NCBI RefSeq assembly: GCF_030316135.1
Contig: NZ_CP128185.1
Location: 2,046,001-2,110,000, forward strand
Length of the DNA: 64,000 bases
Source of the DNA: Aliiglaciecola sp. LCG003
Lineage (GTDB): Bacteria > Pseudomonadota > Gammaproteobacteria > Enterobacterales > Alteromonadaceae
Reading direction: 5' to 3'
Of the stretch, positions 1 to 64,000 are shown one piece after another (position 1 is the first letter of the stretch; each line of letters opens with the position of its first letter). Below the pieces are notes generated by a model. The model ran no database searches, was not told the DNA's origin, and worked only from the letters and a program-made list of their open reading frames with translations. The position numbers and the translations under genes are program-made.

Positions 1-1
1 C

Positions 2-958
2 ACGACCCTAAATTTTTCGGGCCCGGTGATGCCAAGTGAAGCCACGGCTCAACGTTTTGTGGTGCAAAAATCTACTGCGGCTGCTTTAAACTTTGCAGCT
101 TCCATGGCAGTTGCCAGTCGAATTTATGACGACTTTGAGCAATTTGCCGGGCATGCCAATGATTATAGACGCGCGGCTGAGTCGGCGTGGCAGTGGGCGC
201 AAGCCAACCCGTCGATCGCTTATATGCAGCCGAATGACGTGTTAACCGGTGAATATGGGGATACGGAATTTGACGACGAATTCGCTTGGGCAGCCGCTGA
301 GCTTTACCTTCTAACAACTGACGATAAGTATCTGCAGCAATTCAAGCAACTGAATGTCATGCCTATGGTGCCTGATTGGTCAAATAGTGCGGCGTTGGGT
401 TATATTTCATTATTAAATAACGCTAAAACAACCTTGAGTAATGAAGATTACAATCAATTCTATGCAAGATATCTTTCTTTGGCAGATTCAATATTAAAAC
501 AACACCAAGAGTCTGCTTATGCTGTGGCGATGGAGAATTCAGACTTTGTTTGGGGCAGTAATGGAGTGGCGTTAAATAAGGCCTTTATCTTGTTACAAGC
601 TCAACGCTTGTCTAAAAATGATAAATATAAATCGGCAGTTACGGGTTTAGTTGATTATGTTTTAGGGCGTAACCCAACAGGTTATTCTTACTTAACGGGT
701 TTTGGTGCAAAAACACCGCTGGATATCCACCATCGACAATCCCACGCCGATAATATAAAGGATCCCGTGCCTGGATTTGTTGCCGGAGGTGCTCAACCAG
801 GTCAACAAGATAAATGCAACTATCCGTCACAATTACCAGCCAAATCATACCTAGATGACTGGTGTAGCTATGCATCCAATGAAGTCACGATTAATTGGAA
901 TGCCCCTTTAGTGTATGTTTTGGCAAGCTTACATACCATGCAGTATGACTCTAAATAA
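2..958 (+). CDS. Glycoside hydrolase family 9 endoglucanase, C-terminal part (5' end outside window)
   Basis: C-terminal half of a GH9 (cellulase E-type) catalytic domain, which hydrolyses beta-1,4-glucan by inversion. The frame is open from base 2 without a stop, and the residues before the first possible start (NFSGPV) already match the family, so the gene is cut by the window edge and the GTG at 26 is not a true start. Both GH9 signatures are present: the G-x-N...TP..IHHR block near nucleotides 664-736, and the C-terminal D-x4-Y-x3-E...NWNAP block, where the Glu at 881-883 is the expected proton donor. The protein ends soon after this block, so no C-terminal binding module follows. Substrate could be cellulose, mixed-linkage glucan or cello-oligosaccharide. 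Family call is firm; exact substrate is not. Confidence 0.9.
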   Translation, partial: TTLNFSGPVMPSEATAQRFVVQKSTAAALNFAASMAVASRIYDDFEQFAGHANDYRRAAESAWQWAQANPSIAYMQPNDVLTGEYGDTEFDDEFAWAAAELYLLTTDDKYLQQFKQLNVMPMVPDWSNSAALGYISLLNNAKTTLSNEDYNQFYARYLSLADSILKQHQESAYAVAMENSDFVWGSNGVALNKAFILLQAQRLSKNDKYKSAVTGLVDYVLGRNPTGYSYLTGFGAKTPLDIHHRQSHADNIKDPVPGFVAGGAQPGQQDKCNYPSQLPAKSYLDDWCSYASNEVTINWNAPLVYVLASLHTMQYDSK

Positions 959-1464
959 GCATAAAAATTAGTGATTCTTAGTGAGAAAATTGTACTCTTT
1001 AATCCCCTTAGCTCGGCCCTGAGGACTCTTCATTAGTCGATAAAGCACTATCATGCACTGTGGGTAAACCTGAAATGGCAATACACAAAAGTATGCTATT
1101 CATCTAAGGGACTTTGAATCCCAATATTGGTGTGTAAGGGACACAATCAAGACACCCTTAATAAATTAATTTACTGGCTATTTTATTTTAACTCCGTGCT
1201 TTAATAGAACATTGACTATACTGTCTTAGGCCGAATTAGAATGTAAAGGGTTAGGGGGCTTAGCTATTGCTCTCAACAGCTCAGGTTATATTGCTCCTTA
1301 CTAGGCCGTCCAAAGATCGTAAATTGCGAGCTGCGGTGCAGCACCGTCTTAATTGCATATATTGGCTAGCCAAGGGTGAAATATAAACATCTTACACTCT
1401 CAGAATTGTATATCTTCGCAACTTGCATTTTCCTTATTTACTCTTTAACTACGGATTGGGAAAG
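959..1464. other. Intergenic region between GH9 gene and cyclic-di-GMP gene
   Basis: About 500 bases without a convincing gene. A sigma-70-like pair is possible at roughly 1212-1242 (TTGACT, then TAGAAT, with a long 19-base spacer) and could drive the downstream GGDEF-EAL gene. A short GC-rich inverted repeat (GGTGC/GCACC) lies around 1333-1346. No T-rich intrinsic terminator for the GH9 gene is evident. Confidence 0.4.
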
Positions 1465-3576
1465 ATGAAGTCTGAGCTGGATAATGCTAAAACACACTTA
1501 AATAAATTAGGTCAATCGCCAGATGATATAGAGATGTATCTCAAGGCTGTTTTCAATGATATAGGAGACCCAATATTCGTAAAGGACCACGAATGCAGGT
1601 TGATAATTGTCAATGACGCTTTTTGCAGCATTTTCGGTCTACCCAGGAAGGATATCATTGGTAAAACCCTGGCCGAAAAAGTTCCGCCTGAAGAGCGTGA
1701 CCACTTTTTATCTATTGATAGAGAGGTATTATCTAAAGGCAAAGAAATTTTATGCGAAGAGACTCTCACTACCAGTGGGGTGCAGACCAAAACAATTTTG
1801 ACCCGAAAAAACAGATTCGTAGATAGCAACGGAAATTACTTTCTGGTGGGGATAATCCATGATATTACCCCTCGCAAGCAAATCGAAGAAAGATTAAAAC
1901 GAGCAGCCAGTGTCGTCAGTCATGCACATGAAGGTATCATGATCACCGATTCCACAGCTACTATTATAGAGGTCAATCAGAGTTTTAGCCGTATTACTGG
2001 GTATGCTGAAGAAGAAGTGCTGGGTCAAAATCCAAGAATTCTTCAATCTGGTCGTCAATCAGCTGAATTTTACGGAGAAATGTGGCGTACCATCCTAGCA
2101 AAAGGCTATTGGCGTGGTGAGATTTGGAATCGTCGTAAAAATGGTGAGGTATACCCTGAAATGCTGACTATTAGTGCGGTGAAGAATACCAATGGACAGG
2201 TACAGCATTACATTTCACTATCAACCGATATTACACCAATGAAGGCGTATCAAGGACGGCTGGAGCGAATTGCCCATTTCGATCCCCTGACCAATCTCCC
2301 CAATCGCGTATTACTTGCAGACCGGCTAAGCCAGGCCATGGTGCAATGCCAACGACGTCAATTATCACTGGCAGTTGCATTTATGGACTTAGATGGCTTT
2401 AAAACCATAAATGACAGTCTTGGTCACAATGTTGGCGATAAGTTGCTCATTACCGTGTCTCAGCGTATGAAAGAAGCATTGCGAGAAGGTGATACATTAG
2501 CTCGAATAGGTGGTGATGAATTTATCGCAGTAATGGTTGATTTAGAAAAGATTGAAGATGGTGAGCTTGTTTTAAAGCGCCTACTCAAAGCTGTGTCTGA
2601 ACCCGTTTCCGTGGGTGATGCAGTAATGCAAGTTTCAGCCAGTATTGGTGTCACCCTTTATCCACAGGATGGAGTAGATGCAGACCAATTGATGCGACAT
2701 GCTGACCAAGCTATGTACGTTGCTAAACAAGCCGGTAAAAACCGTTTCCACCTTTTTGATACTGCACAAGATACAGCGTTCAAGACGCAGTTGGAAAGTA
2801 TTGAAAATGTAAGCTTGGCTTTGGCTAAGGGAGAGTTTGTCTTGCACTTTCAACCAAAGGTCAATATGCGTACAGGCACAGTAGTAGGCGTTGAAGCATT
2901 AATTCGTTGGCAGCACCCAATCAATGGTTTAGTGCCGCCTATTGAGTTCTTACCTGTGATAGAGGGGCATTTGATTAGTTTAAAACTGGGGGAATGGGTT
3001 ATCGACACGGCTTTGCAGCAAATTATTAAATGGAGAAGTGTGGGGGTAGACCTGCCGATTAGTGTTAACATTAGTGCATATCAGTTACAACAAAACAATT
3101 TCACTGCTCAATTAGCAGCAATATTAGCACTCAATCCTGAGGTCAATCCAAACTGCTTAGAATTGGAAATTTTAGAAACAACCGCATTACATGACACCTG
3201 CCAAGTGTCTACTACTATGAATGCATGCCATGATTTGGGTGTGCGTTTCGCTATAGACGACTTTGGTACAGGGTATTCTTCACTTACTTATCTTAAGCGC
3301 TTACCAGCGTACTTAATCAAGATTGACCAAAGCTTCGTGCGAGACATGCTACAAGATGATGATGATCTGGCCATCGTTGAGGGGGTAGTTGGATTGACCA
3401 AAGCTTTCCAGCGTAAAGTGATTGCAGAAGGAGTCGAATCCATCGAACATGGTGTTGCATTATTAAAACTAGGTTGTGAGTTGGCCCAAGGTTATGGGAT
3501 CGCTCGACCGATGCCGGCCGCTGACCTTCCTGAATGGCTTGCTAACTGGAAAGCGGATGATTCTTGGCTTATCTGA
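1465..3576 (+). CDS. PAS-PAS-GGDEF-EAL cyclic-di-GMP signalling protein
   Basis: Bifunctional-type diguanylate cyclase/phosphodiesterase of about 703 residues. There are two N-terminal PAS sensor domains (about 20-135 and 145-260). A GGDEF domain follows with an intact GGDEF motif at residues 349-353 and an RxxD inhibitory site at 340-343. The C-terminal EAL domain has an intact EAL motif at 477-479 and a DDFGTGYSS segment. Both catalytic motifs look functional, so either making or degrading c-di-GMP is possible. No membrane segment or signal peptide is visible, so it should be cytosolic. The frame opens earlier at a TTG (1423), but the ATG at 1465, just behind a purine-rich stretch, gives the better start. 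It stands alone, with no partner gene in the same direction. Confidence 0.9.
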   Translation: MKSELDNAKTHLNKLGQSPDDIEMYLKAVFNDIGDPIFVKDHECRLIIVNDAFCSIFGLPRKDIIGKTLAEKVPPEERDHFLSIDREVLSKGKEILCEETLTTSGVQTKTILTRKNRFVDSNGNYFLVGIIHDITPRKQIEERLKRAASVVSHAHEGIMITDSTATIIEVNQSFSRITGYAEEEVLGQNPRILQSGRQSAEFYGEMWRTILAKGYWRGEIWNRRKNGEVYPEMLTISAVKNTNGQVQHYISLSTDITPMKAYQGRLERIAHFDPLTNLPNRVLLADRLSQAMVQCQRRQLSLAVAFMDLDGFKTINDSLGHNVGDKLLITVSQRMKEALREGDTLARIGGDEFIAVMVDLEKIEDGELVLKRLLKAVSEPVSVGDAVMQVSASIGVTLYPQDGVDADQLMRHADQAMYVAKQAGKNRFHLFDTAQDTAFKTQLESIENVSLALAKGEFVLHFQPKVNMRTGTVVGVEALIRWQHPINGLVPPIEFLPVIEGHLISLKLGEWVIDTALQQIIKWRSVGVDLPISVNISAYQLQQNNFTAQLAAILALNPEVNPNCLELEILETTALHDTCQVSTTMNACHDLGVRFAIDDFGTGYSSLTYLKRLPAYLIKIDQSFVRDMLQDDDDLAIVEGVVGLTKAFQRKVIAEGVESIEHGVALLKLGCELAQGYGIARPMPAADLPEWLANWKADDSWLI

Positions 3577-3901
3577 TATAGGTATTCCCCATTAATTAAG
3601 CGCCACTCTAACCTTACTGCTGTTAATTCCGTTCACAAGTACTGTTATCAAGACAACAATTTAAAGGTAATGGCTTCTGTTTTTAGATCATTTTGTCGAC
3701 TGGCTTTAAATGTTAATAACATTGAATTCTAACGTGTTATTAAATATTCAACAAAAACAATTGGGTAACTTTGAAATATAGCTGTAACTATCTGACTTAC
3801 AAGTCGTTTACCTTTGTGATACAGCATTCATACAGACACTAACGAAAATTTCATGCATAACTTTAAACACCTAAGAATGGTCTTAGGGTTTGGAGAATAC
3901 T
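3577..3901. other. Intergenic region with hairpin before small secreted protein gene
   Basis: AT-rich spacer. A perfect 7-bp hairpin (CCTAAGA, loop ATGG, TCTTAGG) at 3870-3887 sits directly in front of the ribosome binding site GGAG (3892-3895) of the next gene and would lie in its 5' untranslated region. An 8-bp inverted repeat (TAATAACA/TGTTATTA) lies around 3713-3741. No gene seen. Confidence 0.4.
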
Positions 3902-4219
3902 ATGAAAAAGCTAATCGCAATATTACTTATGTGTGCTTGTGCACAGGTTAATGCGGGTTTAAAAGAGTCGCTAGAGTATCGGTTCGAAGGTGACGTTTTT
4001 TATGCGGGTTATTGCCAAGCTGTACTGGAGGACAATGTTAAATTAATGGAATCCAAAATCCGCTCCCACGTAGGGAAAGTCGCATCTACCCCCAAAGCCG
4101 TAACAAAAGCTATTTTGGCCCACAACGGCATTACTTGTGATGGGATGGATCTGGTTACATTTTCAAAACAGCGTCATGCCACAGAAATTTATGCTTATTT
4201 GCGCGCTAAAAATGACTAG
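3902..4219 (+). CDS. Small secreted protein resembling DUF3718
   Basis: Encodes 105 residues with a clear signal peptide: MKK, a hydrophobic core, and a likely cut after VNA near residue 18. The mature part of about 87 residues contains two cysteines (in GYCQA and ITCDG) that could form a periplasmic disulfide. It resembles the DUF3718 proteins common in Alteromonas/Shewanella-type bacteria; their function is unknown. The frame opens at a TTG at 3890, but the ATG at 3902 is preceded by GGAG and starts the signal peptide, so it is preferred. A strong terminator follows, making this a single-gene transcript. The DUF assignment is from memory of the family. Confidence 0.75.
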   Translation: MKKLIAILLMCACAQVNAGLKESLEYRFEGDVFYAGYCQAVLEDNVKLMESKIRSHVGKVASTPKAVTKAILAHNGITCDGMDLVTFSKQRHATEIYAYLRAKND

Positions 4220-4256
4220 TGCTCTACGCGAACACAATCATATTTTAACAAAATTC

Positions 4257-4280
4257 ATAGCCTGCTTAGCAGGCTATTTT
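4257..4280 (+). terminator. Intrinsic terminator after DUF3718-like gene
   Basis: Perfect 9-bp stem (ATAGCCTGC/GCAGGCTAT) with a 3-base loop, running into TTT, 38 bases after the stop codon of the small secreted protein gene. Confidence 0.85.
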
Positions 4281-4558
4281 ACAAAATAAGGCATCAATTT
4301 AGTTAACGCTTGCCCGTATATGGTGCGATGGGTAATAAATATTTCCGTAATTTCTGCTCTCAATTTATTGAAAAATCTAACCCAAACTTAATATCGCTAT
4401 TTGTATCAATGCCTTAGCTTAATAACTCAGAAGAATTTCAGTATCCAAATCTAACTGGCCTGCGCTTTGCTTTTGACTGGTTAATACTAAATCACTATGT
4501 AAAACCCTATCACAAGGTTTAACACAGATATTGAACCCTAAAGCGAGACGCTAACCTG
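4281..4558. other. Intergenic region upstream of nasT
   Basis: Together with the preceding terminator this is a 339-base gap. No gene is seen. It holds the promoter-like sequence described at 4473-4501 and little else. Confidence 0.4.
4473..4501 (+). promoter_or_regulatory. Candidate sigma-70 promoter for nasT-nasS
   Basis: TTGACT at 4473-4478 and TATGTA at 4496-4501, separated by 17 bases, about 58 bases before the nasT start. The -35 matches well; the -10 is only fair. Confidence 0.4.
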
Positions 4559-5170
4559 ATGCCAGAACTAGCAGATAAAATGAAAGTGTTGCTGATAGAT
4601 GTCGATTTGGCCAAGATTCAGGACGTGTCGGATGCCTTGTGCGACTCTAGATATAGTATTGCACAGCATCAGGGGCAGCCGGCGTCCCTATTGAAAATGG
4701 TGGATAGTCTACAACCGGATATTATTGTTATTGATATTGAAAGCCCTAGTCGAGATATGTTGGAGAGCTTATCAGCCATTTCGAACTTTAACCCAAAACC
4801 CGTTGTCATGTTTAGTACGCAAAATGACACTGAGGTTATTAACCAATCAATTCAATCTGGCGTGAGTGCCTATGTAGTCGGGGATGTGGAACCTAGTCGT
4901 GTTAAACCTATTTTGGATGCGGCTGTCGCTCGGTTTACCCAGTTTCATCAGATGAAAAATCAGTTATATGACACTCAGCAGCAACTCAACGCTAAAGAAA
5001 TAGTTGATAAGGCGAAGCGTGCCTTAATCAAACAGAAATCATTGACGGAAGAGCAAGCTTTTCACTCAATGCGCAAGACTGCGATGGACTCTGGCCAATG
5101 CATAGAAGATGTAGCTAAAACCGTATTGAGCATATTAAACAATCTAGATACAGGAGCGAGAAGTCGATGA
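4559..5170 (+). CDS. nasT: ANTAR-domain response regulator NasT
   Basis: Transcription antiterminator of about 203 residues. An N-terminal receiver-like domain carries the ID-IES segment at the usual phospho-acceptor position. The C-terminal ANTAR RNA-binding domain (about 140-200) shows the KAKxxLxxxxxxTEEQAFxxMRKxAM pattern. In characterised NasS-NasT pairs, NasS holds NasT inactive until nitrate or nitrite binds NasS; free NasT then binds a two-hairpin RNA leader and prevents termination ahead of nitrate-assimilation genes. It overlaps nasS by four bases, and a matching leader lies just beyond nasS. The start at 4559 lacks a strong Shine-Dalgarno; the ATG at 4580 is an alternative. Confidence 0.88.
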   Translation: MPELADKMKVLLIDVDLAKIQDVSDALCDSRYSIAQHQGQPASLLKMVDSLQPDIIVIDIESPSRDMLESLSAISNFNPKPVVMFSTQNDTEVINQSIQSGVSAYVVGDVEPSRVKPILDAAVARFTQFHQMKNQLYDTQQQLNAKEIVDKAKRALIKQKSLTEEQAFHSMRKTAMDSGQCIEDVAKTVLSILNNLDTGARSR

Positions 5171-6312
5171 TTTTGGAAACCACAGATATTAATTTGGGGT
5201 TTATTCCTCTAACTGATTCTGCCCCACTGATTGTAGCCAAAGAATTTGGTTTTTTTGCAGAATGGGGCTTAAATGTGAATTTATTAAAGCAGAACTCCTG
5301 GGCCACCTTACGAGATAAATTACACGCTGGCTTACTTGACGCTGCACAAATGCTGGCACCTATGCCGATTGCGAGTACCTTGGGGCTTGGTGTTGCGCCA
5401 ACACCGGTAATCACCCCTTTGATCCTTAGCTTAAATGGCAATGCAATAACACTATCTGAATCCTTACATTTAGAAATATTACAAGCCAATAAAATATCCC
5501 ATATTACCTTGCCGATGGCAGCTTATTTATTGCAAGAGGTTGTTGCAAAACGCAAAGAAACGGGGACCGCTAAATTAAGTTTTGCAAATGTATTTCCTTA
5601 TAGTTGTCACTATTATCAATTGAGAGATTGGCTAAAATCAGGTCATATCAGTGACGATGATGTAGATATTGTTGTGGTCCCGCCAGTCAGTATGGTTAAT
5701 TTTATGGAAGCCGGTGAAATTGATGGTTTTTGTGTTGGCGGCCCCTGGAATGCAAAAGCCGTGCGTTCAGGCATTGGTATAACAGCGTTAACATCTTTTG
5801 ATATCTGGCAAGACTCCCCAGAAAAAGTATTAGGGTTACTTGAGTCTTACTATACCCAAAATCCTAATACAGTTTTGGCGCTATGCGCGGCTCTTAAACA
5901 AGCTTGTAGTTGGCTAGAAACCATACCTAATTGTTTTGAGGCTGCTCGAGTGTTAAGCAAGAGCCGTTACCTTGATGCACCGCTGGATGTTATCGCACCT
6001 TCGCTATTAGGAAGCTGTCTGACTCACAAATCCACAGGCCCACGCAGTATACCTTCATATAATCAATTTTCTGCTCGGCATAATGGTTCGATTAATCAGC
6101 CAGAGCTAGTTCGTGGTGAATGGTTATTAAAGCAAATGCATAATGCAGGACAGATAGATATCAGTACCATTCAGCCCTCCTTTGTTTCAAAAGTTTACCG
6201 GCCCGATATTTATCAACAAATGAAGAAGGTGTTGGACCAACATGCGTTAACTAACATCGATGAGGCTTTGAGGCACTTTGATGGTGCCCGTTTGCACCGT
6301 GTTATATCCTGA
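5167..6312 (+). CDS. nasS: Nitrate/nitrite sensor NasS (CmpA/NrtA-type periplasmic-binding fold)
   Basis: 381-residue protein of the NrtA/CmpA solute-binding family. It starts directly with the binding fold (LGFIPLTDSAPLIVAKEFGFF) and has no signal peptide, as expected for the cytosolic sensor NasS rather than an ABC-transporter binding protein. The segments VVVPPVSMVNFMEAGEIDGFCVGGPWNAKAV are typical of the nitrate/bicarbonate-binding group. Its ATG overlaps the nasT stop (ATGA), so the two are translationally coupled and probably made in fixed ratio. No nitrate permease genes adjoin it, which supports a sensory role. Confidence 0.88.
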   Translation: MILETTDINLGFIPLTDSAPLIVAKEFGFFAEWGLNVNLLKQNSWATLRDKLHAGLLDAAQMLAPMPIASTLGLGVAPTPVITPLILSLNGNAITLSESLHLEILQANKISHITLPMAAYLLQEVVAKRKETGTAKLSFANVFPYSCHYYQLRDWLKSGHISDDDVDIVVVPPVSMVNFMEAGEIDGFCVGGPWNAKAVRSGIGITALTSFDIWQDSPEKVLGLLESYYTQNPNTVLALCAALKQACSWLETIPNCFEAARVLSKSRYLDAPLDVIAPSLLGSCLTHKSTGPRSIPSYNQFSARHNGSINQPELVRGEWLLKQMHNAGQIDISTIQPSFVSKVYRPDIYQQMKKVLDQHALTNIDEALRHFDGARLHRVIS

Positions 6313-6373
6313 TAAATCATTAAAACATAATGTCATATTTATAAATTATTGAATTTAATGGATAAATATTTCA

Positions 6374-6389
6374 TGGCGTTCTTTCTGCT
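6374..6389 (+). promoter_or_regulatory. Candidate sigma-54 promoter ahead of the nas leader
   Basis: TGGC at 6374-6377 and TGCT at 6386-6389 give the -24 GG and -12 GC dinucleotides at the exact sigma-54 spacing. Nitrate-assimilation operons in enterics are often transcribed by sigma-54 RNA polymerase under NtrC. Transcription would begin near 6400, about 100 bases before the leader hairpins. The central bases deviate from consensus and no clear NtrC site was found, so this is tentative. Confidence 0.5.
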
Positions 6390-6497
6390 TAGGTAGTTTT
6401 GGGATAGATACCTGTGGCTAGGTCACCTACTATTTAACACCAAGGTCTAACGACTTTTATATTTACACCAGCCAAAAGAAAAATAAGACCTATTTAG

Positions 6498-6579
6498 TTA
6501 ACGGCAGTTAAGCTGTTAATTGTTGGCAATGTCGCCTACACAATTTTTAGTGATCTGAAGTTTGTGTGGGCTTTTTTTT
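6498..6579 (+). promoter_or_regulatory. NasT (ANTAR)-type antitermination leader with overlapping terminator
   Basis: Three elements in order. P1: 8-bp stem 6498-6505/6512-6519 around a hexaloop AGTTAA. P2: stem 6521-6527/6534-6540 with one T-T mismatch around a hexaloop AATGTC, which has A at position 1 and G at position 4, the hallmark of ANTAR targets. Terminator: 10-bp stem 6534-6543/6562-6571 followed by eight T (6572-6579). P2 and the terminator share bases 6534-6540, so they exclude each other, as in known antitermination leaders. P1 keeps the loop A1 but has T at position 4. The nasTS genes lie immediately upstream; the gene downstream is broken. Confidence 0.7.
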
Positions 6580-6675
6580 ACCTTTTTTTCATGTGTTTAA
6601 CATGTAAAAAGTGATACCAGTTAAATTATCTAACTGGGCATCATGGTTAAAAATAATCTGCGCTTGGTGAATAGT

Positions 6676-7880
6676 ATGAAAACAATAAAAAATTAGCGGT
6701 AAAGGTCTGTTGTGCGGAGGCGTATTGGGCGTGCTAGCGCTGTGCACAGAAGCCTCTCAAGCATCAGTCGCATTTTACCAAGGCAGTGTAAAACTAGATA
6801 TGCGCTTGCGATATGAGTCAGTTGACCAAGATAATGCCCTTGAAGACGCTGGTGCTTTGACCCTGCGCACCCGATTGGCGTTGGTTAGTCGTTACGTAAG
6901 TGGGATCTCCGCTAGCTAGAGTTTGAAGATAACCGGATTGTAATGGGGCAGGGAAACTACAGTTTGCCTGTAACAAGCTATCAGGCTGGTGAATATTCAG
7001 TAGTCTCCGATCCTGATTTTACCGCGCTCGATCAGGCTTTTATTCGTTATGCTAATGAAAAGCTAGATATTAAATTGGGTCGCCAAGTTATCACCTTTGA
7101 GAATCATCGATTTTTAGGTCACGTTGGATGGCAACAAGTCAGACAGACCTTTGATGGGCTCACGGTGAATTATGCTCCTGTTGAGCAACTTGCTATCAAA
7201 TATGCCTATTTAACAAAACGGAGAATTTTTGCCCAACAAACAGATCTAGATGCTAAAGACCAGGTATTAAACCTTAGTTATTCATCTTCCGTTGGAAATT
7301 TAACCGCTTATAGTTATTTGCTAGAGATTAAACAACAAGCAAAGAACAAATTGGATACCTATAGCCTGCGCTTTTCGGGTCAACAAGCAGTTGAGCAGAT
7401 AACTCTGCTTTACGCCTTTGAATATGCAAGCCAGCATAACCACACAGATATATCTGATTATGATGCTAAGTACTTTTTTGCTGAAACAGGCTTGCTATTC
7501 AATGGAGTCACCGCAAAATTGGCCTATGAAATACTCGGTTCTGACAATGGTGAGTTCGGCTTTCAAACACCTTTGGCAACATTGCATAAATTTAATGGTT
7601 GTTCAGATCAATTTTTAATGACGCCCTCGCAAGGACTAAAGGACATCTATTTAAGTTTATCTATGCCTATATTAGGAGGTACGGCCGTGGTTGTATATCA
7701 TGACTTTTCCGCAGATGACGGTGTTACCGGCGCCGAGGATTTTGCTAGTGAAGTGGATTTGCAGTTCACCCGTAAGTTTAGTTAGCATTATAGCCTGGGT
7801 GTAAAGTGGCCGCTTATTCTGCGCAGGATACAAAAGTAGATACCAACAAACTTTGGTTGTGTTTTGCTGCTTCCTTTTAA
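6676..7880 (+). pseudogene. Alginate-export-family outer-membrane porin, degraded
   Basis: Remnant of a beta-barrel porin of the alginate_export family, about 400 residues when whole. The ATG at 6676 runs into a stop after six codons; the signal peptide continues one frame over, so a frameshift lies in the A-run at 6686-6691. A second break near 6900-6920 moves the reading to the frame of LEFEDNRIVMGQG. The long middle part (to 7785) is intact, then TAG at 7783-7785 interrupts it. The barrel's last strand resumes in another frame (AAYSAQDTK...AASF) and ends at TAA 7878-7880 with a terminal Phe, as expected for an outer-membrane protein. Such porins often sit in nas operons, and this one follows the NasT leader. 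At least four lesions argue for real decay rather than sequencing error. Confidence 0.85.
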
Positions 7881-7931
7881 TCAGACGCTGATATACTTTG
7901 TGTTAACAGCAAAGTCACCATTAGGGCTCAA

Positions 7932-8279
7932 ATGACTATTCAAATTAACTATATCGAAATACCCGTTAAAGATATCCAAAAAAGTAGAGTGTTCTTTAAC
8001 CAAGTGTTTGGCTGGACTTTCGTTGAATATGGCGAGGAATATCTAGCGATTGAAAATGCCGGTGTAGCTGGGGGCCTATATTTGGCTGATACAACGGTTG
8101 CAACTGCTAGCGGTTCAGTTTTGGTGGTGATGTACACAGATAAGTTAGAACAGCTTGGTGAAACGATAGAGCAAAATGGCGGTACGATCACCAAGCCTAT
8201 TTTCTCTTTTCCTGGCGGCCGACGTTTCCACTTTGTGGATTTAAACAATAATGAATATGCTGTCTGGAGTGATAAATAA
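7932..8279 (+). CDS. VOC (glyoxalase/bleomycin resistance) family protein
   Basis: 115 residues with the paired beta-alpha-beta-beta-beta modules of the vicinal oxygen chelate fold: INYIEIPVKDIQKSRVFFNQVFGW at the start and a C-terminal module with FPGGRRFHFVDLNNNEYAVWS. Candidate metal ligands are the Glu in IEIP and the His/Glu of the second half, but His at the first ligand position is absent, so glyoxalase I activity is doubtful. Substrate unknown. A Shine-Dalgarno-like AGGG (7922-7925) precedes the ATG. It stands alone between a porin pseudogene and the convergent EF-hand genes. Confidence 0.8.
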   Translation: MTIQINYIEIPVKDIQKSRVFFNQVFGWTFVEYGEEYLAIENAGVAGGLYLADTTVATASGSVLVVMYTDKLEQLGETIEQNGGTITKPIFSFPGGRRFHFVDLNNNEYAVWSDK

Positions 8280-8315
8280 CAGCGAGAAACTAAACTATCT
8301 GTTTGTGTATATGGA

Positions 8316-8340
8316 ATGCACCCGCCATCGGGGGGTGCAT
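8316..8340. terminator. Hairpin between convergent VOC and EF-hand genes
   Basis: 8-bp stem ATGCACCC/GGGTGCAT with a 9-base loop. Neither strand has a T tract after it, so it is a possible weak bidirectional terminator only. Confidence 0.4.
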
Positions 8341-8373
8341 AATCCTGATACGTTCTGCTTGTTGCAATTAGTG

Positions 8374-8580
8374 TTAATGTTCTGATAACTCACGGGGTGT
8401 CAAGTAGCCATCGTGGTCAATATCCAATTCGGCAAAAGCTGCCGCGAGTTCAGGATCACTTGCTACCTCATCTGCACTGATACGACCATCGTTATTCATA
8501 TCCAGCGCCATGAATCTATCATCTTGTGCCAGCGCAGAGGCGGCCAACACTAATGTACTAAATAAGATAAGGGTTTTCAT
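8374..8580 (-). CDS. Secreted EF-hand miniprotein (copy 1)
   Basis: 68 residues: signal peptide of about 18 residues ending ALA, then two EF-hand calcium loops, DMNNDGRISADE and DIDHDGYLTPRE, with the canonical Asp/Asn, Gly and Glu ligand positions. Likely exported to the periplasm and able to bind two Ca2+. GGAG lies just upstream of the ATG. It is the last of three tandem paralogues; the 68-base gap to the next one contains a new ribosome binding site. Biological role unknown. Confidence 0.82.
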   Translation of the reverse strand: MKTLILFSTLVLAASALAQDDRFMALDMNNDGRISADEVASDPELAAAFAELDIDHDGYLTPRELSEH

Positions 8581-8648
8581 ATTGCTTTCTCCAAATAAAG
8601 TGAAAAGCTAAAGTTAGGATTAGGTGTAGATAGGGACAACAGTAGCGC

Positions 8649-8855
8649 TTAATTTGACAATTCTTGAGCCGTTAAATAACCGTCTTTATTTACGTCCAGC
8701 TCAGCAAAAACAGCTGATAGAGTGGGGTCACTTGCCGCTTCCTCAATACTAATACGACCGTCCACATCCAAATCTAAAGCCTTAATAGGATCATTTTGCG
8801 CCATCGCAGGGCTGACATCAAAGGCTAACATACTAATTAAAATTATTTTTTTCAT
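8649..8855 (-). CDS. Secreted EF-hand miniprotein (copy 2)
   Basis: 68 residues, same layout as its neighbours: MKK signal peptide cut near AMA, then EF-hand loops DLDVDGRISIEE and DVNKDGYLTAQE. All liganding positions are acidic or Asn, so both loops look competent for Ca2+. GGAG precedes the ATG. The copies differ at many positions, so the duplication is not recent. Confidence 0.82.
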   Translation of the reverse strand: MKKIILISMLAFDVSPAMAQNDPIKALDLDVDGRISIEEAASDPTLSAVFAELDVNKDGYLTAQELSN

Positions 8856-8933
8856 GACACATTCTCCAAAAGTTTTTGAAAGTGCTCCCTTGCCTTAATA
8901 GCAAGAGAGCAGAATTGATGATGTCGTTACAGA

Positions 8934-9143
8934 TTAGTGCTCAGCTAATTCGCTAGGACTAAGATAACCATCTTTATTAGTGTCTAGTTGAGAGAATTTA
9001 GCCGACAATTCTGCATCACTTACCGCTTCTTCGACGCTTATACGGCCATCCATATCCACATCCAGTGAGGCAATTTTATCTTCCTGTGCCATGACTGAGG
9101 TGGCTGAAAAGATTAGTGTACTAAGTAAAATTAACTTTTTCAT
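8934..9143 (-). CDS. Secreted EF-hand miniprotein (copy 3)
   Basis: 69 residues: signal peptide ending VMA, then EF-hand loops DVDMDGRISVEE and DTNKDGYLSPSE. First gene of the minus-strand triplet, so the promoter for all three probably lies in 9144-9467. GGAGAATC precedes the ATG. As with the other copies, calcium buffering or a periplasmic binding role can be guessed but not shown. Confidence 0.82.
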   Translation of the reverse strand: MKKLILLSTLIFSATSVMAQEDKIASLDVDMDGRISVEEAVSDAELSAKFSQLDTNKDGYLSPSELAEH

Positions 9144-9467
9144 ATTTGATTCTCCGATACAGTTTTAAACAATTGCTATTGGTACATTGTTTGAAGGCTA
9201 GTTATTTACCTTCTATTATTTGCAGCAACTTTATTGCTACATACAAGGGTCATATCACTTACTGTGCCAAAATTATAAATTATATGTATAACAATGACTT
9301 ATGTCAGGTGGCAGAAGCAAGCGGGGAGGGGAGTTGAAATTAGCTATGGAAATAGTCGATTTTTGTGTTCAATAGCAGACACTTAATTTGTGTGCTTTAT
9401 AAAAATTATGCAAAATCAGATGCTTAGTATGATGCGAAAAGGCAACTAAGCCTAATCGCCAGTGCTG
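9144..9467. other. Intergenic region between EF-hand genes and glucosylglycerate operon
   Basis: AT-rich stretch with no convincing gene. It must carry the promoter of the EF-hand triplet and the 3' end of the operon that ends at 9468. A small AGGC/GCCT hairpin followed by TTT on the minus strand (around 9439-9452) could be a weak terminator for that operon. A 63-codon open frame at 9146-9337 has no ribosome binding site or recognisable features. Confidence 0.4.
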
Positions 9468-11246
9468 TTAGAGTAATTTTGAGCCGTTATCACCGGCCAA
9501 ATTACTCAGCCAAATTGTTTGATAAGGGTATAATTCAATAAACTGCTGTTCTAGTAAGACTTGTGTATTTTGTATTAGGTCCCACCAGCAATCCGTACCG
9601 ATAAGATTGATGTCGGAAAGGTATATGTTCTGGGGTTCATCACTTATATTACTAATGCAAAAAATACTTTGTCTACGATCCATACTTTGACGCCAAAAGC
9701 CAAATAGATGCTGGCCCAGTTGCAGAGTGAACTGAGTCGCATTGGGATGGAAAGCTTTTTGTTTGATACGTATATCTAATAAATGGGTCAAGCGATTCAG
9801 TGCTTTGCAATGTTGGCTCGACTTGTTGGCTAACTCATTACTAAGGTGAGTTAAATTCCAGCGATGACGGTTTATGGAACGATTTTGACTGGTATTTTTA
9901 ACTTTTTCATAATCATTACCAGTTGCCAATAAACTGTGAATATAGATACCCGGAACACCCTCCAAAGCAAACATAATTTCATGGGCACAAATAAAGCGCT
10001 CAAATCCCCATTTATCAGGGCCCTTGGTGGTGCCCTGTAAAGCATCAAACAGTGTGATATTGATTTCATAAGGTTTTTGGATCCCCGTCTCGGTTACGCG
10101 CCAGGAGACCAAGCCACCAAAACTTTGCATAGTGTTAAGTAAGGTATTCAGCTCTTGTTCGTCAAGTAAGCCCTCAGCGGGTCGCAAACCAATCCCGTCA
10201 TGTGATGCAATAAAATTGAAGTAAAATGTTCCGTTTTGCGCCGGAGGCATGCTCATTAACCAATTTTTCAAATAGTTACAATCACCCGTTACTAAGGTGT
10301 TAACCAAAAGTGGCGGCAGTGAAAAGTTATAAATGGCATGGGCTTCATTGGCGTTACCTAGGTAGGTTAGATTTTCTCTGTTTGGAATATTGGTTTCTGT
10401 GATGATAACGGCATCATGTCTGGCGTATTCTATTAGTGTCCTCAATAACCGAACCACTTCGTGGGTTTTCTCAAGGTTAATACAGCGAGTAGCGGATTCT
10501 TTCCATAGAAATGCGACTGCATCCAAGCGAAAAATGCTGACTCCGTTGTCTAGATATTGGCGTATAATGGCTACAAAAGCAGCCAGTACATTTGGATTGG
10601 TAAAGTCAAAATCAACTTGGTCATGGCTGAAAGTACACCAAACCTTTTTCGTTCCTGATATCGTTTCGGTGATTCGGAGTAATTCAGAGGTTCTTGGCCG
10701 AACCACATCAGAAATATCGAATTCATCAGTGACAGTAAAGAAGTAATCGTGCCCTGGTCCTTCTGCTTTGATAAAATTTTCAAACCAGATACTACGAGCA
10801 GAGCAGTGATTAATTACCAAGTCTGACATCATTCGATAATCCTTGGCAATGTTTTGAATATGGGACCAATCACCTAAGGCTTCATTGACCACAGAGTAAT
10901 CCATCACCGAAAACCCGTCATCAGAACTGTAGGGGAAAAAGGGCAGAATATGCACGCTATTAATAGCTTGCTGACAATGTTGATCTAAAAAGCCCAGCAA
11001 TGTCGACAGCGGCTTTTCTCCCTCATGCTCGATACTATCCCCATAAGTAATTAACACTATATCTTGCTCTGACCAATGATTTTGATGAGGCTTAGGTACA
11101 TTAAGACTATCCTCGTCATTCACGCGCATAGTATCAATTAAGTGTTGGGTGATTTTTGCTACAGGGTCGGGTAATTCAATACCATCGTAGATAACTAACA
11201 GGTGATGTTGAACTTTCTCGATTAACAAAGTCAGTGCGTCGCTCAT
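9468..11246 (-). CDS. GH13_18 phosphorylase, probable glucosylglycerate phosphorylase
   Basis: 592-residue (beta/alpha)8 enzyme of the sucrose-phosphorylase subfamily. Catalytic residues are visible: nucleophile Asp242 (FRLDA), acid/base Glu284 (ITETN), transition-state Asp350 (ASHD). These enzymes split a glucoside with phosphate to give glucose-1-phosphate. The sequence alone fits sucrose, glucosylglycerol or glucosylglycerate phosphorylase. The operon, with GpgS, a GpgP-type phosphatase and a glycerate kinase, points to glucosylglycerate giving glucose-1-phosphate plus glycerate. It starts 3 bases after gpgS, with AGAGGG overlapping the gpgS end. Family certain, substrate inferred. Confidence 0.85.
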
Positions 11247-11249
11247 AGG

Positions 11250-12473
11250 TTACCCTCTGTATTCTAAATAGTCTTGTTCCACCGCATCTTTTAACCGATC
11301 CAAAATATCAGGCACCGCGCTGACAACTCGGTTCCAGCTTGGAATAAAGGGGGTTTCCATAGGGTTATCTAAAAAGCTTTGACCGGCTTTCATTATATTC
11401 TGGGCAAACATCTCAACGGCTTTTTCTTCGCTGTGAATATCCAGCACTAAACCATTCATTATGGCATCGTTATGATAGGTTTCGATGAAATCTAGTGCGA
11501 TCCTAAAATAGGTTGCTTTGAGTGTTCTAAATGATTCAGTTGTAAAGGTGAAGCCTTGAGTGGCAAGTTTGCGAAATAGTGCTTTGGTGATGTCAATTGA
11601 CATCTTCGACAGTCCACCTTGGTCATTGTGTAATGACAAATCTTGGTGTTTATGATCGTAGTTTTCGGCAATATCAACTTGGCACAATCTATTGTGTGAA
11701 TAATTGCGATGCATTTCTGACAATACCCCAATCTCTAATCCCCAATCGCTGGGAATGCGAATATCATTTAGGACGTCGCGGCGAAATGAAAATTCTCCTG
11801 CTAGGGGATAACGGAAACTGTCCATGAATTCCAAATACTCATTGTTGCCAACGGTTCTTTTTAAGGCTCGCAGCAGCGGCGTAACCAATAATCTTGAGAC
11901 TCTACCATTTATTTTTCCATCGGCCACTCGGGCATAATACCCCTTACAAAATTCATAATTAAATTGTGGATTGGCTACCGGATAAATTAGTTTGGCTAAT
12001 AAACTGCGGTCATAGGTCAGAATGTCACAGTCATGCAGTGCAACGGATTCGGAGCGACCGGTGGATAGAATATAGCCCATGCAATACCAAACATTTCTTC
12101 CCTTACCCATTTCTTTCGGGGCTAACCCCATTTCAGCCAACTCAGCATCGATAGCCTTTAACCGTGGCCCATCATTCCACAAGATTCGGTGATGTTGGGG
12201 TAACTTTTGAAAAAACTTCAATGCATGTTTAAATTGTGATTCATCAGCCCGATCCAGACCTATAACAATCTCATTCAAGTAGGGTACATGTTGTATGTTA
12301 TCGACTATATTGGGCATCGCTATCCCTTCTAATTCAGAGAATAAGGAAGGGAGTAACAGTCCTAGTGGGCGTTTTTTTGAAAATTTAACCAACTCATTTT
12401 CAATCTCTTCGATAGGACGTTTCGCTAAATTGTGTAATGTAGTGGTAATGCCATTTTGATAGAAATCGGCCAT
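11250..12473 (-). CDS. gpgS: Glucosyl-3-phosphoglycerate synthase
   Basis: 407-residue GT81-type retaining glycosyltransferase that transfers glucose from NDP-glucose to 3-phosphoglycerate, the first step of glucosylglycerate synthesis. It shows an N-terminal GT-A nucleotide-binding region (EIVIGLDRADE), KGRNVW, and a metal-binding acidic motif ALHDCD. The C-terminal part (EIGVLSEMHRNY) matches the GpgS/MpgS-like group. AGGAG precedes the ATG. It lies 10 bases after the phosphatase gene in the same operon. A mannosyl version cannot be wholly excluded, but the sequence resembles bacterial GpgS. Confidence 0.88.
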   Translation of the reverse strand: MADFYQNGITTTLHNLAKRPIEEIENELVKFSKKRPLGLLLPSLFSELEGIAMPNIVDNIQHVPYLNEIVIGLDRADESQFKHALKFFQKLPQHHRILWNDGPRLKAIDAELAEMGLAPKEMGKGRNVWYCMGYILSTGRSESVALHDCDILTYDRSLLAKLIYPVANPQFNYEFCKGYYARVADGKINGRVSRLLVTPLLRALKRTVGNNEYLEFMDSFRYPLAGEFSFRRDVLNDIRIPSDWGLEIGVLSEMHRNYSHNRLCQVDIAENYDHKHQDLSLHNDQGGLSKMSIDITKALFRKLATQGFTFTTESFRTLKATYFRIALDFIETYHNDAIMNGLVLDIHSEEKAVEMFAQNIMKAGQSFLDNPMETPFIPSWNRVVSAVPDILDRLKDAVEQDYLEYRG

Positions 12474-12483
12474 ATATCGTCTC

Positions 12484-13308
12484 CTAAAGAGGTGTATTTA
12501 AAATATGTTGAATGGCTTGGGACCAACCCTCGGGCCCTTCTAAGCTAGTAGTAATTACATTTTTAGTTTTGTGTAATTGAGGTAGAGGGTTGGTGGGTGA
12601 CTTGATCCTGACTGAAATCGTCGCTGCATCAAGCATATCTGCATCATTTTGCCCATCTCCTAGTGCTATTGAAATAAACGAATGACTTGGATATTGACGC
12701 TCGAACTCTCGAACTAACCACTCAAGTGCACTGCCTTTATTGGACTCACCTGAGATATGGATGAAGCGTCCTCCTATCAGAGGTCTAGCCCCTATGTTTC
12801 GAAGGCTTTCGATAAAGTCATGTTTTTGCTGTTCATTGCCAAGCCATAAAACAGGTTCGCCATACTGACGGTTAGCCGCGCGCTGTGCTTCTGGCTCAGA
12901 TAGGCCTGTGTTGGCCATGATTTGTGCAATGCTCATCTGGGAAAAGTGCGTAAATTGTCCTTCGAAGTCAGCTTTGACACTGTTTAGCAAACTTAACCAA
13001 TGACTCTTGCGTGAGGTGAATTGCTTAACCCAATGATTATTTAGCCATTGAGTATCGGATGGTTTCTTAGCAAAAAAGCCATGGGGAATATGAATGGCCG
13101 CGCCATTTTCTACTATGAAAGGGCCGGTTAGACCTATGTTCTGCCGTAAATCGATAAGCTCATCAAAGGTTTTGCTGGTATTGGGGATCACCGGTATATT
13201 TAAATCATGGAGATGGGCAAGGGTTTTGACTGCGGGTTCAAAGCTGTAGGAATTATGGTCTAGAAGAGTTCCATCCATGTCGGTAAAAACGATGTACTGC
13301 TTTTTCAT
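12484..13308 (-). CDS. HAD-family glucosyl/mannosyl-3-phosphoglycerate phosphatase
   Basis: 274 residues, HAD superfamily, Cof/MPGP type. Motif I is DMDGTLLD near the N-terminus with the nucleophile Asp; motif IV is GDGQNDADML near residue 225. In this operon it should remove the phosphate from glucosyl-3-phosphoglycerate to give glucosylglycerate (a GpgP role), although the family name usually given is mannosyl-3-phosphoglycerate phosphatase. Its start overlaps the upstream kinase stop by four bases (ATGA), so expression is coupled. HAD call certain; substrate from context. Confidence 0.85.
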   Translation of the reverse strand: MKKQYIVFTDMDGTLLDHNSYSFEPAVKTLAHLHDLNIPVIPNTSKTFDELIDLRQNIGLTGPFIVENGAAIHIPHGFFAKKPSDTQWLNNHWVKQFTSRKSHWLSLLNSVKADFEGQFTHFSQMSIAQIMANTGLSEPEAQRAANRQYGEPVLWLGNEQQKHDFIESLRNIGARPLIGGRFIHISGESNKGSALEWLVREFERQYPSHSFISIALGDGQNDADMLDAATISVRIKSPTNPLPQLHKTKNVITTSLEGPEGWSQAIQHILNTPL

Positions 13309-14222
13309 GACTTAGTGATTACCTTATTGATTTGGCGGTTATTATCTAATCTAAACGTTAGATCACAATGTTGTGCTAATGTGCTTAGAGCGTGTTCAGT
13401 CAAACGTTGGTAATGGGCAATAAATCGCTCTATTTGCACATCATCCATCAAACCCTTTAAGGCTTGGTTATCGCTACATTGGGGTAGCAGTGCCTGCTTG
13501 AGTCGGTGCTCTTGTTCTATTCGCCAGCCTAAAACATTCTGAAACGACGGGGCTTTGAGCATCACCCACATATCCATATAGGCATACAATGGTCGATATT
13601 CTTGTTTCAATTGACGGTTAACGAATGAGCGCCAAACGCCCATAGGATCATCGTTTTCTTCTAATTTATTGATCGGCAAGCGCAGAGCATCAATACTTTG
13701 AGGCTCTATACCCCAACACCATCCTTCCATGAGTGCAATGTCCACAGGTCGTTCAACCTTAGGCCACAAATCAAATGGAACTGGATTGTCAGTTGCTTTA
13801 TTAAACTGGGGCAGGGTGTAGTCAAAAGCTTGTTCGACAATTTTATCAAACAGGCGTTTGATTAATACGGTGTTGTGGGTCCCAGGTACACCGCGCGTGG
13901 CTAATAGGGGATGAATTTTTATCGACAAGGCCAGTCTTTCGCTGCTGGAATAGTAAAAGTCGTCTAATGAGATAGAGATAACATTGAGCTCGGTTCGCGT
14001 CGATAAATAGAATTTGATAAAAGCACTAAGTGTGGATTTACCTGAGCCCTGGCAACCATTTATACCCACAAAAATGGGTCTTTTTGCACCGCGATGGTGC
14101 GTTGCTATATTTTCTATCAGGGGTATGAACCATTTTGACGCAGTCATCTCAAAAGACGCTGGCAATGCGTGTAACTTACAGAAATCACTTATTAGCTGTC
14201 TATCGCCAGTTTTATATTGCAA
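13305..14222 (-). CDS. P-loop D-glycerate 3-kinase (GLYK-like)
   Basis: 305 residues of the phosphoribulokinase/uridine-kinase-like P-loop group, closest in pattern to plant-type glycerate 3-kinase. Walker A is GCQGSGKST; then SLDDFY, HPLL..RGVPGTH, a LPQFNKA segment, WP.VERP, and LMEGWCWG. It would phosphorylate the glycerate released by the phosphorylase back to 3-phosphoglycerate, closing the cycle. The start is a TTG with AAGGA eight bases upstream; no ATG fits. It is the first gene of the operon, transcribed away from the Moco cluster. Confidence 0.82.
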   Translation of the reverse strand: MQYKTGDRQLISDFCKLHALPASFEMTASKWFIPLIENIATHHRGAKRPIFVGINGCQGSGKSTLSAFIKFYLSTRTELNVISISLDDFYYSSSERLALSIKIHPLLATRGVPGTHNTVLIKRLFDKIVEQAFDYTLPQFNKATDNPVPFDLWPKVERPVDIALMEGWCWGIEPQSIDALRLPINKLEENDDPMGVWRSFVNRQLKQEYRPLYAYMDMWVMLKAPSFQNVLGWRIEQEHRLKQALLPQCSDNQALKGLMDDVQIERFIAHYQRLTEHALSTLAQHCDLTFRLDNNRQINKVITKS

Positions 14223-14483
14223 TGACTCTATCCTTATCTGTCAATAATGAATTAAACAGTGAGTAGCGGTACTGGTTCAGTTACAACATTTATGCCAATA
14301 GATAAAAAATAGTCCTGTTGCGCCATTTTAGATAGGCCACTAAGGTAAGATTTAAAAAAGATAAGTTTGAGCAAAGGGTTGCCTTTCTTCCGTGATATGA
14401 GGTTAAATGCTTTTGAAACTATTTAAGATTAAGTGTGACTAAATTGAGTAGGAGTATTATCAAATAATTAATTTAAAAATATG
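14223..14483. other. Divergent promoter region between glucosylglycerate and Moco operons
   Basis: AT-rich region that must hold two divergent promoters. No gene seen and no promoter is distinct enough to list. Confidence 0.4.
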
Positions 14484-14605
14484 ACTCCGAGCCTTACCTG
14501 CTAAGTTCTCATATTAGGGAATATGTATGTCTGGCCGCGATGGATATCACATCGCCAGGGTAAATGTAGAAATGTGTTTGCCTCCCGTTACCTGTTCGGC
14601 AATTC
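14484..14605 (+). promoter_or_regulatory. Moco riboswitch (MOCO RNA motif) upstream of moaA
   Basis: The segment carries the conserved blocks of the molybdenum-cofactor RNA motif in order: CTCCGAGCC, TTACCTG, a CATATT/AATATG hairpin, a GCGATG/CATCGC hairpin flanked by CTGGC and CCAG, GGGTAAA paired with TTTGCC, then CTCCCGTTACCTG and a closing TTCGGC that can pair with the initial CCGA. In gammaproteobacteria this motif precedes moaA and lowers its expression when Moco is plentiful. The moaA ribosome binding site lies about 20 bases further on, so translational control is likely. Confidence 0.87.
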
Positions 14606-14636
14606 GGTCGAAGATGGCTTTGGAAAGGTGTTAATT

Positions 14637-15605
14637 GTGTTAGAAGATAAATTTGGCAGACGCTTCCATTATTTGCGCCTGTCCATTACCGATGTATGTA
14701 ATTTTAAGTGCGACTATTGTCTCCCTGATGGTTATCAATGCGAGTCGGAGCGTGATTTTCTGTCGGTGAGTGAAATTAAGCGCATAGTAAATGGTTTTGC
14801 TGCTTTAGGGACGAGTAAAATCCGCATCACAGGAGGAGAGCCATCTCTACGCAAAGACCTGCCTGAGATCATTCGCCTATGTGCTGACACGCAAGGGATT
14901 GCAAAAGTTGCCATCACCACCAATGGTTTCAAGTTAGACCAGCATATTAGTACTTGGGTAGACGCAGGATTAACCGCACTTAATGTGAGTATCGATAGCT
15001 TTGATCCCAGAATGTTTGAGCGAATTACAGGCCACGATAAATTGGACGTTATTTTGTCCGGCATTGAACAAGCGGTTTCCCTTGGTATAGAGGTTAAAGT
15101 CAACGCGGTTTTGATGCGCCAGTATAACGCCAATGATTTATCTCAATTTTTGCAGTGGGTCAAAGATAAACCTGTTACCTTTCGTTTGATTGAGCTGATG
15201 CAAACAGGAGATAACCTTTCGTTCTTTAATCAGAACCATGTAGCTGGGGAGCCGATTAAGCAGCAATTGCTTGCTCAAGGCTGGACCCAAGTAGTAAAAG
15301 ATAAAGCCGCAGGTCCTGCACAAGAATTCTTTCATCCGGACTTTGTTGGAAAGATAGGCTTGATAATGCCCTATGGCAAAGATTTTTGTGCTAGTTGCAA
15401 TAGATTGCGAATAAGTGCCTTAGGTAAATTACATCTTTGCTTGTTTGCCGATCAAGGTCTTGATATTCGACCATTTCTGGACGCTAGCAGCAGTGAGTCA
15501 TTGGTGGCAGCATTAACATCAATGCTAACCAATAAGGAAGCGACCCATTGGTTAGACAAAGGTTATACCGGAGGCACTAAACATTTGGCCATGCTTGGAG
15601 GCTGA
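14637..15605 (+). CDS. moaA: GTP 3',8-cyclase MoaA
   Basis: Radical-SAM enzyme making 3',8-cyclo-GTP, the first step of molybdenum cofactor synthesis. The N-terminal cluster motif is CNFKCDYC; the second cluster uses CASCNRLRISALGKLHLC near the C-terminus; the protein ends in the characteristic Gly-Gly. The frame is open from 14523, but that part is the riboswitch. GTG at 14637 has GGAAAGG nine bases upstream and gives the normal 322-residue protein beginning LEDKFGRRFHYLRLSI. Its stop overlaps the mobA start by one base. Confidence 0.95.
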   Translation: MLEDKFGRRFHYLRLSITDVCNFKCDYCLPDGYQCESERDFLSVSEIKRIVNGFAALGTSKIRITGGEPSLRKDLPEIIRLCADTQGIAKVAITTNGFKLDQHISTWVDAGLTALNVSIDSFDPRMFERITGHDKLDVILSGIEQAVSLGIEVKVNAVLMRQYNANDLSQFLQWVKDKPVTFRLIELMQTGDNLSFFNQNHVAGEPIKQQLLAQGWTQVVKDKAAGPAQEFFHPDFVGKIGLIMPYGKDFCASCNRLRISALGKLHLCLFADQGLDIRPFLDASSSESLVAALTSMLTNKEATHWLDKGYTGGTKHLAMLGG

Positions 15606-16243
15606 TGGTGAAGCATGCAATCACTAGCGTGAACCAATCACATATGACTCCCCCTCTAGCCAATGTATTAGGGCTAGTAATGGCAGGAGGCCAATCTAGC
15701 AGAATGGGGCAGGATAAAGCGGCCTTATCGAAAGATGGACTGACCTTGCTAGAACGAGCGAAACTAGTACTGAAACGGGCAAATGTTAGTGAAATAATAG
15801 TCAGCGCTAATGACATAGACGGCGCTTGCAAGGATATAGTGCCAAACAAAGGCCCCTTGGGAGCAATATGGTCGGTGTTGAATCATCAAATAATTACTAA
15901 TCAATCTGTTATGCTCATCGTTCCCGTAGACATGCCATTGTTATCGCCGGAAAGTTTAGAATATCTTTATAACAAAAGCCTTGCGTGCCAAAACACCTGC
16001 TATTTTGAAGCCTCTTTTTTACCCCTGTGTCTTGTTATTAATGATGCTTTGTATTCTAAGCTAGAGCAGTCTATACAAAGTGAAGACCGTTCGCTGCGCG
16101 CTCTACTGCATGCATTGGGCGCTGATAAGTTAGTAATGCCGACGTGGCTGGCAAAGGGGGATGAGTTTTTTAATCTAAATACACCGGAGCAGTGGCAACG
16201 GTTTAGCCTCGAAATGCAAAACAATCCTGAAAAGAGGAATTAA
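15605..16243 (+). CDS. mobA: Molybdenum cofactor guanylyltransferase MobA
   Basis: 212 residues. Transfers GMP to Mo-molybdopterin to make the bis-MGD cofactor used by DMSO-reductase-type enzymes, including assimilatory and periplasmic nitrate reductases. The nucleotide-binding signature GLVMAGGQSSRMGQDKAAL begins near residue 23. The first 20 residues before it look non-conserved; an internal ATG at 15644 is a possible alternative, but the ATG at 15605 overlaps the moaA stop and fits coupling. Confidence 0.9.
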   Translation: MVKHAITSVNQSHMTPPLANVLGLVMAGGQSSRMGQDKAALSKDGLTLLERAKLVLKRANVSEIIVSANDIDGACKDIVPNKGPLGAIWSVLNHQIITNQSVMLIVPVDMPLLSPESLEYLYNKSLACQNTCYFEASFLPLCLVINDALYSKLEQSIQSEDRSLRALLHALGADKLVMPTWLAKGDEFFNLNTPEQWQRFSLEMQNNPEKRN

Positions 16244-16244
16244 C

Positions 16245-16784
16245 ATGCCTGCAAATGTAGAATTTCAGCCGCTAAATATTGCGGTGCTTACCGTATCAGA
16301 CAGCCGTGATGAAGAGTCAGATACCTCGGGTCGTTTCTTAGTCACTGCAGCCCAAAGATCAGGCCATAACCTAGTTGAAAAGCGTATCGTGAAAGACGAC
16401 AAATATGCTTTAAGGGCTGTGGTTTCAGGGTGGATAGACAGCCCCAATGTGCAAGTTGTGTTGTGCACTGGTGGTACAGGATTTACTCAGCGAGATATGA
16501 CCCCAGAAGCATTGTCTGTGTTATTTGATAAAAATATAGAAGGCTTTGGTGAGTTATTCAGGGCAATTTCATATCAAGAAATTGGCACCTCTGCAGTTCA
16601 ATCTCGTGCGCTAGCGGGTATGGCCAATAAAACCGCTATCTTTTGTTTACCTGGTTCAACAGGTGCATGTAAAACCGCCTGGACTGGGATTTTACAACAA
16701 CAGTTAGATAGTACCCATAAGCCCTGTAATTTTGTGATGCATTTGAAAAGCAGTGGTACAGATTTTTGTCAAAGTAGGGGATAA
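16245..16784 (+). CDS. moaB: Molybdenum cofactor biosynthesis protein B
   Basis: 179 residues, MoaB/Mog family, binds molybdopterin and is linked to its adenylylation. Motifs: [13 protein letters not shown] near the N-terminus, [17 protein letters not shown] around residues 75-92, and [10 protein letters not shown] later. GAGG lies ahead of the ATG, which comes directly after the mobA stop. No MoeA is encoded in the window, so the molybdate insertion step must be supplied elsewhere. Confidence 0.92.
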
Positions 16785-16786
16785 CA

Positions 16787-17293
16787 ATGGCCGATGATAA
16801 AAAACTGAGTCATATCGATGAGCAAGGGCAAGCTAACATGGTTGATGTGACTGAAAAAGTGGTCAGTCAGCGACAAGCAGTGGCGGTGGGATTTGTAAAA
16901 ATGCAAGCCCATACTTTAGACATGATCACCACTGGGCGTCATGCCAAGGGCGATGTCTTTGCCGTAGCCCGCATAGCCGGTATACAAGGGGCTAAGAGAT
17001 GCTCTGAGCTTATCCCTTTATGTCATCCACTAATGTTAACCAAGGTAAACGTTGAATTTAGCCCGGATCCCGAACACAACAAAGTACATATCAAAAGCCT
17101 ATGTAAACTGGCTGGGCAAACCGGTGTTGAAATGGAAGCACTGACCGCAGTTTCGGTGGCGGCTCTGACCCTTTTTGATATGTGCAAAGCCGTAGATCCG
17201 AGTATGCAGATCGGGGGAATTAAGGTGTCTGAAAAGTTAGGTGGTAAAACAGGCCACTGGTTAGCCGAGCACGATATGGAAGGTACGGATTAA
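16787..17293 (+). CDS. moaC: Cyclic pyranopterin monophosphate synthase MoaC
   Basis: 168 residues, slightly longer than average. Converts 3',8-cyclo-GTP to cyclic pyranopterin monophosphate. Conserved segments: [20 protein letters not shown], the LCHPL catalytic-site motif, and C-terminal [21 protein letters not shown] with the active-site Asp and Lys. Two bases after moaB. Confidence 0.95.
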
Positions 17294-17295
17294 TT

Positions 17296-17538
17296 ATGAA
17301 GATATTGTTTTTTGGTCAATTACGAGAAAATCTCAACATGGCTGAACTGGTTATAGATACTTGCCCAGACTCAGTCGCCCAACTGCGTTCACTGTTGGCG
17401 CAAAAAAGCCCTGTGTGGCAGCAACTTTTGAATAACCAAAATGTGTTAGTGGCAGTTAATCAAACCTTAACAGATGATAATAAAACCTTATCCGTAGAGG
17501 ATGAAATCGCATTCTTCCCGCCCGTCACTGGAGGGTAA
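17296..17538 (+). CDS. moaD: Molybdopterin synthase small subunit MoaD
   Basis: 80 residues with a ubiquitin-like fold. The C-terminal Gly-Gly (PPVTGG) is the site of thiocarboxylation that supplies sulfur for molybdopterin. It sits between moaC and moaE with only 2 and 4 bases of spacing. Confidence 0.95.
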   Translation: MKILFFGQLRENLNMAELVIDTCPDSVAQLRSLLAQKSPVWQQLLNNQNVLVAVNQTLTDDNKTLSVEDEIAFFPPVTGG

Positions 17539-17542
17539 AGTA

Positions 17543-18028
17543 ATGCTCAAACCTTTTATTAGTGTCCAAACTGACGATTTTGACCAAAGTGTTGAATATA
17601 AACGTTTGTGTGTCGACAATGATAGTCAGGGGGCCGTGGTCACCTTTACTGGGTTAGTTAGAGATCACAACCTCGGTCATGCTGTAACAGGGCTATACCT
17701 TGAACATTACCCTGCAATGACAGAAAAAGCCTTAGTTGAGATAGCCGAAATGGCGCAAGCACGCTGGTCAATTGGCAGACTATCAATCATCCATCGGGTC
17801 GGGGAGTTATCAATTAACCAACAGATTGTGTTTGTTGGTGTGACCTGTGAGCATCGTAAAGCGGCCTTTGAGGCATGTGAATTTATTATGGATTACCTCA
17901 AGACCCAAGCACCTTTTTGGAAAAAAGAACACACTAGCGATATCAGTCAAAAGTGGGTCCAAGCACGAGATTCAGACCTATCTGCGCGACAAAAATGGAC
18001 AAAAACCAATCCTAACGACCCAGACTAA
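17543..18028 (+). CDS. moaE: Molybdopterin synthase catalytic subunit MoaE
   Basis: 161 residues. Uses MoaD thiocarboxylate to put two sulfurs into precursor Z. Motifs: [29 protein letters not shown], and APFWKKE with the catalytic Lys. The frame opens at 17501 inside moaD, but the ATG at 17543 lies behind a strong GGAGGG and starts the conserved [12 protein letters not shown], so it is chosen. Its last four bases overlap the 3' end of convergent cmoB. Confidence 0.95.
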
Positions 18029-18996
18029 CTGATTGCGGTGATAACCGCTCGAAGCGGGGCTGGGTAACCTTCAATAGTCTTGCTATGATCTTCAGGGTCT
18101 AGAAAGTCTTCAAGAGAAAGGCTGCCCATCCAGTCTGTTTTTCGTTGTTCGTTCAGCGAAGTCGTAGCTGTATCAACTACTTTTATCTGGGTAAAACCCA
18201 CTCTAGATAACCACACTTTTAAGGCAGCGGTGCTTGGCAGGAACCATACATTACGCATTTGCGCATAGCGTTCACCAGCCATTAAAGCCGTGCTTTCGTC
18301 ACCTTCGACAACTAGGGTTTCAAGAACCAATTGACCACCTTTACGTAACTGACTTTTTAATTGATATAGGAAGTCAATTGGACTGCGTCTGTGATATAGC
18401 ACGCCCATGGAGAAGACAGTGTCAAATGCTTTCAACTCCGGTAGATCTTCGATTCCAATAGGTATCAAATGGATATTAGGGTCAGGATTAAAATGTTTTA
18501 TTGCTTGAAACTGAGTTAAGAAAAGTTGCGAGGGGTCGATGCCGACTACCATTTCGGCTTGTTCACCTAGCATTCTCCACATATGGTAACCACTGCCACA
18601 ACCCACATCTAAAATAGTTCGATTCTTTAATGGTTCAATATGGGGAAGCACCCGATCCCATTTCCAATCTGAGCGCCATTCGGTATCTATATTTATTCCG
18701 TGTATTTCAAACGGGCCTTTACGCCAAGGTTTAAACTGTTTCAGTAGTCCAATAATTTGTTTCTGGGTGTATTCATTGATGTCCTCTACCTGTCCGAATC
18801 TGACACTATTCTTCAGGTCAATATCCGACACTTGGGTAACGGGTAACTTACTCAGTAATTTAATCCATTTAGTGAAGTCACCATGTAATTGCTTTTTTTC
18901 CCAAAGGGCCAGTTGTGCTGGCAATACTTCTAGCCAGTGACTGAGTTTTGAACAGGCTATTTGCTGATAGAATTGATTAAACCAAGGAATAGACAT
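18025..18996 (-). CDS. cmoB: tRNA U34 carboxymethyltransferase CmoB
   Basis: 323 residues. Transfers the carboxymethyl group of carboxy-SAM to 5-hydroxyuridine at the tRNA wobble position, giving cmo5U. The SAM-binding motif is [15 protein letters not shown] in the second half; typical CmoB segments are [24 protein letters not shown] and [10 protein letters not shown]. It lies 2 bases after cmoA in the same operon. Confidence 0.95.
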
Positions 18997-18998
18997 TA

Positions 18999-19736
<738 letters not shown>

Positions 19737-19912
19737 TCACAAGTCATCAAGGGAATAAATTTGGCGCAATTCTACCTGTAGGTCCAGATTCAGGCAAATG
19801 AAGCTGAAAAGGTTGCAAAAAAATCGCTAAATTAAAAAAAAGCTTGGCTTTAACCTCTAAGTGTTTAGACTAAAGACGTATAGATAACTAACTGAAGCAA
19901 ATGGAAATAAGC

Positions 19913-20551
19913 ATGGTTAAAATTCTGATAGCGGATGACCATCCGTTATTTAGAGAGGCACTCAGTGGCGCATTAGAGCCGTTTTTTGAAGGTGCAGAGG
20001 TCATTGAGTCAGATAACTTAGAGTCAACTTTGTCAATGCTTGAAATGCATTCTGATATAAACTTGGTGTTACTTGATCTAAATATGCCGGGTTGTGAAAA
20101 CTATTATGGATTAATTCGGGTTACTGAAGATTTTCCAGAAGTACCTGTGGTGGTTATATCCGCCAGTGATTCTGCCCATACTATTTCGCAAACTATCGGC
20201 TTGGGCGCAAAAGCATTTATTTCAAAAGCTTCAGTAGTAGCGACTATCTCTGATGCCATACAAACGGTATTGGATGGTGGGACTTGGGTGCCCTTGGACT
20301 TAAAAGACAAGATCGACAGTATTAGCCAAGAACAACGAGATTCCGCCAACAAAGTAGCTTTGCTAACACCGAAACAGTTTCAGGTTCTTAAATTTTTGCA
20401 AGCAGGTCAATTGAATAAACAAATAGCCTATGAGTTAGGCGTGACTGAAGCGACTATTAAGGCGCACATAAGTGCTATTTTTAAGAAGCTAGAAGTGAAC
20501 ACCAGAACTCAAGCTGTATTATTGGTTGAGAAACTGCAACATCAGATGTAA
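19913..20551 (+). CDS. LuxR/NarL-type response regulator (orphan)
   Basis: About 212 residues. Receiver domain with acidic pocket Asp8-Asp9, phospho-acceptor Asp55 (LLDLNMPG) and Lys105; C-terminal LuxR-type helix-turn-helix (LTPKQFQVLKFL...NKQIAYELGVTEATIKAHISAIFKKL). A DNA-binding regulator whose target genes are unknown. No histidine kinase lies nearby. The frame also offers ATG at 19901; the second ATG at 19913 is preceded by GGAA and begins the conserved VKILIADDHP. Confidence 0.88.
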   Translation: MVKILIADDHPLFREALSGALEPFFEGAEVIESDNLESTLSMLEMHSDINLVLLDLNMPGCENYYGLIRVTEDFPEVPVVVISASDSAHTISQTIGLGAKAFISKASVVATISDAIQTVLDGGTWVPLDLKDKIDSISQEQRDSANKVALLTPKQFQVLKFLQAGQLNKQIAYELGVTEATIKAHISAIFKKLEVNTRTQAVLLVEKLQHQM

Positions 20552-20593
20552 ACCAGCTATTACTAATGACTTTGGTGAAAAATAAGGCCATAA

Positions 20594-21595
20594 ATGATTG
20601 ATTATACCTTGCCTGTTATAGATCTTCACAGGCATCTAGATGGCAATATAAGACCAGAAGTAATTTGGTCACTTGCACAGAAGCACCAAATTGATTTACC
20701 TGTCAGTTCCTTGTCGGAATTACAACAGCTAACCCAGATACAAGATAAAAGCACAGATCTTATGGCATTCCTTAAAAAGTTGGATGTGGGAGTGTCCATG
20801 TTAGTCAATTATGATGCTTGCTTTGATGTTGCCTATGAAAACATCCGAGATGCCCAGCAAGCTAAACTTGATTACGTCGAATTACGCTTTTCCCCTTTTT
20901 ACATGGCGCGAACCCATAGCTTAGATATGACGCAACTTATTGCTGCAGTGATTGATGGGGTCAGGGCTGGTGAAAAGGATTTTTCAGTCAAGACGAATTT
21001 AATTGGTATTTTGAGCCGTACTTATGGTGTGGAGCAATGTATGGCTGAATTAGAGGCTTTGTTATCTCATAAAGATGATTTATGTGGACTAGATTTAGCC
21101 GGTGATGAAAAAGGATTTCCAGCGGAGTTATTTGTCGATCACTTTTTGCTGGCTCGGGACGCAGGCTGGAATATTACTGTTCATGCTGGAGAAGCCGATG
21201 GGCCGCAAAGCATCTGGAACGCAATATACAAGTTAGGAGCCACTCGGATTGGACATGGTGTCAGTGCCATCCAGGATGAGAAACTGATGACTTACATGGC
21301 TGATAATCAAATTGCCATAGAAAGCTGTCTTACTTCTAACTTCCAGACCGGAACCGTGGGAGATTTAAAAAAGCACCCCATATTAACTTTTTTGAAGAAA
21401 GGCTTACTCGTTACGCTAAATACCGATGATCCAGCGGTCTCAGGTATCACCTTAGAACACGAGTACAAAGTAGCAAATGAAACACTGGGTATCAGTGCTG
21501 AGAACCTGCGCTTAATTCAGCGCAATTCAGTCAAAGCTGCATTTTTGTCAGAAAGTGAAAAACAAACCTTGCTGAACAAAAGTCAACTCCTCTAG
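20594..21595 (+). CDS. add: Adenosine deaminase
   Basis: 333 residues, amidohydrolase fold; deaminates adenosine and deoxyadenosine. Zinc and catalytic residues visible: His12-x-His14 (DLHRHLDG), HAGE, HGVSA and NTDDPAVSG. Single gene following the response regulator; the structured element at 21632-21721 lies just downstream. Confidence 0.93.
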   Translation: MIDYTLPVIDLHRHLDGNIRPEVIWSLAQKHQIDLPVSSLSELQQLTQIQDKSTDLMAFLKKLDVGVSMLVNYDACFDVAYENIRDAQQAKLDYVELRFSPFYMARTHSLDMTQLIAAVIDGVRAGEKDFSVKTNLIGILSRTYGVEQCMAELEALLSHKDDLCGLDLAGDEKGFPAELFVDHFLLARDAGWNITVHAGEADGPQSIWNAIYKLGATRIGHGVSAIQDEKLMTYMADNQIAIESCLTSNFQTGTVGDLKKHPILTFLKKGLLVTLNTDDPAVSGITLEHEYKVANETLGISAENLRLIQRNSVKAAFLSESEKQTLLNKSQLL

Positions 21596-21631
21596 CCCCA
21601 GAGTTAACTTTTCGTGCCATCTCGATTTTAG

Positions 21632-21721
21632 AATCCCGTTATGTATAAGGTGTTTGCAAGCACAGGGAAACTTCATTCATCCCTCTGAGCGTAAACACCT
21701 ACTGGCGATAACCACGGGATT
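21632..21721. repeat. Nested inverted-repeat element (RNA-like fold) after add
   Basis: Three nested arms: AATCCCGT at 21632-21639 with ACGGGATT at 21714-21721; AGGTGTTT at 21648-21655 with AAACACCT at 21693-21700; and AGGG 21664-21667 with CCCT 21681-21684. Outer and middle arms are perfect 8-bp matches. No T tract follows on either strand. It overlaps the stop codon of the convergent unknown gene. It could be a bidirectional terminator, an RNA stability element or a small mobile repeat. Confidence 0.6.
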
Positions 21722-22139
21722 AGGACATACCTTTGTAATCGGCTTCAAGGTCTTCGATTTTACTTTTGCCTTTATTCCAATCTTTCACTTTGTGTAACTT
21801 GTAAGCGAAAGCTGTTCCCTCGGAAAGACTTATAGTTTGCTTACTCATACCGCTGACGTCAAAAGATATATCTAAACTGTTACCTAAGGCTTCAACGCCA
21901 TAGGAACTTGAAGAGCTACCTGAAAAGGCCTCTGCTAATTCTGCCTCTACGACAAACCATACTTCACTGACTATTCTAGCGTCATTACCCTCATCCGCTA
22001 GATAGTTTCGCATAATGTCTGCGTCGTTGTTTAATACTCGTTTTAGCGGCCCTTCATCAATCGAGAAACTCATCAATTTCAGTTTGGCTGTCTTGGCTTT
22101 GGCAAGGGAAATAAATGGTTTACATTTCTTGAGGACCAT
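21720..22139 (-). CDS. Hypothetical protein, 139 residues
   Basis: I do not recognise this protein. It has no signal peptide or membrane segment, begins with a basic stretch rich in Lys, contains a run of five Ser (SGSSSSSYG) mid-protein, and ends with an acidic/lysine-rich tail. Predicted beta-rich in the middle. No good Shine-Dalgarno precedes the ATG; an internal ATG near residue 23 (MSFSIDEG) is an alternative. It sits alone between a structured repeat and an intergenic region with strong hairpins. Confidence 0.55.
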   Translation of the reverse strand: MVLKKCKPFISLAKAKTAKLKLMSFSIDEGPLKRVLNNDADIMRNYLADEGNDARIVSEVWFVVEAELAEAFSGSSSSSYGVEALGNSLDISFDVSGMSKQTISLSEGTAFAYKLHKVKDWNKGKSKIEDLEADYKGMS

Positions 22140-22441
22140 ATCTGTATAGCCATAATATAAATTGAATCTATTTTGTGCCGTGTTAAGCCCTAAGGGCTCA
22201 GCACCTAATTATTATAGTCGCTGTACAAAAAACGTACGAGTGTGTGAGCTTATGTATTGCAAGCTTGTCATTAAAAATACCTTAAAAGGCCACCGCGCCG
22301 TTTTAGGTATATAAAAATAAGGGCGGTAGATAATAGGCTAGGTAATGATGGGAGAGGGTTTAAAGTAGCGCTGGTCAGCCAATACTAAAATACTAGCTGA
22401 CCGAGCGTTTTTTAGCGTCAAACAAAGGACATCACGCGGCT
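22140..22441. other. Structured intergenic region between unknown gene and fadE
   Basis: Contains a nested hairpin (GTGC 22175-22178/GCAC 22201-22204 around AGCCC/GGGCT 22186-22198), a longer imperfect inverted repeat TACCTTAAAA/TTTTAGGTA around 22280-22310, and a strong terminator at 22368-22413 pointing along the plus strand. A weak plus-strand promoter-like pair (TTGAGG 22129-22134, TAATAT 22153-22158) exists. No annotated plus-strand gene feeds this terminator. Confidence 0.45.
22368..22413 (+). terminator. Intrinsic terminator without an annotated plus-strand gene
   Basis: GCGCT-GGTCAGC (22368-22379) pairs with GCTGACC-AGCG (22396-22407, one bulged G), followed by six T (22408-22413). 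It could also act weakly for fadE on the minus strand, where only TTT follows after a few bases. Confidence 0.65.
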
Positions 22442-24904
22442 TTAAGCTGCCTTGGTCCGTGATTTTCCTTTAGCCTTGCTGGCAGGTTTTTTCACCATTA
22501 AATCTTCTGGCGCGAAGTCATCCACATTTATCACCTGTAAACGACCTACTTCTGCTCGGGTTAATAAATCGGCTTCTTCATTCGTTAGTACGCCCAATTC
22601 CAATCCCGTTTTAGCCACTAGATCAAGTTGGGTGAAAGACAGCCTTTCACCTGCCGCTTTACATACTTTGTCATACAAAGGCTCGGCCGCTAATATGTCA
22701 TCTAGGATTTGTTCGAGACGTCCCATAGCATTCCCTTCATCACGGCCTAAATATTGGCCATTTGCCAAGCGGGTTCTGGCTTCACTAGGAGTCTGCAGCA
22801 AAGTAGCTATCTGATGTTCAATCTTGTCATTTGGGCGTGAATAGGACTTGCCAAACGGCATGATGAATAACTTCAATCCGAAACCTAGCCCTTTGTTTGG
22901 GAAATTATTCAGCAACTCCTCCATAGCGGTTTCTAATTGAAACATACAGTCTTGCATAGCCCAATGAAGTAATGGTAAGTCTTGTTTCAAGCGACCTTGG
23001 TCATCGAACTTTTTGAGTACAGCTGAAGCTAGATACAAATAACTTAAAATATCACCTAAACGTGCAGAAAGACGTTCACGGCGCTTTAATTCACCACCTA
23101 ACACTCCCATGGCTACATCTGAAAGCAATGCCATATTGGCACTGTAGCGCTTCATAGAGCGGTAATATTGACTGGTTTCATCAGAGAAAGGAGCGTCTGC
23201 CGTTATCGAACCGGTATAAGCAAACCAAAAACTACGGAAGAAATTACTGATAGCAAAACCGATATGGCCAAAAATAGCGCTATCAAACTCTTCAAGACCC
23301 TGTTGCTCGTCTTTATTGCCAGCTGCATACATTTCCTTTAAAACAAAAGGATGGCAGCGTATTGCACCTTGACCGTAAATCATCATATTACGGGTTAGAA
23401 TATTCGCACCTTCAACCGTAATTGCAATAGGAGCGCCTTGGTATGCACGACCTAAGTAGTTGTTGGGGCCTAACATGACGCCCTTACCACCATGCACATC
23501 CATGGCATCATTAACCACTGTGCGCATTTTTTCGGTTAAATGGTACTTACAGATTGCGGAGATGACAGATGGTTTCTCGCCTAGATCTACCCCTTTGGTG
23601 GAAAGGCTAGTGACGGCATCCATAAGATATGCATTACCACCAATGCGACCTAGCATCTGCTCTATCCCTTCCATTTTACCAACAGGCATCTTAAATTGAC
23701 GGCGAATTCGAGCATAGGCGCCAGTTGCTAAAGCAATGGTTTTTGTGCCGCCTGCTGAGGTTGACGGTAGCGTTATACAACGGCCAACCGACAAACATTC
23801 AACCAGCATACGCCAACCTTGACCCGCCATAGCTGCACCACCGATGATGAAATCAATTGGCACAAAGATATCCTTGCCTCTTAAAGGGCCATTTTGAAAG
23901 GGCACATTTAACGGGAAGTGACGATTGCCAATTTCTAACCCTTTGAGATCTGCAGGAATAAGCGCACAGGTAATCCCCAGTTCTTTTTCATCCCCTAGCA
24001 GTCCTTCTGGATCGAACATTTTAAATGCGAGTCCAACCACCGTTGCTACTGGAGCTAGGGTGATATAACGCTTATCAAAGGTCAACTTCATACCAATGAC
24101 TTCTTCACCTTCCCACTGGCCTTTACACACAATACCGGTATCGGGAATTGCGCCAGCATCTGAACCAGCTTCTGGACCGGTTAATGCGAAGCATGGAATC
24201 TCTTGACCGGCAGCTAAACGGGGCAGGTAATGTTGTTGCTGTTCTTTGGTACCATAGTGCTGTAGTAACTCTCCCGGACCCAATGAATTAGGCACACCAA
24301 CGGTAGTTGCCAATACAGCATTACAACCAGATAGCTTTTGAAGAACACGAGATTGTGCATATGCAGAGAAGTCCAAACCACCATATTCTTTTTTGATTAT
24401 CATGGCGAAGAACTTATTATCTTTTAAATATTGCCATGTTTCAGGTGATAAATCAGCGTGATTGTGATGTATATCCCATTCATTCACCATTCGGCATACT
24501 ACTTCGACAGGCCCATCTAGGAAGGCTTGTTCTTCAGCGGATAATACCGGCTGAGTAATGCCATGTAACTTACTCCAATCTGGATTGCCGCTGAAAATCT
24601 CACCGTCCCACCAAACTGTACCTGCATCTATAGCTTCTTGCTCGGTACGGGACATTTCGGGCATTATTTTACGGTAAGTCTTTAAAATAGGCTTGGTCAG
24701 ATATTCTTTACGAATCGACTCCATATTTAACGGGATAGCTATCGCTAAAAATAGTAGCCAAGTGAAAAAACCAATATAACCAAAGCTAGTCCCAAGAATT
24801 AAAGCTAAGGCAACTATAATAGTTGCATTCAATAGCTTCATTCTTAAAAAACTTACCACACCAATTGCACCTATAACGGTGACTAACCACAACAAAATAT
24901 TCAT
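22442..24904 (-). CDS. fadE: Acyl-CoA dehydrogenase FadE
   Basis: 820 residues, matching the long gammaproteobacterial FadE type. Catalyses the first FAD-dependent step of fatty-acid beta-oxidation. Two or three N-terminal hydrophobic segments (about 1-75) suggest membrane association. The dehydrogenase core spans about 90-560 (LTGPEAGSDAGAIPDTG, MDVHGGKGVMLGPNN, TVEGANILTRNMMIYGQGA), followed by a C-terminal FadE-specific domain and a Lys-rich tail. Single gene; the region upstream carries a long hairpin. Confidence 0.93.
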   Translation of the reverse strand: MNILLWLVTVIGAIGVVSFLRMKLLNATIIVALALILGTSFGYIGFFTWLLFLAIAIPLNMESIRKEYLTKPILKTYRKIMPEMSRTEQEAIDAGTVWWDGEIFSGNPDWSKLHGITQPVLSAEEQAFLDGPVEVVCRMVNEWDIHHNHADLSPETWQYLKDNKFFAMIIKKEYGGLDFSAYAQSRVLQKLSGCNAVLATTVGVPNSLGPGELLQHYGTKEQQQHYLPRLAAGQEIPCFALTGPEAGSDAGAIPDTGIVCKGQWEGEEVIGMKLTFDKRYITLAPVATVVGLAFKMFDPEGLLGDEKELGITCALIPADLKGLEIGNRHFPLNVPFQNGPLRGKDIFVPIDFIIGGAAMAGQGWRMLVECLSVGRCITLPSTSAGGTKTIALATGAYARIRRQFKMPVGKMEGIEQMLGRIGGNAYLMDAVTSLSTKGVDLGEKPSVISAICKYHLTEKMRTVVNDAMDVHGGKGVMLGPNNYLGRAYQGAPIAITVEGANILTRNMMIYGQGAIRCHPFVLKEMYAAGNKDEQQGLEEFDSAIFGHIGFAISNFFRSFWFAYTGSITADAPFSDETSQYYRSMKRYSANMALLSDVAMGVLGGELKRRERLSARLGDILSYLYLASAVLKKFDDQGRLKQDLPLLHWAMQDCMFQLETAMEELLNNFPNKGLGFGLKLFIMPFGKSYSRPNDKIEHQIATLLQTPSEARTRLANGQYLGRDEGNAMGRLEQILDDILAAEPLYDKVCKAAGERLSFTQLDLVAKTGLELGVLTNEEADLLTRAEVGRLQVINVDDFAPEDLMVKKPASKAKGKSRTKAA

Positions 24905-25024
24905 TTATTTCCCCAAGTTAGAGGTCTGACCACAGCGCTAGAAAATATTATTATCCAAAGCAAAGGTCAAGTGAATTCAACAGCAATTAACGCTTTCTCT
25001 AAGCATGGCCGAGAAATCGCTTAT

Positions 25025-25059
25025 TTCAAGCCAAATTGCCAGAACAATGTTGGCTTGAA
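25025..25059. terminator. Strong hairpin between DUF3108 gene and fadE
   Basis: Perfect 10-bp inverted repeat TTCAAGCCAA (25025-25034)/TTGGCTTGAA (25050-25059), with further ATTG/CAAT pairing inside. It lies 37 bases after the purM-purN-DUF3108 operon on the minus strand. No clear T tract follows, so termination is likely but not certain; it could instead be an operator for fadE. Confidence 0.5.
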
Positions 25060-25095
25060 GATATACGTAGAAAGTGACGAAGGAGTTTTAAAGTA

Positions 25096-25800
25096 TTAAT
25101 TGGCGCTTTGGAATCGGGCGAGTTGGATATCGCCTTGTTCTTCGCCATCTTTGAATTGTTGTAAGCGGACAAGTTGATAATTAAGAGAAGGCGCAAACCA
25201 AGCAAAAGTCTCTCGCTTGCTATTTTCGCGCATTAACTTAACTTTTATTCCTTCTATACTGCCATAGGGCAGCTCCAAAGGTTCTTTGTCCAAAACTAAC
25301 ATATCATAATGGCGTAGTTCTCCTCGGCTATTAATAAGATTGTACTTGAAGGACGTTTTATCATTTGACAGTTGCAGTTGAATATCCAAACGATAGAGTT
25401 GGTTATCAAACTCATCATGCCAGGTAAGTTTTTGCTCTTTATTGACTAAAATAGAGTTATCTTGACGATTGAATTCAGCTAATAGATCTTTATCTGAACC
25501 AAATCCAGTGCGTTGATAAGTGTATTTAAACGGCGTAATGGTGTCATTTTCAAAACTAAACAAACTAACTTCTTTTCGCATATCAGATAAAAAGAAAAAG
25601 GATATTTTTGACTGGTAAGCCAAGCGATACTTTTGCCGACCAAGTGATTCTAGTTTAAGGGTGGCCTCACCCAGTTCTCGACCATATTGATAGGCTTTAT
25701 ATTGCGCCTCAAATTCGGTCAAGCCAGCAGCAGAAGCCACGGAGCAGCAACCCAATACCAAAAGCGCAAATCCATATTTAATTTTACTAATCAGCTGCAT
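25096..25800 (-). CDS. DUF3108 domain-containing exported protein
   Basis: About 234 residues. Signal peptide (MQLISKIKYGFALLVLGCCSVASA) then a beta-rich DUF3108 domain. The frame opens earlier at 25827, but the ATG at 25800 starts the signal peptide. It overlaps the end of purN by 14 bases, so it is the third gene of that operon; purM-purN-DUF3108 is a common order in gammaproteobacteria. A cysteine pair lies in the signal region, but no clear lipobox spacing is seen. Function unknown; probably periplasmic. Confidence 0.82.
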   Translation of the reverse strand: MQLISKIKYGFALLVLGCCSVASAAGLTEFEAQYKAYQYGRELGEATLKLESLGRQKYRLAYQSKISFFFLSDMRKEVSLFSFENDTITPFKYTYQRTGFGSDKDLLAEFNRQDNSILVNKEQKLTWHDEFDNQLYRLDIQLQLSNDKTSFKYNLINSRGELRHYDMLVLDKEPLELPYGSIEGIKVKLMRENSKRETFAWFAPSLNYQLVRLQQFKDGEEQGDIQLARFQSAN

Positions 25801-26437
25801 AGCCTGATTCGGGAAGTTCGTTTCCATCCAATACTGCCTTATTATTTACCATAACCAACCGTTTACTACAAAACCAGTCTACAACAAGAGGGTAAATATT
25901 GCGTTCTTGTTGCTGAACTCTTTCGGCTAACTCAGTTGTCGTATCATCCTCAAACACTGGGACTTTTGACTGTATTATAACTGGGCCACCGTCCAACTCA
26001 GGTGTAACAAAATGCACCGAGGCGCCATGCTCTTTATCTCCTGCATCCAATGCTTTTTGATGGGTGTGCAAGCCTTTATACTTCGGCAACAAAGAAGGAT
26101 GTATATTCAGCATTTTGCCTTCCCAAGTTTTGACGAAGTCTTCGCTTAAAATTCGCATAAATCCAGCTAACACCACTAAGTCGACTTGCAACTCAGTTAA
26201 CGTTTCCAGCAATGCTTGATCATAATCTTGACGCGTAGAAAAAGCTTTATGATCTATCACTATGCCGGGGACCTTTGCCTGCTGGGCCCGCGTTAGTCCG
26301 TAAGCACCATCTACATTTGAAATCACTGCAATTATTTTAGCTACATCTGGCTTATCATTAAAATAATCCAAAATGGCTTGCAAATTGGAACCATTTCCTG
26401 AAATGAGCACGGCAACTGAAGTAGGAGAGTTAATCAC
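25787..26437 (-). CDS. purN: Phosphoribosylglycinamide formyltransferase PurN
   Basis: 216 residues. Transfers formyl from 10-formyl-THF to GAR in purine synthesis. Motifs: ISGNGSNLQAILD, LAGFMRILS, and active-site NIHPSLLPKYKG with VHFVTPELDGGPVI (Asn, His and Asp catalytic). It starts with GTG immediately after the purM stop, with no spacer. Confidence 0.95.
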   Translation of the reverse strand: MINSPTSVAVLISGNGSNLQAILDYFNDKPDVAKIIAVISNVDGAYGLTRAQQAKVPGIVIDHKAFSTRQDYDQALLETLTELQVDLVVLAGFMRILSEDFVKTWEGKMLNIHPSLLPKYKGLHTHQKALDAGDKEHGASVHFVTPELDGGPVIIQSKVPVFEDDTTTELAERVQQQERNIYPLVVDWFCSKRLVMVNNKAVLDGNELPESGYAAD

Positions 26438-27478
26438 TTATATTATCTCTACCTGCTCATCCTGAGGGGATTGCGCTTCAATTGAACCCAGTTTCCATGC
26501 TGTTTCGCCTAAGCTATTTAAGATATCAATAGCATTTTGCACATCAGAATCTGGCAATACTATTATCAGACCCACACCGCAATTAAAAGTTCGGAACATT
26601 TCATGTTCAGTGATATTTCCTTGCTGTTGTAACCAGTCAAAAATAGCCGGACGAGTCCAGCTATTGCCTTGCACAACCGCTTTTACACCTTCGGGTAAAA
26701 CACGGGGGATATTTTCCCAAAAACCACCACCGGTAATATGTGAAATGGCGTGAACCTTAGTTGTTTCTAAAAGTTTAAGTATGGATTTTACATATATCCG
26801 GGTTGGCTCAAGAAGATGATCAGCAAGGGTTGTACCCTCAAATGCTTGATCTGTTTGAGCGCCACTAACCTCAAGTACCTTGCGGATCAATGAATAACCA
26901 TTCGAATGAGGTCCAGAAGAGGCAAGGGCAATGATCCCGTCGCCTGCTTTTACATGGCTGCCATCAATGACATCGTCTGCCTCGACAACGCCCACACAAA
27001 AACCTGCGACATCATAATCGTTGCCGTGATACATCCCTGGCATCTCAGCGGTTTCACCACCTATTAATGCACATCCTGACATTTCACAGCCAGCACCAAT
27101 TCCACTTACCACTTCAGTAGCAGTATCAACGTCAAGTTTTCCAGTGGCATAGTAGTCCAGGAAAAATAACGGCTCTGCGCCTTGAACGATTAAATCATTG
27201 ACGCACATTGCGACCAAATCAATGCCAATCCCAAAGTGTTTTTTCAGATCCATGGCCAAGCGAAGTTTGGTTCCCACGCCATCGGTACCCGAAACTAATA
27301 AGGGGGTTTTATACTTCTGTGGGATGGAACAAAGTGCACCAAATCCACCTAACCCACCTTTAACTTCTGGACGATGAGTTTTTTTGGTTACAGATTTGAT
27401 TCTTTCTACTAGTTGGTTTCCAGCATCAATATCAACGCCTGCGTCTTTGTAACTAAGGGATGGATTTGTATCGCTCAC
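26438..27478 (-). CDS. purM: Phosphoribosylformylglycinamidine cyclo-ligase PurM
   Basis: 346 residues. Converts FGAM to AIR with ATP. Typical segments: [13 protein letters not shown] at the start, [38 protein letters not shown] and THITGGG-type [17 protein letters not shown] start with GAGG upstream. First gene of the operon; no clear PurR box upstream. Confidence 0.95.
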
Positions 27479-27713
27479 GGTATGCCTCGGTGCAAAAATT
27501 TTGCGGATTTTATCAGTTAGACAAAAGAAAAGGTACTGTAAATCAAATCAATCTGGATAAGTTGTAATAAATAATCTCAGTATTAAGACTAATTTAACCA
27601 CCTTGACACCAGAAAATGGTAATCTTTAGCCATCAATTCGTAATCAGTTGATGAAATTTGTAACTAAATCAATAACAATATCGTTTTGCGGAACTAAGGT
27701 TAGTATAGCTGAA

Positions 27714-28826
27714 ATGCGAATTTTGATTTTTCTGTGTCTTTTATGTGTCTCCCTTACATGGGCAATTCCTGCCGAAGGGGGCGTAATTGATGATTTGTTT
27801 CACGCTTCTGTTGAAATCGATGACCAATCCACAGTACAGCAGCAAAAAGCGGTAAAACAAGCATTTTCTCAAGTATTAGTGAAGGTCAGTGGTAATCGCT
27901 CCTTGCTTGCCGATGAAAAAATTAAGAAACAGATAACCCGTGCCAAAGATTTTCTATTGTCTTATCGTTTTTCAATAGATAAAGATAAAATCACTTATCA
28001 CGCAGAGTTTGATGTTCAAAAAGTTGAAAATATAATTCGTACTGTTGGTTTTCCTATTTGGGGTAAACGTCGGCCAGAAACCCTTATCTGGCTTGCCGTG
28101 GAACAGCAACAAGGTGGTAAACGTAAGTTAGTTGCCGCTGACTCCTTTCCTGCACTTGTGGAGCAATCGAAGCATATCGCTCAGCAAAGAGGTATAACGG
28201 TTAGTTTTCCGGTGTTAGATCTAATTGATATCCAAAAGATTAGTGTTTACGACGTGTGGTCTAGTTATACCCAAAGTCTGCTTGTCGCCAGTGAGCGTTA
28301 CGGCGCTGAATATATGGTGGCTGCACGGTTATTTTATAGAAGTGAGTCAGCGCACCCAACTAGCAGCAAAGCAGAACAAGCAGATACAAACCCAGACGTT
28401 GCTAATGTATGGGTGTTAGAATGGACAATGAGTCGTAAAGATGACTTTTCATCCGGTGAGGTTATAGGCTTGACCCAAGCTGTAGCCATTGAAAATCTAA
28501 TCGAAACCCTTGCTGATAGACTAGCTGACAAGTATTCAATCAGCGCTGTCTCTGATGGTGTCAATGGAAATAGTACCGAATTGAAGATTAGCCAAGTTGA
28601 CAGCCTTTCGGCCTATACTGAAGTATTAAGCTTTTTATCTAGTCTGTCTGTTGTAACCAGTGCAGAACTAATTGAAATTCAAGGTGATGTTGCTACTTTC
28701 AAGCTGAAATTGTTTGGCAATATGGATAACCTAAAAGAAGCTTTACTATTGGAAGACCGGATCGAAACACCTCAGGATAATTCGACTCAGCAGATTAACG
28801 AAAAGCCTTATCGTTGGAAACGCTAA
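27714..28826 (+). CDS. DUF2066 domain-containing exported protein
   Basis: About 370 residues after choosing the ATG at 27714, which starts a clean signal peptide (RILIFLCLLCVSLTWA); the open frame begins earlier at 27648 with unlikely residues. The rest is a DUF2066 domain with the KVSGN and FDVQKVENIIRTVGFPIWGKRRPETLIWLA segments. Function unknown. Its stop overlaps the hda start (TAATG), a pairing common in gammaproteobacteria, so the two are co-expressed. Confidence 0.82.
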   Translation: MRILIFLCLLCVSLTWAIPAEGGVIDDLFHASVEIDDQSTVQQQKAVKQAFSQVLVKVSGNRSLLADEKIKKQITRAKDFLLSYRFSIDKDKITYHAEFDVQKVENIIRTVGFPIWGKRRPETLIWLAVEQQQGGKRKLVAADSFPALVEQSKHIAQQRGITVSFPVLDLIDIQKISVYDVWSSYTQSLLVASERYGAEYMVAARLFYRSESAHPTSSKAEQADTNPDVANVWVLEWTMSRKDDFSSGEVIGLTQAVAIENLIETLADRLADKYSISAVSDGVNGNSTELKISQVDSLSAYTEVLSFLSSLSVVTSAELIEIQGDVATFKLKLFGNMDNLKEALLLEDRIETPQDNSTQQINEKPYRWKR

Positions 28827-29533
28827 TGCCTCGCCAAATTGTACTTGATGTAAATTTACCTGATGAACAAACATTCGACACATTTATTGTCGGTGATAAC
28901 GATTTGTTGGTAGAGCAATGTAGGCAACTGGTGTCGCCCAGTGAAAATGACGGCACACCGTTTCTAACCTTCCTTGCGGGTGCTGAAGGCGCTGGTAAAA
29001 GCCACTTGTTGGTCGCATTATGCCACTTGGCTGCACAGCAGAATATTTCTCACTTTTATTTATCGCTAGAGCCAGACATGCCGTTTCCGGCGCAAATTTT
29101 AGATGATTTAGAAAAAATTCAGTTAGTCTGTATCGATAACATTCAGCACTTGTCACATCAGCTTGACTGGCAAGAGGCCTTGTTTGACTTAATTAATCGT
29201 AGTCAGGAGACACAGGGTTGTAAATTAGTGATTAGTGCTAATCAAGGCCCCAAGAATTTAGAGTTCCAATTGGCCGATTTAATCTCAAGGCTAACTTGGG
29301 GCATTAGCTTCACAATACAGCCACTGGATGATGACCTGATTGAAAAGGCCCTAGTATTGAAAGCCAAAAGCCGTGGGATCATTATTGCTCCGGAATCTAT
29401 TCGCTATTTAATTAGTCATACCCGACGGGATCTGCATAGCTTGACCCAAACTTTAGAAACATTAGAGTTAAAAAGTTTGCAAGAAAAACGGAAGCTTAGT
29501 ATTCCGTTTATCAAGCAAGCATTAGATATTTAA
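28826..29533 (+). CDS. hda: DnaA regulatory inactivator Hda
   Basis: About 235 residues, AAA+ protein related to DnaA domain III. With the DNA-loaded beta clamp it stimulates ATP hydrolysis by DnaA after initiation. The N-terminal QIVLDV resembles the clamp-binding motif. Walker A is GAEGAGKSHLL, Walker B LVCIDNIQH, sensor regions LVISANQGP and SRLTWG. Start ATG at 28826 overlaps the DUF2066 stop; the earlier ATG at 28814 adds four unlikely residues. Confidence 0.92.
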   Translation: MPRQIVLDVNLPDEQTFDTFIVGDNDLLVEQCRQLVSPSENDGTPFLTFLAGAEGAGKSHLLVALCHLAAQQNISHFYLSLEPDMPFPAQILDDLEKIQLVCIDNIQHLSHQLDWQEALFDLINRSQETQGCKLVISANQGPKNLEFQLADLISRLTWGISFTIQPLDDDLIEKALVLKAKSRGIIIAPESIRYLISHTRRDLHSLTQTLETLELKSLQEKRKLSIPFIKQALDI

Positions 29534-29567
29534 ACCACGGGAATCGTTCTGGCCGGTTTAATAATTT

Positions 29568-29993
29568 TCACTTGTTTTCAAAAAAAGATTTTTCTTCCGC
29601 CATCTCTGTTTTTAACTTTTTGATACCTAAACCCAATTCCTTCCCGCGCATGCGAGCATAGACACTACATCCAATAAACATGCCGCTGCTAAGTAGAAGT
29701 TCAATGGCAGCATATATACGTTCATTTTCCACCGCATAGATGCTGGTCAAGGCGTGAATAAGATAGAACATCACCACAAAATTGGCCCAAGCGTGAGTAT
29801 AAGGTTTACCAGCGATCATACCTCTAAGGGGGAACAAGAGTGGGATAGTCCAAACTAATGCCAGTAAAATCTCAAATTGAAACGTCCGTCCTACAGGCAG
29901 TGCTAGCAATAAATGCCACACAGGAACCCATACCAAAAGTAACAGGTAGCTAGTCAGGGCTAATTTTCGATAAAAAGGGGTCTTCAATTGCAT
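29568..29993 (-). CDS. DUF2069 membrane protein
   Basis: 141 residues with four predicted membrane segments (about 12-30, 38-56, 67-85, 90-110) and a charged C-terminal tail. Matches the DUF2069 pattern, function unknown. It follows wrbA by 3 bases in the arsC-wrbA-DUF2069 operon, convergent to hda. Confidence 0.8.
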   Translation of the reverse strand: MQLKTPFYRKLALTSYLLLLVWVPVWHLLLALPVGRTFQFEILLALVWTIPLLFPLRGMIAGKPYTHAWANFVVMFYLIHALTSIYAVENERIYAAIELLLSSGMFIGCSVYARMRGKELGLGIKKLKTEMAEEKSFFENK

Positions 29994-29996
29994 TTG

Positions 29997-30584
29997 TTAT
30001 CCTAATTTCTTTGCAAGGTCTGCTAGGCGTTTTCCCTGAGCAATACATAACGCTATTTCATCTTGGCTTAACGCTGTAGATTGTTTACCAAGGCTAACAT
30101 GAGATGCGCCATAGGGGGTGCCCCCGGTCTGCGTGGTATGCAGCTGTGGTTCGTTATAAGGTAGTCCAGAGATCACCATGCCATGGTGCAACAAGGGTAA
30201 CATCATGGAAAGTAGCGTCGATTCTTGCCCACCGTGCATACTACTTGTTGAGGTAAACACACAGGCAGGTTTGCCATTGAGACTACCAGCGACCCAATGA
30301 TTGACTGTTGAATCCCAAAAGTATTTCATGGCCCCAGCCATGTTGCCAAAGCGTGTTGGGCTGCCAAGTGCCAAGCCACTGCAGTTGGCAAGTTCTTCGT
30401 GGGTCACATATGGGTCACCACTTTGCGGAACAGCGGGTTGTTGCTGAGTAAAACCATCACTAATTTTGGCCACGGTACGGATCATCGCCTCCCCACCTTG
30501 CATTTCAATACCCTGGGCTATTTTGTGGGCTAGGTGGCGGGTGGACCCGTGTAAGCTGTAATACAATACTAATATAGGTTTCAC
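29997..30584 (-). CDS. wrbA: NAD(P)H:quinone oxidoreductase WrbA
   Basis: 195 residues, flavodoxin-like FMN enzyme that reduces quinones by two electrons. Motifs: N-terminal phosphate-binding LYYSLHGSTRHLA, GSPTRFGNMAGAMKYFWD, and FTSTSSMHGGQEST. GTG start overlapping the arsC stop by one base (TAGTG), so it is translationally coupled to arsC. Confidence 0.9.
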   Translation of the reverse strand: MKPILVLYYSLHGSTRHLAHKIAQGIEMQGGEAMIRTVAKISDGFTQQQPAVPQSGDPYVTHEELANCSGLALGSPTRFGNMAGAMKYFWDSTVNHWVAGSLNGKPACVFTSTSSMHGGQESTLLSMMLPLLHHGMVISGLPYNEPQLHTTQTGGTPYGASHVSLGKQSTALSQDEIALCIAQGKRLADLAKKLG

Positions 30585-30937
30585 TATAGGATTTCCAAAA
30601 CTGATTCCGGCGGACGTCCAATCCGAGCCTTGTTTTCGGTAATAACGATTGGCCTTTCGATTAATTTTGGATGGGAAACCATGGCTTCAATAAAAGCATC
30701 TATACTGGTGTCCTCGTGATTAAGCCCTAATTCCGAAAACTCTGCTTCTTTAGTACGCATCATCAAACGAGGATGTTGGATCGATAACTTCTCAATTATT
30801 TGGGTAATTTGTTGCTTACTTAAAGGATGTTTTAGGTATTCAATTACAACCGGGTCATGGCCATTTTGTTTGAGTAATTCAAGTGTTTGCCGACTTTTGC
30901 TACACCGTGGATTATGCAATATTTCTAATTGGGTCAT
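30584..30937 (-). CDS. arsC: ArsC-family (YfgD-like) reductase
   Basis: 117 residues, thioredoxin-fold arsenate-reductase family. Catalytic Cys12 in NPRCSKSR and the downstream RPIVI.ENKARIGRPPE segment with the conserved Arg. The position beside wrbA and hda matches the housekeeping YfgD type, so true arsenate reduction is not assured; no other ars gene is near. Confidence 0.87.
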   Translation of the reverse strand: MTQLEILHNPRCSKSRQTLELLKQNGHDPVVIEYLKHPLSKQQITQIIEKLSIQHPRLMMRTKEAEFSELGLNHEDTSIDAFIEAMVSHPKLIERPIVITENKARIGRPPESVLEIL

Positions 30938-31050
30938 AATAGCTCAACTTTTATTTGTTCGGTTTAGACGGTATTCTAATGATTAATATCTTGGGTACCA
31001 AATGTTTATTCTTTTAACTTAGAAAGCAAATCGATGTATAGGTTTAACTT

Positions 31051-31524
31051 TTGAAAAAATTCGGATTTATTTTAGTATGTGTAATGGCTGGCGGTTTGGG
31101 ATTGTATTTATCACCATCATTGCAATATGACTTCAAGACCTTAAACGGCAAGCAGTTTAGATGGCACGAACTTAAGCAACAATACATAATAGTTAATTAC
31201 TTCGCTGAATGGTGCGCCCCTTGCCTGAAAGAAATTCCCCAACTTAATATATTCAGTCAATATGCTCAGCAACAAGCTGATGTAGTTTTATTTGCGGTCA
31301 ATTTTGACAATTTAGATGAGAGCAAGCTTAAGCAACTGAAGCAAAAATACAGTATGAAATTTGATATAATTTCAGGCCTTCCCAATAACCCTCCTTTCAA
31401 CAGACCCAGGGCCTTGCCTGCTACCTTTATCATTTCTCCTCAAGGTGAGTTGATAAAAGAGTTAAACGGCGAAATGACGAATGAGGAATTACAAAATATT
31501 ATTGAGAAACTTAGAACTCTATAG
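31051..31524 (+). CDS. TlpA/ResA-type thioredoxin-like protein
   Basis: 157 residues: short N-terminal membrane anchor or signal (KKFGFILVCVMAGGLGLYL) followed by a thioredoxin fold with active-site WCAPC (Cys55, Cys58) and the cis-Pro segment ALPATFIIS. Likely a periplasm-facing thiol-disulfide reductase. The start is a TTG with AGG about nine bases upstream; the ATG at 31084 would remove the anchor's charged end. Its 3' end overlaps the convergent bepA by six bases. Confidence 0.82.
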   Translation: MKKFGFILVCVMAGGLGLYLSPSLQYDFKTLNGKQFRWHELKQQYIIVNYFAEWCAPCLKEIPQLNIFSQYAQQQADVVLFAVNFDNLDESKLKQLKQKYSMKFDIISGLPNNPPFNRPRALPATFIISPQGELIKELNGEMTNEELQNIIEKLRTL

Positions 31525-33006
31525 GTTTCTCATTCTATCTTGAGCGTCTCTCAACTGGTCAATTCTGGCTTTTATCCGTTGTTTTTCAAGCTTTCGGTCA
31601 GCTGCAAAATTATAGGCACTGTGCAATTCATCAATTGCTCTTGGATAGGCTGCAACTAAGGCAAAAATTTCTGCTTTGCTTTGATGCATTTCAAGCATTT
31701 GGCGACTGGAGCCGTAGGCATCGGTTAGCAGTTGCAAAGCAAGCATGTTATTAGGGTTAATTAATAGGTAATCTTTTAGCAAGCTGGTAGCTCGCGCTAT
31801 TTCGCCTTTCTTGATCAATAGGTTGGCAAGGTTCAAAGTAACTACTCTGTTGCGAGGAGTGCTTCTGGCTTGCTGTTCCAGCATGGCAATAGCAGGGTCA
31901 AAATCTTTTAGCTCAATAGCAATATCGGTCGCAGTATCGACGTAAAATAAATTGTCTGGTTCTTGCGCACGCAGTTGATCAATCAGTACTTTGGCTTCGT
32001 CATATTGTTCATTGGCTAAATAGGAAAGGGCAAGTCCGTATTGAGCACTTTGTTTGTACACGTACTGATGTTTGTCCAACGCACTGGAAAAATAATGAAT
32101 ATTATCTTTAGGATTCCCATAATATCTCGCTAGGATACGCGCTTTTGCTAAGTGAAAGCTGAGCCTTTCTGGGACCTGTCGAACTTCAAAGGATGCGGCA
32201 CGACTTCTAGCATCCGCAATCCGTGATTGAGGGAGGGGGTGGGTCATTAAATAAGCAAAAGGGGTAGAGCGAAGACGGTATTTTTCAGCTAATTTACCAA
32301 AAAAAGAGGCGGTTGCATTGGGATCATAGCCACTTTCGGCTAAAACCTGTATACCTATTCGATCTGCCTCTTGTTCATTACTGCGAGTATAATTAATTGA
32401 CGATTGTTGGGCCGCTGCATTTGTCGCACTAACGGCGGCTATACCTGCTTCTGGATTGGCAAGAGCAAGTAATAATCCACCAAATACAGAGGCGATTTGC
32501 AAAGGGGATGATTTTTGTTGAGCTTGAATCTTGCGTGCGATATGACGTTGGGTCACGTGGGCGATTTCGTGAGCTAACACCGATGCTAGTTCACTTTCAT
32601 TATCGGCATAAAAGATTAAGCCTGTGTGTACGCCGACGTGCCCGCCAAAGAATGCAAATGCGTTAATATCCGGGTTGTTTAATAAAAAGAATTCAAATGG
32701 AAATTTCACATTATCTGACTGGACCACTAATCGATTACCCAAATCCTGCAAATATTCATCCAACAGAGGGTCATTGACTAGGGGGGCTTGGCCACGTAAC
32801 TGACGCATCAAGATATCGCCGATTAGCACTTCTTTATCTAAACTAATCGCTTCTGAAGCCACCACACCTATTTCAGGGAGGGCGTTACGCTTATTGCTAT
32901 CATTAACTTGTGCCGACGTCATGCCGCTTGCTAGTGCCCAGCAAGCCGACAAAAAAACCATTAACGCGGTCCGTGTTAGTGTATTTTTCAAACTTATACT
33001 ACTCAA
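31519..33006 (-). CDS. bepA: M48 metalloprotease with TPR domain, BepA (YfgC)
   Basis: 495 residues. Signal peptide (to about residue 33), then an M48 peptidase domain with zinc motif HEIAH at 146-150 and EQEAD as third ligand, then TPR repeats to the end. BepA is a periplasmic protease/chaperone that helps LptD assembly and degrades misfolded outer-membrane proteins. The start codon appears to be TTG with a weak ribosome binding site; another TTG five codons later is possible. Confidence 0.92.
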   Translation of the reverse strand: MSSISLKNTLTRTALMVFLSACWALASGMTSAQVNDSNKRNALPEIGVVASEAISLDKEVLIGDILMRQLRGQAPLVNDPLLDEYLQDLGNRLVVQSDNVKFPFEFFLLNNPDINAFAFFGGHVGVHTGLIFYADNESELASVLAHEIAHVTQRHIARKIQAQQKSSPLQIASVFGGLLLALANPEAGIAAVSATNAAAQQSSINYTRSNEQEADRIGIQVLAESGYDPNATASFFGKLAEKYRLRSTPFAYLMTHPLPQSRIADARSRAASFEVRQVPERLSFHLAKARILARYYGNPKDNIHYFSSALDKHQYVYKQSAQYGLALSYLANEQYDEAKVLIDQLRAQEPDNLFYVDTATDIAIELKDFDPAIAMLEQQARSTPRNRVVTLNLANLLIKKGEIARATSLLKDYLLINPNNMLALQLLTDAYGSSRQMLEMHQSKAEIFALVAAYPRAIDELHSAYNFAADRKLEKQRIKARIDQLRDAQDRMRNL

Positions 33007-33267
33007 AAATTTTCAATCTTCATTAATGTAAGGGCAATCTGCTTCATTTGAAACAGTAAGTGGCTATTAAGTTCATTTTTTTAACCAAGTTATTATTTAA
33101 ATCAGTTATTTCAGGGAACTATTGCGCTCCTAGTGATTGTGAGTTAAATAGTTAGTCGTTAAAGCTTAGATTGGTGTAAATTAGCCTTATGTTGCTATTA
33201 GTTTCAGTTAAGACCTAATCAAAATCACCTTCTATTTCTACCACTTAATATATACTCAGGAGAACAA

Positions 33268-34335
33268 ATGTTAGAGCTTTTTGACCGATGGTATAAACGT
33301 AAATTTTCGGATCCAGATTCGTTAATGTTATTAATGCTATTAGTTTGTGTGTCTTTAGTATTTGCTTTCTGGGGTGGGATTTTAATGCCCGCCATAGTCG
33401 CAGCTGTTATTGCTTATTTACTCGACTGGCCCGTTGTTCAACTAATTAGAACGGGAATCTCAAGGATTTATGCCACCGCCTTGGTTCTGTCTTTATTTAT
33501 GGCAATATCGGTTTTAACCTTTGTGGTGTTGGTACCGATTATTACTCAACAGAGTGTCAATTTGATCAAAGAGACGCCGCAGATTTGGCAAGAAGGTCAA
33601 CAATGGCTACTTACCTTACCTGATTTATATCCAAATTATGTGCAAGTTGGCCATATTCAAAATATGTTGCACGGTTTAAATGAAAAAGTCGTGCAGGTTG
33701 GAGAGCAAATAATATCAGCATCATTCAGTTCATTGGCTGATATCGGTGCCTTGTTAATTTATCTTATTCTGGTGCCTTTGATGGTGTTTTTCATGCTTAA
33801 GGATAAACCGCTATTGTTAGACAATATTTCCAAATTGCTTCCCAATGAACGCAGATTAATCAAGCAGGTCGGCTCTGAGATGAACTCTCAAATTGCCAAT
33901 TACATCCGTGGAAAGGTGATCGAGATTGTCATCGTCGGTAGCGTATCCTCTATTACCTTTGCCTTTATGGACCTCCGTTATGCGGTGTTATTAGGGGTGC
34001 TGGTAGGTTTTTCGGTATTGATACCCTATATAGGTGCAGCTGTAGTGACTATACCTGTGGCTATCGTTGCGTTATTCCAATGGGGGATCAGCCCGGATTT
34101 TTGGTATCTAATGTTTTTCTACGGAATAATTCAAGCTTTGGACGGTAACGTGCTAGTCCCAATACTTTTTTCAGAAGCGGTTAGTCTGCACCCGATTTAT
34201 ATTATTATTGCGGTGTTATTTTTTGGTGGGCTGTGGGGTTTCTGGGGCGTGTTTTTCGCTATCCCTCTTGCAACCCTTGTCAAAGCCGTAATTACTGCCT
34301 GGTCACCGACTGAAAATCAGTTGCCAACGGTTTAA
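33268..34335 (+). CDS. perM: AI-2E family transporter, PerM-like
   Basis: 355 residues with about eight membrane helices. The conserved C-terminal half includes GFSVLIPYIGAAVVTIP and QALDGNVLVPILFSEAVSLHP. The family name reflects one member's autoinducer-2 export; many are Na+/H+ antiporters, and PerM of this location has no settled substrate. AGGAG precedes the ATG. Neighbours bepA and bcp match the usual gammaproteobacterial order. Confidence 0.85.
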   Translation: MLELFDRWYKRKFSDPDSLMLLMLLVCVSLVFAFWGGILMPAIVAAVIAYLLDWPVVQLIRTGISRIYATALVLSLFMAISVLTFVVLVPIITQQSVNLIKETPQIWQEGQQWLLTLPDLYPNYVQVGHIQNMLHGLNEKVVQVGEQIISASFSSLADIGALLIYLILVPLMVFFMLKDKPLLLDNISKLLPNERRLIKQVGSEMNSQIANYIRGKVIEIVIVGSVSSITFAFMDLRYAVLLGVLVGFSVLIPYIGAAVVTIPVAIVALFQWGISPDFWYLMFFYGIIQALDGNVLVPILFSEAVSLHPIYIIIAVLFFGGLWGFWGVFFAIPLATLVKAVITAWSPTENQLPTV

Positions 34336-34337
34336 AT

Positions 34338-34365
34338 AACAAAGGGAGCTGCAGCCCCCTTTGTT
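34338..34365. terminator. Hairpin terminator between perM and bcp
   Basis: AACAAAGGG (34338-34346) pairs with CCCTTTGTT (34357-34365), with GCT/AGC pairing inside. It sits 3 bases after perM and 22 bases from the bcp stop on the other strand, serving as a probable bidirectional terminator; T tracts are weak. Confidence 0.6.
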
Positions 34366-34386
34366 CAAAAACAACGACTAATTGAG

Positions 34387-34854
34387 TTAACTTTGCGCTA
34401 AATAGTCCAATATCACTTGATGATGATCTTTGGTTTTAAATTTATCAAAAACATGTTCCACAATACCTTTTTCATCAATCAAAAAGGTAATTCGATGTAT
34501 GCCATCGTATTCTTTGCCCATGAATTTTTTCAGGCCCCAGACACCAAATTGGTCGGCAACTGCATGATCTTCATCAGATAACAGGGTAAAATTAAGCTCA
34601 TCCCTTTCGATAAATTTAGGCAGACGCTTAATGGCGTCCGGACTCACTCCTAATACCACTACGTTAGCTTTATCGAGTTCGTCTTTACTATCCCTTAACC
34701 CTTGGGCTTGTACTGTACAACCTGGGGTCATCGCCTTGGGATAAAAGTATATAATGACTTTTTTACCAGTGAAATCGGCCAAATTTATTGGTTTACCGTT
34801 TTGATCGGGGAGAGTAAATTGCGGTGCTGTATCGCCAGCTTGTAGACGTTGCAT
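34387..34854 (-). CDS. bcp: Thiol peroxidase Bcp (peroxiredoxin)
   Basis: 155 residues, reduces peroxides with thioredoxin. Peroxidatic Cys46 in MTPGCT. The resolving Cys found five residues later in E. coli Bcp is Gln51 here (CTVQAQGL), so this appears to be a one-cysteine type or to use another partner. Downstream of gcvR by 8 bases, same operon, a classical pairing. Confidence 0.93.
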   Translation of the reverse strand: MQRLQAGDTAPQFTLPDQNGKPINLADFTGKKVIIYFYPKAMTPGCTVQAQGLRDSKDELDKANVVVLGVSPDAIKRLPKFIERDELNFTLLSDEDHAVADQFGVWGLKKFMGKEYDGIHRITFLIDEKGIVEHVFDKFKTKDHHQVILDYLAQS

Positions 34855-34862
34855 ATAGATTC

Positions 34863-35399
34863 CTAATGGTTTTCGCTAATTTTGCCAGTTAGACCCATGT
34901 TATCAAGTAGAGCATTAAAATCAGTTTGTAAACTGCTAACATTTGCACCTTGGGGGACACTAGCGACAAATTTAATTTTCATTTTTTCTTTCTGGCTGTC
35001 TTGGTCTGTAAAGGTGTTTTGACGCAATGCACTGATAGCGGCGCTGTATTGTGCCAGTAAAGATGAAATTTTATGCACTACTCCAGGTGTATCATCACCG
35101 CTCACTTCCACGTCAATTAAGTGTTCTAAGTTCTGCTTACAATGACGCTTGGTACGTTTCATCATCGATAAAAGATCTAAGCGTTGGCAGGTTTGCGGGA
35201 GCTTTATTTCTGCCTTAGTCACGGCAGTTTGATTACCTTCCAAAATCATCGTTAAAGAAAAATCTTCTCCGTAAATGGCTTGTCTGCTATCGAGAATATT
35301 ACAACCCGAATCACTCACTGCATTTGCAATTTCGCTTAAAATCCCGACATTATTAGCACCTAAAAAGGTGACTATGAGTTGTTGTTTCATACACTGCAT
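34863..35399 (-). CDS. gcvR: Glycine cleavage system transcriptional repressor-like GcvR
   Basis: About 175-178 residues with two ACT domains (QLIVTFLGANNVGILSEIANAVSDSGCNILDSRQ, and HLIDVEVSGDDTPGVVHKISSLL). In E. coli GcvR binds GcvA to repress the glycine cleavage genes. The ATG at 35390 (MKQQLIV) is an equally likely start. Divergent from dapA, which is the usual arrangement. Confidence 0.88.
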   Translation of the reverse strand: MQCMKQQLIVTFLGANNVGILSEIANAVSDSGCNILDSRQAIYGEDFSLTMILEGNQTAVTKAEIKLPQTCQRLDLLSMMKRTKRHCKQNLEHLIDVEVSGDDTPGVVHKISSLLAQYSAAISALRQNTFTDQDSQKEKMKIKFVASVPQGANVSSLQTDFNALLDNMGLTGKISENH

Positions 35400-35627
35400 T
35401 TGAAAAATAGATAAGAGAGTTAGCTTATCACATAGTTATTAATTTTTGGAATGATGACTAAATAATAGCCCCTTGGAAATCTATTAACCGCAGATTTTTA
35501 ATTTCTAAGGGATAGTTTGTGAGTATTGCTTACTATTTCTCAATTTAACCTTTGCTTAGGTGGATTCAAAGCTTGTTTTTAAAGCGCTTGATCATTACCA
35601 TTAGCGCTTCATTTTTGTGGAGAAAGC

Positions 35628-36506
35628 ATGTTTAAAGGTAGTTTTGTTGCTCTGGTTACCCCCATGGACGAGAAAGGGGACATTGACTATAAAGGATTGC
35701 AAAAGTTAGTTGAATTCCATATCCAGAATGGTTCCCATGGATTAGTGTCAGTGGGAACAACAGGGGAGTCAGCTACATTGCCCTTTGACGAACACATTGA
35801 TGTGGTAAAAAGGACGGTTGAGTTTGCACAAAACAAGATACCCGTTATAGCTGGAAGCGGGGCAAATTCAACCGCCGAAGCAATTTTCCTGACGGAGCAA
35901 TTGGGTCAGACAGGCATAGCCGGCTTCTTAAGTGTGGTTCCTTATTACAATAAACCACAACAAAAAGGTATGATTGCGCATTTTAATGCCATTGCAGATG
36001 CGGCAGATTTGCCTGTGATTTTGTATAATGTGCCGTCTCGTACCGTAGCAGATATGTTACCGGAAACTGTCGCTGAGTTAGCCACCCATAAGAATATAAT
36101 TGGTATTAAGGATGCGACCGGCAGCATCCAACGCTTAAAAGACACCCAAGCTTTAGTGAGTGAAGATTTCATTATACTCAGTGGTGATGATGCAAGTGCT
36201 TATGAGTTCCTAAGTGAAGGCGGGCATGGTGTCATTTCAGTTACCGCTAATATTGTACCAGCCCAAATGGCTGAATTATGCAATTTGGCAGCAGCAGGAC
36301 AATATACTCAGGCCCGTGAAGTAAACGAACAGATATCAGCACTTCATGAAGCTTTATTCATAGAGCCAAATCCCGTGCTCCCAAAATGGGCTTTATACAA
36401 AATGGGGCTAATAGAATCAGCAAATTTACGATTACCGTTGGTCCTTCCGGAACTTGAGAGCAAAAAATATATCGAACAAGTCATGCGCGAAACAGGTGTT
36501 TTGTGA
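35628..36506 (+). CDS. dapA: 4-hydroxy-tetrahydrodipicolinate synthase
   Basis: 292 residues. Condenses pyruvate and aspartate semialdehyde in lysine/diaminopimelate synthesis. Schiff-base Lys161 (IGIKDATGS), Tyr133 (LYNVPSRT) and GTTGES are all present. GGAG lies upstream. bamC follows directly. Confidence 0.96.
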   Translation: MFKGSFVALVTPMDEKGDIDYKGLQKLVEFHIQNGSHGLVSVGTTGESATLPFDEHIDVVKRTVEFAQNKIPVIAGSGANSTAEAIFLTEQLGQTGIAGFLSVVPYYNKPQQKGMIAHFNAIADAADLPVILYNVPSRTVADMLPETVAELATHKNIIGIKDATGSIQRLKDTQALVSEDFIILSGDDASAYEFLSEGGHGVISVTANIVPAQMAELCNLAAAGQYTQAREVNEQISALHEALFIEPNPVLPKWALYKMGLIESANLRLPLVLPELESKKYIEQVMRETGVL

Positions 36507-36535
36507 TTACAACTAGAATAATAAAGGATACAAGC

Positions 36536-37639
36536 ATGGCTCGAATGACAATGATTGCAGTTTGTCTAACGATGAGTTTATCTGCGTGCACCACGTTTGA
36601 ACAACGTCAACGTGCGAATGGTGATTTTGATTACGTTGACTCTAAATTAAATGAAACTTTTAAAGTACCTAGTGACGTCGACACCCCTGTTGTCAAATAT
36701 GACTATGCCATTCCTGAGATAGGCAAAGAAGCCCCTAAAGATTTAGTTGGTAAAAAGATAACGGTTATATCTCCCGCACTAGTGCTTCCACTCGTAACAG
36801 GTTCCCATGTGGAAGAGGGCTTAAAAGAAGCTACTGTATGGTTTGACCAAGTCAATGATTCCGAACCCTTGGATACCACAATCTGGAATTCGTTAATCAG
36901 TTTTCTAGAAGATAGGGATATCGGTATTGTTAGTTTTGATAAAGAAAAACAAACCCTTATTACCGACTGGATGATAATTGAGGAAGATAAAGACAACGGT
37001 TGGTTTACGTGGACATCCACTGAGCGCAGTGTTGGACGCCGCTTTGAATTTACTCTAAATATGAAACCTCACGGACGCACTGCAGAGCTTAGAACCGAAT
37101 TGCGGGATTACTTAGAAACCGTCGGAGATGATGTTATTGCTGACATAAATTCAGAACAAGTCAGACGTAATGAAGTTGATATTCTAAACCAAGTTATTAG
37201 TCATTATGAGAAGCAAGTTCGCTATGAAGATGTCAAACGGATCAGGCAGATTCGCAGTGGTTTCCCTATGGAGATGGGCTTCAATAGTGACGGTATCGCC
37301 GCTTTTGTAGTGTCTGGTGACTATGATCTTGTTTGGCCGAGATTATTACTGGTATTACGCAAGCTTGGTTTTAACGTTAAAGATTTAGATAAGTCTAACG
37401 GCCTTTTATTCGTTAATTACGGCGGCGAAGAAACGTCTTGGTGGGATTCTATGTTTTCAAAAAGTGAAGACGTATTGAAGCTAGAGAAAACTGACTATCG
37501 AATCAAGGTTAAGAAGCAAGGGCCGAAAACATTAATCACCTTGATGGACGAAGAGAATACGCCTTTTGATGCAAAAACTATCAAGGACATATTCCCAGTG
37601 TTTTCACAAAACATGTCTTCTGAAAACTTAGACATATAA
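36536..37639 (+). CDS. bamC: Outer membrane assembly lipoprotein BamC
   Basis: About 367 residues. Lipoprotein signal with lipobox LSAC; part of the BAM complex that inserts beta-barrel proteins. After the Cys there is an unstructured stretch (RQRANGDFDYVDSKL) that typically binds BamD, then two helix-grip domains. The open frame starts at GTG 36503 inside dapA, but ATG 36536 with AAGGA upstream starts the signal peptide. The dapA-bamC-purC order is as in E. coli. Confidence 0.92.
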   Translation: MARMTMIAVCLTMSLSACTTFEQRQRANGDFDYVDSKLNETFKVPSDVDTPVVKYDYAIPEIGKEAPKDLVGKKITVISPALVLPLVTGSHVEEGLKEATVWFDQVNDSEPLDTTIWNSLISFLEDRDIGIVSFDKEKQTLITDWMIIEEDKDNGWFTWTSTERSVGRRFEFTLNMKPHGRTAELRTELRDYLETVGDDVIADINSEQVRRNEVDILNQVISHYEKQVRYEDVKRIRQIRSGFPMEMGFNSDGIAAFVVSGDYDLVWPRLLLVLRKLGFNVKDLDKSNGLLFVNYGGEETSWWDSMFSKSEDVLKLEKTDYRIKVKKQGPKTLITLMDEENTPFDAKTIKDIFPVFSQNMSSENLDI

Positions 37640-37673
37640 TCAGAACTAATCTGTTTCCTAAGGAATTTTGCTC

Positions 37674-38777
37674 ATGAATTTGGCAAATGCTGTTTTGGCG
37701 GTAAACGATGATCTTCCCATACGCACCTCTGCTGCTGTTCATAGTGGTAAAGTTCGTTCGGTATATTGGTTAACTGAGTCAGATAGTCAACGACTAATTG
37801 CAAGTCAGGGCTACGACGTTCCTATTGATACGCCGCTAGCGGTGATGGTGATAAGCGATCGCATATCTGCATTTGATTGTGTTTGGAAAGCTCAGGGTGG
37901 GCTTGATGGAGTTCCAGGTAAAGGTACTGCACTAAACGCAATTTCCAATCATTGGTTTGATTTGTTTAAACAAAATGGACTAGCTGACAGCCATATTTTA
38001 GATATTCCCCATCCCTTCGTTTGGATTGTTCAAAAAGCTCAGCCGATCATGATCGAGGCTATTGGCCGTCAATACATTACGGGATCCATGTGGCGGGCAT
38101 ATCATAATGGTGACAGGGAATTTTGCGGAATTACCCTTCCAGAAGGGTTACAAAAAGACAGTAAACTCCAGAATTTACTTATTACACCCTCCACAAAAGG
38201 TGTACTAAAAGGTATACCGGATGTTCAAGAAGCAGATGATGCCAATATTAGTAGGAAATCTATTGTAGACCATTTTGGTAGGTTCAATTTTAAAAGTGTT
38301 GATGATGTTGCCTTATATGAATCACTATTAAAACAAGGGTTTGATGTGATTTCTGGAGCTTTAGCAAAATTAGATCAGATCTTTGTCGATACAAAATTTG
38401 AATTTGGTTATGTAAAAGACCGTACAGGCAGAGATAAGCTGATTTACATGGATGAAGTGGGCACCCCTGATTCATCCCGCATTTGGGATGGAGAAGCCTA
38501 TCGCAATGGTCAAGTAATTGAAAATTCTAAGGAAGGATTCAGACAGTTATTACTTAAGCAATTCCCCGACCCGGATATCCTGTTAAATAAGAATAGAATG
38601 CCTGAACGTTTTGCTTTGGCAAAAGATAATCTCCTCCCACAAGAGGTTCTGCTACAAGTGTCTAAAACCTATATGGATATTGCGGAAAAAATTATTGGCA
38701 AACCCTTAGCGTTAAATGCTGATCCACGGCAAGAAATAATAGATGTGTTAAATAGCAAATACGCCCTAATAGATTAG
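37674..38777 (+). CDS. purC: SAICAR synthase PurC
   Basis: About 367 residues, the longer PurC form (E. coli has 237). Ligates aspartate to CAIR. Motifs: [22 protein letters not shown], and [36 protein letters not shown] precedes the ATG at 37674; the open frame begins two codons earlier at TTG. Last gene before the repeat island. Confidence 0.93.
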
Positions 38778-38838
38778 TTCTCTGATAAAATAGGGTTTGC
38801 TATGCGAGCCCTATCGCCACCCTAACAACCAAATCCTA

Positions 38839-38965
38839 ATAAATCCTAAGACTAAATCCTAAGACAGCCACCCAAACTGACTAAATCCTAAGACTAAATC
38901 CTAAGACAGCCACCCAAACTGACTAAATCCTAAGACTAAAATCCTAAGACAGCCACCCAAACTAG
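38839..38965. repeat. 42-bp tandem repeat, three copies, upstream of transposase
   Basis: Copies at 38839-38880, 38881-38922 and 38923-38965 (the third has one extra A). Each contains two copies of a TAAATCCTAAGAC sub-repeat and ends with a CAGCCACCCAAACT tail. A partial copy of the sub-repeat lies just before (38830-38838). It starts about 50 bases after purC and ends about 70 bases before the transposase gene. Confidence 0.9.
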
Positions 38966-39037
38966 ACTTAGAACTGTACTTTGTTTCAGTTTCAAATCTA
39001 CTAGGCTTAAGGCATATGACTTGTAAAGGGTTTATTT

Positions 39038-40006
39038 ATGCCAATGGCAAGGAAACACCAGATTAGTTTATCTGATACAGCCTATTATCACTGTGTCTCT
39101 CGCTGCGTTCGCCGTGCTTTTCTATGTGGAGAGGATAAATTAACAGGCCAAAGCTATGAGCACCGTCGTAGCTGGGTGGAAGACCGGTTGTTGTTTTTGA
39201 GTACAGTTTTCACAATTAATGTGTGCGCATATGCAGTGATGAGTAACCACACCCATGTTGTACTGCATGTAAACAGAGAAAAAGCGTTTGGGCTGACAGA
39301 TATAGAAATAGTTAAGCGCTGGCAAAAAATACATAAATCAACCTTGTTAGCACAACGCTTTACAGCTAAACAGTCAACGCCTCTGACTCAAGCCGAGCAA
39401 ATAACCCTTAATGCGACCATCGCCATATATCGTCAAAGGCTATACGATATCAGTTGGTTTATGCGAGAGCTCAACGAAGTTATAGCCAGAAAAGCAAATA
39501 CCGAAGATTGCTGCACGGGGCATTTCTGGGAAGGTCGCTTCAAATCTCAAGCTCTACTAGATGAACAGGCTTTAACTGCGTGTATGGTGTATGTGGACTT
39601 GAACCCAATTCGCGCTAAGATAGCGGACTCATTGGAAACGTCTGAGCATACCAGTATCAAGCGTCGGATAAGCCATGCTGAACGTGGTCGTCAGCCTAAA
39701 GTTCTTATGCCCTTTGTGGGAGGCTCACAGCAGCATCAGTCCCCAGGATTAGCATTAAACTTACTTGAGTATATACAGTTGGTAGAGTTAACCGGGCAAA
39801 GCCTTGCCCCAAATGAGCGAGGTAGTATTGCAGCTGATACCACTCCTATTTTAACTAAGCTAGGAATTGAGAAGGAGCAGTGGCAGATATTAACCCAATG
39901 TTTTGAGTCCACATTTAGTGTTGCAGCGGGGACTGTAGATTCCATAAATAGATATCGAGCCCACACTAAGCGAAAACGCGAAATCCCAATACAAATAAGT
40001 GTTTGA
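39038..40006 (+). CDS. REP-associated-type tyrosine (Y1) transposase
   Basis: 322 residues of the IS200-like Y1 family, RAYT group. N-terminal RKHQISLSDTAYYHCVSRC, metal-binding His71-x-His73 (SNHTHVV), GHFWEGRFKSQALLD, and the likely catalytic Tyr185 in MVYVDLNPIRA. RAYTs are single-copy, vertically kept transposase relatives that act on short REP hairpins. AAGGG precedes the ATG. There is no TnpB partner and no long inverted ends, but tandem repeats related in inverted orientation lie on both sides. All catalytic residues look intact. Confidence 0.85.
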   Translation: MPMARKHQISLSDTAYYHCVSRCVRRAFLCGEDKLTGQSYEHRRSWVEDRLLFLSTVFTINVCAYAVMSNHTHVVLHVNREKAFGLTDIEIVKRWQKIHKSTLLAQRFTAKQSTPLTQAEQITLNATIAIYRQRLYDISWFMRELNEVIARKANTEDCCTGHFWEGRFKSQALLDEQALTACMVYVDLNPIRAKIADSLETSEHTSIKRRISHAERGRQPKVLMPFVGGSQQHQSPGLALNLLEYIQLVELTGQSLAPNERGSIAADTTPILTKLGIEKEQWQILTQCFESTFSVAAGTVDSINRYRAHTKRKREIPIQISV

Positions 40007-40184
40007 ACACCGGTTTATTTCAATGTTGTGCAGTTTCATACTGTGGTATCACTCGGATACGACATGGTATTCCTGTCATAAAATCATACCCTTGTCTCTT
40101 GATAGTAGCTAAATAATCAAAAAATGGTTCATAAGCTTTGTTGAGCGCCTAACCTATCAATTCTAGAGGTTGTCTTGATTTGTA

Positions 40185-40230
40185 TTAATATGACTGTCTT
40201 AAACTTTTTAATATGACTGTCTTAAACTTT
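40185..40230. repeat. 23-bp tandem duplication
   Basis: Two adjacent identical copies (40185-40207 and 40208-40230) of a unit whose core is GACTGTCTTAAACTTT. The complement of CTGTCTTA (TAAGACAG) is also in the 42-bp repeat on the other side of the transposase gene. Confidence 0.85.
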
Positions 40231-40240
40231 GTATTCTTTG

Positions 40241-40350
40241 GTTGGGTGTCTATTAAGTAGTTGGGTGTCTATTAAGTAGTTGGGTGTCTATTAAGTAGTT
40301 GTTGGGTGTCTATTAAGTAGTTAAGTAAGTAGTTGGGTGTCTATTAAGTA
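40241..40350. repeat. 19-bp tandem repeat, five copies
   Basis: Unit GTTGGGTGTCTATTAAGTA at 40241, 40260, 40279, 40301 and 40332, with short insertions made of fragments of the unit between the last copies. The complement of its GGGTG/AGTTGGG core matches the CACCCAAACT end of the 42-bp repeats at 38839-38965. Confidence 0.9.
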
Positions 40351-40373
40351 AGTAGAGCGATTGTTAGAAATGA

Positions 40374-40646
40374 TTAATTACCGAGTTTGAGGTGCAAATC
40401 TGATTTTGCTGTGCAACAACACGGTAAAATTTCATCATCATCAATGTAGGCGAGGGGATCGGTAGTGTATTCTACGTCACCGCTGAGCATAGTGGTTCTG
40501 CACGCACCGCAAAATCCTTCTCGACAGTGAAAATGCACTTCGATATTGTGCTTTTCAAGGCATTCCAAAACGGTGTCATCTGACTGATAGGGGAAGGCAG
40601 GGTGATCACCAACGGTGATCACAAAAAGATTATCTTTCGATGACAT
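40374..40646 (-). CDS. 2Fe-2S ferredoxin, YfaE-like (NrdB maintenance)
   Basis: 90 residues, plant-type [2Fe-2S] ferredoxin with CREGFCGACR and a final Cys in PCCCTAK. In E. coli YfaE helps restore the diferric-tyrosyl radical cofactor of NrdB. Its ATG overlaps the nrdB stop by one base (TAATG), so it is coupled to nrdB. Confidence 0.9.
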   Translation of the reverse strand: MSSKDNLFVITVGDHPAFPYQSDDTVLECLEKHNIEVHFHCREGFCGACRTTMLSGDVEYTTDPLAYIDDDEILPCCCTAKSDLHLKLGN

Positions 40647-41776
40647 TAAAGATCAAAGTCACCGAAGTCTTCTGCATTTACTTCGGAATCAATTTGCCCA
40701 ACTAAGTATGAGCTTATCTCAGACTCCTGAGGAGCAACTTGTACATTATCTGAATTTAGATAGTTATTCATCCAAGGCAGGGGATTACTGGTTATATCAA
40801 ATGGCTGTCCTAAACCTATGGCGGACATTCGATGATTAGCAATATATTCAACGTATTGGCACAAAATCTCTTCATTTAAGCCAATCATTGAACCTTGCGC
40901 GAATAGATAACCAGCCCATTGTTTTTCTTGCTCAACAGCCTGCATGAAAATAGCACGTGCTTCTTCTTGTAACTCTTCAGCGATTTCGGCCATTTCAGGA
41001 TCATCCTTACCTTTTTGCCACAAATTCAAAATATGTTGAGTTGAGGTTAGATGTAGGTTTTCATCGCGAGCAATAAGGCGGATTATTTTTGAGTTACCTT
41101 CCATTAACTCTCGCTCTGCAAACGCAAAGGTACAAGCAAAAGATACGTAAAAACGAATGGCTTCGAGTGCGTTAACTGAGTTCATACACAGGAAAAGTTT
41201 CTTCTTGAGCTCACGCATATTGATGGTGTGAACCTCACCGTCAACAGTATGAACTCCTTCTCCTTGGGTTTGCCAAAGCTGAGTGTAAAAGATCAAATCA
41301 TCATAGTATTTAGAGATATCACCTGCACGAGTTTTAATCTGTTCATTAACCACGATGTCGTCGAAAATACTGCTGGGATCAGTAAATAGATTACGCAAGA
41401 TATGAGTGTAAGAGCGAGAATGAATGGTTTCAAAAAATGACCATGTTTCTGTCCAAGTCTCAAGTTCCGGTAAGGAAATTATCGGTAAAAAAGCAATGTT
41501 AGGACTTCTTCCTTGCACAGAATCTAACAAGGTTTGATATTTTAAATTTGAGATAAAGATATGTTTTTCAGCGTCACTAAGCGATTGAAAGTCGACTCTA
41601 TCTTTACTGACATCCACTTCTTCAGGACGCCAAAAAAACGAAATTTGTTTTTCAATTAACTTTTCAAAAATAGAATGCTTTTGTTGATCGTAGCGCGCCA
41701 CATTAACAGGGTTACCAAAAAACATTGGCTCCTTTAACGGATTGGTAGGTTTTTGATTAAACGTTGTATATTTCAT
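40646..41776 (-). CDS. nrdB: Class Ia ribonucleotide reductase beta subunit
   Basis: 376 residues. Carries the diiron site and the tyrosyl radical needed by NrdA. The radical Tyr is in [14 protein letters not shown]; iron ligands lie in [17 protein letters not shown] and RDENLHL segments. Second gene of nrdA-nrdB-ferredoxin; gap to nrdA is 66 bases. Confidence 0.96.
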
Positions 41777-41842
41777 CTGTGCTGAATACTCTTGAATGTA
41801 AAAGCTAGGCGAAATGGTTATTTCGCCTTCTATTCATAAACT

Positions 41843-44164
41843 CTAAATCTTACATGCACCACCGGCGCAATCATCGTCTTCTTCAACAATAACCTCTTGA
41901 GCTAGAGGCTTGCTAACAACCTTAACCAAATCTGCTTGTGAGGAATCTGAAGCTCCATCACGGGTGTTGTGATAATACAAAGTCTTGATACCCAACTTAT
42001 AAGTGGTTAATAAGTCTTTGAGGAGCAACTTCATAGGAACTTTACCACCTTCGTACTTGCCTGGGTCGTAACTGGTGTTAGCTGATATCGTTTGGTCGAT
42101 AAATTTCTGCATAATGGCCACCAATTCTAGGTAACCGTCATTTGAATTGATGTCCCACAACAGTTCGTATTGTTCTTTAAGGTTTTCATAATCCGGAACA
42201 ACTTGTTTAAGCACTCCATCTTTACTGGATTTGATACTTATATGGCCTCGAGGTGGCTCAATACCATTAGTTGCGTTAGATATTTGAGACGATGTTTCAG
42301 ATGGCATCAAAGCTGACAAAGTACTGTTGCGTAAACCATGTTGAGTGATCTCTTTTCGTAAGCTTTCCCAGTCGTAATGTAACGGCTCGTTACAAACCTT
42401 ATCCAAGTCCTTTTTATAGGTATCAATAGGTAGAATACCTTGCGAGTAGGTTGTCTCGTTAAATTTCGGACAAGCGCCTTTTTCTTTTGCTAATTTATTG
42501 GATGCTTTAAGCAAGTAATATTGCATAGCTTCGAAGGTTTTGTGAATTAGTGCATTACCACTGCCATCGGAATATTTTTTGCCATTTTTTGCTAGGTAGT
42601 AAGCAAAGTTGATCACACCTATACCCAATGTACGACGGCCAATAGACGCATTGTAAGCAGCTGGAACCGGGTAATCCTGATAGTCCAACAAACTATCTAG
42701 TGCGCGCACAGCTAAGTCGGATAGCTCTTCAAAATCATCAAGACTTTTAATTTCCCCAAGGTTAAAAGCAGATAGAGTACAAAGGGCTATTTCACCATTT
42801 TCATCATTTACATGCTCTAACGGTTTGGTAGGTAACGCAATTTCAAGACACAGGTTACTTTGTCTAACGGGTGCTACTTTAGGATCAAATGGACTATGAG
42901 TATTACAATGGTCAACGTTTTGTAGGTAGATCCGGCCAGTACTGGCACGTTCTTGCATAAATAGGCTGAATAGCTCTACCGCTCTGATTGATTTCTTACG
43001 AATTGAGGCGTCTTGCTCATATTGAACATAGAGCTTTTCAAACTCTACTTGGTCTGCAAAGAAAGCATCATAAAGCCCAGGAACATCGGAAGGGCTAAAC
43101 AAGGTGATGTTTTGATCTTTGATCATACGTTGATACATCAGCTTATTAAATTGCACACCATAATCTAAATGACGTACACGGTTTTCTTCCACACCCCGAT
43201 TATTTTTCAGTACTAATAGAGATTCAACCTCTAAATGCCAGACCGGATAAAATAACGTTGCTGCTCCGCCACGAACACCACCTTGGGAGCAACTCTTAAC
43301 CGCAGTCTGGAAATACTTGTAAAAAGGAATACAACCCGTGTGATAAGCCTCGCCACCACGGATATTGCTACCCAATGCGCGAATTCGTCCAGCATTAACA
43401 CCGATTCCAGCCCGTTGACTAACGTATTTGACTATGGCACTAGCTGTAGCATTGATTGAATCCAAGCTATCGCCGGTTTCAATTAACACACATGAGCTAA
43501 ATTGACGAGTGGGTGTCCTAACGCCAGACATAATTGGAGTAGGCAAAGAAATTTTGAATAATGAAGTCGCATCATAGAAACGTTTAATATAATCCAGGCG
43601 GGTTTCTTTGCTGTAATTTGCGAACAGGCAGGCTGCAACTAATATGTAAAGAAACTGCGCACTTTCATATATGTCGCCGGTAACACGGTTTTGTACAAGA
43701 TACTTGCCCTCTAACTGCTTAACCGCTGCATAACTGAAATTCATGTCGCGCCAATGGTCAAGGTAAGCATCTAACTCTGTTAATTCTTGCTCAGAATAAT
43801 CTTCCAGGATGTGAGCATCATATTTGCCCATTTTGACCATACGTTTAACATGATCAACCAGTGCAGGCGGTTCAAATTGCCCATAGGCTTTTTTACGCAG
43901 ATGGAAAACTGCGAGTCGTGCAGCTAAATATTGGTAATCGGGACTATCAGTTGAAATTAGATCCGCTGCGGATCGTATCAATGTCTCGTGAATATCTTCG
44001 GTTTTAATACCATCGTAAAATTGAATATGCGCTTTGATTTCAACTTGAGAAACAGAGACATTATTCAGGCCTTTAGCCGCCCAAGTGATAACTTTATGGA
44101 TTTTATCCAAGTCTATAACTTCACGTTCGCCATCGCGTTTTGTGACAAAGAGATTATTATTCAT
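41843..44164 (-). CDS. nrdA: Class Ia ribonucleotide reductase alpha subunit
   Basis: 773 residues. Reduces ribonucleoside diphosphates. N-terminal ATP cone (MNNNLFVTKRDGEREVIDLDKI), active-site cysteines in QFSSCVLIE and SNLCLEIALPT, radical-transfer TLYYHNTRDG, and the C-terminal reducing pair CAGGAC. The frame stays open to 44269, but the added 35 residues are unlike any NrdA and cover a hairpin, so the ATG at 44164 is chosen, though its Shine-Dalgarno is weak. Promoter evidence lies about 350 bases upstream. Confidence 0.95.
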   Translation of the reverse strand: MNNNLFVTKRDGEREVIDLDKIHKVITWAAKGLNNVSVSQVEIKAHIQFYDGIKTEDIHETLIRSAADLISTDSPDYQYLAARLAVFHLRKKAYGQFEPPALVDHVKRMVKMGKYDAHILEDYSEQELTELDAYLDHWRDMNFSYAAVKQLEGKYLVQNRVTGDIYESAQFLYILVAACLFANYSKETRLDYIKRFYDATSLFKISLPTPIMSGVRTPTRQFSSCVLIETGDSLDSINATASAIVKYVSQRAGIGVNAGRIRALGSNIRGGEAYHTGCIPFYKYFQTAVKSCSQGGVRGGAATLFYPVWHLEVESLLVLKNNRGVEENRVRHLDYGVQFNKLMYQRMIKDQNITLFSPSDVPGLYDAFFADQVEFEKLYVQYEQDASIRKKSIRAVELFSLFMQERASTGRIYLQNVDHCNTHSPFDPKVAPVRQSNLCLEIALPTKPLEHVNDENGEIALCTLSAFNLGEIKSLDDFEELSDLAVRALDSLLDYQDYPVPAAYNASIGRRTLGIGVINFAYYLAKNGKKYSDGSGNALIHKTFEAMQYYLLKASNKLAKEKGACPKFNETTYSQGILPIDTYKKDLDKVCNEPLHYDWESLRKEITQHGLRNSTLSALMPSETSSQISNATNGIEPPRGHISIKSSKDGVLKQVVPDYENLKEQYELLWDINSNDGYLELVAIMQKFIDQTISANTSYDPGKYEGGKVPMKLLLKDLLTTYKLGIKTLYYHNTRDGASDSSQADLVKVVSKPLAQEVIVEEDDDCAGGACKI

Positions 44165-44632
44165 GATTTTGATAGCCGTATAGATTATTAGCGCCAAGTG
44201 CTCGATGCATCTAGCATCGAACACAGAAAGTATATTTCGTCGTAACCCAATACCATGCGAGTCACTCAATTGAGATTATCGCGTAATTGTTAAAATAGTT
44301 ATTAATATTGGGATAGCCACAAGATAGAGGTGTTTTACTCTGTTTGCAACCCAACATATGGTGGTTTTGTGGGCAGTTGGAGCCTAACTATTTACTAGGT
44401 TAGTATTGACTAACTTAGCAACTATACTTGAAAGCGAGTTAACGTGAATGCAAGTTTATTCTGATAATATTTTTTTTAATAAATCTTTTTGATAGGAATA
44501 AATCGTTTTTAGACAATACCGATATATAGCGAAATAATGTCACAAAAACACAACATCTGGTATCAATTATGCTTTATGTCTATGATTAAAAATCCATCAA
44601 TCTGATGCTTTTAGACAAAGCACCATTTACCT
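44165..44632. other. Long nrdA upstream region
   Basis: 468 bases between nrdA and the gph stop. It holds an 11-bp hairpin with one mismatch (44198-44224; core TCGATGC/GCATCGA) 34 bases before the nrdA start, and the NrdR-like box pair at 44517-44563. If the boxes mark the promoter, nrdA has a leader of about 340 bases. No gene seen. Confidence 0.5.
44517..44563 (-). promoter_or_regulatory. Pair of NrdR-like boxes upstream of nrdA
   Basis: Box A at 44517-44532 (reading on plus strand TACCGATATATAGCGA) and box B at 44548-44563 (ACACAACATCTGGTAT) match about 10 and 12 of 16 positions of the NrdR consensus ACACWATATATWGTGT. Their starts are 31 bases apart, the three-turn spacing typical of NrdR sites. 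NrdR represses nrd operons when (d)ATP is plentiful. TATATATC within box A on the minus strand may be the -10. Confidence 0.6.
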
Positions 44633-45292
44633 TCACCGACATTTTAATTGCCAAATTTGTTGTATGTGATCAACTGTAAAGTCCGCTTGCCAATCTCTGA
44701 CCTGGTTGAGGTCGTCGATGTAACCATAACAAGCAGCAACACTGATCATATCTGCTGAATTAGCGGCTTGTATGTCTCGAATCGCATCGCCAACATATAA
44801 TGTACTGCCGGGATTCAAATTAAGTAATTTTGCGGCTTCTAAAAGGGGCAGGGGATCGGGTTTTCGTTTCGATAATGTATCACCGCTAAATACACAATTA
44901 CATGCTGCTAAGAGTGGAAAATATGATAATAACGAATCAGTTAACCAACCAGGCTTGTTTGTAACAATCCCCCAAGGAATAGCCCTTTCATTTAGCTGCA
45001 AAAGGCATTCCTCAACACCGGCGAACATACGTGTATCAACACAGATATTAGTAGCATAGTGATCTAACAGTTGCTGCCGTGCTATTGGAAAATCTAATTG
45101 GTTAAAGTTGTCACCAAAACCTAGCTCTAACAGGCCTTTAGCCCCATCGGAGGCAACATTACGATAGGCTGCAAAAGCTATGCTTGGTTGATCGTGCTGA
45201 GACAACACATGATTTAATGCATTGCCCAAATCTTTTGCGGTATCTAATAAAGTGCCATCGAGGTCAAACAAAACACCATTAAAATGACTCAT
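44633..45292 (-). CDS. gph: HAD-IA phosphatase, phosphoglycolate phosphatase type
   Basis: 219 residues. Motif I FDLDGTLLDTAKDL with nucleophile Asp, motif II VTNKPG, motif III Lys in RKPDP, motif IV GDAIRDIQAA. Dephosphorylates 2-phosphoglycolate or a related small phosphate; the MupP (MurNAc-6-P phosphatase) relatives next to ubiG in pseudomonads are an alternative. It follows ubiG by 12 bases. Confidence 0.85.
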   Translation of the reverse strand: MSHFNGVLFDLDGTLLDTAKDLGNALNHVLSQHDQPSIAFAAYRNVASDGAKGLLELGFGDNFNQLDFPIARQQLLDHYATNICVDTRMFAGVEECLLQLNERAIPWGIVTNKPGWLTDSLLSYFPLLAACNCVFSGDTLSKRKPDPLPLLEAAKLLNLNPGSTLYVGDAIRDIQAANSADMISVAACYGYIDDLNQVRDWQADFTVDHIQQIWQLKCR

Positions 45293-45304
45293 AGTACAGC
45301 CTTA

Positions 45305-46021
45305 TTATTCATCGTCTATCCTTTGGCAATGCAGCAAATAGTTTACATCAACATTTTGATCTGACAAATAATATTGTTGAGTGAGTGGATTAATATGAAG
45401 ACCGGTCATATTTTTTGCGATTAACTCTGATTTGTCTATCCAGCTGATTAGTTCAGCAGGTTTGATAAATTTTTCGTGTTGGTGGGTACCTTTAGGAACC
45501 AATTTTAACACATGTTCCGCCCCCACTATGGCCATCAAATAGGACTTGATATTGCGGTTTAGCGTTGAGAAAAAAACATGACCACCAGGTTTTACTAAGC
45601 TGGCACAGGCTGCAACGATAGATTCTGGGTTAGGCACGTGCTCCAGCATTTCCAAACAGGTAACCACATCAAATTGGCCACTGTGCTGACTCGCCATCTG
45701 CTCAGCAGTATTTAGTTGGTAATCTACTTTTACACCGGACTCTAGCCCATGCAACCTAGCTACCTCCAACGATTCCTTGGCCATATCTACGCCCACCACG
45801 TGAGCACCTTGCTTAGCTAGATATTCGGCAAGAATACCTCCGCCACAGCCCACGTCGATAATTTTCTTGCCAAATACCCCATCACTATGCTGCATAATAA
45901 AATCACAGCGTAGCGGATTAATTTCATGCAGAGGTTTGAACTCTCCATTCAGGTCCCACCAACGAGAGGCTAAGGCTGCGAATTTTTGTATTTCGCCGGC
46001 ATCTACATTTTGCTCAGTCAT
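45305..46021 (-). CDS. ubiG: Ubiquinone biosynthesis O-methyltransferase UbiG
   Basis: 238 residues, class I SAM methyltransferase; performs both O-methylations of ubiquinone synthesis. N-terminal [25 protein letters not shown] is diagnostic; SAM motif [15 protein letters not shown]; later [11 protein letters not shown]. Divergent from gyrA as in many gammaproteobacteria. Confidence 0.95.
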
Positions 46022-46371
46022 GTTACATCCCTAATTAAAACTCAACACATTATAAGCTGGGTCAAAATTATATCACCAGAGCTTTACGTTTTTTTATGTT
46101 AAAAATGAGATTGTCGAATAATCAAACAATGTTTTGTTGGATGATCAGAAATCCAAATTAACCTATGAGTGATTTTTGGTTAGATATGCTAAAAAACTGC
46201 TTAATTGAATACTATATGAGCTAATCACGGCTATTTATTTTGTTTTCTCAATGGTAGAATCGTGAGTTGATTAGAAGAACCCACTATAAGTAAAATCGCG
46301 TTAGGTTATGCTGTTTAAAACCTCAGCAGAGTCAACACGATTCAGATAATAATTTAGGGACAAGGCTGTAT
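46022..46371. other. Divergent ubiG/gyrA promoter region
   Basis: 350 AT-rich bases without a gene. A TATAAG at 46285-46290 could be the gyrA -10, but its -35 is poor. AGGGACAAGG lies ahead of the gyrA ATG. Confidence 0.4.
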
Positions 46372-49044
46372 ATGACTGACGATGCCAAAGAAATCCTCCC
46401 CATTAATATAGAGGAAGAGTTAAAAAACTCTTACCTTGATTACGCTATGAGCGTTATTGTTGGACGAGCTTTACCAGATGTTCGTGACGGTTTAAAACCA
46501 GTTCATCGACGGGTACTGTTCGCGATGAACGAGTTGAAAAATGATTTCAACAAACCTTACAAAAAATCAGCCCGTGTTGTGGGTGATGTCATCGGTAAAT
46601 ATCACCCTCATGGTGATTCCGCGGTGTACGACACTATTGTAAGAATGGCGCAACCTTTTTCATTACGCTATATGCTGGTAGACGGCCAAGGTAATTTTGG
46701 TTCTGTCGACGGTGACTCTGCGGCCGCTATGCGTTATACCGAAGTTAGAATGGCAAAAATTGCCCATGAACTTCTCGCTGATTTAGAAAAAGAAACCGTA
46801 GATTTTGTGCCTAACTATGATGGCACTGAACATATCCCTGATGTATTGCCTACTAAAGTACCTAATTTACTAGTCAACGGTTCCTCTGGAATCGCCGTTG
46901 GTATGGCTACCAATATCCCGCCACATAATTTAACTGAAGTTGTTAATGGCTGTATCGCATTAATCGATAATCCAGATATGACTATCGAAGAGATCATGGA
47001 GCATATACCCGGCCCTGATTTCCCGACTGCTGCTTTAATAAGTGGACGCAAAGGTATAGATGAAGCTTATCGTACCGGTCGTGGCAAAATTTATATGCGC
47101 GCCCGTGCCGAAATCGAAACTGAAGACAATGGTAAAGAAACCATTATTGTTCACGAGATCCCTTATCAGGTTAACAAAGCAAGGTTGATTGAAAAAATTG
47201 CTGATCTGGTAAAAGAAAAGAAAATTGAAGGTATTTCGGCGCTGCGTGACGAGTCAGATAAAGACGGTATGCGCATCGTTATTGAAGTAAGACGAAATGA
47301 GTCTGCAGAAGTTCTTCTGAATCATCTATATGCACAAACACAGCTTCAAACCGTGTTTGGTATCAATATGGTCGCGTTGGATAATAACCAACCTAAAATA
47401 TTCAACCTAAAAGAAGCCCTGCAAGCATTCGTTCTACATCGCCGCGAAGTAGTAACACGTCGTACCGTTTTCGAGCTTAAGAAAGCTCGCGATCGTGCAC
47501 ACATCCTAGAAGGCCTCGCTATTGCCTTAGTCAATATTGATGAAATCATCGAATTGATCAAAGCCTCGCAAAGTCCTAGTGATGCAAAAGCTTCATTGGT
47601 TGCCCGTGGTTGGGCGTTAGGGGATGTTGCTGAAATGCTTGCCCGTGCGGGTGATGATGCGGCTCGTCCTGATTGGTTAGAGCCTCAATTTGGTATTCAT
47701 GAAGGCGAATATTTCTTAACTGAGCAACAAGCACAAGCTATTCTCGATTTAAGACTGCATAAATTAACCGGTCTAGAGCACGACAAGATCTTAGCAGAAT
47801 ATAAAGAGTTACTTGATTTCATTGCAGAGTTATTACACATCTTAGGCAGCGCTGAGCGTCTGATGGAAGTGATCCGCGAAGAATTAGAAAAAATACGTGA
47901 CGAATATGGCGACGAAAGACGCACTGAAATCACTGCTGCCAGCCATGACATTGACATGGAAGATTTGATCGAACGGGAAGATGTAGTGGTAACCCTTTCA
48001 CGTGAAGGCTATGTGAAATATCAGAAACTATCTGATTATGAAGCGCAGCGCCGTGGCGGTAAGGGCAAGTCGGCAACTAAAATGAAAAATGAAGATTTCA
48101 TTGAAAAACTATTAGTTGCCAATACCCATGACCATATCTTGTGTTTCTCTACACGAGGCAGACTATATTGGTTGAAAGTGTATCAATTACCTTTCGCCAG
48201 CCGAAATGCACGCGGTCGCCCAATAGTAAATATATTACCTTTGGAAGAAAACGAACGTATTACTGCCATATTACCTATTCAAGAATTTGAAGAAGGTAAG
48301 TACGTTTTAATGGCAACTGCAAACGGTACAGTCAAGAAAACAGCATTAGTTCAATACTCAAGACCTCGCTCTAACGGCATCATTGCGGTTAATCTGAATG
48401 ATGGTGATGAGCTTATCGGTGTCGATATCACCGATGGTGAAAGCGACATTATGTTGTTCTCTGATGCCGGTAAAGTCGTGCGTTTCAATGAGAAACAGCG
48501 CGAGTCGGAAACTGGGCTAGTCAAAACTGATCCTGAAACAGGCGAAGAGCTACTTGCCCTTCGTCCTATGGGCAGAACTGCAACCGGTGTTCGTGGAATT
48601 CGTCTACAAGACGGTCAGCGTGTCGTGTCGTTAATTGTACCTAAAGGTGACGGTGCAATACTGACCGCGACTGAAAACGGATTTGGTAAACGCACACCCT
48701 TAGCTGATTATCCAGCTAAGAGTCGAGCCACTCAAGGTGTTGTCTCAATTAAGGTTTCTGATAGAAATGGCCTAGTTGTAGGCGCTGTACAGGTTATCGA
48801 AGGGCAGGAAATCATGCTCATTAGTGACCAAGGCACTTTAGTTCGTACCCGTGTAGATGAAGTATCTACGGTAGGAAGAAACACTCAAGGCGTACGCTTA
48901 ATCCGTACTGCTGAGAATGAAAAAGTAGTCGGGCTTCAACGTATTGATGAAATTGAAACGGAAGACTTAGAATTGGATGAGACTGTAGAAGGTGAACAAA
49001 ACCAGTCGAATACGGCTGACTCAAGCACTGATTCAACAGAATAG
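46372..49044 (+). CDS. gyrA: DNA gyrase subunit A
   Basis: 890 residues. Breakage-reunion subunit of gyrase. Catalytic Tyr122 (AMRYTEV), Ser83 and Asp87 of the quinolone-resistance region in the sensitive form ([10 protein letters not shown]), the GyrA-box QRRGGKG for DNA wrapping, and six beta-pinwheel blades, with an acidic tail. Single gene ended by a strong terminator. Confidence 0.97.
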
Positions 49045-49078
49045 ACTCTGATCGCAAGTATTCACAGTTAGCGTAAAT

Positions 49079-49107
49079 ACGAGCGGTTTGTCCGCTCGTT
49101 TTTTTTG
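49079..49107 (+). terminator. Intrinsic terminator after gyrA
   Basis: ACGAGCGG (49079-49086)/CCGCTCGT (49092-49099) stem with a long T run directly after. Confidence 0.9.
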
Positions 49108-49128
49108 CCAGAAGAGAAATAGATAACT

Positions 49129-50214
49129 ATGACAAATGTATTTAATTTTAGTGCTGGGCCAGCTATGTTGCCTGCTGATGTGATGCAACAAGCACAGCAA
49201 GAGTTTATCAATTGGCAAGGGCAGGGATGCTCTGTGATGGAGATGAGTCATCGTAGTAAAGCCTTTATCGAAGTGGCTGAAACGGCGACTGACAACTTAC
49301 GTAAATTGCTGTCCGTACCCAAAGATTATCACATTCTTTTTACCCACGGTGGTGGTAGGGGTCAATTCTCAGCTGTGCCATTAAACCTTACGAGCCCAAA
49401 TGATCGCGCTGATCATCTGGTAACTGGGTCGTGGTCAAAAGGGGCCGTTGAAGAGGCCAGTCATTATCTAACGGCCGATGTGGTGGGGCAAACCCAAATC
49501 ATCGATGGTAAAATTGGCGTTCAGTCACAACAGCAATGGCAACTTAACCAGCAAGCCGCTTACTTTCACTACTGTCCAAATGAAACCGTAGAAGGCATAG
49601 AGATCCCTTGGGTTCCAGAAACTAATGGCGTTCCTATTGTGGCTGATATGTCATCTAACATTTTGTCGAAGAAGATAGATGTCAGTCAATATGGTGTTAT
49701 ATACGCAGGCGCACAGAAAAATATCGGTCCCTCTGGTTTGTCAGTGGTAATTGTGCACGACTCATTATTAGACAAAGCCCGCACAGAAACGCCTTCGATT
49801 ATTAACTACTCGCTTTTGGCAAAGCACGATTCCATGTACAACACGCCGCCAACCTTTGCTTGGTATTTAGCGGGCTTAGTTTTTAAGTGGTTATTAAATA
49901 ATGGCGGTGTTGATGCCATGGAGCACAGAAATGCTGATAAAGCGGCGCTGCTGTATGATGCTATCGATAGCAATGATTTTTATAGTAATAATGTGGCTTT
50001 CGAATATCGCTCACGAATGAACGTACCTTTTCATTTGGCAACTACAGATCTTGATGGATTGTTTTTGAAAGAGTCAGAAGGTGCCGGTTTAAAAGCCTTG
50101 AAGGGACATCGAATTGTCGGTGGTATGCGTGCCAGTATTTACAATGCAATGCCAATAGAGGGCGTTCAGGCATTAGTCGATTTTATGCACGATTTTGCCA
50201 AGAGGAATGGTTAG
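49129..50214 (+). CDS. serC: Phosphoserine aminotransferase
   Basis: 361 residues, PLP enzyme of serine and pyridoxine synthesis. [10 protein letters not shown] start, [20 protein letters not shown] Lys in [12 protein letters not shown], and RMNVPF. First gene of serC-aroA, as in most gammaproteobacteria. Confidence 0.96.
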
Positions 50215-50218
50215 TAGT

Positions 50219-51499
50219 ATGCAGCAATTGAAGTTAAATCCGATCCATTCGGTAAGTGGTACTGTCAATGTCCCTGGTTCCAAAAGCTTGTCCAATCGAG
50301 CTTTACTATTGGCGGCGTTAGCCGAGGGCGAAACAACGCTAACGAATTTATTAGACAGTGATGATATCCGTTATATGCTTTCGGCACTGGCCAAGTTAGG
50401 TGTGTCTTACCATCTTAGTGATGACAAGACCCAATGCACGGTGAAAGGCTTAGGCGGTGTATTTAAAGTTGCCCAACCCACCGAGTTGTTTTTAGGCAAT
50501 GCGGGTACTGCTATGCGTCCACTGTGTGCTGCTTTAGCTGCTTCTGATGGCGAGTTCGTCCTTACTGGTGAGCCTCGTATGGAAGAACGTCCCATAGGCG
50601 CATTGACCGATGCGCTGCGTCAAGTTGGCGCTGATATCGAATACCTTAAGAACGATAACTATCCTCCTTTGAGGATCAAAGGTAAATCATTGGCTGGCGG
50701 CAAAATAACGGTAGATGGAAGCGTATCCAGTCAATTTTTGACGGCGGTACTGATGGCCGCGCCGCTTTTTACAGCAGACAGTGAAATAAGCATCGTTGGT
50801 GAATTGGTTTCTAAACCTTATATTGATATCACGCTGCATACCATGGCGCAGTTTGGTCTAGAGGTAGAAAACCATGATTACCAGCAATTTATTATCAAAG
50901 GTAATCAGGTCTATCAATCACCAGGAAAGTTCTTAGTTGAAGGCGACGCGTCTTCTGCGTCATACTTTTTGGCCGCTGGCGCCATCAAAGGCGGTACTGT
51001 TAAAGTTACAGGCGTTGGTGCCAAGAGTATTCAAGGTGATATCCGTTTTGCGGATGTGTTAGCTAACATGGGAGCCAAAATAGAGTGGGGTGATGATTAC
51101 ATTCAAGTAACGGGTGCACCGCTTAGCGCTATTGATATGGATATGAATCACATTCCTGATGCGGCCATGACTATAGCCACCACCGCATTGTTCGCCAAGG
51201 GCACCACCAAAATGACCAATATTTATAATTGGCGAGTTAAAGAAACCGATCGTTTGGCCGCGATGGCAACAGAACTTCGTAAACTTGGTGCAATAGTAGT
51301 AGAAGGTGAAGACTTTATCGAAGTCACCCCTAATGGTGATATAAACGAAGCACATATTGATACTTACAATGATCATCGCATAGCAATGTGCTTTTCATTG
51401 ATAGCTCTGAGTAACACTGCGGTCACCATCAATGATCCTGGTTGTACGGCAAAAACTTTCCCAGACTATTTTGAACGCTTTAAGAGCATTTGCCATTAA
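50219..51499 (+). CDS. aroA: EPSP synthase
   Basis: About 426 residues. Joins shikimate-3-phosphate and PEP in aromatic synthesis. Motifs: [30 protein letters not shown] (the class I glyphosate-sensitive type region), and [13 protein letters not shown]. The frame opens at 50195 inside serC; ATG 50219, four bases after the serC stop, is the conventional start. Confidence 0.96.
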
Positions 51500-51510
51500 G
51501 TGCCGATTGT

Positions 51511-51535
51511 TGGCAAATATAGATACTATTTGCCA
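51511..51535. terminator. Hairpin after aroA
   Basis: TGGCAAAT/ATTTGCCA 8-bp stem with 9-base loop, 12 bases after aroA; no T tract. The right arm is part of a repeat of TTTGCCATTAA also spanning the aroA stop (51489-51499). Confidence 0.4.
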
Positions 51536-51629
51536 TTAAATAGTCATATATCTGGCTCATCATGCATCACAATGAATGACTAAATTGTACTGTTAAACAA
51601 AGGTCTAGTGTCTAATTAGATGTCATTCG

Positions 51630-51657
51630 TTGCTTAAATATGCTTAAAGCGTATAAT
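51630..51657 (+). promoter_or_regulatory. Sigma-70 promoter for cmk-rpsA
   Basis: TTGCTT at 51630-51635 and a perfect TATAAT at 51652-51657 with a 16-base spacer, 35 bases before the cmk start. Confidence 0.7.
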
Positions 51658-51692
51658 TCCCGCCGATTTTTATAAGGAGCTCAGGAGAGCGC

Positions 51693-52370
51693 ATGCAAGT
51701 ATCACCCGTCATTACTATCGACGGCCCCAGCGGTGCTGGAAAAGGGACTGTTAGTAGTCTTTTGGCCAAAGAATTGGGATGGAACTTCCTTGATAGCGGA
51801 GCTATCTATCGAGTTTTAGCCATTGCTTCTATTCATCATCAGATTGAATGTGATGATGAATCAGGCTTAGTGCCATTAGCAAGTAGTTTAGATGTCAGTT
51901 TTGAAACAACAGATACTGGCTGTAAAATTGTTCTTGAAGGTGAAGATGTCACTTTCAGTATTCGTACCGAAGAAGTCGGCAGTATTGCTTCTAAAATCGC
52001 GTCATTACCGCGGATAAGAGAAGCTTTATTGCGTCGCCAACGTGCATTCAAAGAAGCCCCTGGTTTAGTGGCTGATGGACGGGATATGGGTACCATAGTA
52101 TTCCCAACAGCAGACGCAAAAATATTCTTAACCGCAAGTGCAGAAGAACGCGCCCAGCGTAGATATAAGCAGTTGAAAGATAAAGGCCATGATGTTAACA
52201 TTGCGCGCCTTTTAGCCGATATAGAGGCTAGAGACGATAGAGACGTGAACAGATCTGTGGCACCTTTGGTACCTGCGGCTGACGCGTTAGTACTTGATTC
52301 TACGCATTTAAATGTAGAGCAAGTGCTTGAAAAGGCAAGAGATTTTGTGAACTCTAAATTGAATTTATAA
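51693..52370 (+). CDS. cmk: Cytidylate kinase
   Basis: 225 residues. Phosphorylates CMP and dCMP. P-loop [21 protein letters not shown], and [16 protein letters not shown] precedes the ATG. Upstream of rpsA, as usual. Confidence 0.96.
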
Positions 52371-52484
52371 TATTCTCAACCGTGCCAAATGCCTGTTTAA
52401 GGATGATTCAGGTAACGAATAACAACCCCACGTTAATTGGATTTATACGTGGATGTCAAATAAAAGTATTTAATAAAGTAGGCT

Positions 52485-54161
52485 ATGACTGAAAATTTTG
52501 CTCAACTATTTGAAGAGAGTTTAAAAGAACTCGAAACACGTCCAGGTGCCATCGTAAAAGGTACTATCGTTTCAATCGATAAAGATATTGTTCTTGTCGA
52601 TGCCGGTCTAAAATCTGAAAGCGCTATCCCTGTAGAGCAGTTCAAAAACGCTGAAGGCGTACTTGAAGTGGCTATTGGCGATACAGTTGATGTAGCACTC
52701 GACGCTGTTGAAGACGGATTTGGTGAGACTATCCTTTCTAGAGAAAAAGCTAAGCGTCATGAAGCTTGGGTTGAACTAGAAAAAGCTTACGAAGAAAAAG
52801 AAACCATTATTGGTGTAATCAACGGTAAAGTTAAAGGTGGCTTTACAGTTGAAGTGAACACAGTGCGTGCCTTCCTGCCTGGTTCATTAGTTGATGTTCG
52901 CCCAGTTCGCGACACAACTCATCTTGAAGGTAAAGAATTAGAATTCAAAGTTATCAAACTTGATGCTAAGCGCAACAACGTTGTTGTTTCTCGTCGTGCT
53001 GTTATCGAAGCCGAAAGCAGTGCTGAGCGCGATCAAATCCTTGCTAACCTCGAAGAAGGTCATGAAGTTAAAGGTATCGTTAAGAATCTTACCGATTACG
53101 GTGCTTTTGTTGATCTTGGTGGAGTAGACGGACTACTACACATTACCGATATGGCTTGGAAACGCGTTAAGCACCCAAGTGAAATCGTTAACGTTGGCGA
53201 CGAAATCAACGTTAAAGTATTGAAATTCGATAAAGAAAAATCTCGTGTTTCACTAGGTATGAAGCAAATGGGCAGCGATCCTTGGCAAGAGATTGCTAAC
53301 CGTTACCCAGAAGGCTCTAAATTATCTGGTGCGGTTACTAACCTTACAGATTACGGTTGCTTCGTTGAAATCGAAGATGGCGTTGAAGGTTTGGTACACG
53401 TTTCTGAAATGGATTGGACTAACAAAAACATCCACCCATCTAAGGTTGTTAACCTTGGTGACGTAGTTGAAGTTATGGTTCTTGAAATTGACGAAGAACG
53501 TCGTCGTATCTCTCTTGGTCTTAAGCAATGTAAAGCTAATCCTTGGGAAGAGTTTGCTAAGTCTCATGAGAAGAACGATAAAGTTTCCGGTAAGATCAAG
53601 TCAATCACTGACTTCGGTATCTTCATCGGCTTGGACGGTGGCATCGATGGTTTGGTTCACTTGTCTGACATTTCTTGGAACAAGACTGGCGAAGACGCTG
53701 TTCGTGAATACAAGAAAGGTGATGAAATCTCTGCTGTGGTACTTCAAGTTGACCCAGAGCGCGAGCGTATCTCACTTGGCGTGAAGCAAATTGAAGAAGA
53801 CCCATTCAATAAGTATCTGACAGATAACAAAAAAGGTGCTATCGTTACTGGTAAGGTTACCGCTGTAGACGCGAAAGGCGTAACAGTTAACCTATCTGAA
53901 GAAGTCGATGGTTACGTTCGCGTTGGTGATTTGACTGTTGAACGTCTTGAAGATGCAACTGAAGTAGTTAATGTTGGCGACGACCTTGAAGCTAAATTCA
54001 TGGGCGTAGATCGTAAAAACCGCATCGTTAACTTATCAGTTAAAGCTAAAGACCAAGCAGATGAGAAAGAAGCAATCGATAAAGTGAACCAGCAACCTGA
54101 AGAAGCTGGCTTCACAAACGCATTTGCTGAAGCTTTCAAAGCTGCTAAAGGCGAAGAATAA
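52485..54161 (+). CDS. rpsA: 30S ribosomal protein S1
   Basis: 558 residues (E. coli 557), six S1 RNA-binding repeats; brings mRNA to the 30S subunit. Repeats recognisable by GxVxxxxDYGxFV/GxxGLxHxSD patterns at about 190, 275, 362 and 450. Strong codon bias for a highly expressed gene. A hairpin follows 11 bases after the stop, then ihfB. Confidence 0.97.
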
Positions 54162-54172
54162 GAGTTAATTTT

Positions 54173-54203
54173 CAGGCACAGTTTCTGTGCCTGTCTTCTC
54201 TTC
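54173..54203 (+). terminator. Hairpin terminator after rpsA
   Basis: Perfect 9-bp stem CAGGCACAG (54173-54181)/CTGTGCCTG (54185-54193) with a 3-base loop, then a T/C-rich tail. Probably partial, since ihfB follows closely. Confidence 0.75.
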
Positions 54204-54233
54204 GGTAAATGTATTGAATAAAGGAAGATTTAT

Positions 54234-54524
54234 ATGACCAAATCTGAACTCATTGAACGCTTAGCCGATAAAGCTCGCCAAATTCCTGCTAAAGACGTGG
54301 AATCAGCGATTAAAGAAATGCTCGAACAAATGGCGCAAACCCTACAAAAGGGAGATCGCATTGAAATTCGAGGTTTTGGAAGTTTTTCTCTTCACTATCG
54401 TGCACCAAGAGTAGGCCGCAATCCTAAAACTGGAGAAACGGTTAAACTTGAAGGTAAATACGTTCCACATTTCAAACCAGGCAAAGAGTTACGCGAGCGT
54501 GTAAACGAAGGTTTAACTCACTGA
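54234..54524 (+). CDS. ihfB: Integration host factor beta subunit
   Basis: 96 residues. DNA-bending heterodimer subunit with Ihf[29 protein letters not shown] includes the beta-arm with the Pro that intercalates DNA. AAGGAAG precedes the ATG. Confidence 0.96.
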
Positions 54525-54539
54525 TATTCTATTATTTAA

Positions 54540-54574
54540 AAAACGGCACTCTTTTTAGAGTGCCGTTTTTGTTT
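54540..54574 (+). terminator. Strong intrinsic terminator after ihfB
   Basis: 13-bp perfect stem (54540-54552/54557-54569; core ACGGCACTCT) with a TTTT loop and a T-rich tail. Confidence 0.93.
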
Positions 54575-54652
54575 GGGTGACAACACCCCCTAAATTTTTG
54601 TACTATAGACCCGCTGCTCTTCACATTGAATTTCTATATCTGAGGTTTACCG

Positions 54653-54913
54653 TTGAAAATATTCTTGATTGTGGTGATTTTCATTCTCATTATGCTAATC
54701 GCTGGTCTATTAGGTGCTAAAAACGATCAAATAATCAATTTTGATTATTTACTAGCAACAATTGAAATGCGCCTATCTATGTTACTGATGTTATTTTTTG
54801 CTGCTGGTACTGCACTTAGCGGTTTAGTGTTTGCTTTGATTTGGCTAAGACTAAAGTGGCGAATTGGAAAATTGAAAAAAAACAGTCGCGTTTCTGACGC
54901 ATCAAGCAACTAG
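54653..54913 (+). CDS. lapA: Lipopolysaccharide assembly protein LapA (YciS, DUF1049)
   Basis: 86 residues with two membrane segments (about 2-20 and 40-62) and a basic cytosolic tail. Works with LapB in control of LpxC turnover by FtsH. Start is TTG with TGAGG eight bases upstream; no ATG precedes the first helix. lapB starts one base after its stop. Confidence 0.9.
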   Translation: MKIFLIVVIFILIMLIAGLLGAKNDQIINFDYLLATIEMRLSMLLMLFFAAGTALSGLVFALIWLRLKWRIGKLKKNSRVSDASSN

Positions 54914-54914
54914 T

Positions 54915-56084
54915 ATGCTGGAGTTACTTTTTCTTCTTTTACCTGTTGCAGCGGGCTATGGTTACGTAATGGGCCGCAACAGTGTTCGTCAAGCTCAGCG
55001 CAAGCAATCAAGCATCTTATCGCGGCATTACTACAAAGGATTAAACTTTTTATTATCTGATCAACCCGACAAAGCCGTTGATACCTTAATGAAAATGATT
55101 AATTTAGATAACTCTACCGTTGAAACTCATATAGCTATGGGTAACTTCTTTCGCCATCGCGGAGAGCTTGATAGGGCCATCAGAGTTCATCAAAATCTGG
55201 TTAGTAAACAAGAGTTATCCCAATCCCAGAATCAACAAGCTCTTAGAGAATTAGGTAAAGATTATATGATGGCAGGCTTTTTAGAGCGTGCTGAGAATGC
55301 CTTCTTGCAATTACTCGAAAGTGATAAACATTTTCTTGACGCCCAACAACAACTTTTTCGAATTTATCAAACCACTAAGGAGTGGGATAGGGCTATTGAT
55401 TTAGGCGAAAACATGATGAATTGTCATGGCGATAGCGAAGATCTGTGTATCCGTTTATCACATTATTATTGTGAGCGTGCAATTCAAAATATTAAAAAAC
55501 AGGAATTCGGTCTTGCCGAACAAGCTTTGCAAAAAGCCATAAGTGCCAACGAACATGCGGTTAGGCCCTGGCTCTTGCTGGGTGATATGGCGATGAAGCA
55601 GCAAAATTTTCAACAGGCGATAGATTATTTGAAGCAAGTGCCCTTGCGTGATATTTCCTGGTTTAGTGAAGCTGTGCCTATGTTGGAAGAGTGTAGCAAC
55701 AAATTAGGCAGTGATGAGCAATTGGAACAAATTCTCGAGCTCTATTGGCAACAATGCGCAACCTCTTACTTGGCCAAGGTAAAGTTATTGGCTAAAAAAG
55801 ACAGCACTGAACAAGCAGAATTGGTGTTATTTGAACAGTTGAAAAAGACTCCTACGATGAAGGGCTTCAAAACTTTGATGGGATTTTTTATCGAAGATGA
55901 AGTAGATCAAAAGACCAAGGAGAGTTTAACCATGGTCAAAGGCTTGGTTGAAGAGCAAATAAAACTGCGGCCCAAGTACCGTTGTTTAAGTTGTGGGTTT
56001 TCGGGGCGGCAAATTCATTGGTTGTGTCCATCTTGTAAAAAATGGGGTGTGGTTAAACCCATTAAAGGTTTAGACGGAGAATAA
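54915..56084 (+). CDS. lapB: Lipopolysaccharide assembly protein LapB (YciM)
   Basis: 389 residues: N-terminal membrane anchor, a row of TPR repeats (about 35-330), and a C-terminal rubredoxin-like metal site formed by CLSCG and CPSCK. It is an adaptor that lets FtsH degrade LpxC and so limits LPS synthesis. Same operon as lapA and probably pyrF. Confidence 0.94.
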
Positions 56085-56091
56085 AGAACAG

Positions 56092-56787
56092 ATGAGTGAT
56101 CCAAAAATTATTGTTGCTCTAGATTTTGATAATAGAGATAAAGCGCTAAACGTAGTTAGTCAGCTAGACGCCAGTCAATGCAAGCTAAAAGTAGGTAAAG
56201 AGATGTTTACCTATTTCGGTCCAGAGTTTGTTAAAGAATTGGTCAGAAGACAGTTCGATGTGTTTTTAGATCTAAAATTTCATGATATACCCAATACTGT
56301 TGGTAAAGCCTGTTTAGCTGCAGCTGATCTAGGTGTTTGGATGCTGAATGTACACGCATCTGGCGGCCCGAAAATGATGGAAAATGCCAAGCAGCAACTT
56401 AGTACTTTAGGTAAGAATCAACCTAAACTTATCGCTGTCACTGTGTTAACCAGCATGGACCAAGCTCAACTGAAGGCTATTGGGATCAGCCAAACTCCAG
56501 AACAGCACGTACTCAGATTAGCGAATTTAACCGCAGATTGCGGGTTAGATGGGGTAGTATGCTCAGCTCAAGAAGCGCCTATACTACGAGATAAACTTCC
56601 GTCCGACTTCTTGTTGGTGACCCCAGGTATTCGACCTATTGGCAGTGAGCAAGGTGACCAAAGTCGAATTATGACGCCCCCTGATGCTATCATTGCCGGT
56701 GTTGACTATATGGTGATTGGTCGTCCAATAACTCAAGCAGCGGATCCCTTAGCAAGCTTGCAACAAATTAATGATTCTCTGCAATAA
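56092..56787 (+). CDS. pyrF: Orotidine 5'-phosphate decarboxylase
   Basis: 231 residues. Last step of UMP synthesis. Catalytic [11 protein letters not shown] with the Lys-Asp network, and TPGIRP near the phosphate site. Eight bases after lapB, as in E. coli. Confidence 0.96.
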
Positions 56788-56811
56788 AAAAGCTGCCCGT
56801 AGGCAGCTTTT
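56788..56811. terminator. Bidirectional terminator between pyrF and ald
   Basis: AAAAGCTGCC (56788-56797)/GGCAGCTTTT (56802-56811) with a 4-base loop; T tracts on both strands serve the convergent genes. Confidence 0.88.
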
Positions 56812-56831
56812 GTTAAGTTAAATTACTCAGC

Positions 56832-57962
56832 TTATAATTCTAATGCTTGCTTAGGCTCAACGTACTCTAGGTTTAATTCAGTACCTAATGCATCGATTAC
56901 CGCTTTATAAGTAACCTTGCCCTTGTGCACATTCAAACCATTCAGTAAATGTGCGTCCTCAAGCATAGCTCGCTTAGGACCCTTGTTCGCAAGCGCCAGT
57001 CCAAAGGGTAGGGTTGCATTGTTCAATGCCATAGTTGAGGTACGTGCCACACCGCCTGGCATGTTCGCCACACAGTAATGCACTACGCCATCAACGATGT
57101 AAACTGGATCTTGGTGCGTAGTTGCTTTTGAGGTAGCGAAACAACCACCCTGATCAATTGCTACATCAACTACCACAGAGCCTTCTTTCATTGCTTTGAT
57201 ATGGTCACGAGTCAACAACTTAGGTGCAGCTGCACCAGGAACCAAAACAGCGCCAATCACCAGATCAGCTTTAGATGAGTAATACTCAATTGCATCAATA
57301 GTTGAGTAGACAGTTTTTAACTGATTAGCAAAGATATCGTCTAGTTCACGAAGACGAGTCAGTGAACGATCCAAAATCGTCACATCAGCTCCTAAACCTA
57401 TCGCCATTTTTGCCGCATTAGTACCAACAACACCGCCACCTATTACCAATACTTTGCCTGGTGCAACACCGGGCACACCACCTAATAATGTGCCGCTACC
57501 ACCATGGGATTTTTCCAAATAATGTGCCCCGGCTTGAACAGCCATACGTCCAGCTACTTCACTCATTGGAGCCAATAGTGGTAGGCCATTACGATTATCA
57601 GTAACGGTTTCATACGCGATACAAGTGGCGCCTGATTCAACTAATAATTTAGTTTGAGTCGGGTCTGGTGCCAAATGCAAATAAGTATAAAGGGTTTGGC
57701 CTTCACGTAGCATTTTGCATTCATTCGGCTGTGGCTCTTTTACTTTAACAATCATCTCAGCGCGGGCAAATATTTCTTCGGCACTATCAATGATTGACGC
57801 TCCTGCAGCAATATATTGCTCGTCATCAAACCCAATTGAGGTGCCTGCATTGGTTTCTACGATCACGTCGTGGCCGTGAGTCACAAATTCTTTTACGGCA
57901 GCAGGCGTTAAACCTACACGATATTCATGGTTTTTGATTTCTTTTGGTACACCTACTAGCAT
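56832..57962 (-). CDS. ald: Alanine dehydrogenase
   Basis: 376 residues. NAD-dependent interconversion of alanine and pyruvate plus ammonium. Substrate and catalytic residues at the canonical numbers: Arg15 (EYRVGLTP), Lys75 (VKVKEPQ), His96 (YLHLAPD), and an Asp in AIDQGGCF; nucleotide site [15 protein letters not shown]. The frame opens at 58055, but the ATG at 57962 begins the conserved [12 protein letters not shown]. Divergent from lrp, which probably controls it. Confidence 0.95.
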
Positions 57963-58092
57963 GGGAACTCCGTGACTAATTGACTGAAAAAATAAAAACG
58001 CAGTATAGGGACAAATGCGTAAAGTGTTATCCTGTATTTTTGACATAATCAGCATATAATGCTAAGGATGTTAGGTTTGACGGAATAAAATA

Positions 58093-58578
58093 ATGTTAGT
58101 AAAAACCCCAAAACACCTTGATAGAATAGACCGTAATATACTAATTGCCTTACAGAAAAACGGAAAGCTAACTAATGTTGAGCTGGCCAAGAGTGTCGGA
58201 CTAAGCCCAAGTCCTTGTTTAGAAAGGGTAAAGCGCCTAGAGCAGCAAGGCTATATTCTAGGTTACCATGCGCGAGTAGATCCTATTAAATTGGGGGCTG
58301 CCATGCTGGTATTTGTTGAAATCACCCTAACTAAAACTAGCGTTGATATATTTGAAGAATTTTCTGCGGCAGTTAAAAAACATGACGATATTCAAGAATG
58401 TCACTTGGTGTCAGGTAACTTTGATTTTCTATTAAAGGCAAGGGTGGCAGACATGTCAAGCTACCGCAAATTACTAGGGGATACATTATTGCGCTTACCT
58501 GGCGTAAGCGAATCTAGAACATACGTGGTAATGGAAGAAGTTAAACACACTGGTCAAATTAAAATCAATCTTAAGTAA
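58093..58578 (+). CDS. lrp: Leucine-responsive regulatory protein
   Basis: 161 residues. N-terminal helix-turn-helix (DRNILIALQKNGKLTNVELAKSVGLSPSPCLERVKRLE) and C-terminal RAM/ACT ligand domain. A global feast/famine regulator. The 130-base gap to ald probably holds shared Lrp sites; a TATAAT lies around 58054-58059. ftsK follows, as in E. coli. Confidence 0.94.
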   Translation: MLVKTPKHLDRIDRNILIALQKNGKLTNVELAKSVGLSPSPCLERVKRLEQQGYILGYHARVDPIKLGAAMLVFVEITLTKTSVDIFEEFSAAVKKHDDIQECHLVSGNFDFLLKARVADMSSYRKLLGDTLLRLPGVSESRTYVVMEEVKHTGQIKINLK

Positions 58579-58685
58579 ATTCAACAATAAAGCTGCATAT
58601 CCACAGCCATTTGCTAGGATTTTTTAGTAAGCGCTGGTAAGGTATCAGCAGTTAAATTAATCCCCAAAATTACAACAAGAGTGTT

Positions 58686-61109
58686 ATGGCGAGACTGACC
58701 GGAATACAGCGAATAATGGAAGTGGGCATGATTATTTCTTGCGCATTTGCATTTTTTATTTTGCTGGCTTTAGCTTCTTTTAATGCATCGGATCCCAGTT
58801 GGAGTCAAGCAGGATATCAGGGCAATATACACAATTGGGTAGGTCCTATAGGTGCTTGGTTCGCAGATGTATTGTTTTTTGCGTTTGGCCGAATAGCTTA
58901 TATCCTGCCCTTTATTATTGCCTTCCTCGGTTGGTTTCTATTTCAGCAAGCTAAAAGCTTAGTCGAAATCGATTATCTCACTATCGGCCTGCGTATTATC
59001 GGAACCCTGTTATTGGTGATCGGTTTATCTGGCATTTTGAGTATCAATTTTGACGATTTTAACCATGTATCTGCAGGCGGTATGATTGGAGACGTGATTA
59101 GCACTTCTTTAATACCCTATTTTAGTATTGTGGGTACGACTCTTTTATTGCTCTGTTTTCTGATAACCGGATTAACATTGGTAACAGGGATTTCGCTGTT
59201 AACTGTAATCGATAAAACCGGCGAATTGAGTATCGCCACGGGCATTTTTGTTTATCGGGCACCAAAGCGTATCCAACAAAGTCCCATTGCTCGCATAGGT
59301 TTTAAACCCAACAACAACTCTCAGGAAACGGATGTAGAAGTCACCAGTTTTAAAGCGGTTGAAGCGGTCAAAACGGAACCATCGTGGCATCAACCTAACG
59401 AAATTCCTGAGGAAGTATTCCAAAGCGCAGAAGAGCCAACCTCCAAACCCAGTATTTTATCGGTGTCGGAACTTAAGAAGAAAATAACTGGTAAGAAAGA
59501 GGCGAGTAAACCATCTGAGGCGGACCCTGAGCTAAACGGTCACGCTCCACAGAAAAAGACGGTCGATCCGACTGAGAATAAGGTTTCAATTGATATAGAA
59601 TCAGATCCTAATATTGGTCCTTTACCCTCATTTGACTTACTCGATAGAGCGGATAAAGTAAAAAATCCAATCAAGCCCGAAGAGTTAGAAGCTGTGTCCC
59701 GCCTAGTTGAGGAAAAGCTACGTGATTTCAATATTGAAGCTAGAGTGGTTGGGGTTCATCCCGGACCGGTTATTACTCGTTTTGAACTTGATTTAGCCCC
59801 AGGGGTCAAGGTGAGTAAGATTACTGGCTTATCTCGAGACCTTGCTCGAGAGATGTCGGCACTGTCTGTCCGGGTTGTCGAAGTTATTCCTGGTAAATCT
59901 GTTATCGGATTAGAAGTCCCAAATAAAAATCGTGAAATGGTGCGCTTAAGTGAAGTTATTTCCTGCCAAGCATTCCAAGGCAGTGAGTCTCCTTTGACTA
60001 TGGTGCTCGGCGCAGATATTTCCGGCAAACCAGTCATCGTCGATTTGGCTAAAATGCCGCATTTGCTCGTTGCGGGTACCACGGGTTCGGGGAAATCTGT
60101 TGGGGTAAACGTGATGATCTTGAGCTTGTTGTACAAGTCTTCCCCTGAAGATGTGCGCATGATCATGATTGACCCTAAAATGCTTGAATTATCGGTTTAT
60201 GAAGGTATTCCTCATCTACTTTCCGAAGTGGTTACCGATATGAAAGAAGCAGCAAATGCCCTTCGTTGGTGTGTAGGCGAAATGGAACGACGGTACCGCT
60301 TGATGTCTGCTCTTGGGGTCAGGAACCTCAAAGGCTACAATACCAAAATCCTACAAGCTAAAGAGATGGGAACTCCGATAAAAGACCCGTTGTGGCGATT
60401 TGAAGAAAGTATGGAAACCGTTGCGCCAGATCTTGATAAGTTGCCAGCCATAGTAGTTGTAGTTGACGAATTTGCTGACATGATGATGATAGTCGGTAAA
60501 AAAGTTGAAGAATTGATTGCGCGAATAGCTCAAAAGGCTAGGGCAGCTGGAATTCATTTAGTCTTGGCCACACAGCGTCCTTCTGTTGATGTCATTACCG
60601 GTTTGATTAAAGCCAATATCCCCACTCGTATTGCCTTCCAAGTTTCTTCCAAGATCGACTCCCGTACGATCCTAGATCAACAAGGCGCTGAAACATTATT
60701 GGGAATGGGTGACATGTTATACTTGCCTCCTGGCACAGGGGTTCCTACTCGCGTGCATGGCGCTTTTGTTGATGATCATGAGGTTCACGCAGTCGTAGCT
60801 GATTGGAAAAAACGCGGTGAGCCTGAATATATTGATGAAATTCTCAATGGTGACGCCAGCGCTGAAACGCTGTTACCTGGCGAACAGCCTGAGGGCGGTG
60901 ATCAAGAATATGATGCTTTTTATGATGAAGCGGTATCATTTGTAACCGAATCCCGCAGAGCATCGGTATCCAGCGTACAAAGAAAATTCAGAATTGGTTA
61001 CAATCGGGCCGCAAGATTAGTTGAACAAATGGAACAAAGTGGCGTCGTAAGTGCAGCAGGGCATAACGGTACACGAGAAGTTTTGGCCCCACCGCCACCA
61101 AAGGACTAA
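58686..61109 (+). CDS. ftsK: DNA translocase FtsK
   Basis: 807 residues, much shorter than E. coli FtsK (1329) because of a short linker. Four N-terminal membrane helices (about 15-180), linker about 200-330, motor domain with Walker [11 protein letters not shown] and Walker [12 protein letters not shown], and a C-terminal winged-helix gamma domain (about 740-800) that reads KOPS and activates XerCD. Couples division with chromosome segregation. Upstream of lolA as usual. Confidence 0.95.
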
Positions 61110-61112
61110 TAA

Positions 61113-61754
61113 ATGATGAAAATGAAGTACATCACAGTTTTAATGCTAGGGCTTGTTGTAACAGATACTTTTGCTAAAGAGGTTCCGGTAGTTGAACCTA
61201 AAGTGCAGCAGAACGTCGCAGAGCTTAAATCTATTTTGAGTTCGATTCGGACATTCCATGCATCTTTTAAACAAACTGTCATCGATGCACAAGGGGAGCA
61301 GGTGCAGGAGTCGGTTGGGGAGTTAATTCTAAAACAACCAAACCTGATGATTTGGCAAGTGAATGAGCCTGATGAAAACCTGATGGTCGCTGACGGCAGT
61401 ACATTATGGTACTCAGATCCCTTTGTAGAACAAGTCATCGCAGTAGACCAAGCAGCGTCTGTAGCGAATAATCCGATAGTCTTACTAAGCGATCCTGAAA
61501 ATAAATCTTGGCAGGATTTTAACATAGATTTCGGGCAGGGCATGTATAAGGTTAAGGCCATTTCCCCTCAGTCTCAAATCGCTGAACTGCAACTACGTTT
61601 TGAGCAAGGAAAACTTGTTGAGTTGAGTTTGATTGACCGCCAATTACAAATTAGTAAGTTGGTTTTCTCGGATATTCAACAAAATATCCCACTGGGCAAC
61701 GAACCATTTAAGTTTGTAGTGCCTGATGGATTTGAATTGGATGATCAACGTTAA
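61113..61754 (+). CDS. lolA: Outer membrane lipoprotein carrier protein LolA
   Basis: 213 residues. Signal peptide ending near DTFA, then the LolA fold; carries lipoproteins from LolCDE to LolB in the periplasm. Segments [52 protein letters not shown] and WQDFNI are typical. Three closely placed ATG codons (61113, 61116, 61122) leave the exact start open. Confidence 0.94.
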
Positions 61755-61756
61755 TC

Positions 61757-63091
61757 ATGGGCTTTGATTTTGATGATCAGGATCAGTTCAAACCGTTAGC
61801 TGCGCGAATGCGGCCGCAACATGTGGCTCAGTACTTCGGCCAACAACATATCGTTGGCCCCGGTAAACCATTGCGTAAAGCGCTAGAGCATGGACAATGT
61901 CACTCAATGATTTTGTGGGGGCCACCTGGTACGGGCAAAACCACATTGGCAGAAATGATAGCTAAACATTGTGATGCCCATATTGAGCGTATTTCTGCCG
62001 TTACCTCTGGTGTGAAAGACATTCGTAGCGCCATCGAAGTCGCCAAACAGCAATCTGCCATGCGCGGTAAGCGAACCATATTATTTGTGGACGAAGTACA
62101 TCGCTTTAATAAATCACAACAGGACGCATTTTTACCCTTTATTGAAGATGGCACTATTACTTTCATAGGTGCCACTACTGAAAATCCATCTTTTGAGTTG
62201 AATAACGCTTTGCTATCTCGCGCACGGGTATATGTGTTACAGCCTTTGAGCATCGAAGAATTGGAACAGGTGCTAGATAATGCACTTGGCGACCATCAAA
62301 ATGGCTTAGGGGAAGCAGGTATTAAATTAGAGCCTGCTGCGCGGCATAGATTACTCGAACTTGCATCAGGTGATGCTAGACGGTTACTAAATTATCTAGA
62401 GCTAAGTGCAGATTTTGCCACAGAGGCAACTATTAGTTTGGAAACTGTTGCTATTGCAATAGGCAATAAAGTCACCCAGTTTGATAAAGGCGGTGACCAA
62501 TTTTATGACATGTTATCTGCCTTTCATAAATCGGTTCGCGGCTCATCTGCTGATGGTGCATTGTATTGGTATGCCAGAATGTTAACTGCAGGGGCGGACC
62601 CGTTAACTATCGCTCGGCGGCTATTGGCCATTGCGACAGAAGACATTGGCAATGCCGATCCACGAGCCATGCAGGTGTGCCTGAATGCGTGGGATATTTT
62701 CCAGCGAGTTGGCGCATCAGAAGGGGAGCGCGCTATTGCACAGGCTACTATTTACTGCGCCTGTGCGGCAAAAAGTAACGCGGTTTACAAAGCATTTAAT
62801 GCGGCTAAGGCAGATGCAAAAGACCTACCTGACTATCCTGTACCCAACCATTTACGCAATGCACCTACTGAATTGATGTCAAAGCTTGGTTATGGGGAAG
62901 GGTATCGTTACGCTCACAACGAACCCAATGCTTATGCGGCAGGAGAACGTTATCTTCCTTCTGAAATGGAAGGTAAAGTGTATTATGAGCCTGTCGAGCG
63001 CGGGGTTGAAAAACAAATACGTGCGAAGTTAGACTACTTAAAGGGCTTGGACCAAAATAGTACCAACAGGCGGGCAAAAAATGAACAGTAG
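61757..63091 (+). CDS. rarA: Replication-associated recombination protein RarA (MgsA)
   Basis: 444 residues, AAA+ ATPase acting at stalled forks. Walker [14 protein letters not shown], Walker [20 protein letters not shown], sensor [10 protein letters not shown], and a C-terminal tetramerisation domain. Two bases after lolA, in the standard ftsK-lolA-rarA order. The last 11 bases overlap crcB. Confidence 0.95.
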
Positions 63092-63464
63092 TGTGGCTAT
63101 TTATGGATTTATTGCCATGGGGGGTGCTGCTGGGGCGTGTTTGCGATTTTTTCTGTCACAATTAATGTTGCAATGGTTTGGTAAAGGCTTTCCTTTTGGT
63201 ACACTGCTGGTAAATGTAGTCGGTTCGTTTTGTCTAGGTTTGGTGTATTCATTAATCGAACAGGGACAAATTGAAATAGTGCTTTGGCGCACAACCGTCG
63301 GCATTGGTTTTCTCGGTGCACTAACAACCTTCTCCACCTTTTCGGTTGACACTCTGTTGCTACTACAGCAAGGACTCTGGTTGAAAGGACTACTGAATAT
63401 TTTTTTAAATTTGATCTGTTGTCTAATGGCAGCATGGTTAGGTATGCAATTGGTAAAAGGTTAA
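63081..63464 (+). CDS. crcB: Fluoride exporter CrcB (Fluc)
   Basis: 127 residues with four membrane helices. Dual-topology fluoride channel. Motifs [25 protein letters not shown] and [13 protein letters not shown] (pore Phe and Na+ site). Starts inside the end of rarA, indicating coupling; there is no fluoride riboswitch here. Confidence 0.93.
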
Positions 63465-63474
63465 TACTCAAAAC

Positions 63475-64000
63475 ATGTTAGATCCTAAATATTTACGCAA
63501 CGACATAGCTCAAACCGCTGAAAAATTAAAACAACGCGGTTTTGATTTAGATATAAACGCATTTAATCAACTTGAAGAGCGCAGAAAGTCTCTACAAATG
63601 CGCACTCAAGAGTTACAAAATGAACGTAACGTACGATCTAAATCTATTGGCAAGGCCAAAGCATCTGGTGAGGACATTGCACCATTATTAGCTGAGGTAG
63701 GCCAACTAGGTGATGACCTTGATGCGGCCAAGTCCGAATTAAACGATTTATTAGAAGAAATTGCCGAGTTTTCACAGAATATTCCCAACCTGCCCGATGA
63801 TTCTGTACCTGCAGGAAAAGACGAAAACGACAATGTTGAAGTATTACGTTGGGGTACACCCCGTGAATTCGATTTCGAGGTGAATGATCACGTTGACGTG
63901 GCTGAAAGACTTAACAAAGGTTTAGATTTTGAAACTGGCGTGAAACTGTCAGGTTCACGATTCGTCGTCATGCGCGGCCAAGTTGCGCGCTTAAACCGAG
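63475..64000 (+). CDS. serS: Seryl-tRNA synthetase, N-terminal part (3' end outside window)
   Basis: 175 codons open to the window edge without a stop. Starts [18 protein letters not shown], followed by the long antiparallel coiled-coil arm (about 28-100) that binds the tRNA-Ser variable arm, and [17 protein letters not shown] leading into the catalytic domain. crcB-serS is the usual order in this group. Confidence 0.95.

Follow-up and report, generated by a model that had tools for sequence, protein, structure and literature searches.

Nitrate assimilation in Aliiglaciecola sp. LCG003: a NasS-NasT locus whose structural genes have probably been rearranged rather than lost

Introduction

NasS-NasT antitermination, described in Paracoccus, Azotobacter and Pseudomonas, responds to nitrate or nitrite and combines a REC-ANTAR protein and an NMT1-like sensor, encoded by overlapping genes, with terminator leaders lying 5' of nitrate genes. 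In Paracoccus, nitrate is reported to be sensed by NasS-NasT, upon which NasT is freed and binds leader RNA (PMC3795266), and c-di-GMP has been reported to weaken NasT (PMC12830290). The NalA leader of nirBD in Pseudomonas is a terminator leader 5' of nirB, for which control by sigma54 (and NtrC) has been reported (PMC12830290, PMC3973561). Leaders of eut and nas genes carry the ANTAR dual-hexaloop motif, in which G4 is described as indispensable if EutV is to antiterminate efficiently, with one hexaloop as the minimal motif; the sequestering RNAs Rli55 and EutX are described in the same source (PMC8934654).

The nasT-nasS locus of Aliiglaciecola sp. LCG003 resembles these systems in its overlapping regulator genes and in its terminator leaders, one of them 5' of nirB as in NalA. 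It differs from the described NasS-NasT systems in having three leaders at three places, with nrtABC about 1.83 Mb away and one leader serving a dead porin gene, and from NalA in that the sigma54 site, clear at nrtA, is weak at the porin and unconvincing at nirB. The leader beside nasS shares with the dual-hexaloop motif a P2 with A1 and G4 and an arm overlapping the terminator, whereas its P1 lacks G4. Like Rli55 and EutX it is leader-like with no working gene behind it; in contrast to those RNAs, the standalone RNAs that we describe from relatives lack G4 in P2. Among the titles and abstract openings covered, no report was found of a standalone NasT-leader RNA or of the nitrate genes of this clade. 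We conclude that the locus very probably holds the regulators of a nitrate-assimilation regulon that is still complete, its structural genes having been rearranged without being lost.

Regulators and Gene Neighborhood

The genome (G000; 4.41 Mb) is one contig, and the window is a stretch of 64,000 nucleotides within it (G000:C1:2046001-2110000), whose coordinates are used below unless another locus is named. The features around the regulators are as follows:

3890..4219, + strand: small ORF, with counterparts of 40-47% identity 5' of nasT or nasS in several relatives
4559..5170, + strand: nasT, an uninterrupted frame of 203 aa encoding REC (PF00072) and ANTAR (PF03861) domains, Pfam matches above cut-off
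5167..6312, + strand: nasS, an open frame of 381 aa encoding an NrtA-like nitrate sensor (PF13379 above cut-off, E 8e-73)
6676..7880, + strand: porin remnant, Alginate_exp family, with three frameshifts and one nonsense codon
7932..8279, + strand: VOC/glyoxalase-family gene (PF00903)
14473-14646: molybdenum-cofactor riboswitch (RF01055, 81.1 bits), 5' of moaA

The original prediction of intact nasT and nasS is borne out by their open frames and expected domains, and nasS overlaps the nasT stop. NasS is 77% identical to that of Aliiglaciecola sp. M165 (G004) and 79% to that of G007, and the LCG003 branch of nasS measures 0.167, or 4.1% of its tree. NasT is the one ANTAR match genome-wide (17 of 17 candidates scored). 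Three marks of NasS-NasT membership are present, namely a REC+ANTAR protein, an adjacent NrtA-like sensor and nitrate genes behind attenuator leaders, the last on the basis of the leaders of nirB and nrtA (41.0 and 76.9 bits).

A VOC gene does follow the porin remnant, as had been noted. It was dropped as the edge of a deletion, which it need not mark because a VOC gene lies 3' of the porin in seven of 12 mapped genomes (L037, L041, L042, L043, L047, L048 and L080; within 0.7 kb in five), though not in G001, G004, G007, G015 or XY-R5, of which G004 and G007 are near relatives. The riboswitch, the only Rfam family found in the window, overlaps a mechanically called ORF start at 14523, and the true moaA start therefore probably lies further in; among four further stretches Rfam found the same riboswitch in L077 and L079 and nothing in L075 or L076. 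On the - strand at 8374-9143 are three tandem genes for small secreted proteins with stretches that we take to be EF-hand-like, and G002, G004 and G007 carry one or two such small proteins at the matching place.

Location of the Structural Genes

The locus had been read as an operon reduced to its regulators, leader and dead porin, with a search of the genome for nirBD, nasA and further leaders proposed as a check. That search contradicts the reduction. It returned a match to nitrite/sulfite reductase at 2.0337 Mb and, at 2.035 Mb, a molybdopterin frame of 942 codons; nirB-nirD-nasA lies at 2.032-2.038 Mb, intact, with the end of nasA 12.8 kb 5' of nasT. The frames of nirB (871 aa), nirD (113 aa) and nasA (931 aa) are open (L076) and stand in a row with genes for a tetrapyrrole methylase and a glycosyltransferase-family-3-like protein. 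Both nirB and nirD pass their NCBIfam cut-offs; nasA falls below every NCBIfam cut-off (best model formate dehydrogenase alpha, second assimilatory nitrate reductase NasC), and its name thus rests also on its place beside nirBD.

Searching the genome with NasS identified a second, NrtA-like gene at 3.885 Mb. There nrtA, nrtB and nrtC are open (466, 330 and 285 aa) at 3.883-3.887 Mb (L075), about 1.83 Mb from nasTS. nrtC scores above the threshold of the NCBIfam nitrate transporter ATP-binding model; nrtA passes no NCBIfam cut-off and is named from its likeness to NasS and the adjoining nrtBC. The intact nirB-nirD-nasA and nrtABC are each preceded by a leader of their own. Of the decay originally proposed, the loss of the porin and of nrtABC from behind the nasS-side leader stands, and the loss of everything downstream does not. 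The suggestion that NasT now serves a remote target is probably right, the target being nrtABC.

Synteny

By tblastn we mapped 26 loci and the window; 16 loci are named, 13 from Paraglaciecola, one from Aliiglaciecola and two from unclassified Alteromonadaceae. The order nirB-nirD-nasA, nasT-nasS, nrtABC, porin occurs in L033 and L043, and likewise in L046 with nasT undetected. nirB-nirD-nasA lies 5' of nasS in nine of the 16 (L033-L036, L038, L039, L043, L044 and L046), the relatives with this arrangement including G004 and G007 of the same genus, and was not in the examined upstream flank of the other seven (L037, L040-L042, L045, L047 and L048). Continuation of the operon into nirBD, expected in the original prediction, fits one mapped relative, G015 (L084), where nirBD-nasA is 3' of the porin. 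Given this exception and the seven loci, the ancestral order, likely nirB-nirD-nasA, nasT-nasS, leader-nrtABC-porin, is a reading of the maps.

In LCG003 the nirBD-nasA block and nasTS are about 10 kb apart (L076 13747-20000 and window 1-3889), the gap in other mapped loci with both blocks being about 1 kb or less. A PAS-GGDEF-EAL protein is encoded near nasT at 1423-3576, inside this insertion. In M165 (L036, L077) the cluster is contiguous and runs nasTS-leader-intact porin, nrtABC being gone from between, and in LCG003 the leader and porin also have no nrtABC between them. The cluster is followed in G007, G004 and G002 by EF-hand-like genes, a glucosylglycerate-type gene set and molybdenum-cofactor genes. 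Paraglaciecola hydrolytica and P. arctica (L034, L037, L042) have a first leader, 3.6-6.2 kb of other sequence (narK and a kinase gene in L037), a second leader and nrtABC, and several leaders per genome are thus common here. A leader between a kinase gene and nirB was also seen in G001, G003, G006 and G008 (L145, L150, L151, L153).

The new site of nrtABC in LCG003 and M165 is flanked by an amidohydrolase gene and a small conserved gene. Both neighbors are present in 7/7 other genus genomes and nrtABC is absent from between them, G007 having a different gene there. LCG003 and M165 are sisters with modest (75%) support. That nrtABC reached this site by horizontal transfer and the old copy was lost is a rather doubtful alternative. 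A leader at both places means that simple cut-and-paste is not enough, and nrtC is most like that of Paraglaciecola MAG_65 (86%) among those compared; however, nrtA and nrtB are closest to those of M165 (85% and 82%), all three genes are 75-84% identical to those of G007, and recombination between leader copies also explains the two leaders.

A search for the porin family gave 91 places besides LCG003, of which 40 were examined (L171 is cut by a contig end). The porin adjoins nrtC in 30 of the 40. In four, from other genera, a leader lies directly 5' of the porin without nrtABC, as in LCG003 and M165, and the remaining six show neither arrangement. The four leaders are:

L156 6479-6585: after nasS
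L157 542-650: the weakest match (32.2 bits)
L160 6530-6632: after narK and a kinase gene
L165 6502-6605: after narK and a kinase gene

Leaders and Their Promoters

The region between nasS and the porin remnant contains the following elements:

6272..6288, + strand: NtrC-like dyad in the 3' end of nasS, matching the consensus at 10 of 12 letters
6374..6389, + strand: possible sigma54 -24/-12 site, matching the consensus at 8 of 11 letters
6474..6580, + strand: ANTAR-type leader of the porin remnant
6495..6522, + strand: P1 stem-loop of 11 bp, hexaloop AGTTAA with A1 and without G4
6525..6536, + strand: P2, GGC-AATGTC-GCC, with A1 and G4 in the hexaloop and a 3' arm that overlaps the terminator
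6534..6579, + strand: intrinsic terminator with a 10-bp stem, a loop with a degenerate GUGUCCU motif and eight T

Leaders were first collected by a pattern (P2 as GGC-ANNGNN-GCC or a near form, plus a T run), a choice that fixes A1 and G4 of P2. The pattern occurs at six places in the genome, three of which are leaders; the others, at 0.43, 1.83 and 2.41 Mb, are not among the matches of the covariance model R1 and were set aside. R1 was built from 30 aligned leaders of relatives, none from this genome, and RNAalifold kept only the terminator helix. With 150 of 1137 first-look candidates scored, R1 gave 76.9 bits at nrtA, 57.6 bits (E 1.5e-13) at the porin, where a regulatory leader had been predicted, and 41.0 bits at nirB. 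Matches below 27 bits were dropped, the best of them (26.1 bits, 3.6487 Mb) being a terminator after another gene.

In the window leader P2 and a terminator after P2 conform to the dual-hexaloop motif, and P1 lacks the A1 and G4 combination. Because G4 is described as needed by EutV (PMC8934654), we call this RNA leader-like in action and not a full dual-hexaloop member. P1 is variable, being canonical in several relatives (e.g., GCTGC-AATGAT-GCAGC) and lacking a clear hexaloop in the leaders of nrtA in LCG003, M165 and G007. By analogy with EutV, control by NasT may be weakened in LCG003, as P1 of the window leader has no G4 and the nrtA leader no clear P1 hexaloop. The terminator stem covaries, with seven of 11 pairs changing on both sides and none of 500 shuffles reaching the covariation score, in an alignment in which 18 of 20 rows were chosen for having the loop. 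That loop, CGUGUCCUG, is nearly unchanged while the stem covaries (L075 16797-16852, - strand, and related leaders); the window leader has lost it, having AGTGATCTG instead of CGTGTCCTG. Rfam searches around six leaders and standalone RNAs gave nothing up to E 0.5, and the built-in terminator pattern did not report the leader terminator.

Scans with the sigma54 consensus found 10/11 letters at nrtA, reached by 0.06% of random stretches, 8/11 at the porin leader (4.7% of random stretches, 2.0% of shuffles) and 7/11 at nirB, which at 12% of random stretches is no better than chance; the nirB leader is also the lowest-scoring by R1. Across the nine genus genomes the nrtA promoters score 9-10. An NtrC-like dyad of at least 10 occurs in 1.8% of random 225-nt stretches; the nirB leader of LCG003 likewise has a dyad of 10, and those at the nrtA promoters of LCG003 and M165 and at the standalone RNAs score 7-9, a 9 being reached by 10% of random stretches. 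Sigma70-like sites were not enriched in the built-in scan (two, against a shuffle mean of 2.3).

Leader-like RNAs in Relatives

Applied to the nine genus genomes, with 150 candidates scored in each and G005 only 59% complete, R1 gave 29 matches at E <= 0.001. Five are at the amidohydrolase site, in G001, G003, G005, G006 and G008, which hold standalone sigma54-type RNAs with a leader-like terminator:

L122 8231-8338, + strand
L123 4053-4157, - strand
L124 3884-3988, - strand
L126 4369-4473, - strand
L120 4852-4950, - strand

The five read toward the end of the amidohydrolase gene and have sigma54 sites of 10 letters, and in the five genomes no frame of at least 100 aa starts within 450 nt behind them. 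Their 5' part is shared with the nrtA leader of M165 and, less clearly, of LCG003, and the terminator run TTCGTGTCCTGT is identical in the standalone RNAs and both of these nrtA leaders. P2 is without G4, without a closed stem, or absent. The loop GTGTCCT is carried by nine of the 29 matches, exactly one per genome in all nine genus members: the five standalone RNAs, the nrtA leaders at the new site (G000, G004) and those beside nasS (G002, G007). In the wider family one loop per genome is not a simple rule, as it is found in 10 and missing in 20 of 30 distinct nrtA leaders, a count that leaves out seven nirB matches and to which L182, L189, L191 and L192, with nrtA, contribute no R1 match; it also occurs in narK leaders, and twice each in P. 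hydrolytica and P. arctica BSs20135, which lie outside the genus.

It is possible, and we suggest it tentatively, that the terminated nrtA-type leader acts as a regulatory small RNA in the genus, with the loop UUCGUGUCCUG as a seed or protein site and nrtABC of LCG003 and M165 standing behind what is apparently the same RNA. The standalone RNA is a novel lead, whereas the finding in the window is ordinary regulon dispersal plus a pseudogene.

The leader at 6474-6580 could itself be a small RNA, soaking up NasT as Rli55 and EutX do EutV. It keeps a P2 with A1 and G4, a terminator, an NtrC-like dyad and a sigma54-like site although the gene behind it is dead, and leader-like RNAs stand alone in five relatives. 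We nevertheless find this improbable: the death of the porin seems recent, so that survival of the leader needs no selection, its P1 lacks G4 and its terminator loop is degenerate, and the standalone RNAs of the relatives have no G4 in P2.

Porin Evolution

Three-frame translation found the four predicted lesions at the positions first given for them. The start frame (ATG 6676) stops at 6694-6696, with a frameshift before 6710; the second frame is the N-terminal part and runs to a stop at 6917-6919, with a frameshift near 6905-6920; the third, the main part of 280 aa, is ended by a nonsense TAG at 7783-7785; and after a last frameshift near 7806-7812 the reading reaches a stop at 7878-7880, in sequence similar to where the intact M165 porin ends. 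The original prediction would have fallen had relatives without reductases shared this broken porin, and in 8/8 other genus members the frame is intact (406-441 aa, no internal stop). A genome search with the main frame found no second porin copy.

The LCG003 porin shares 49-54% identity with those of the 11 relatives compared and the M165 porin 60-74% with the other ten, P. hydrolytica being dropped because its porin is cut by the locus edge. On the 12-taxon tree of nasS plus nrtABC the LCG003 branch measures 0.88 (23% of the tree) for the porin, compared with 0.174 (8.6%) for nrtA, 0.19 (5.5%) for nrtB and 0.29 (7.6%) for nrtC, making the porin branch three to five times that of its neighbors. 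Origin of the porin from a donor outside the genus was discarded: the best of 295 family genomes reaches 57% (G187) and the genus 52-53%, and no close donor was seen. Neutral simulation to the same distance, started from a relative's porin, gave a median of five stops in 280 codons and at most one in 10 of 200 runs; no stop is seen inside the 280-aa frame, which was picked between stops and so favors a low count, and the whole remnant has one nonsense substitution. Since more stops are expected than are seen, the porin probably changed fast mostly before its death, while still read in frame, and died recently. A history of decay following the loss of nrtABC is thus not a simple sequence.

Assembly error is an unlikely source of the lesions, because they include a substitution, the porin branch is long and the other compared genes are open. 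One lesion does sit at an A run, the main frame is open over 280 codons and the simulation expects more stops, all of which would suit a functional porin misread by the assembly. Against this, four lesions including a nonsense substitution fall within 1.2 kb, each of the other genes compared at the three loci is one open frame with matches in relatives over most of its length, and the LCG003 branch is unusually long; a functional porin in LCG003 is very unlikely. Decay of the nitrate pathway as a whole, with the regulators left only because the loss is recent, would account for the broken porin and the missing nrtABC behind its leader but is scarcely tenable when nirBD-nasA and nrtABC are open and have leaders and the LCG003 branches of nrtA, nrtB and nrtC are just 5.5-8.6% of their trees.

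Discussion

Gene content and places, leaders, lesions and synteny are direct observations, and from them we infer the following scheme. Without nitrate, NasS would hold NasT; with nitrate, NasT would be freed, bind the leader RNAs and favor the P2 hexaloop hairpin over the overlapping terminator, giving read-through. In the line of LCG003 and M165, nrtABC would have come to stand at the distant site behind a leader, while the porin, which may have carried nitrate, stayed behind the nasS-side leader. In LCG003, about 10 kb would also have been inserted between nirBD-nasA and nasTS, and the porin would then have evolved fast and recently died. With three strong leaders in the genome and a single ANTAR match, action of NasT on nrtABC in trans is most likely; NasT would thus serve two useful leaders, those of nirB and nrtA, and act uselessly on that of the porin. 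That one former operon now has two leaders may be best explained if the new site already held a related RNA and nrtABC came to stand behind it, perhaps through recombination of similar leaders.

The apparent loss of a pathway is thus corrected to the dispersal of a regulon. This suggests that, with an RNA-binding antiterminator, an operon can sit far from its regulator provided that a leader either travels along or is already waiting where the operon arrives. Should the standalone RNA prove functional, the locus would be one whose interchangeable states are an attenuator leader and a sigma54 small RNA.
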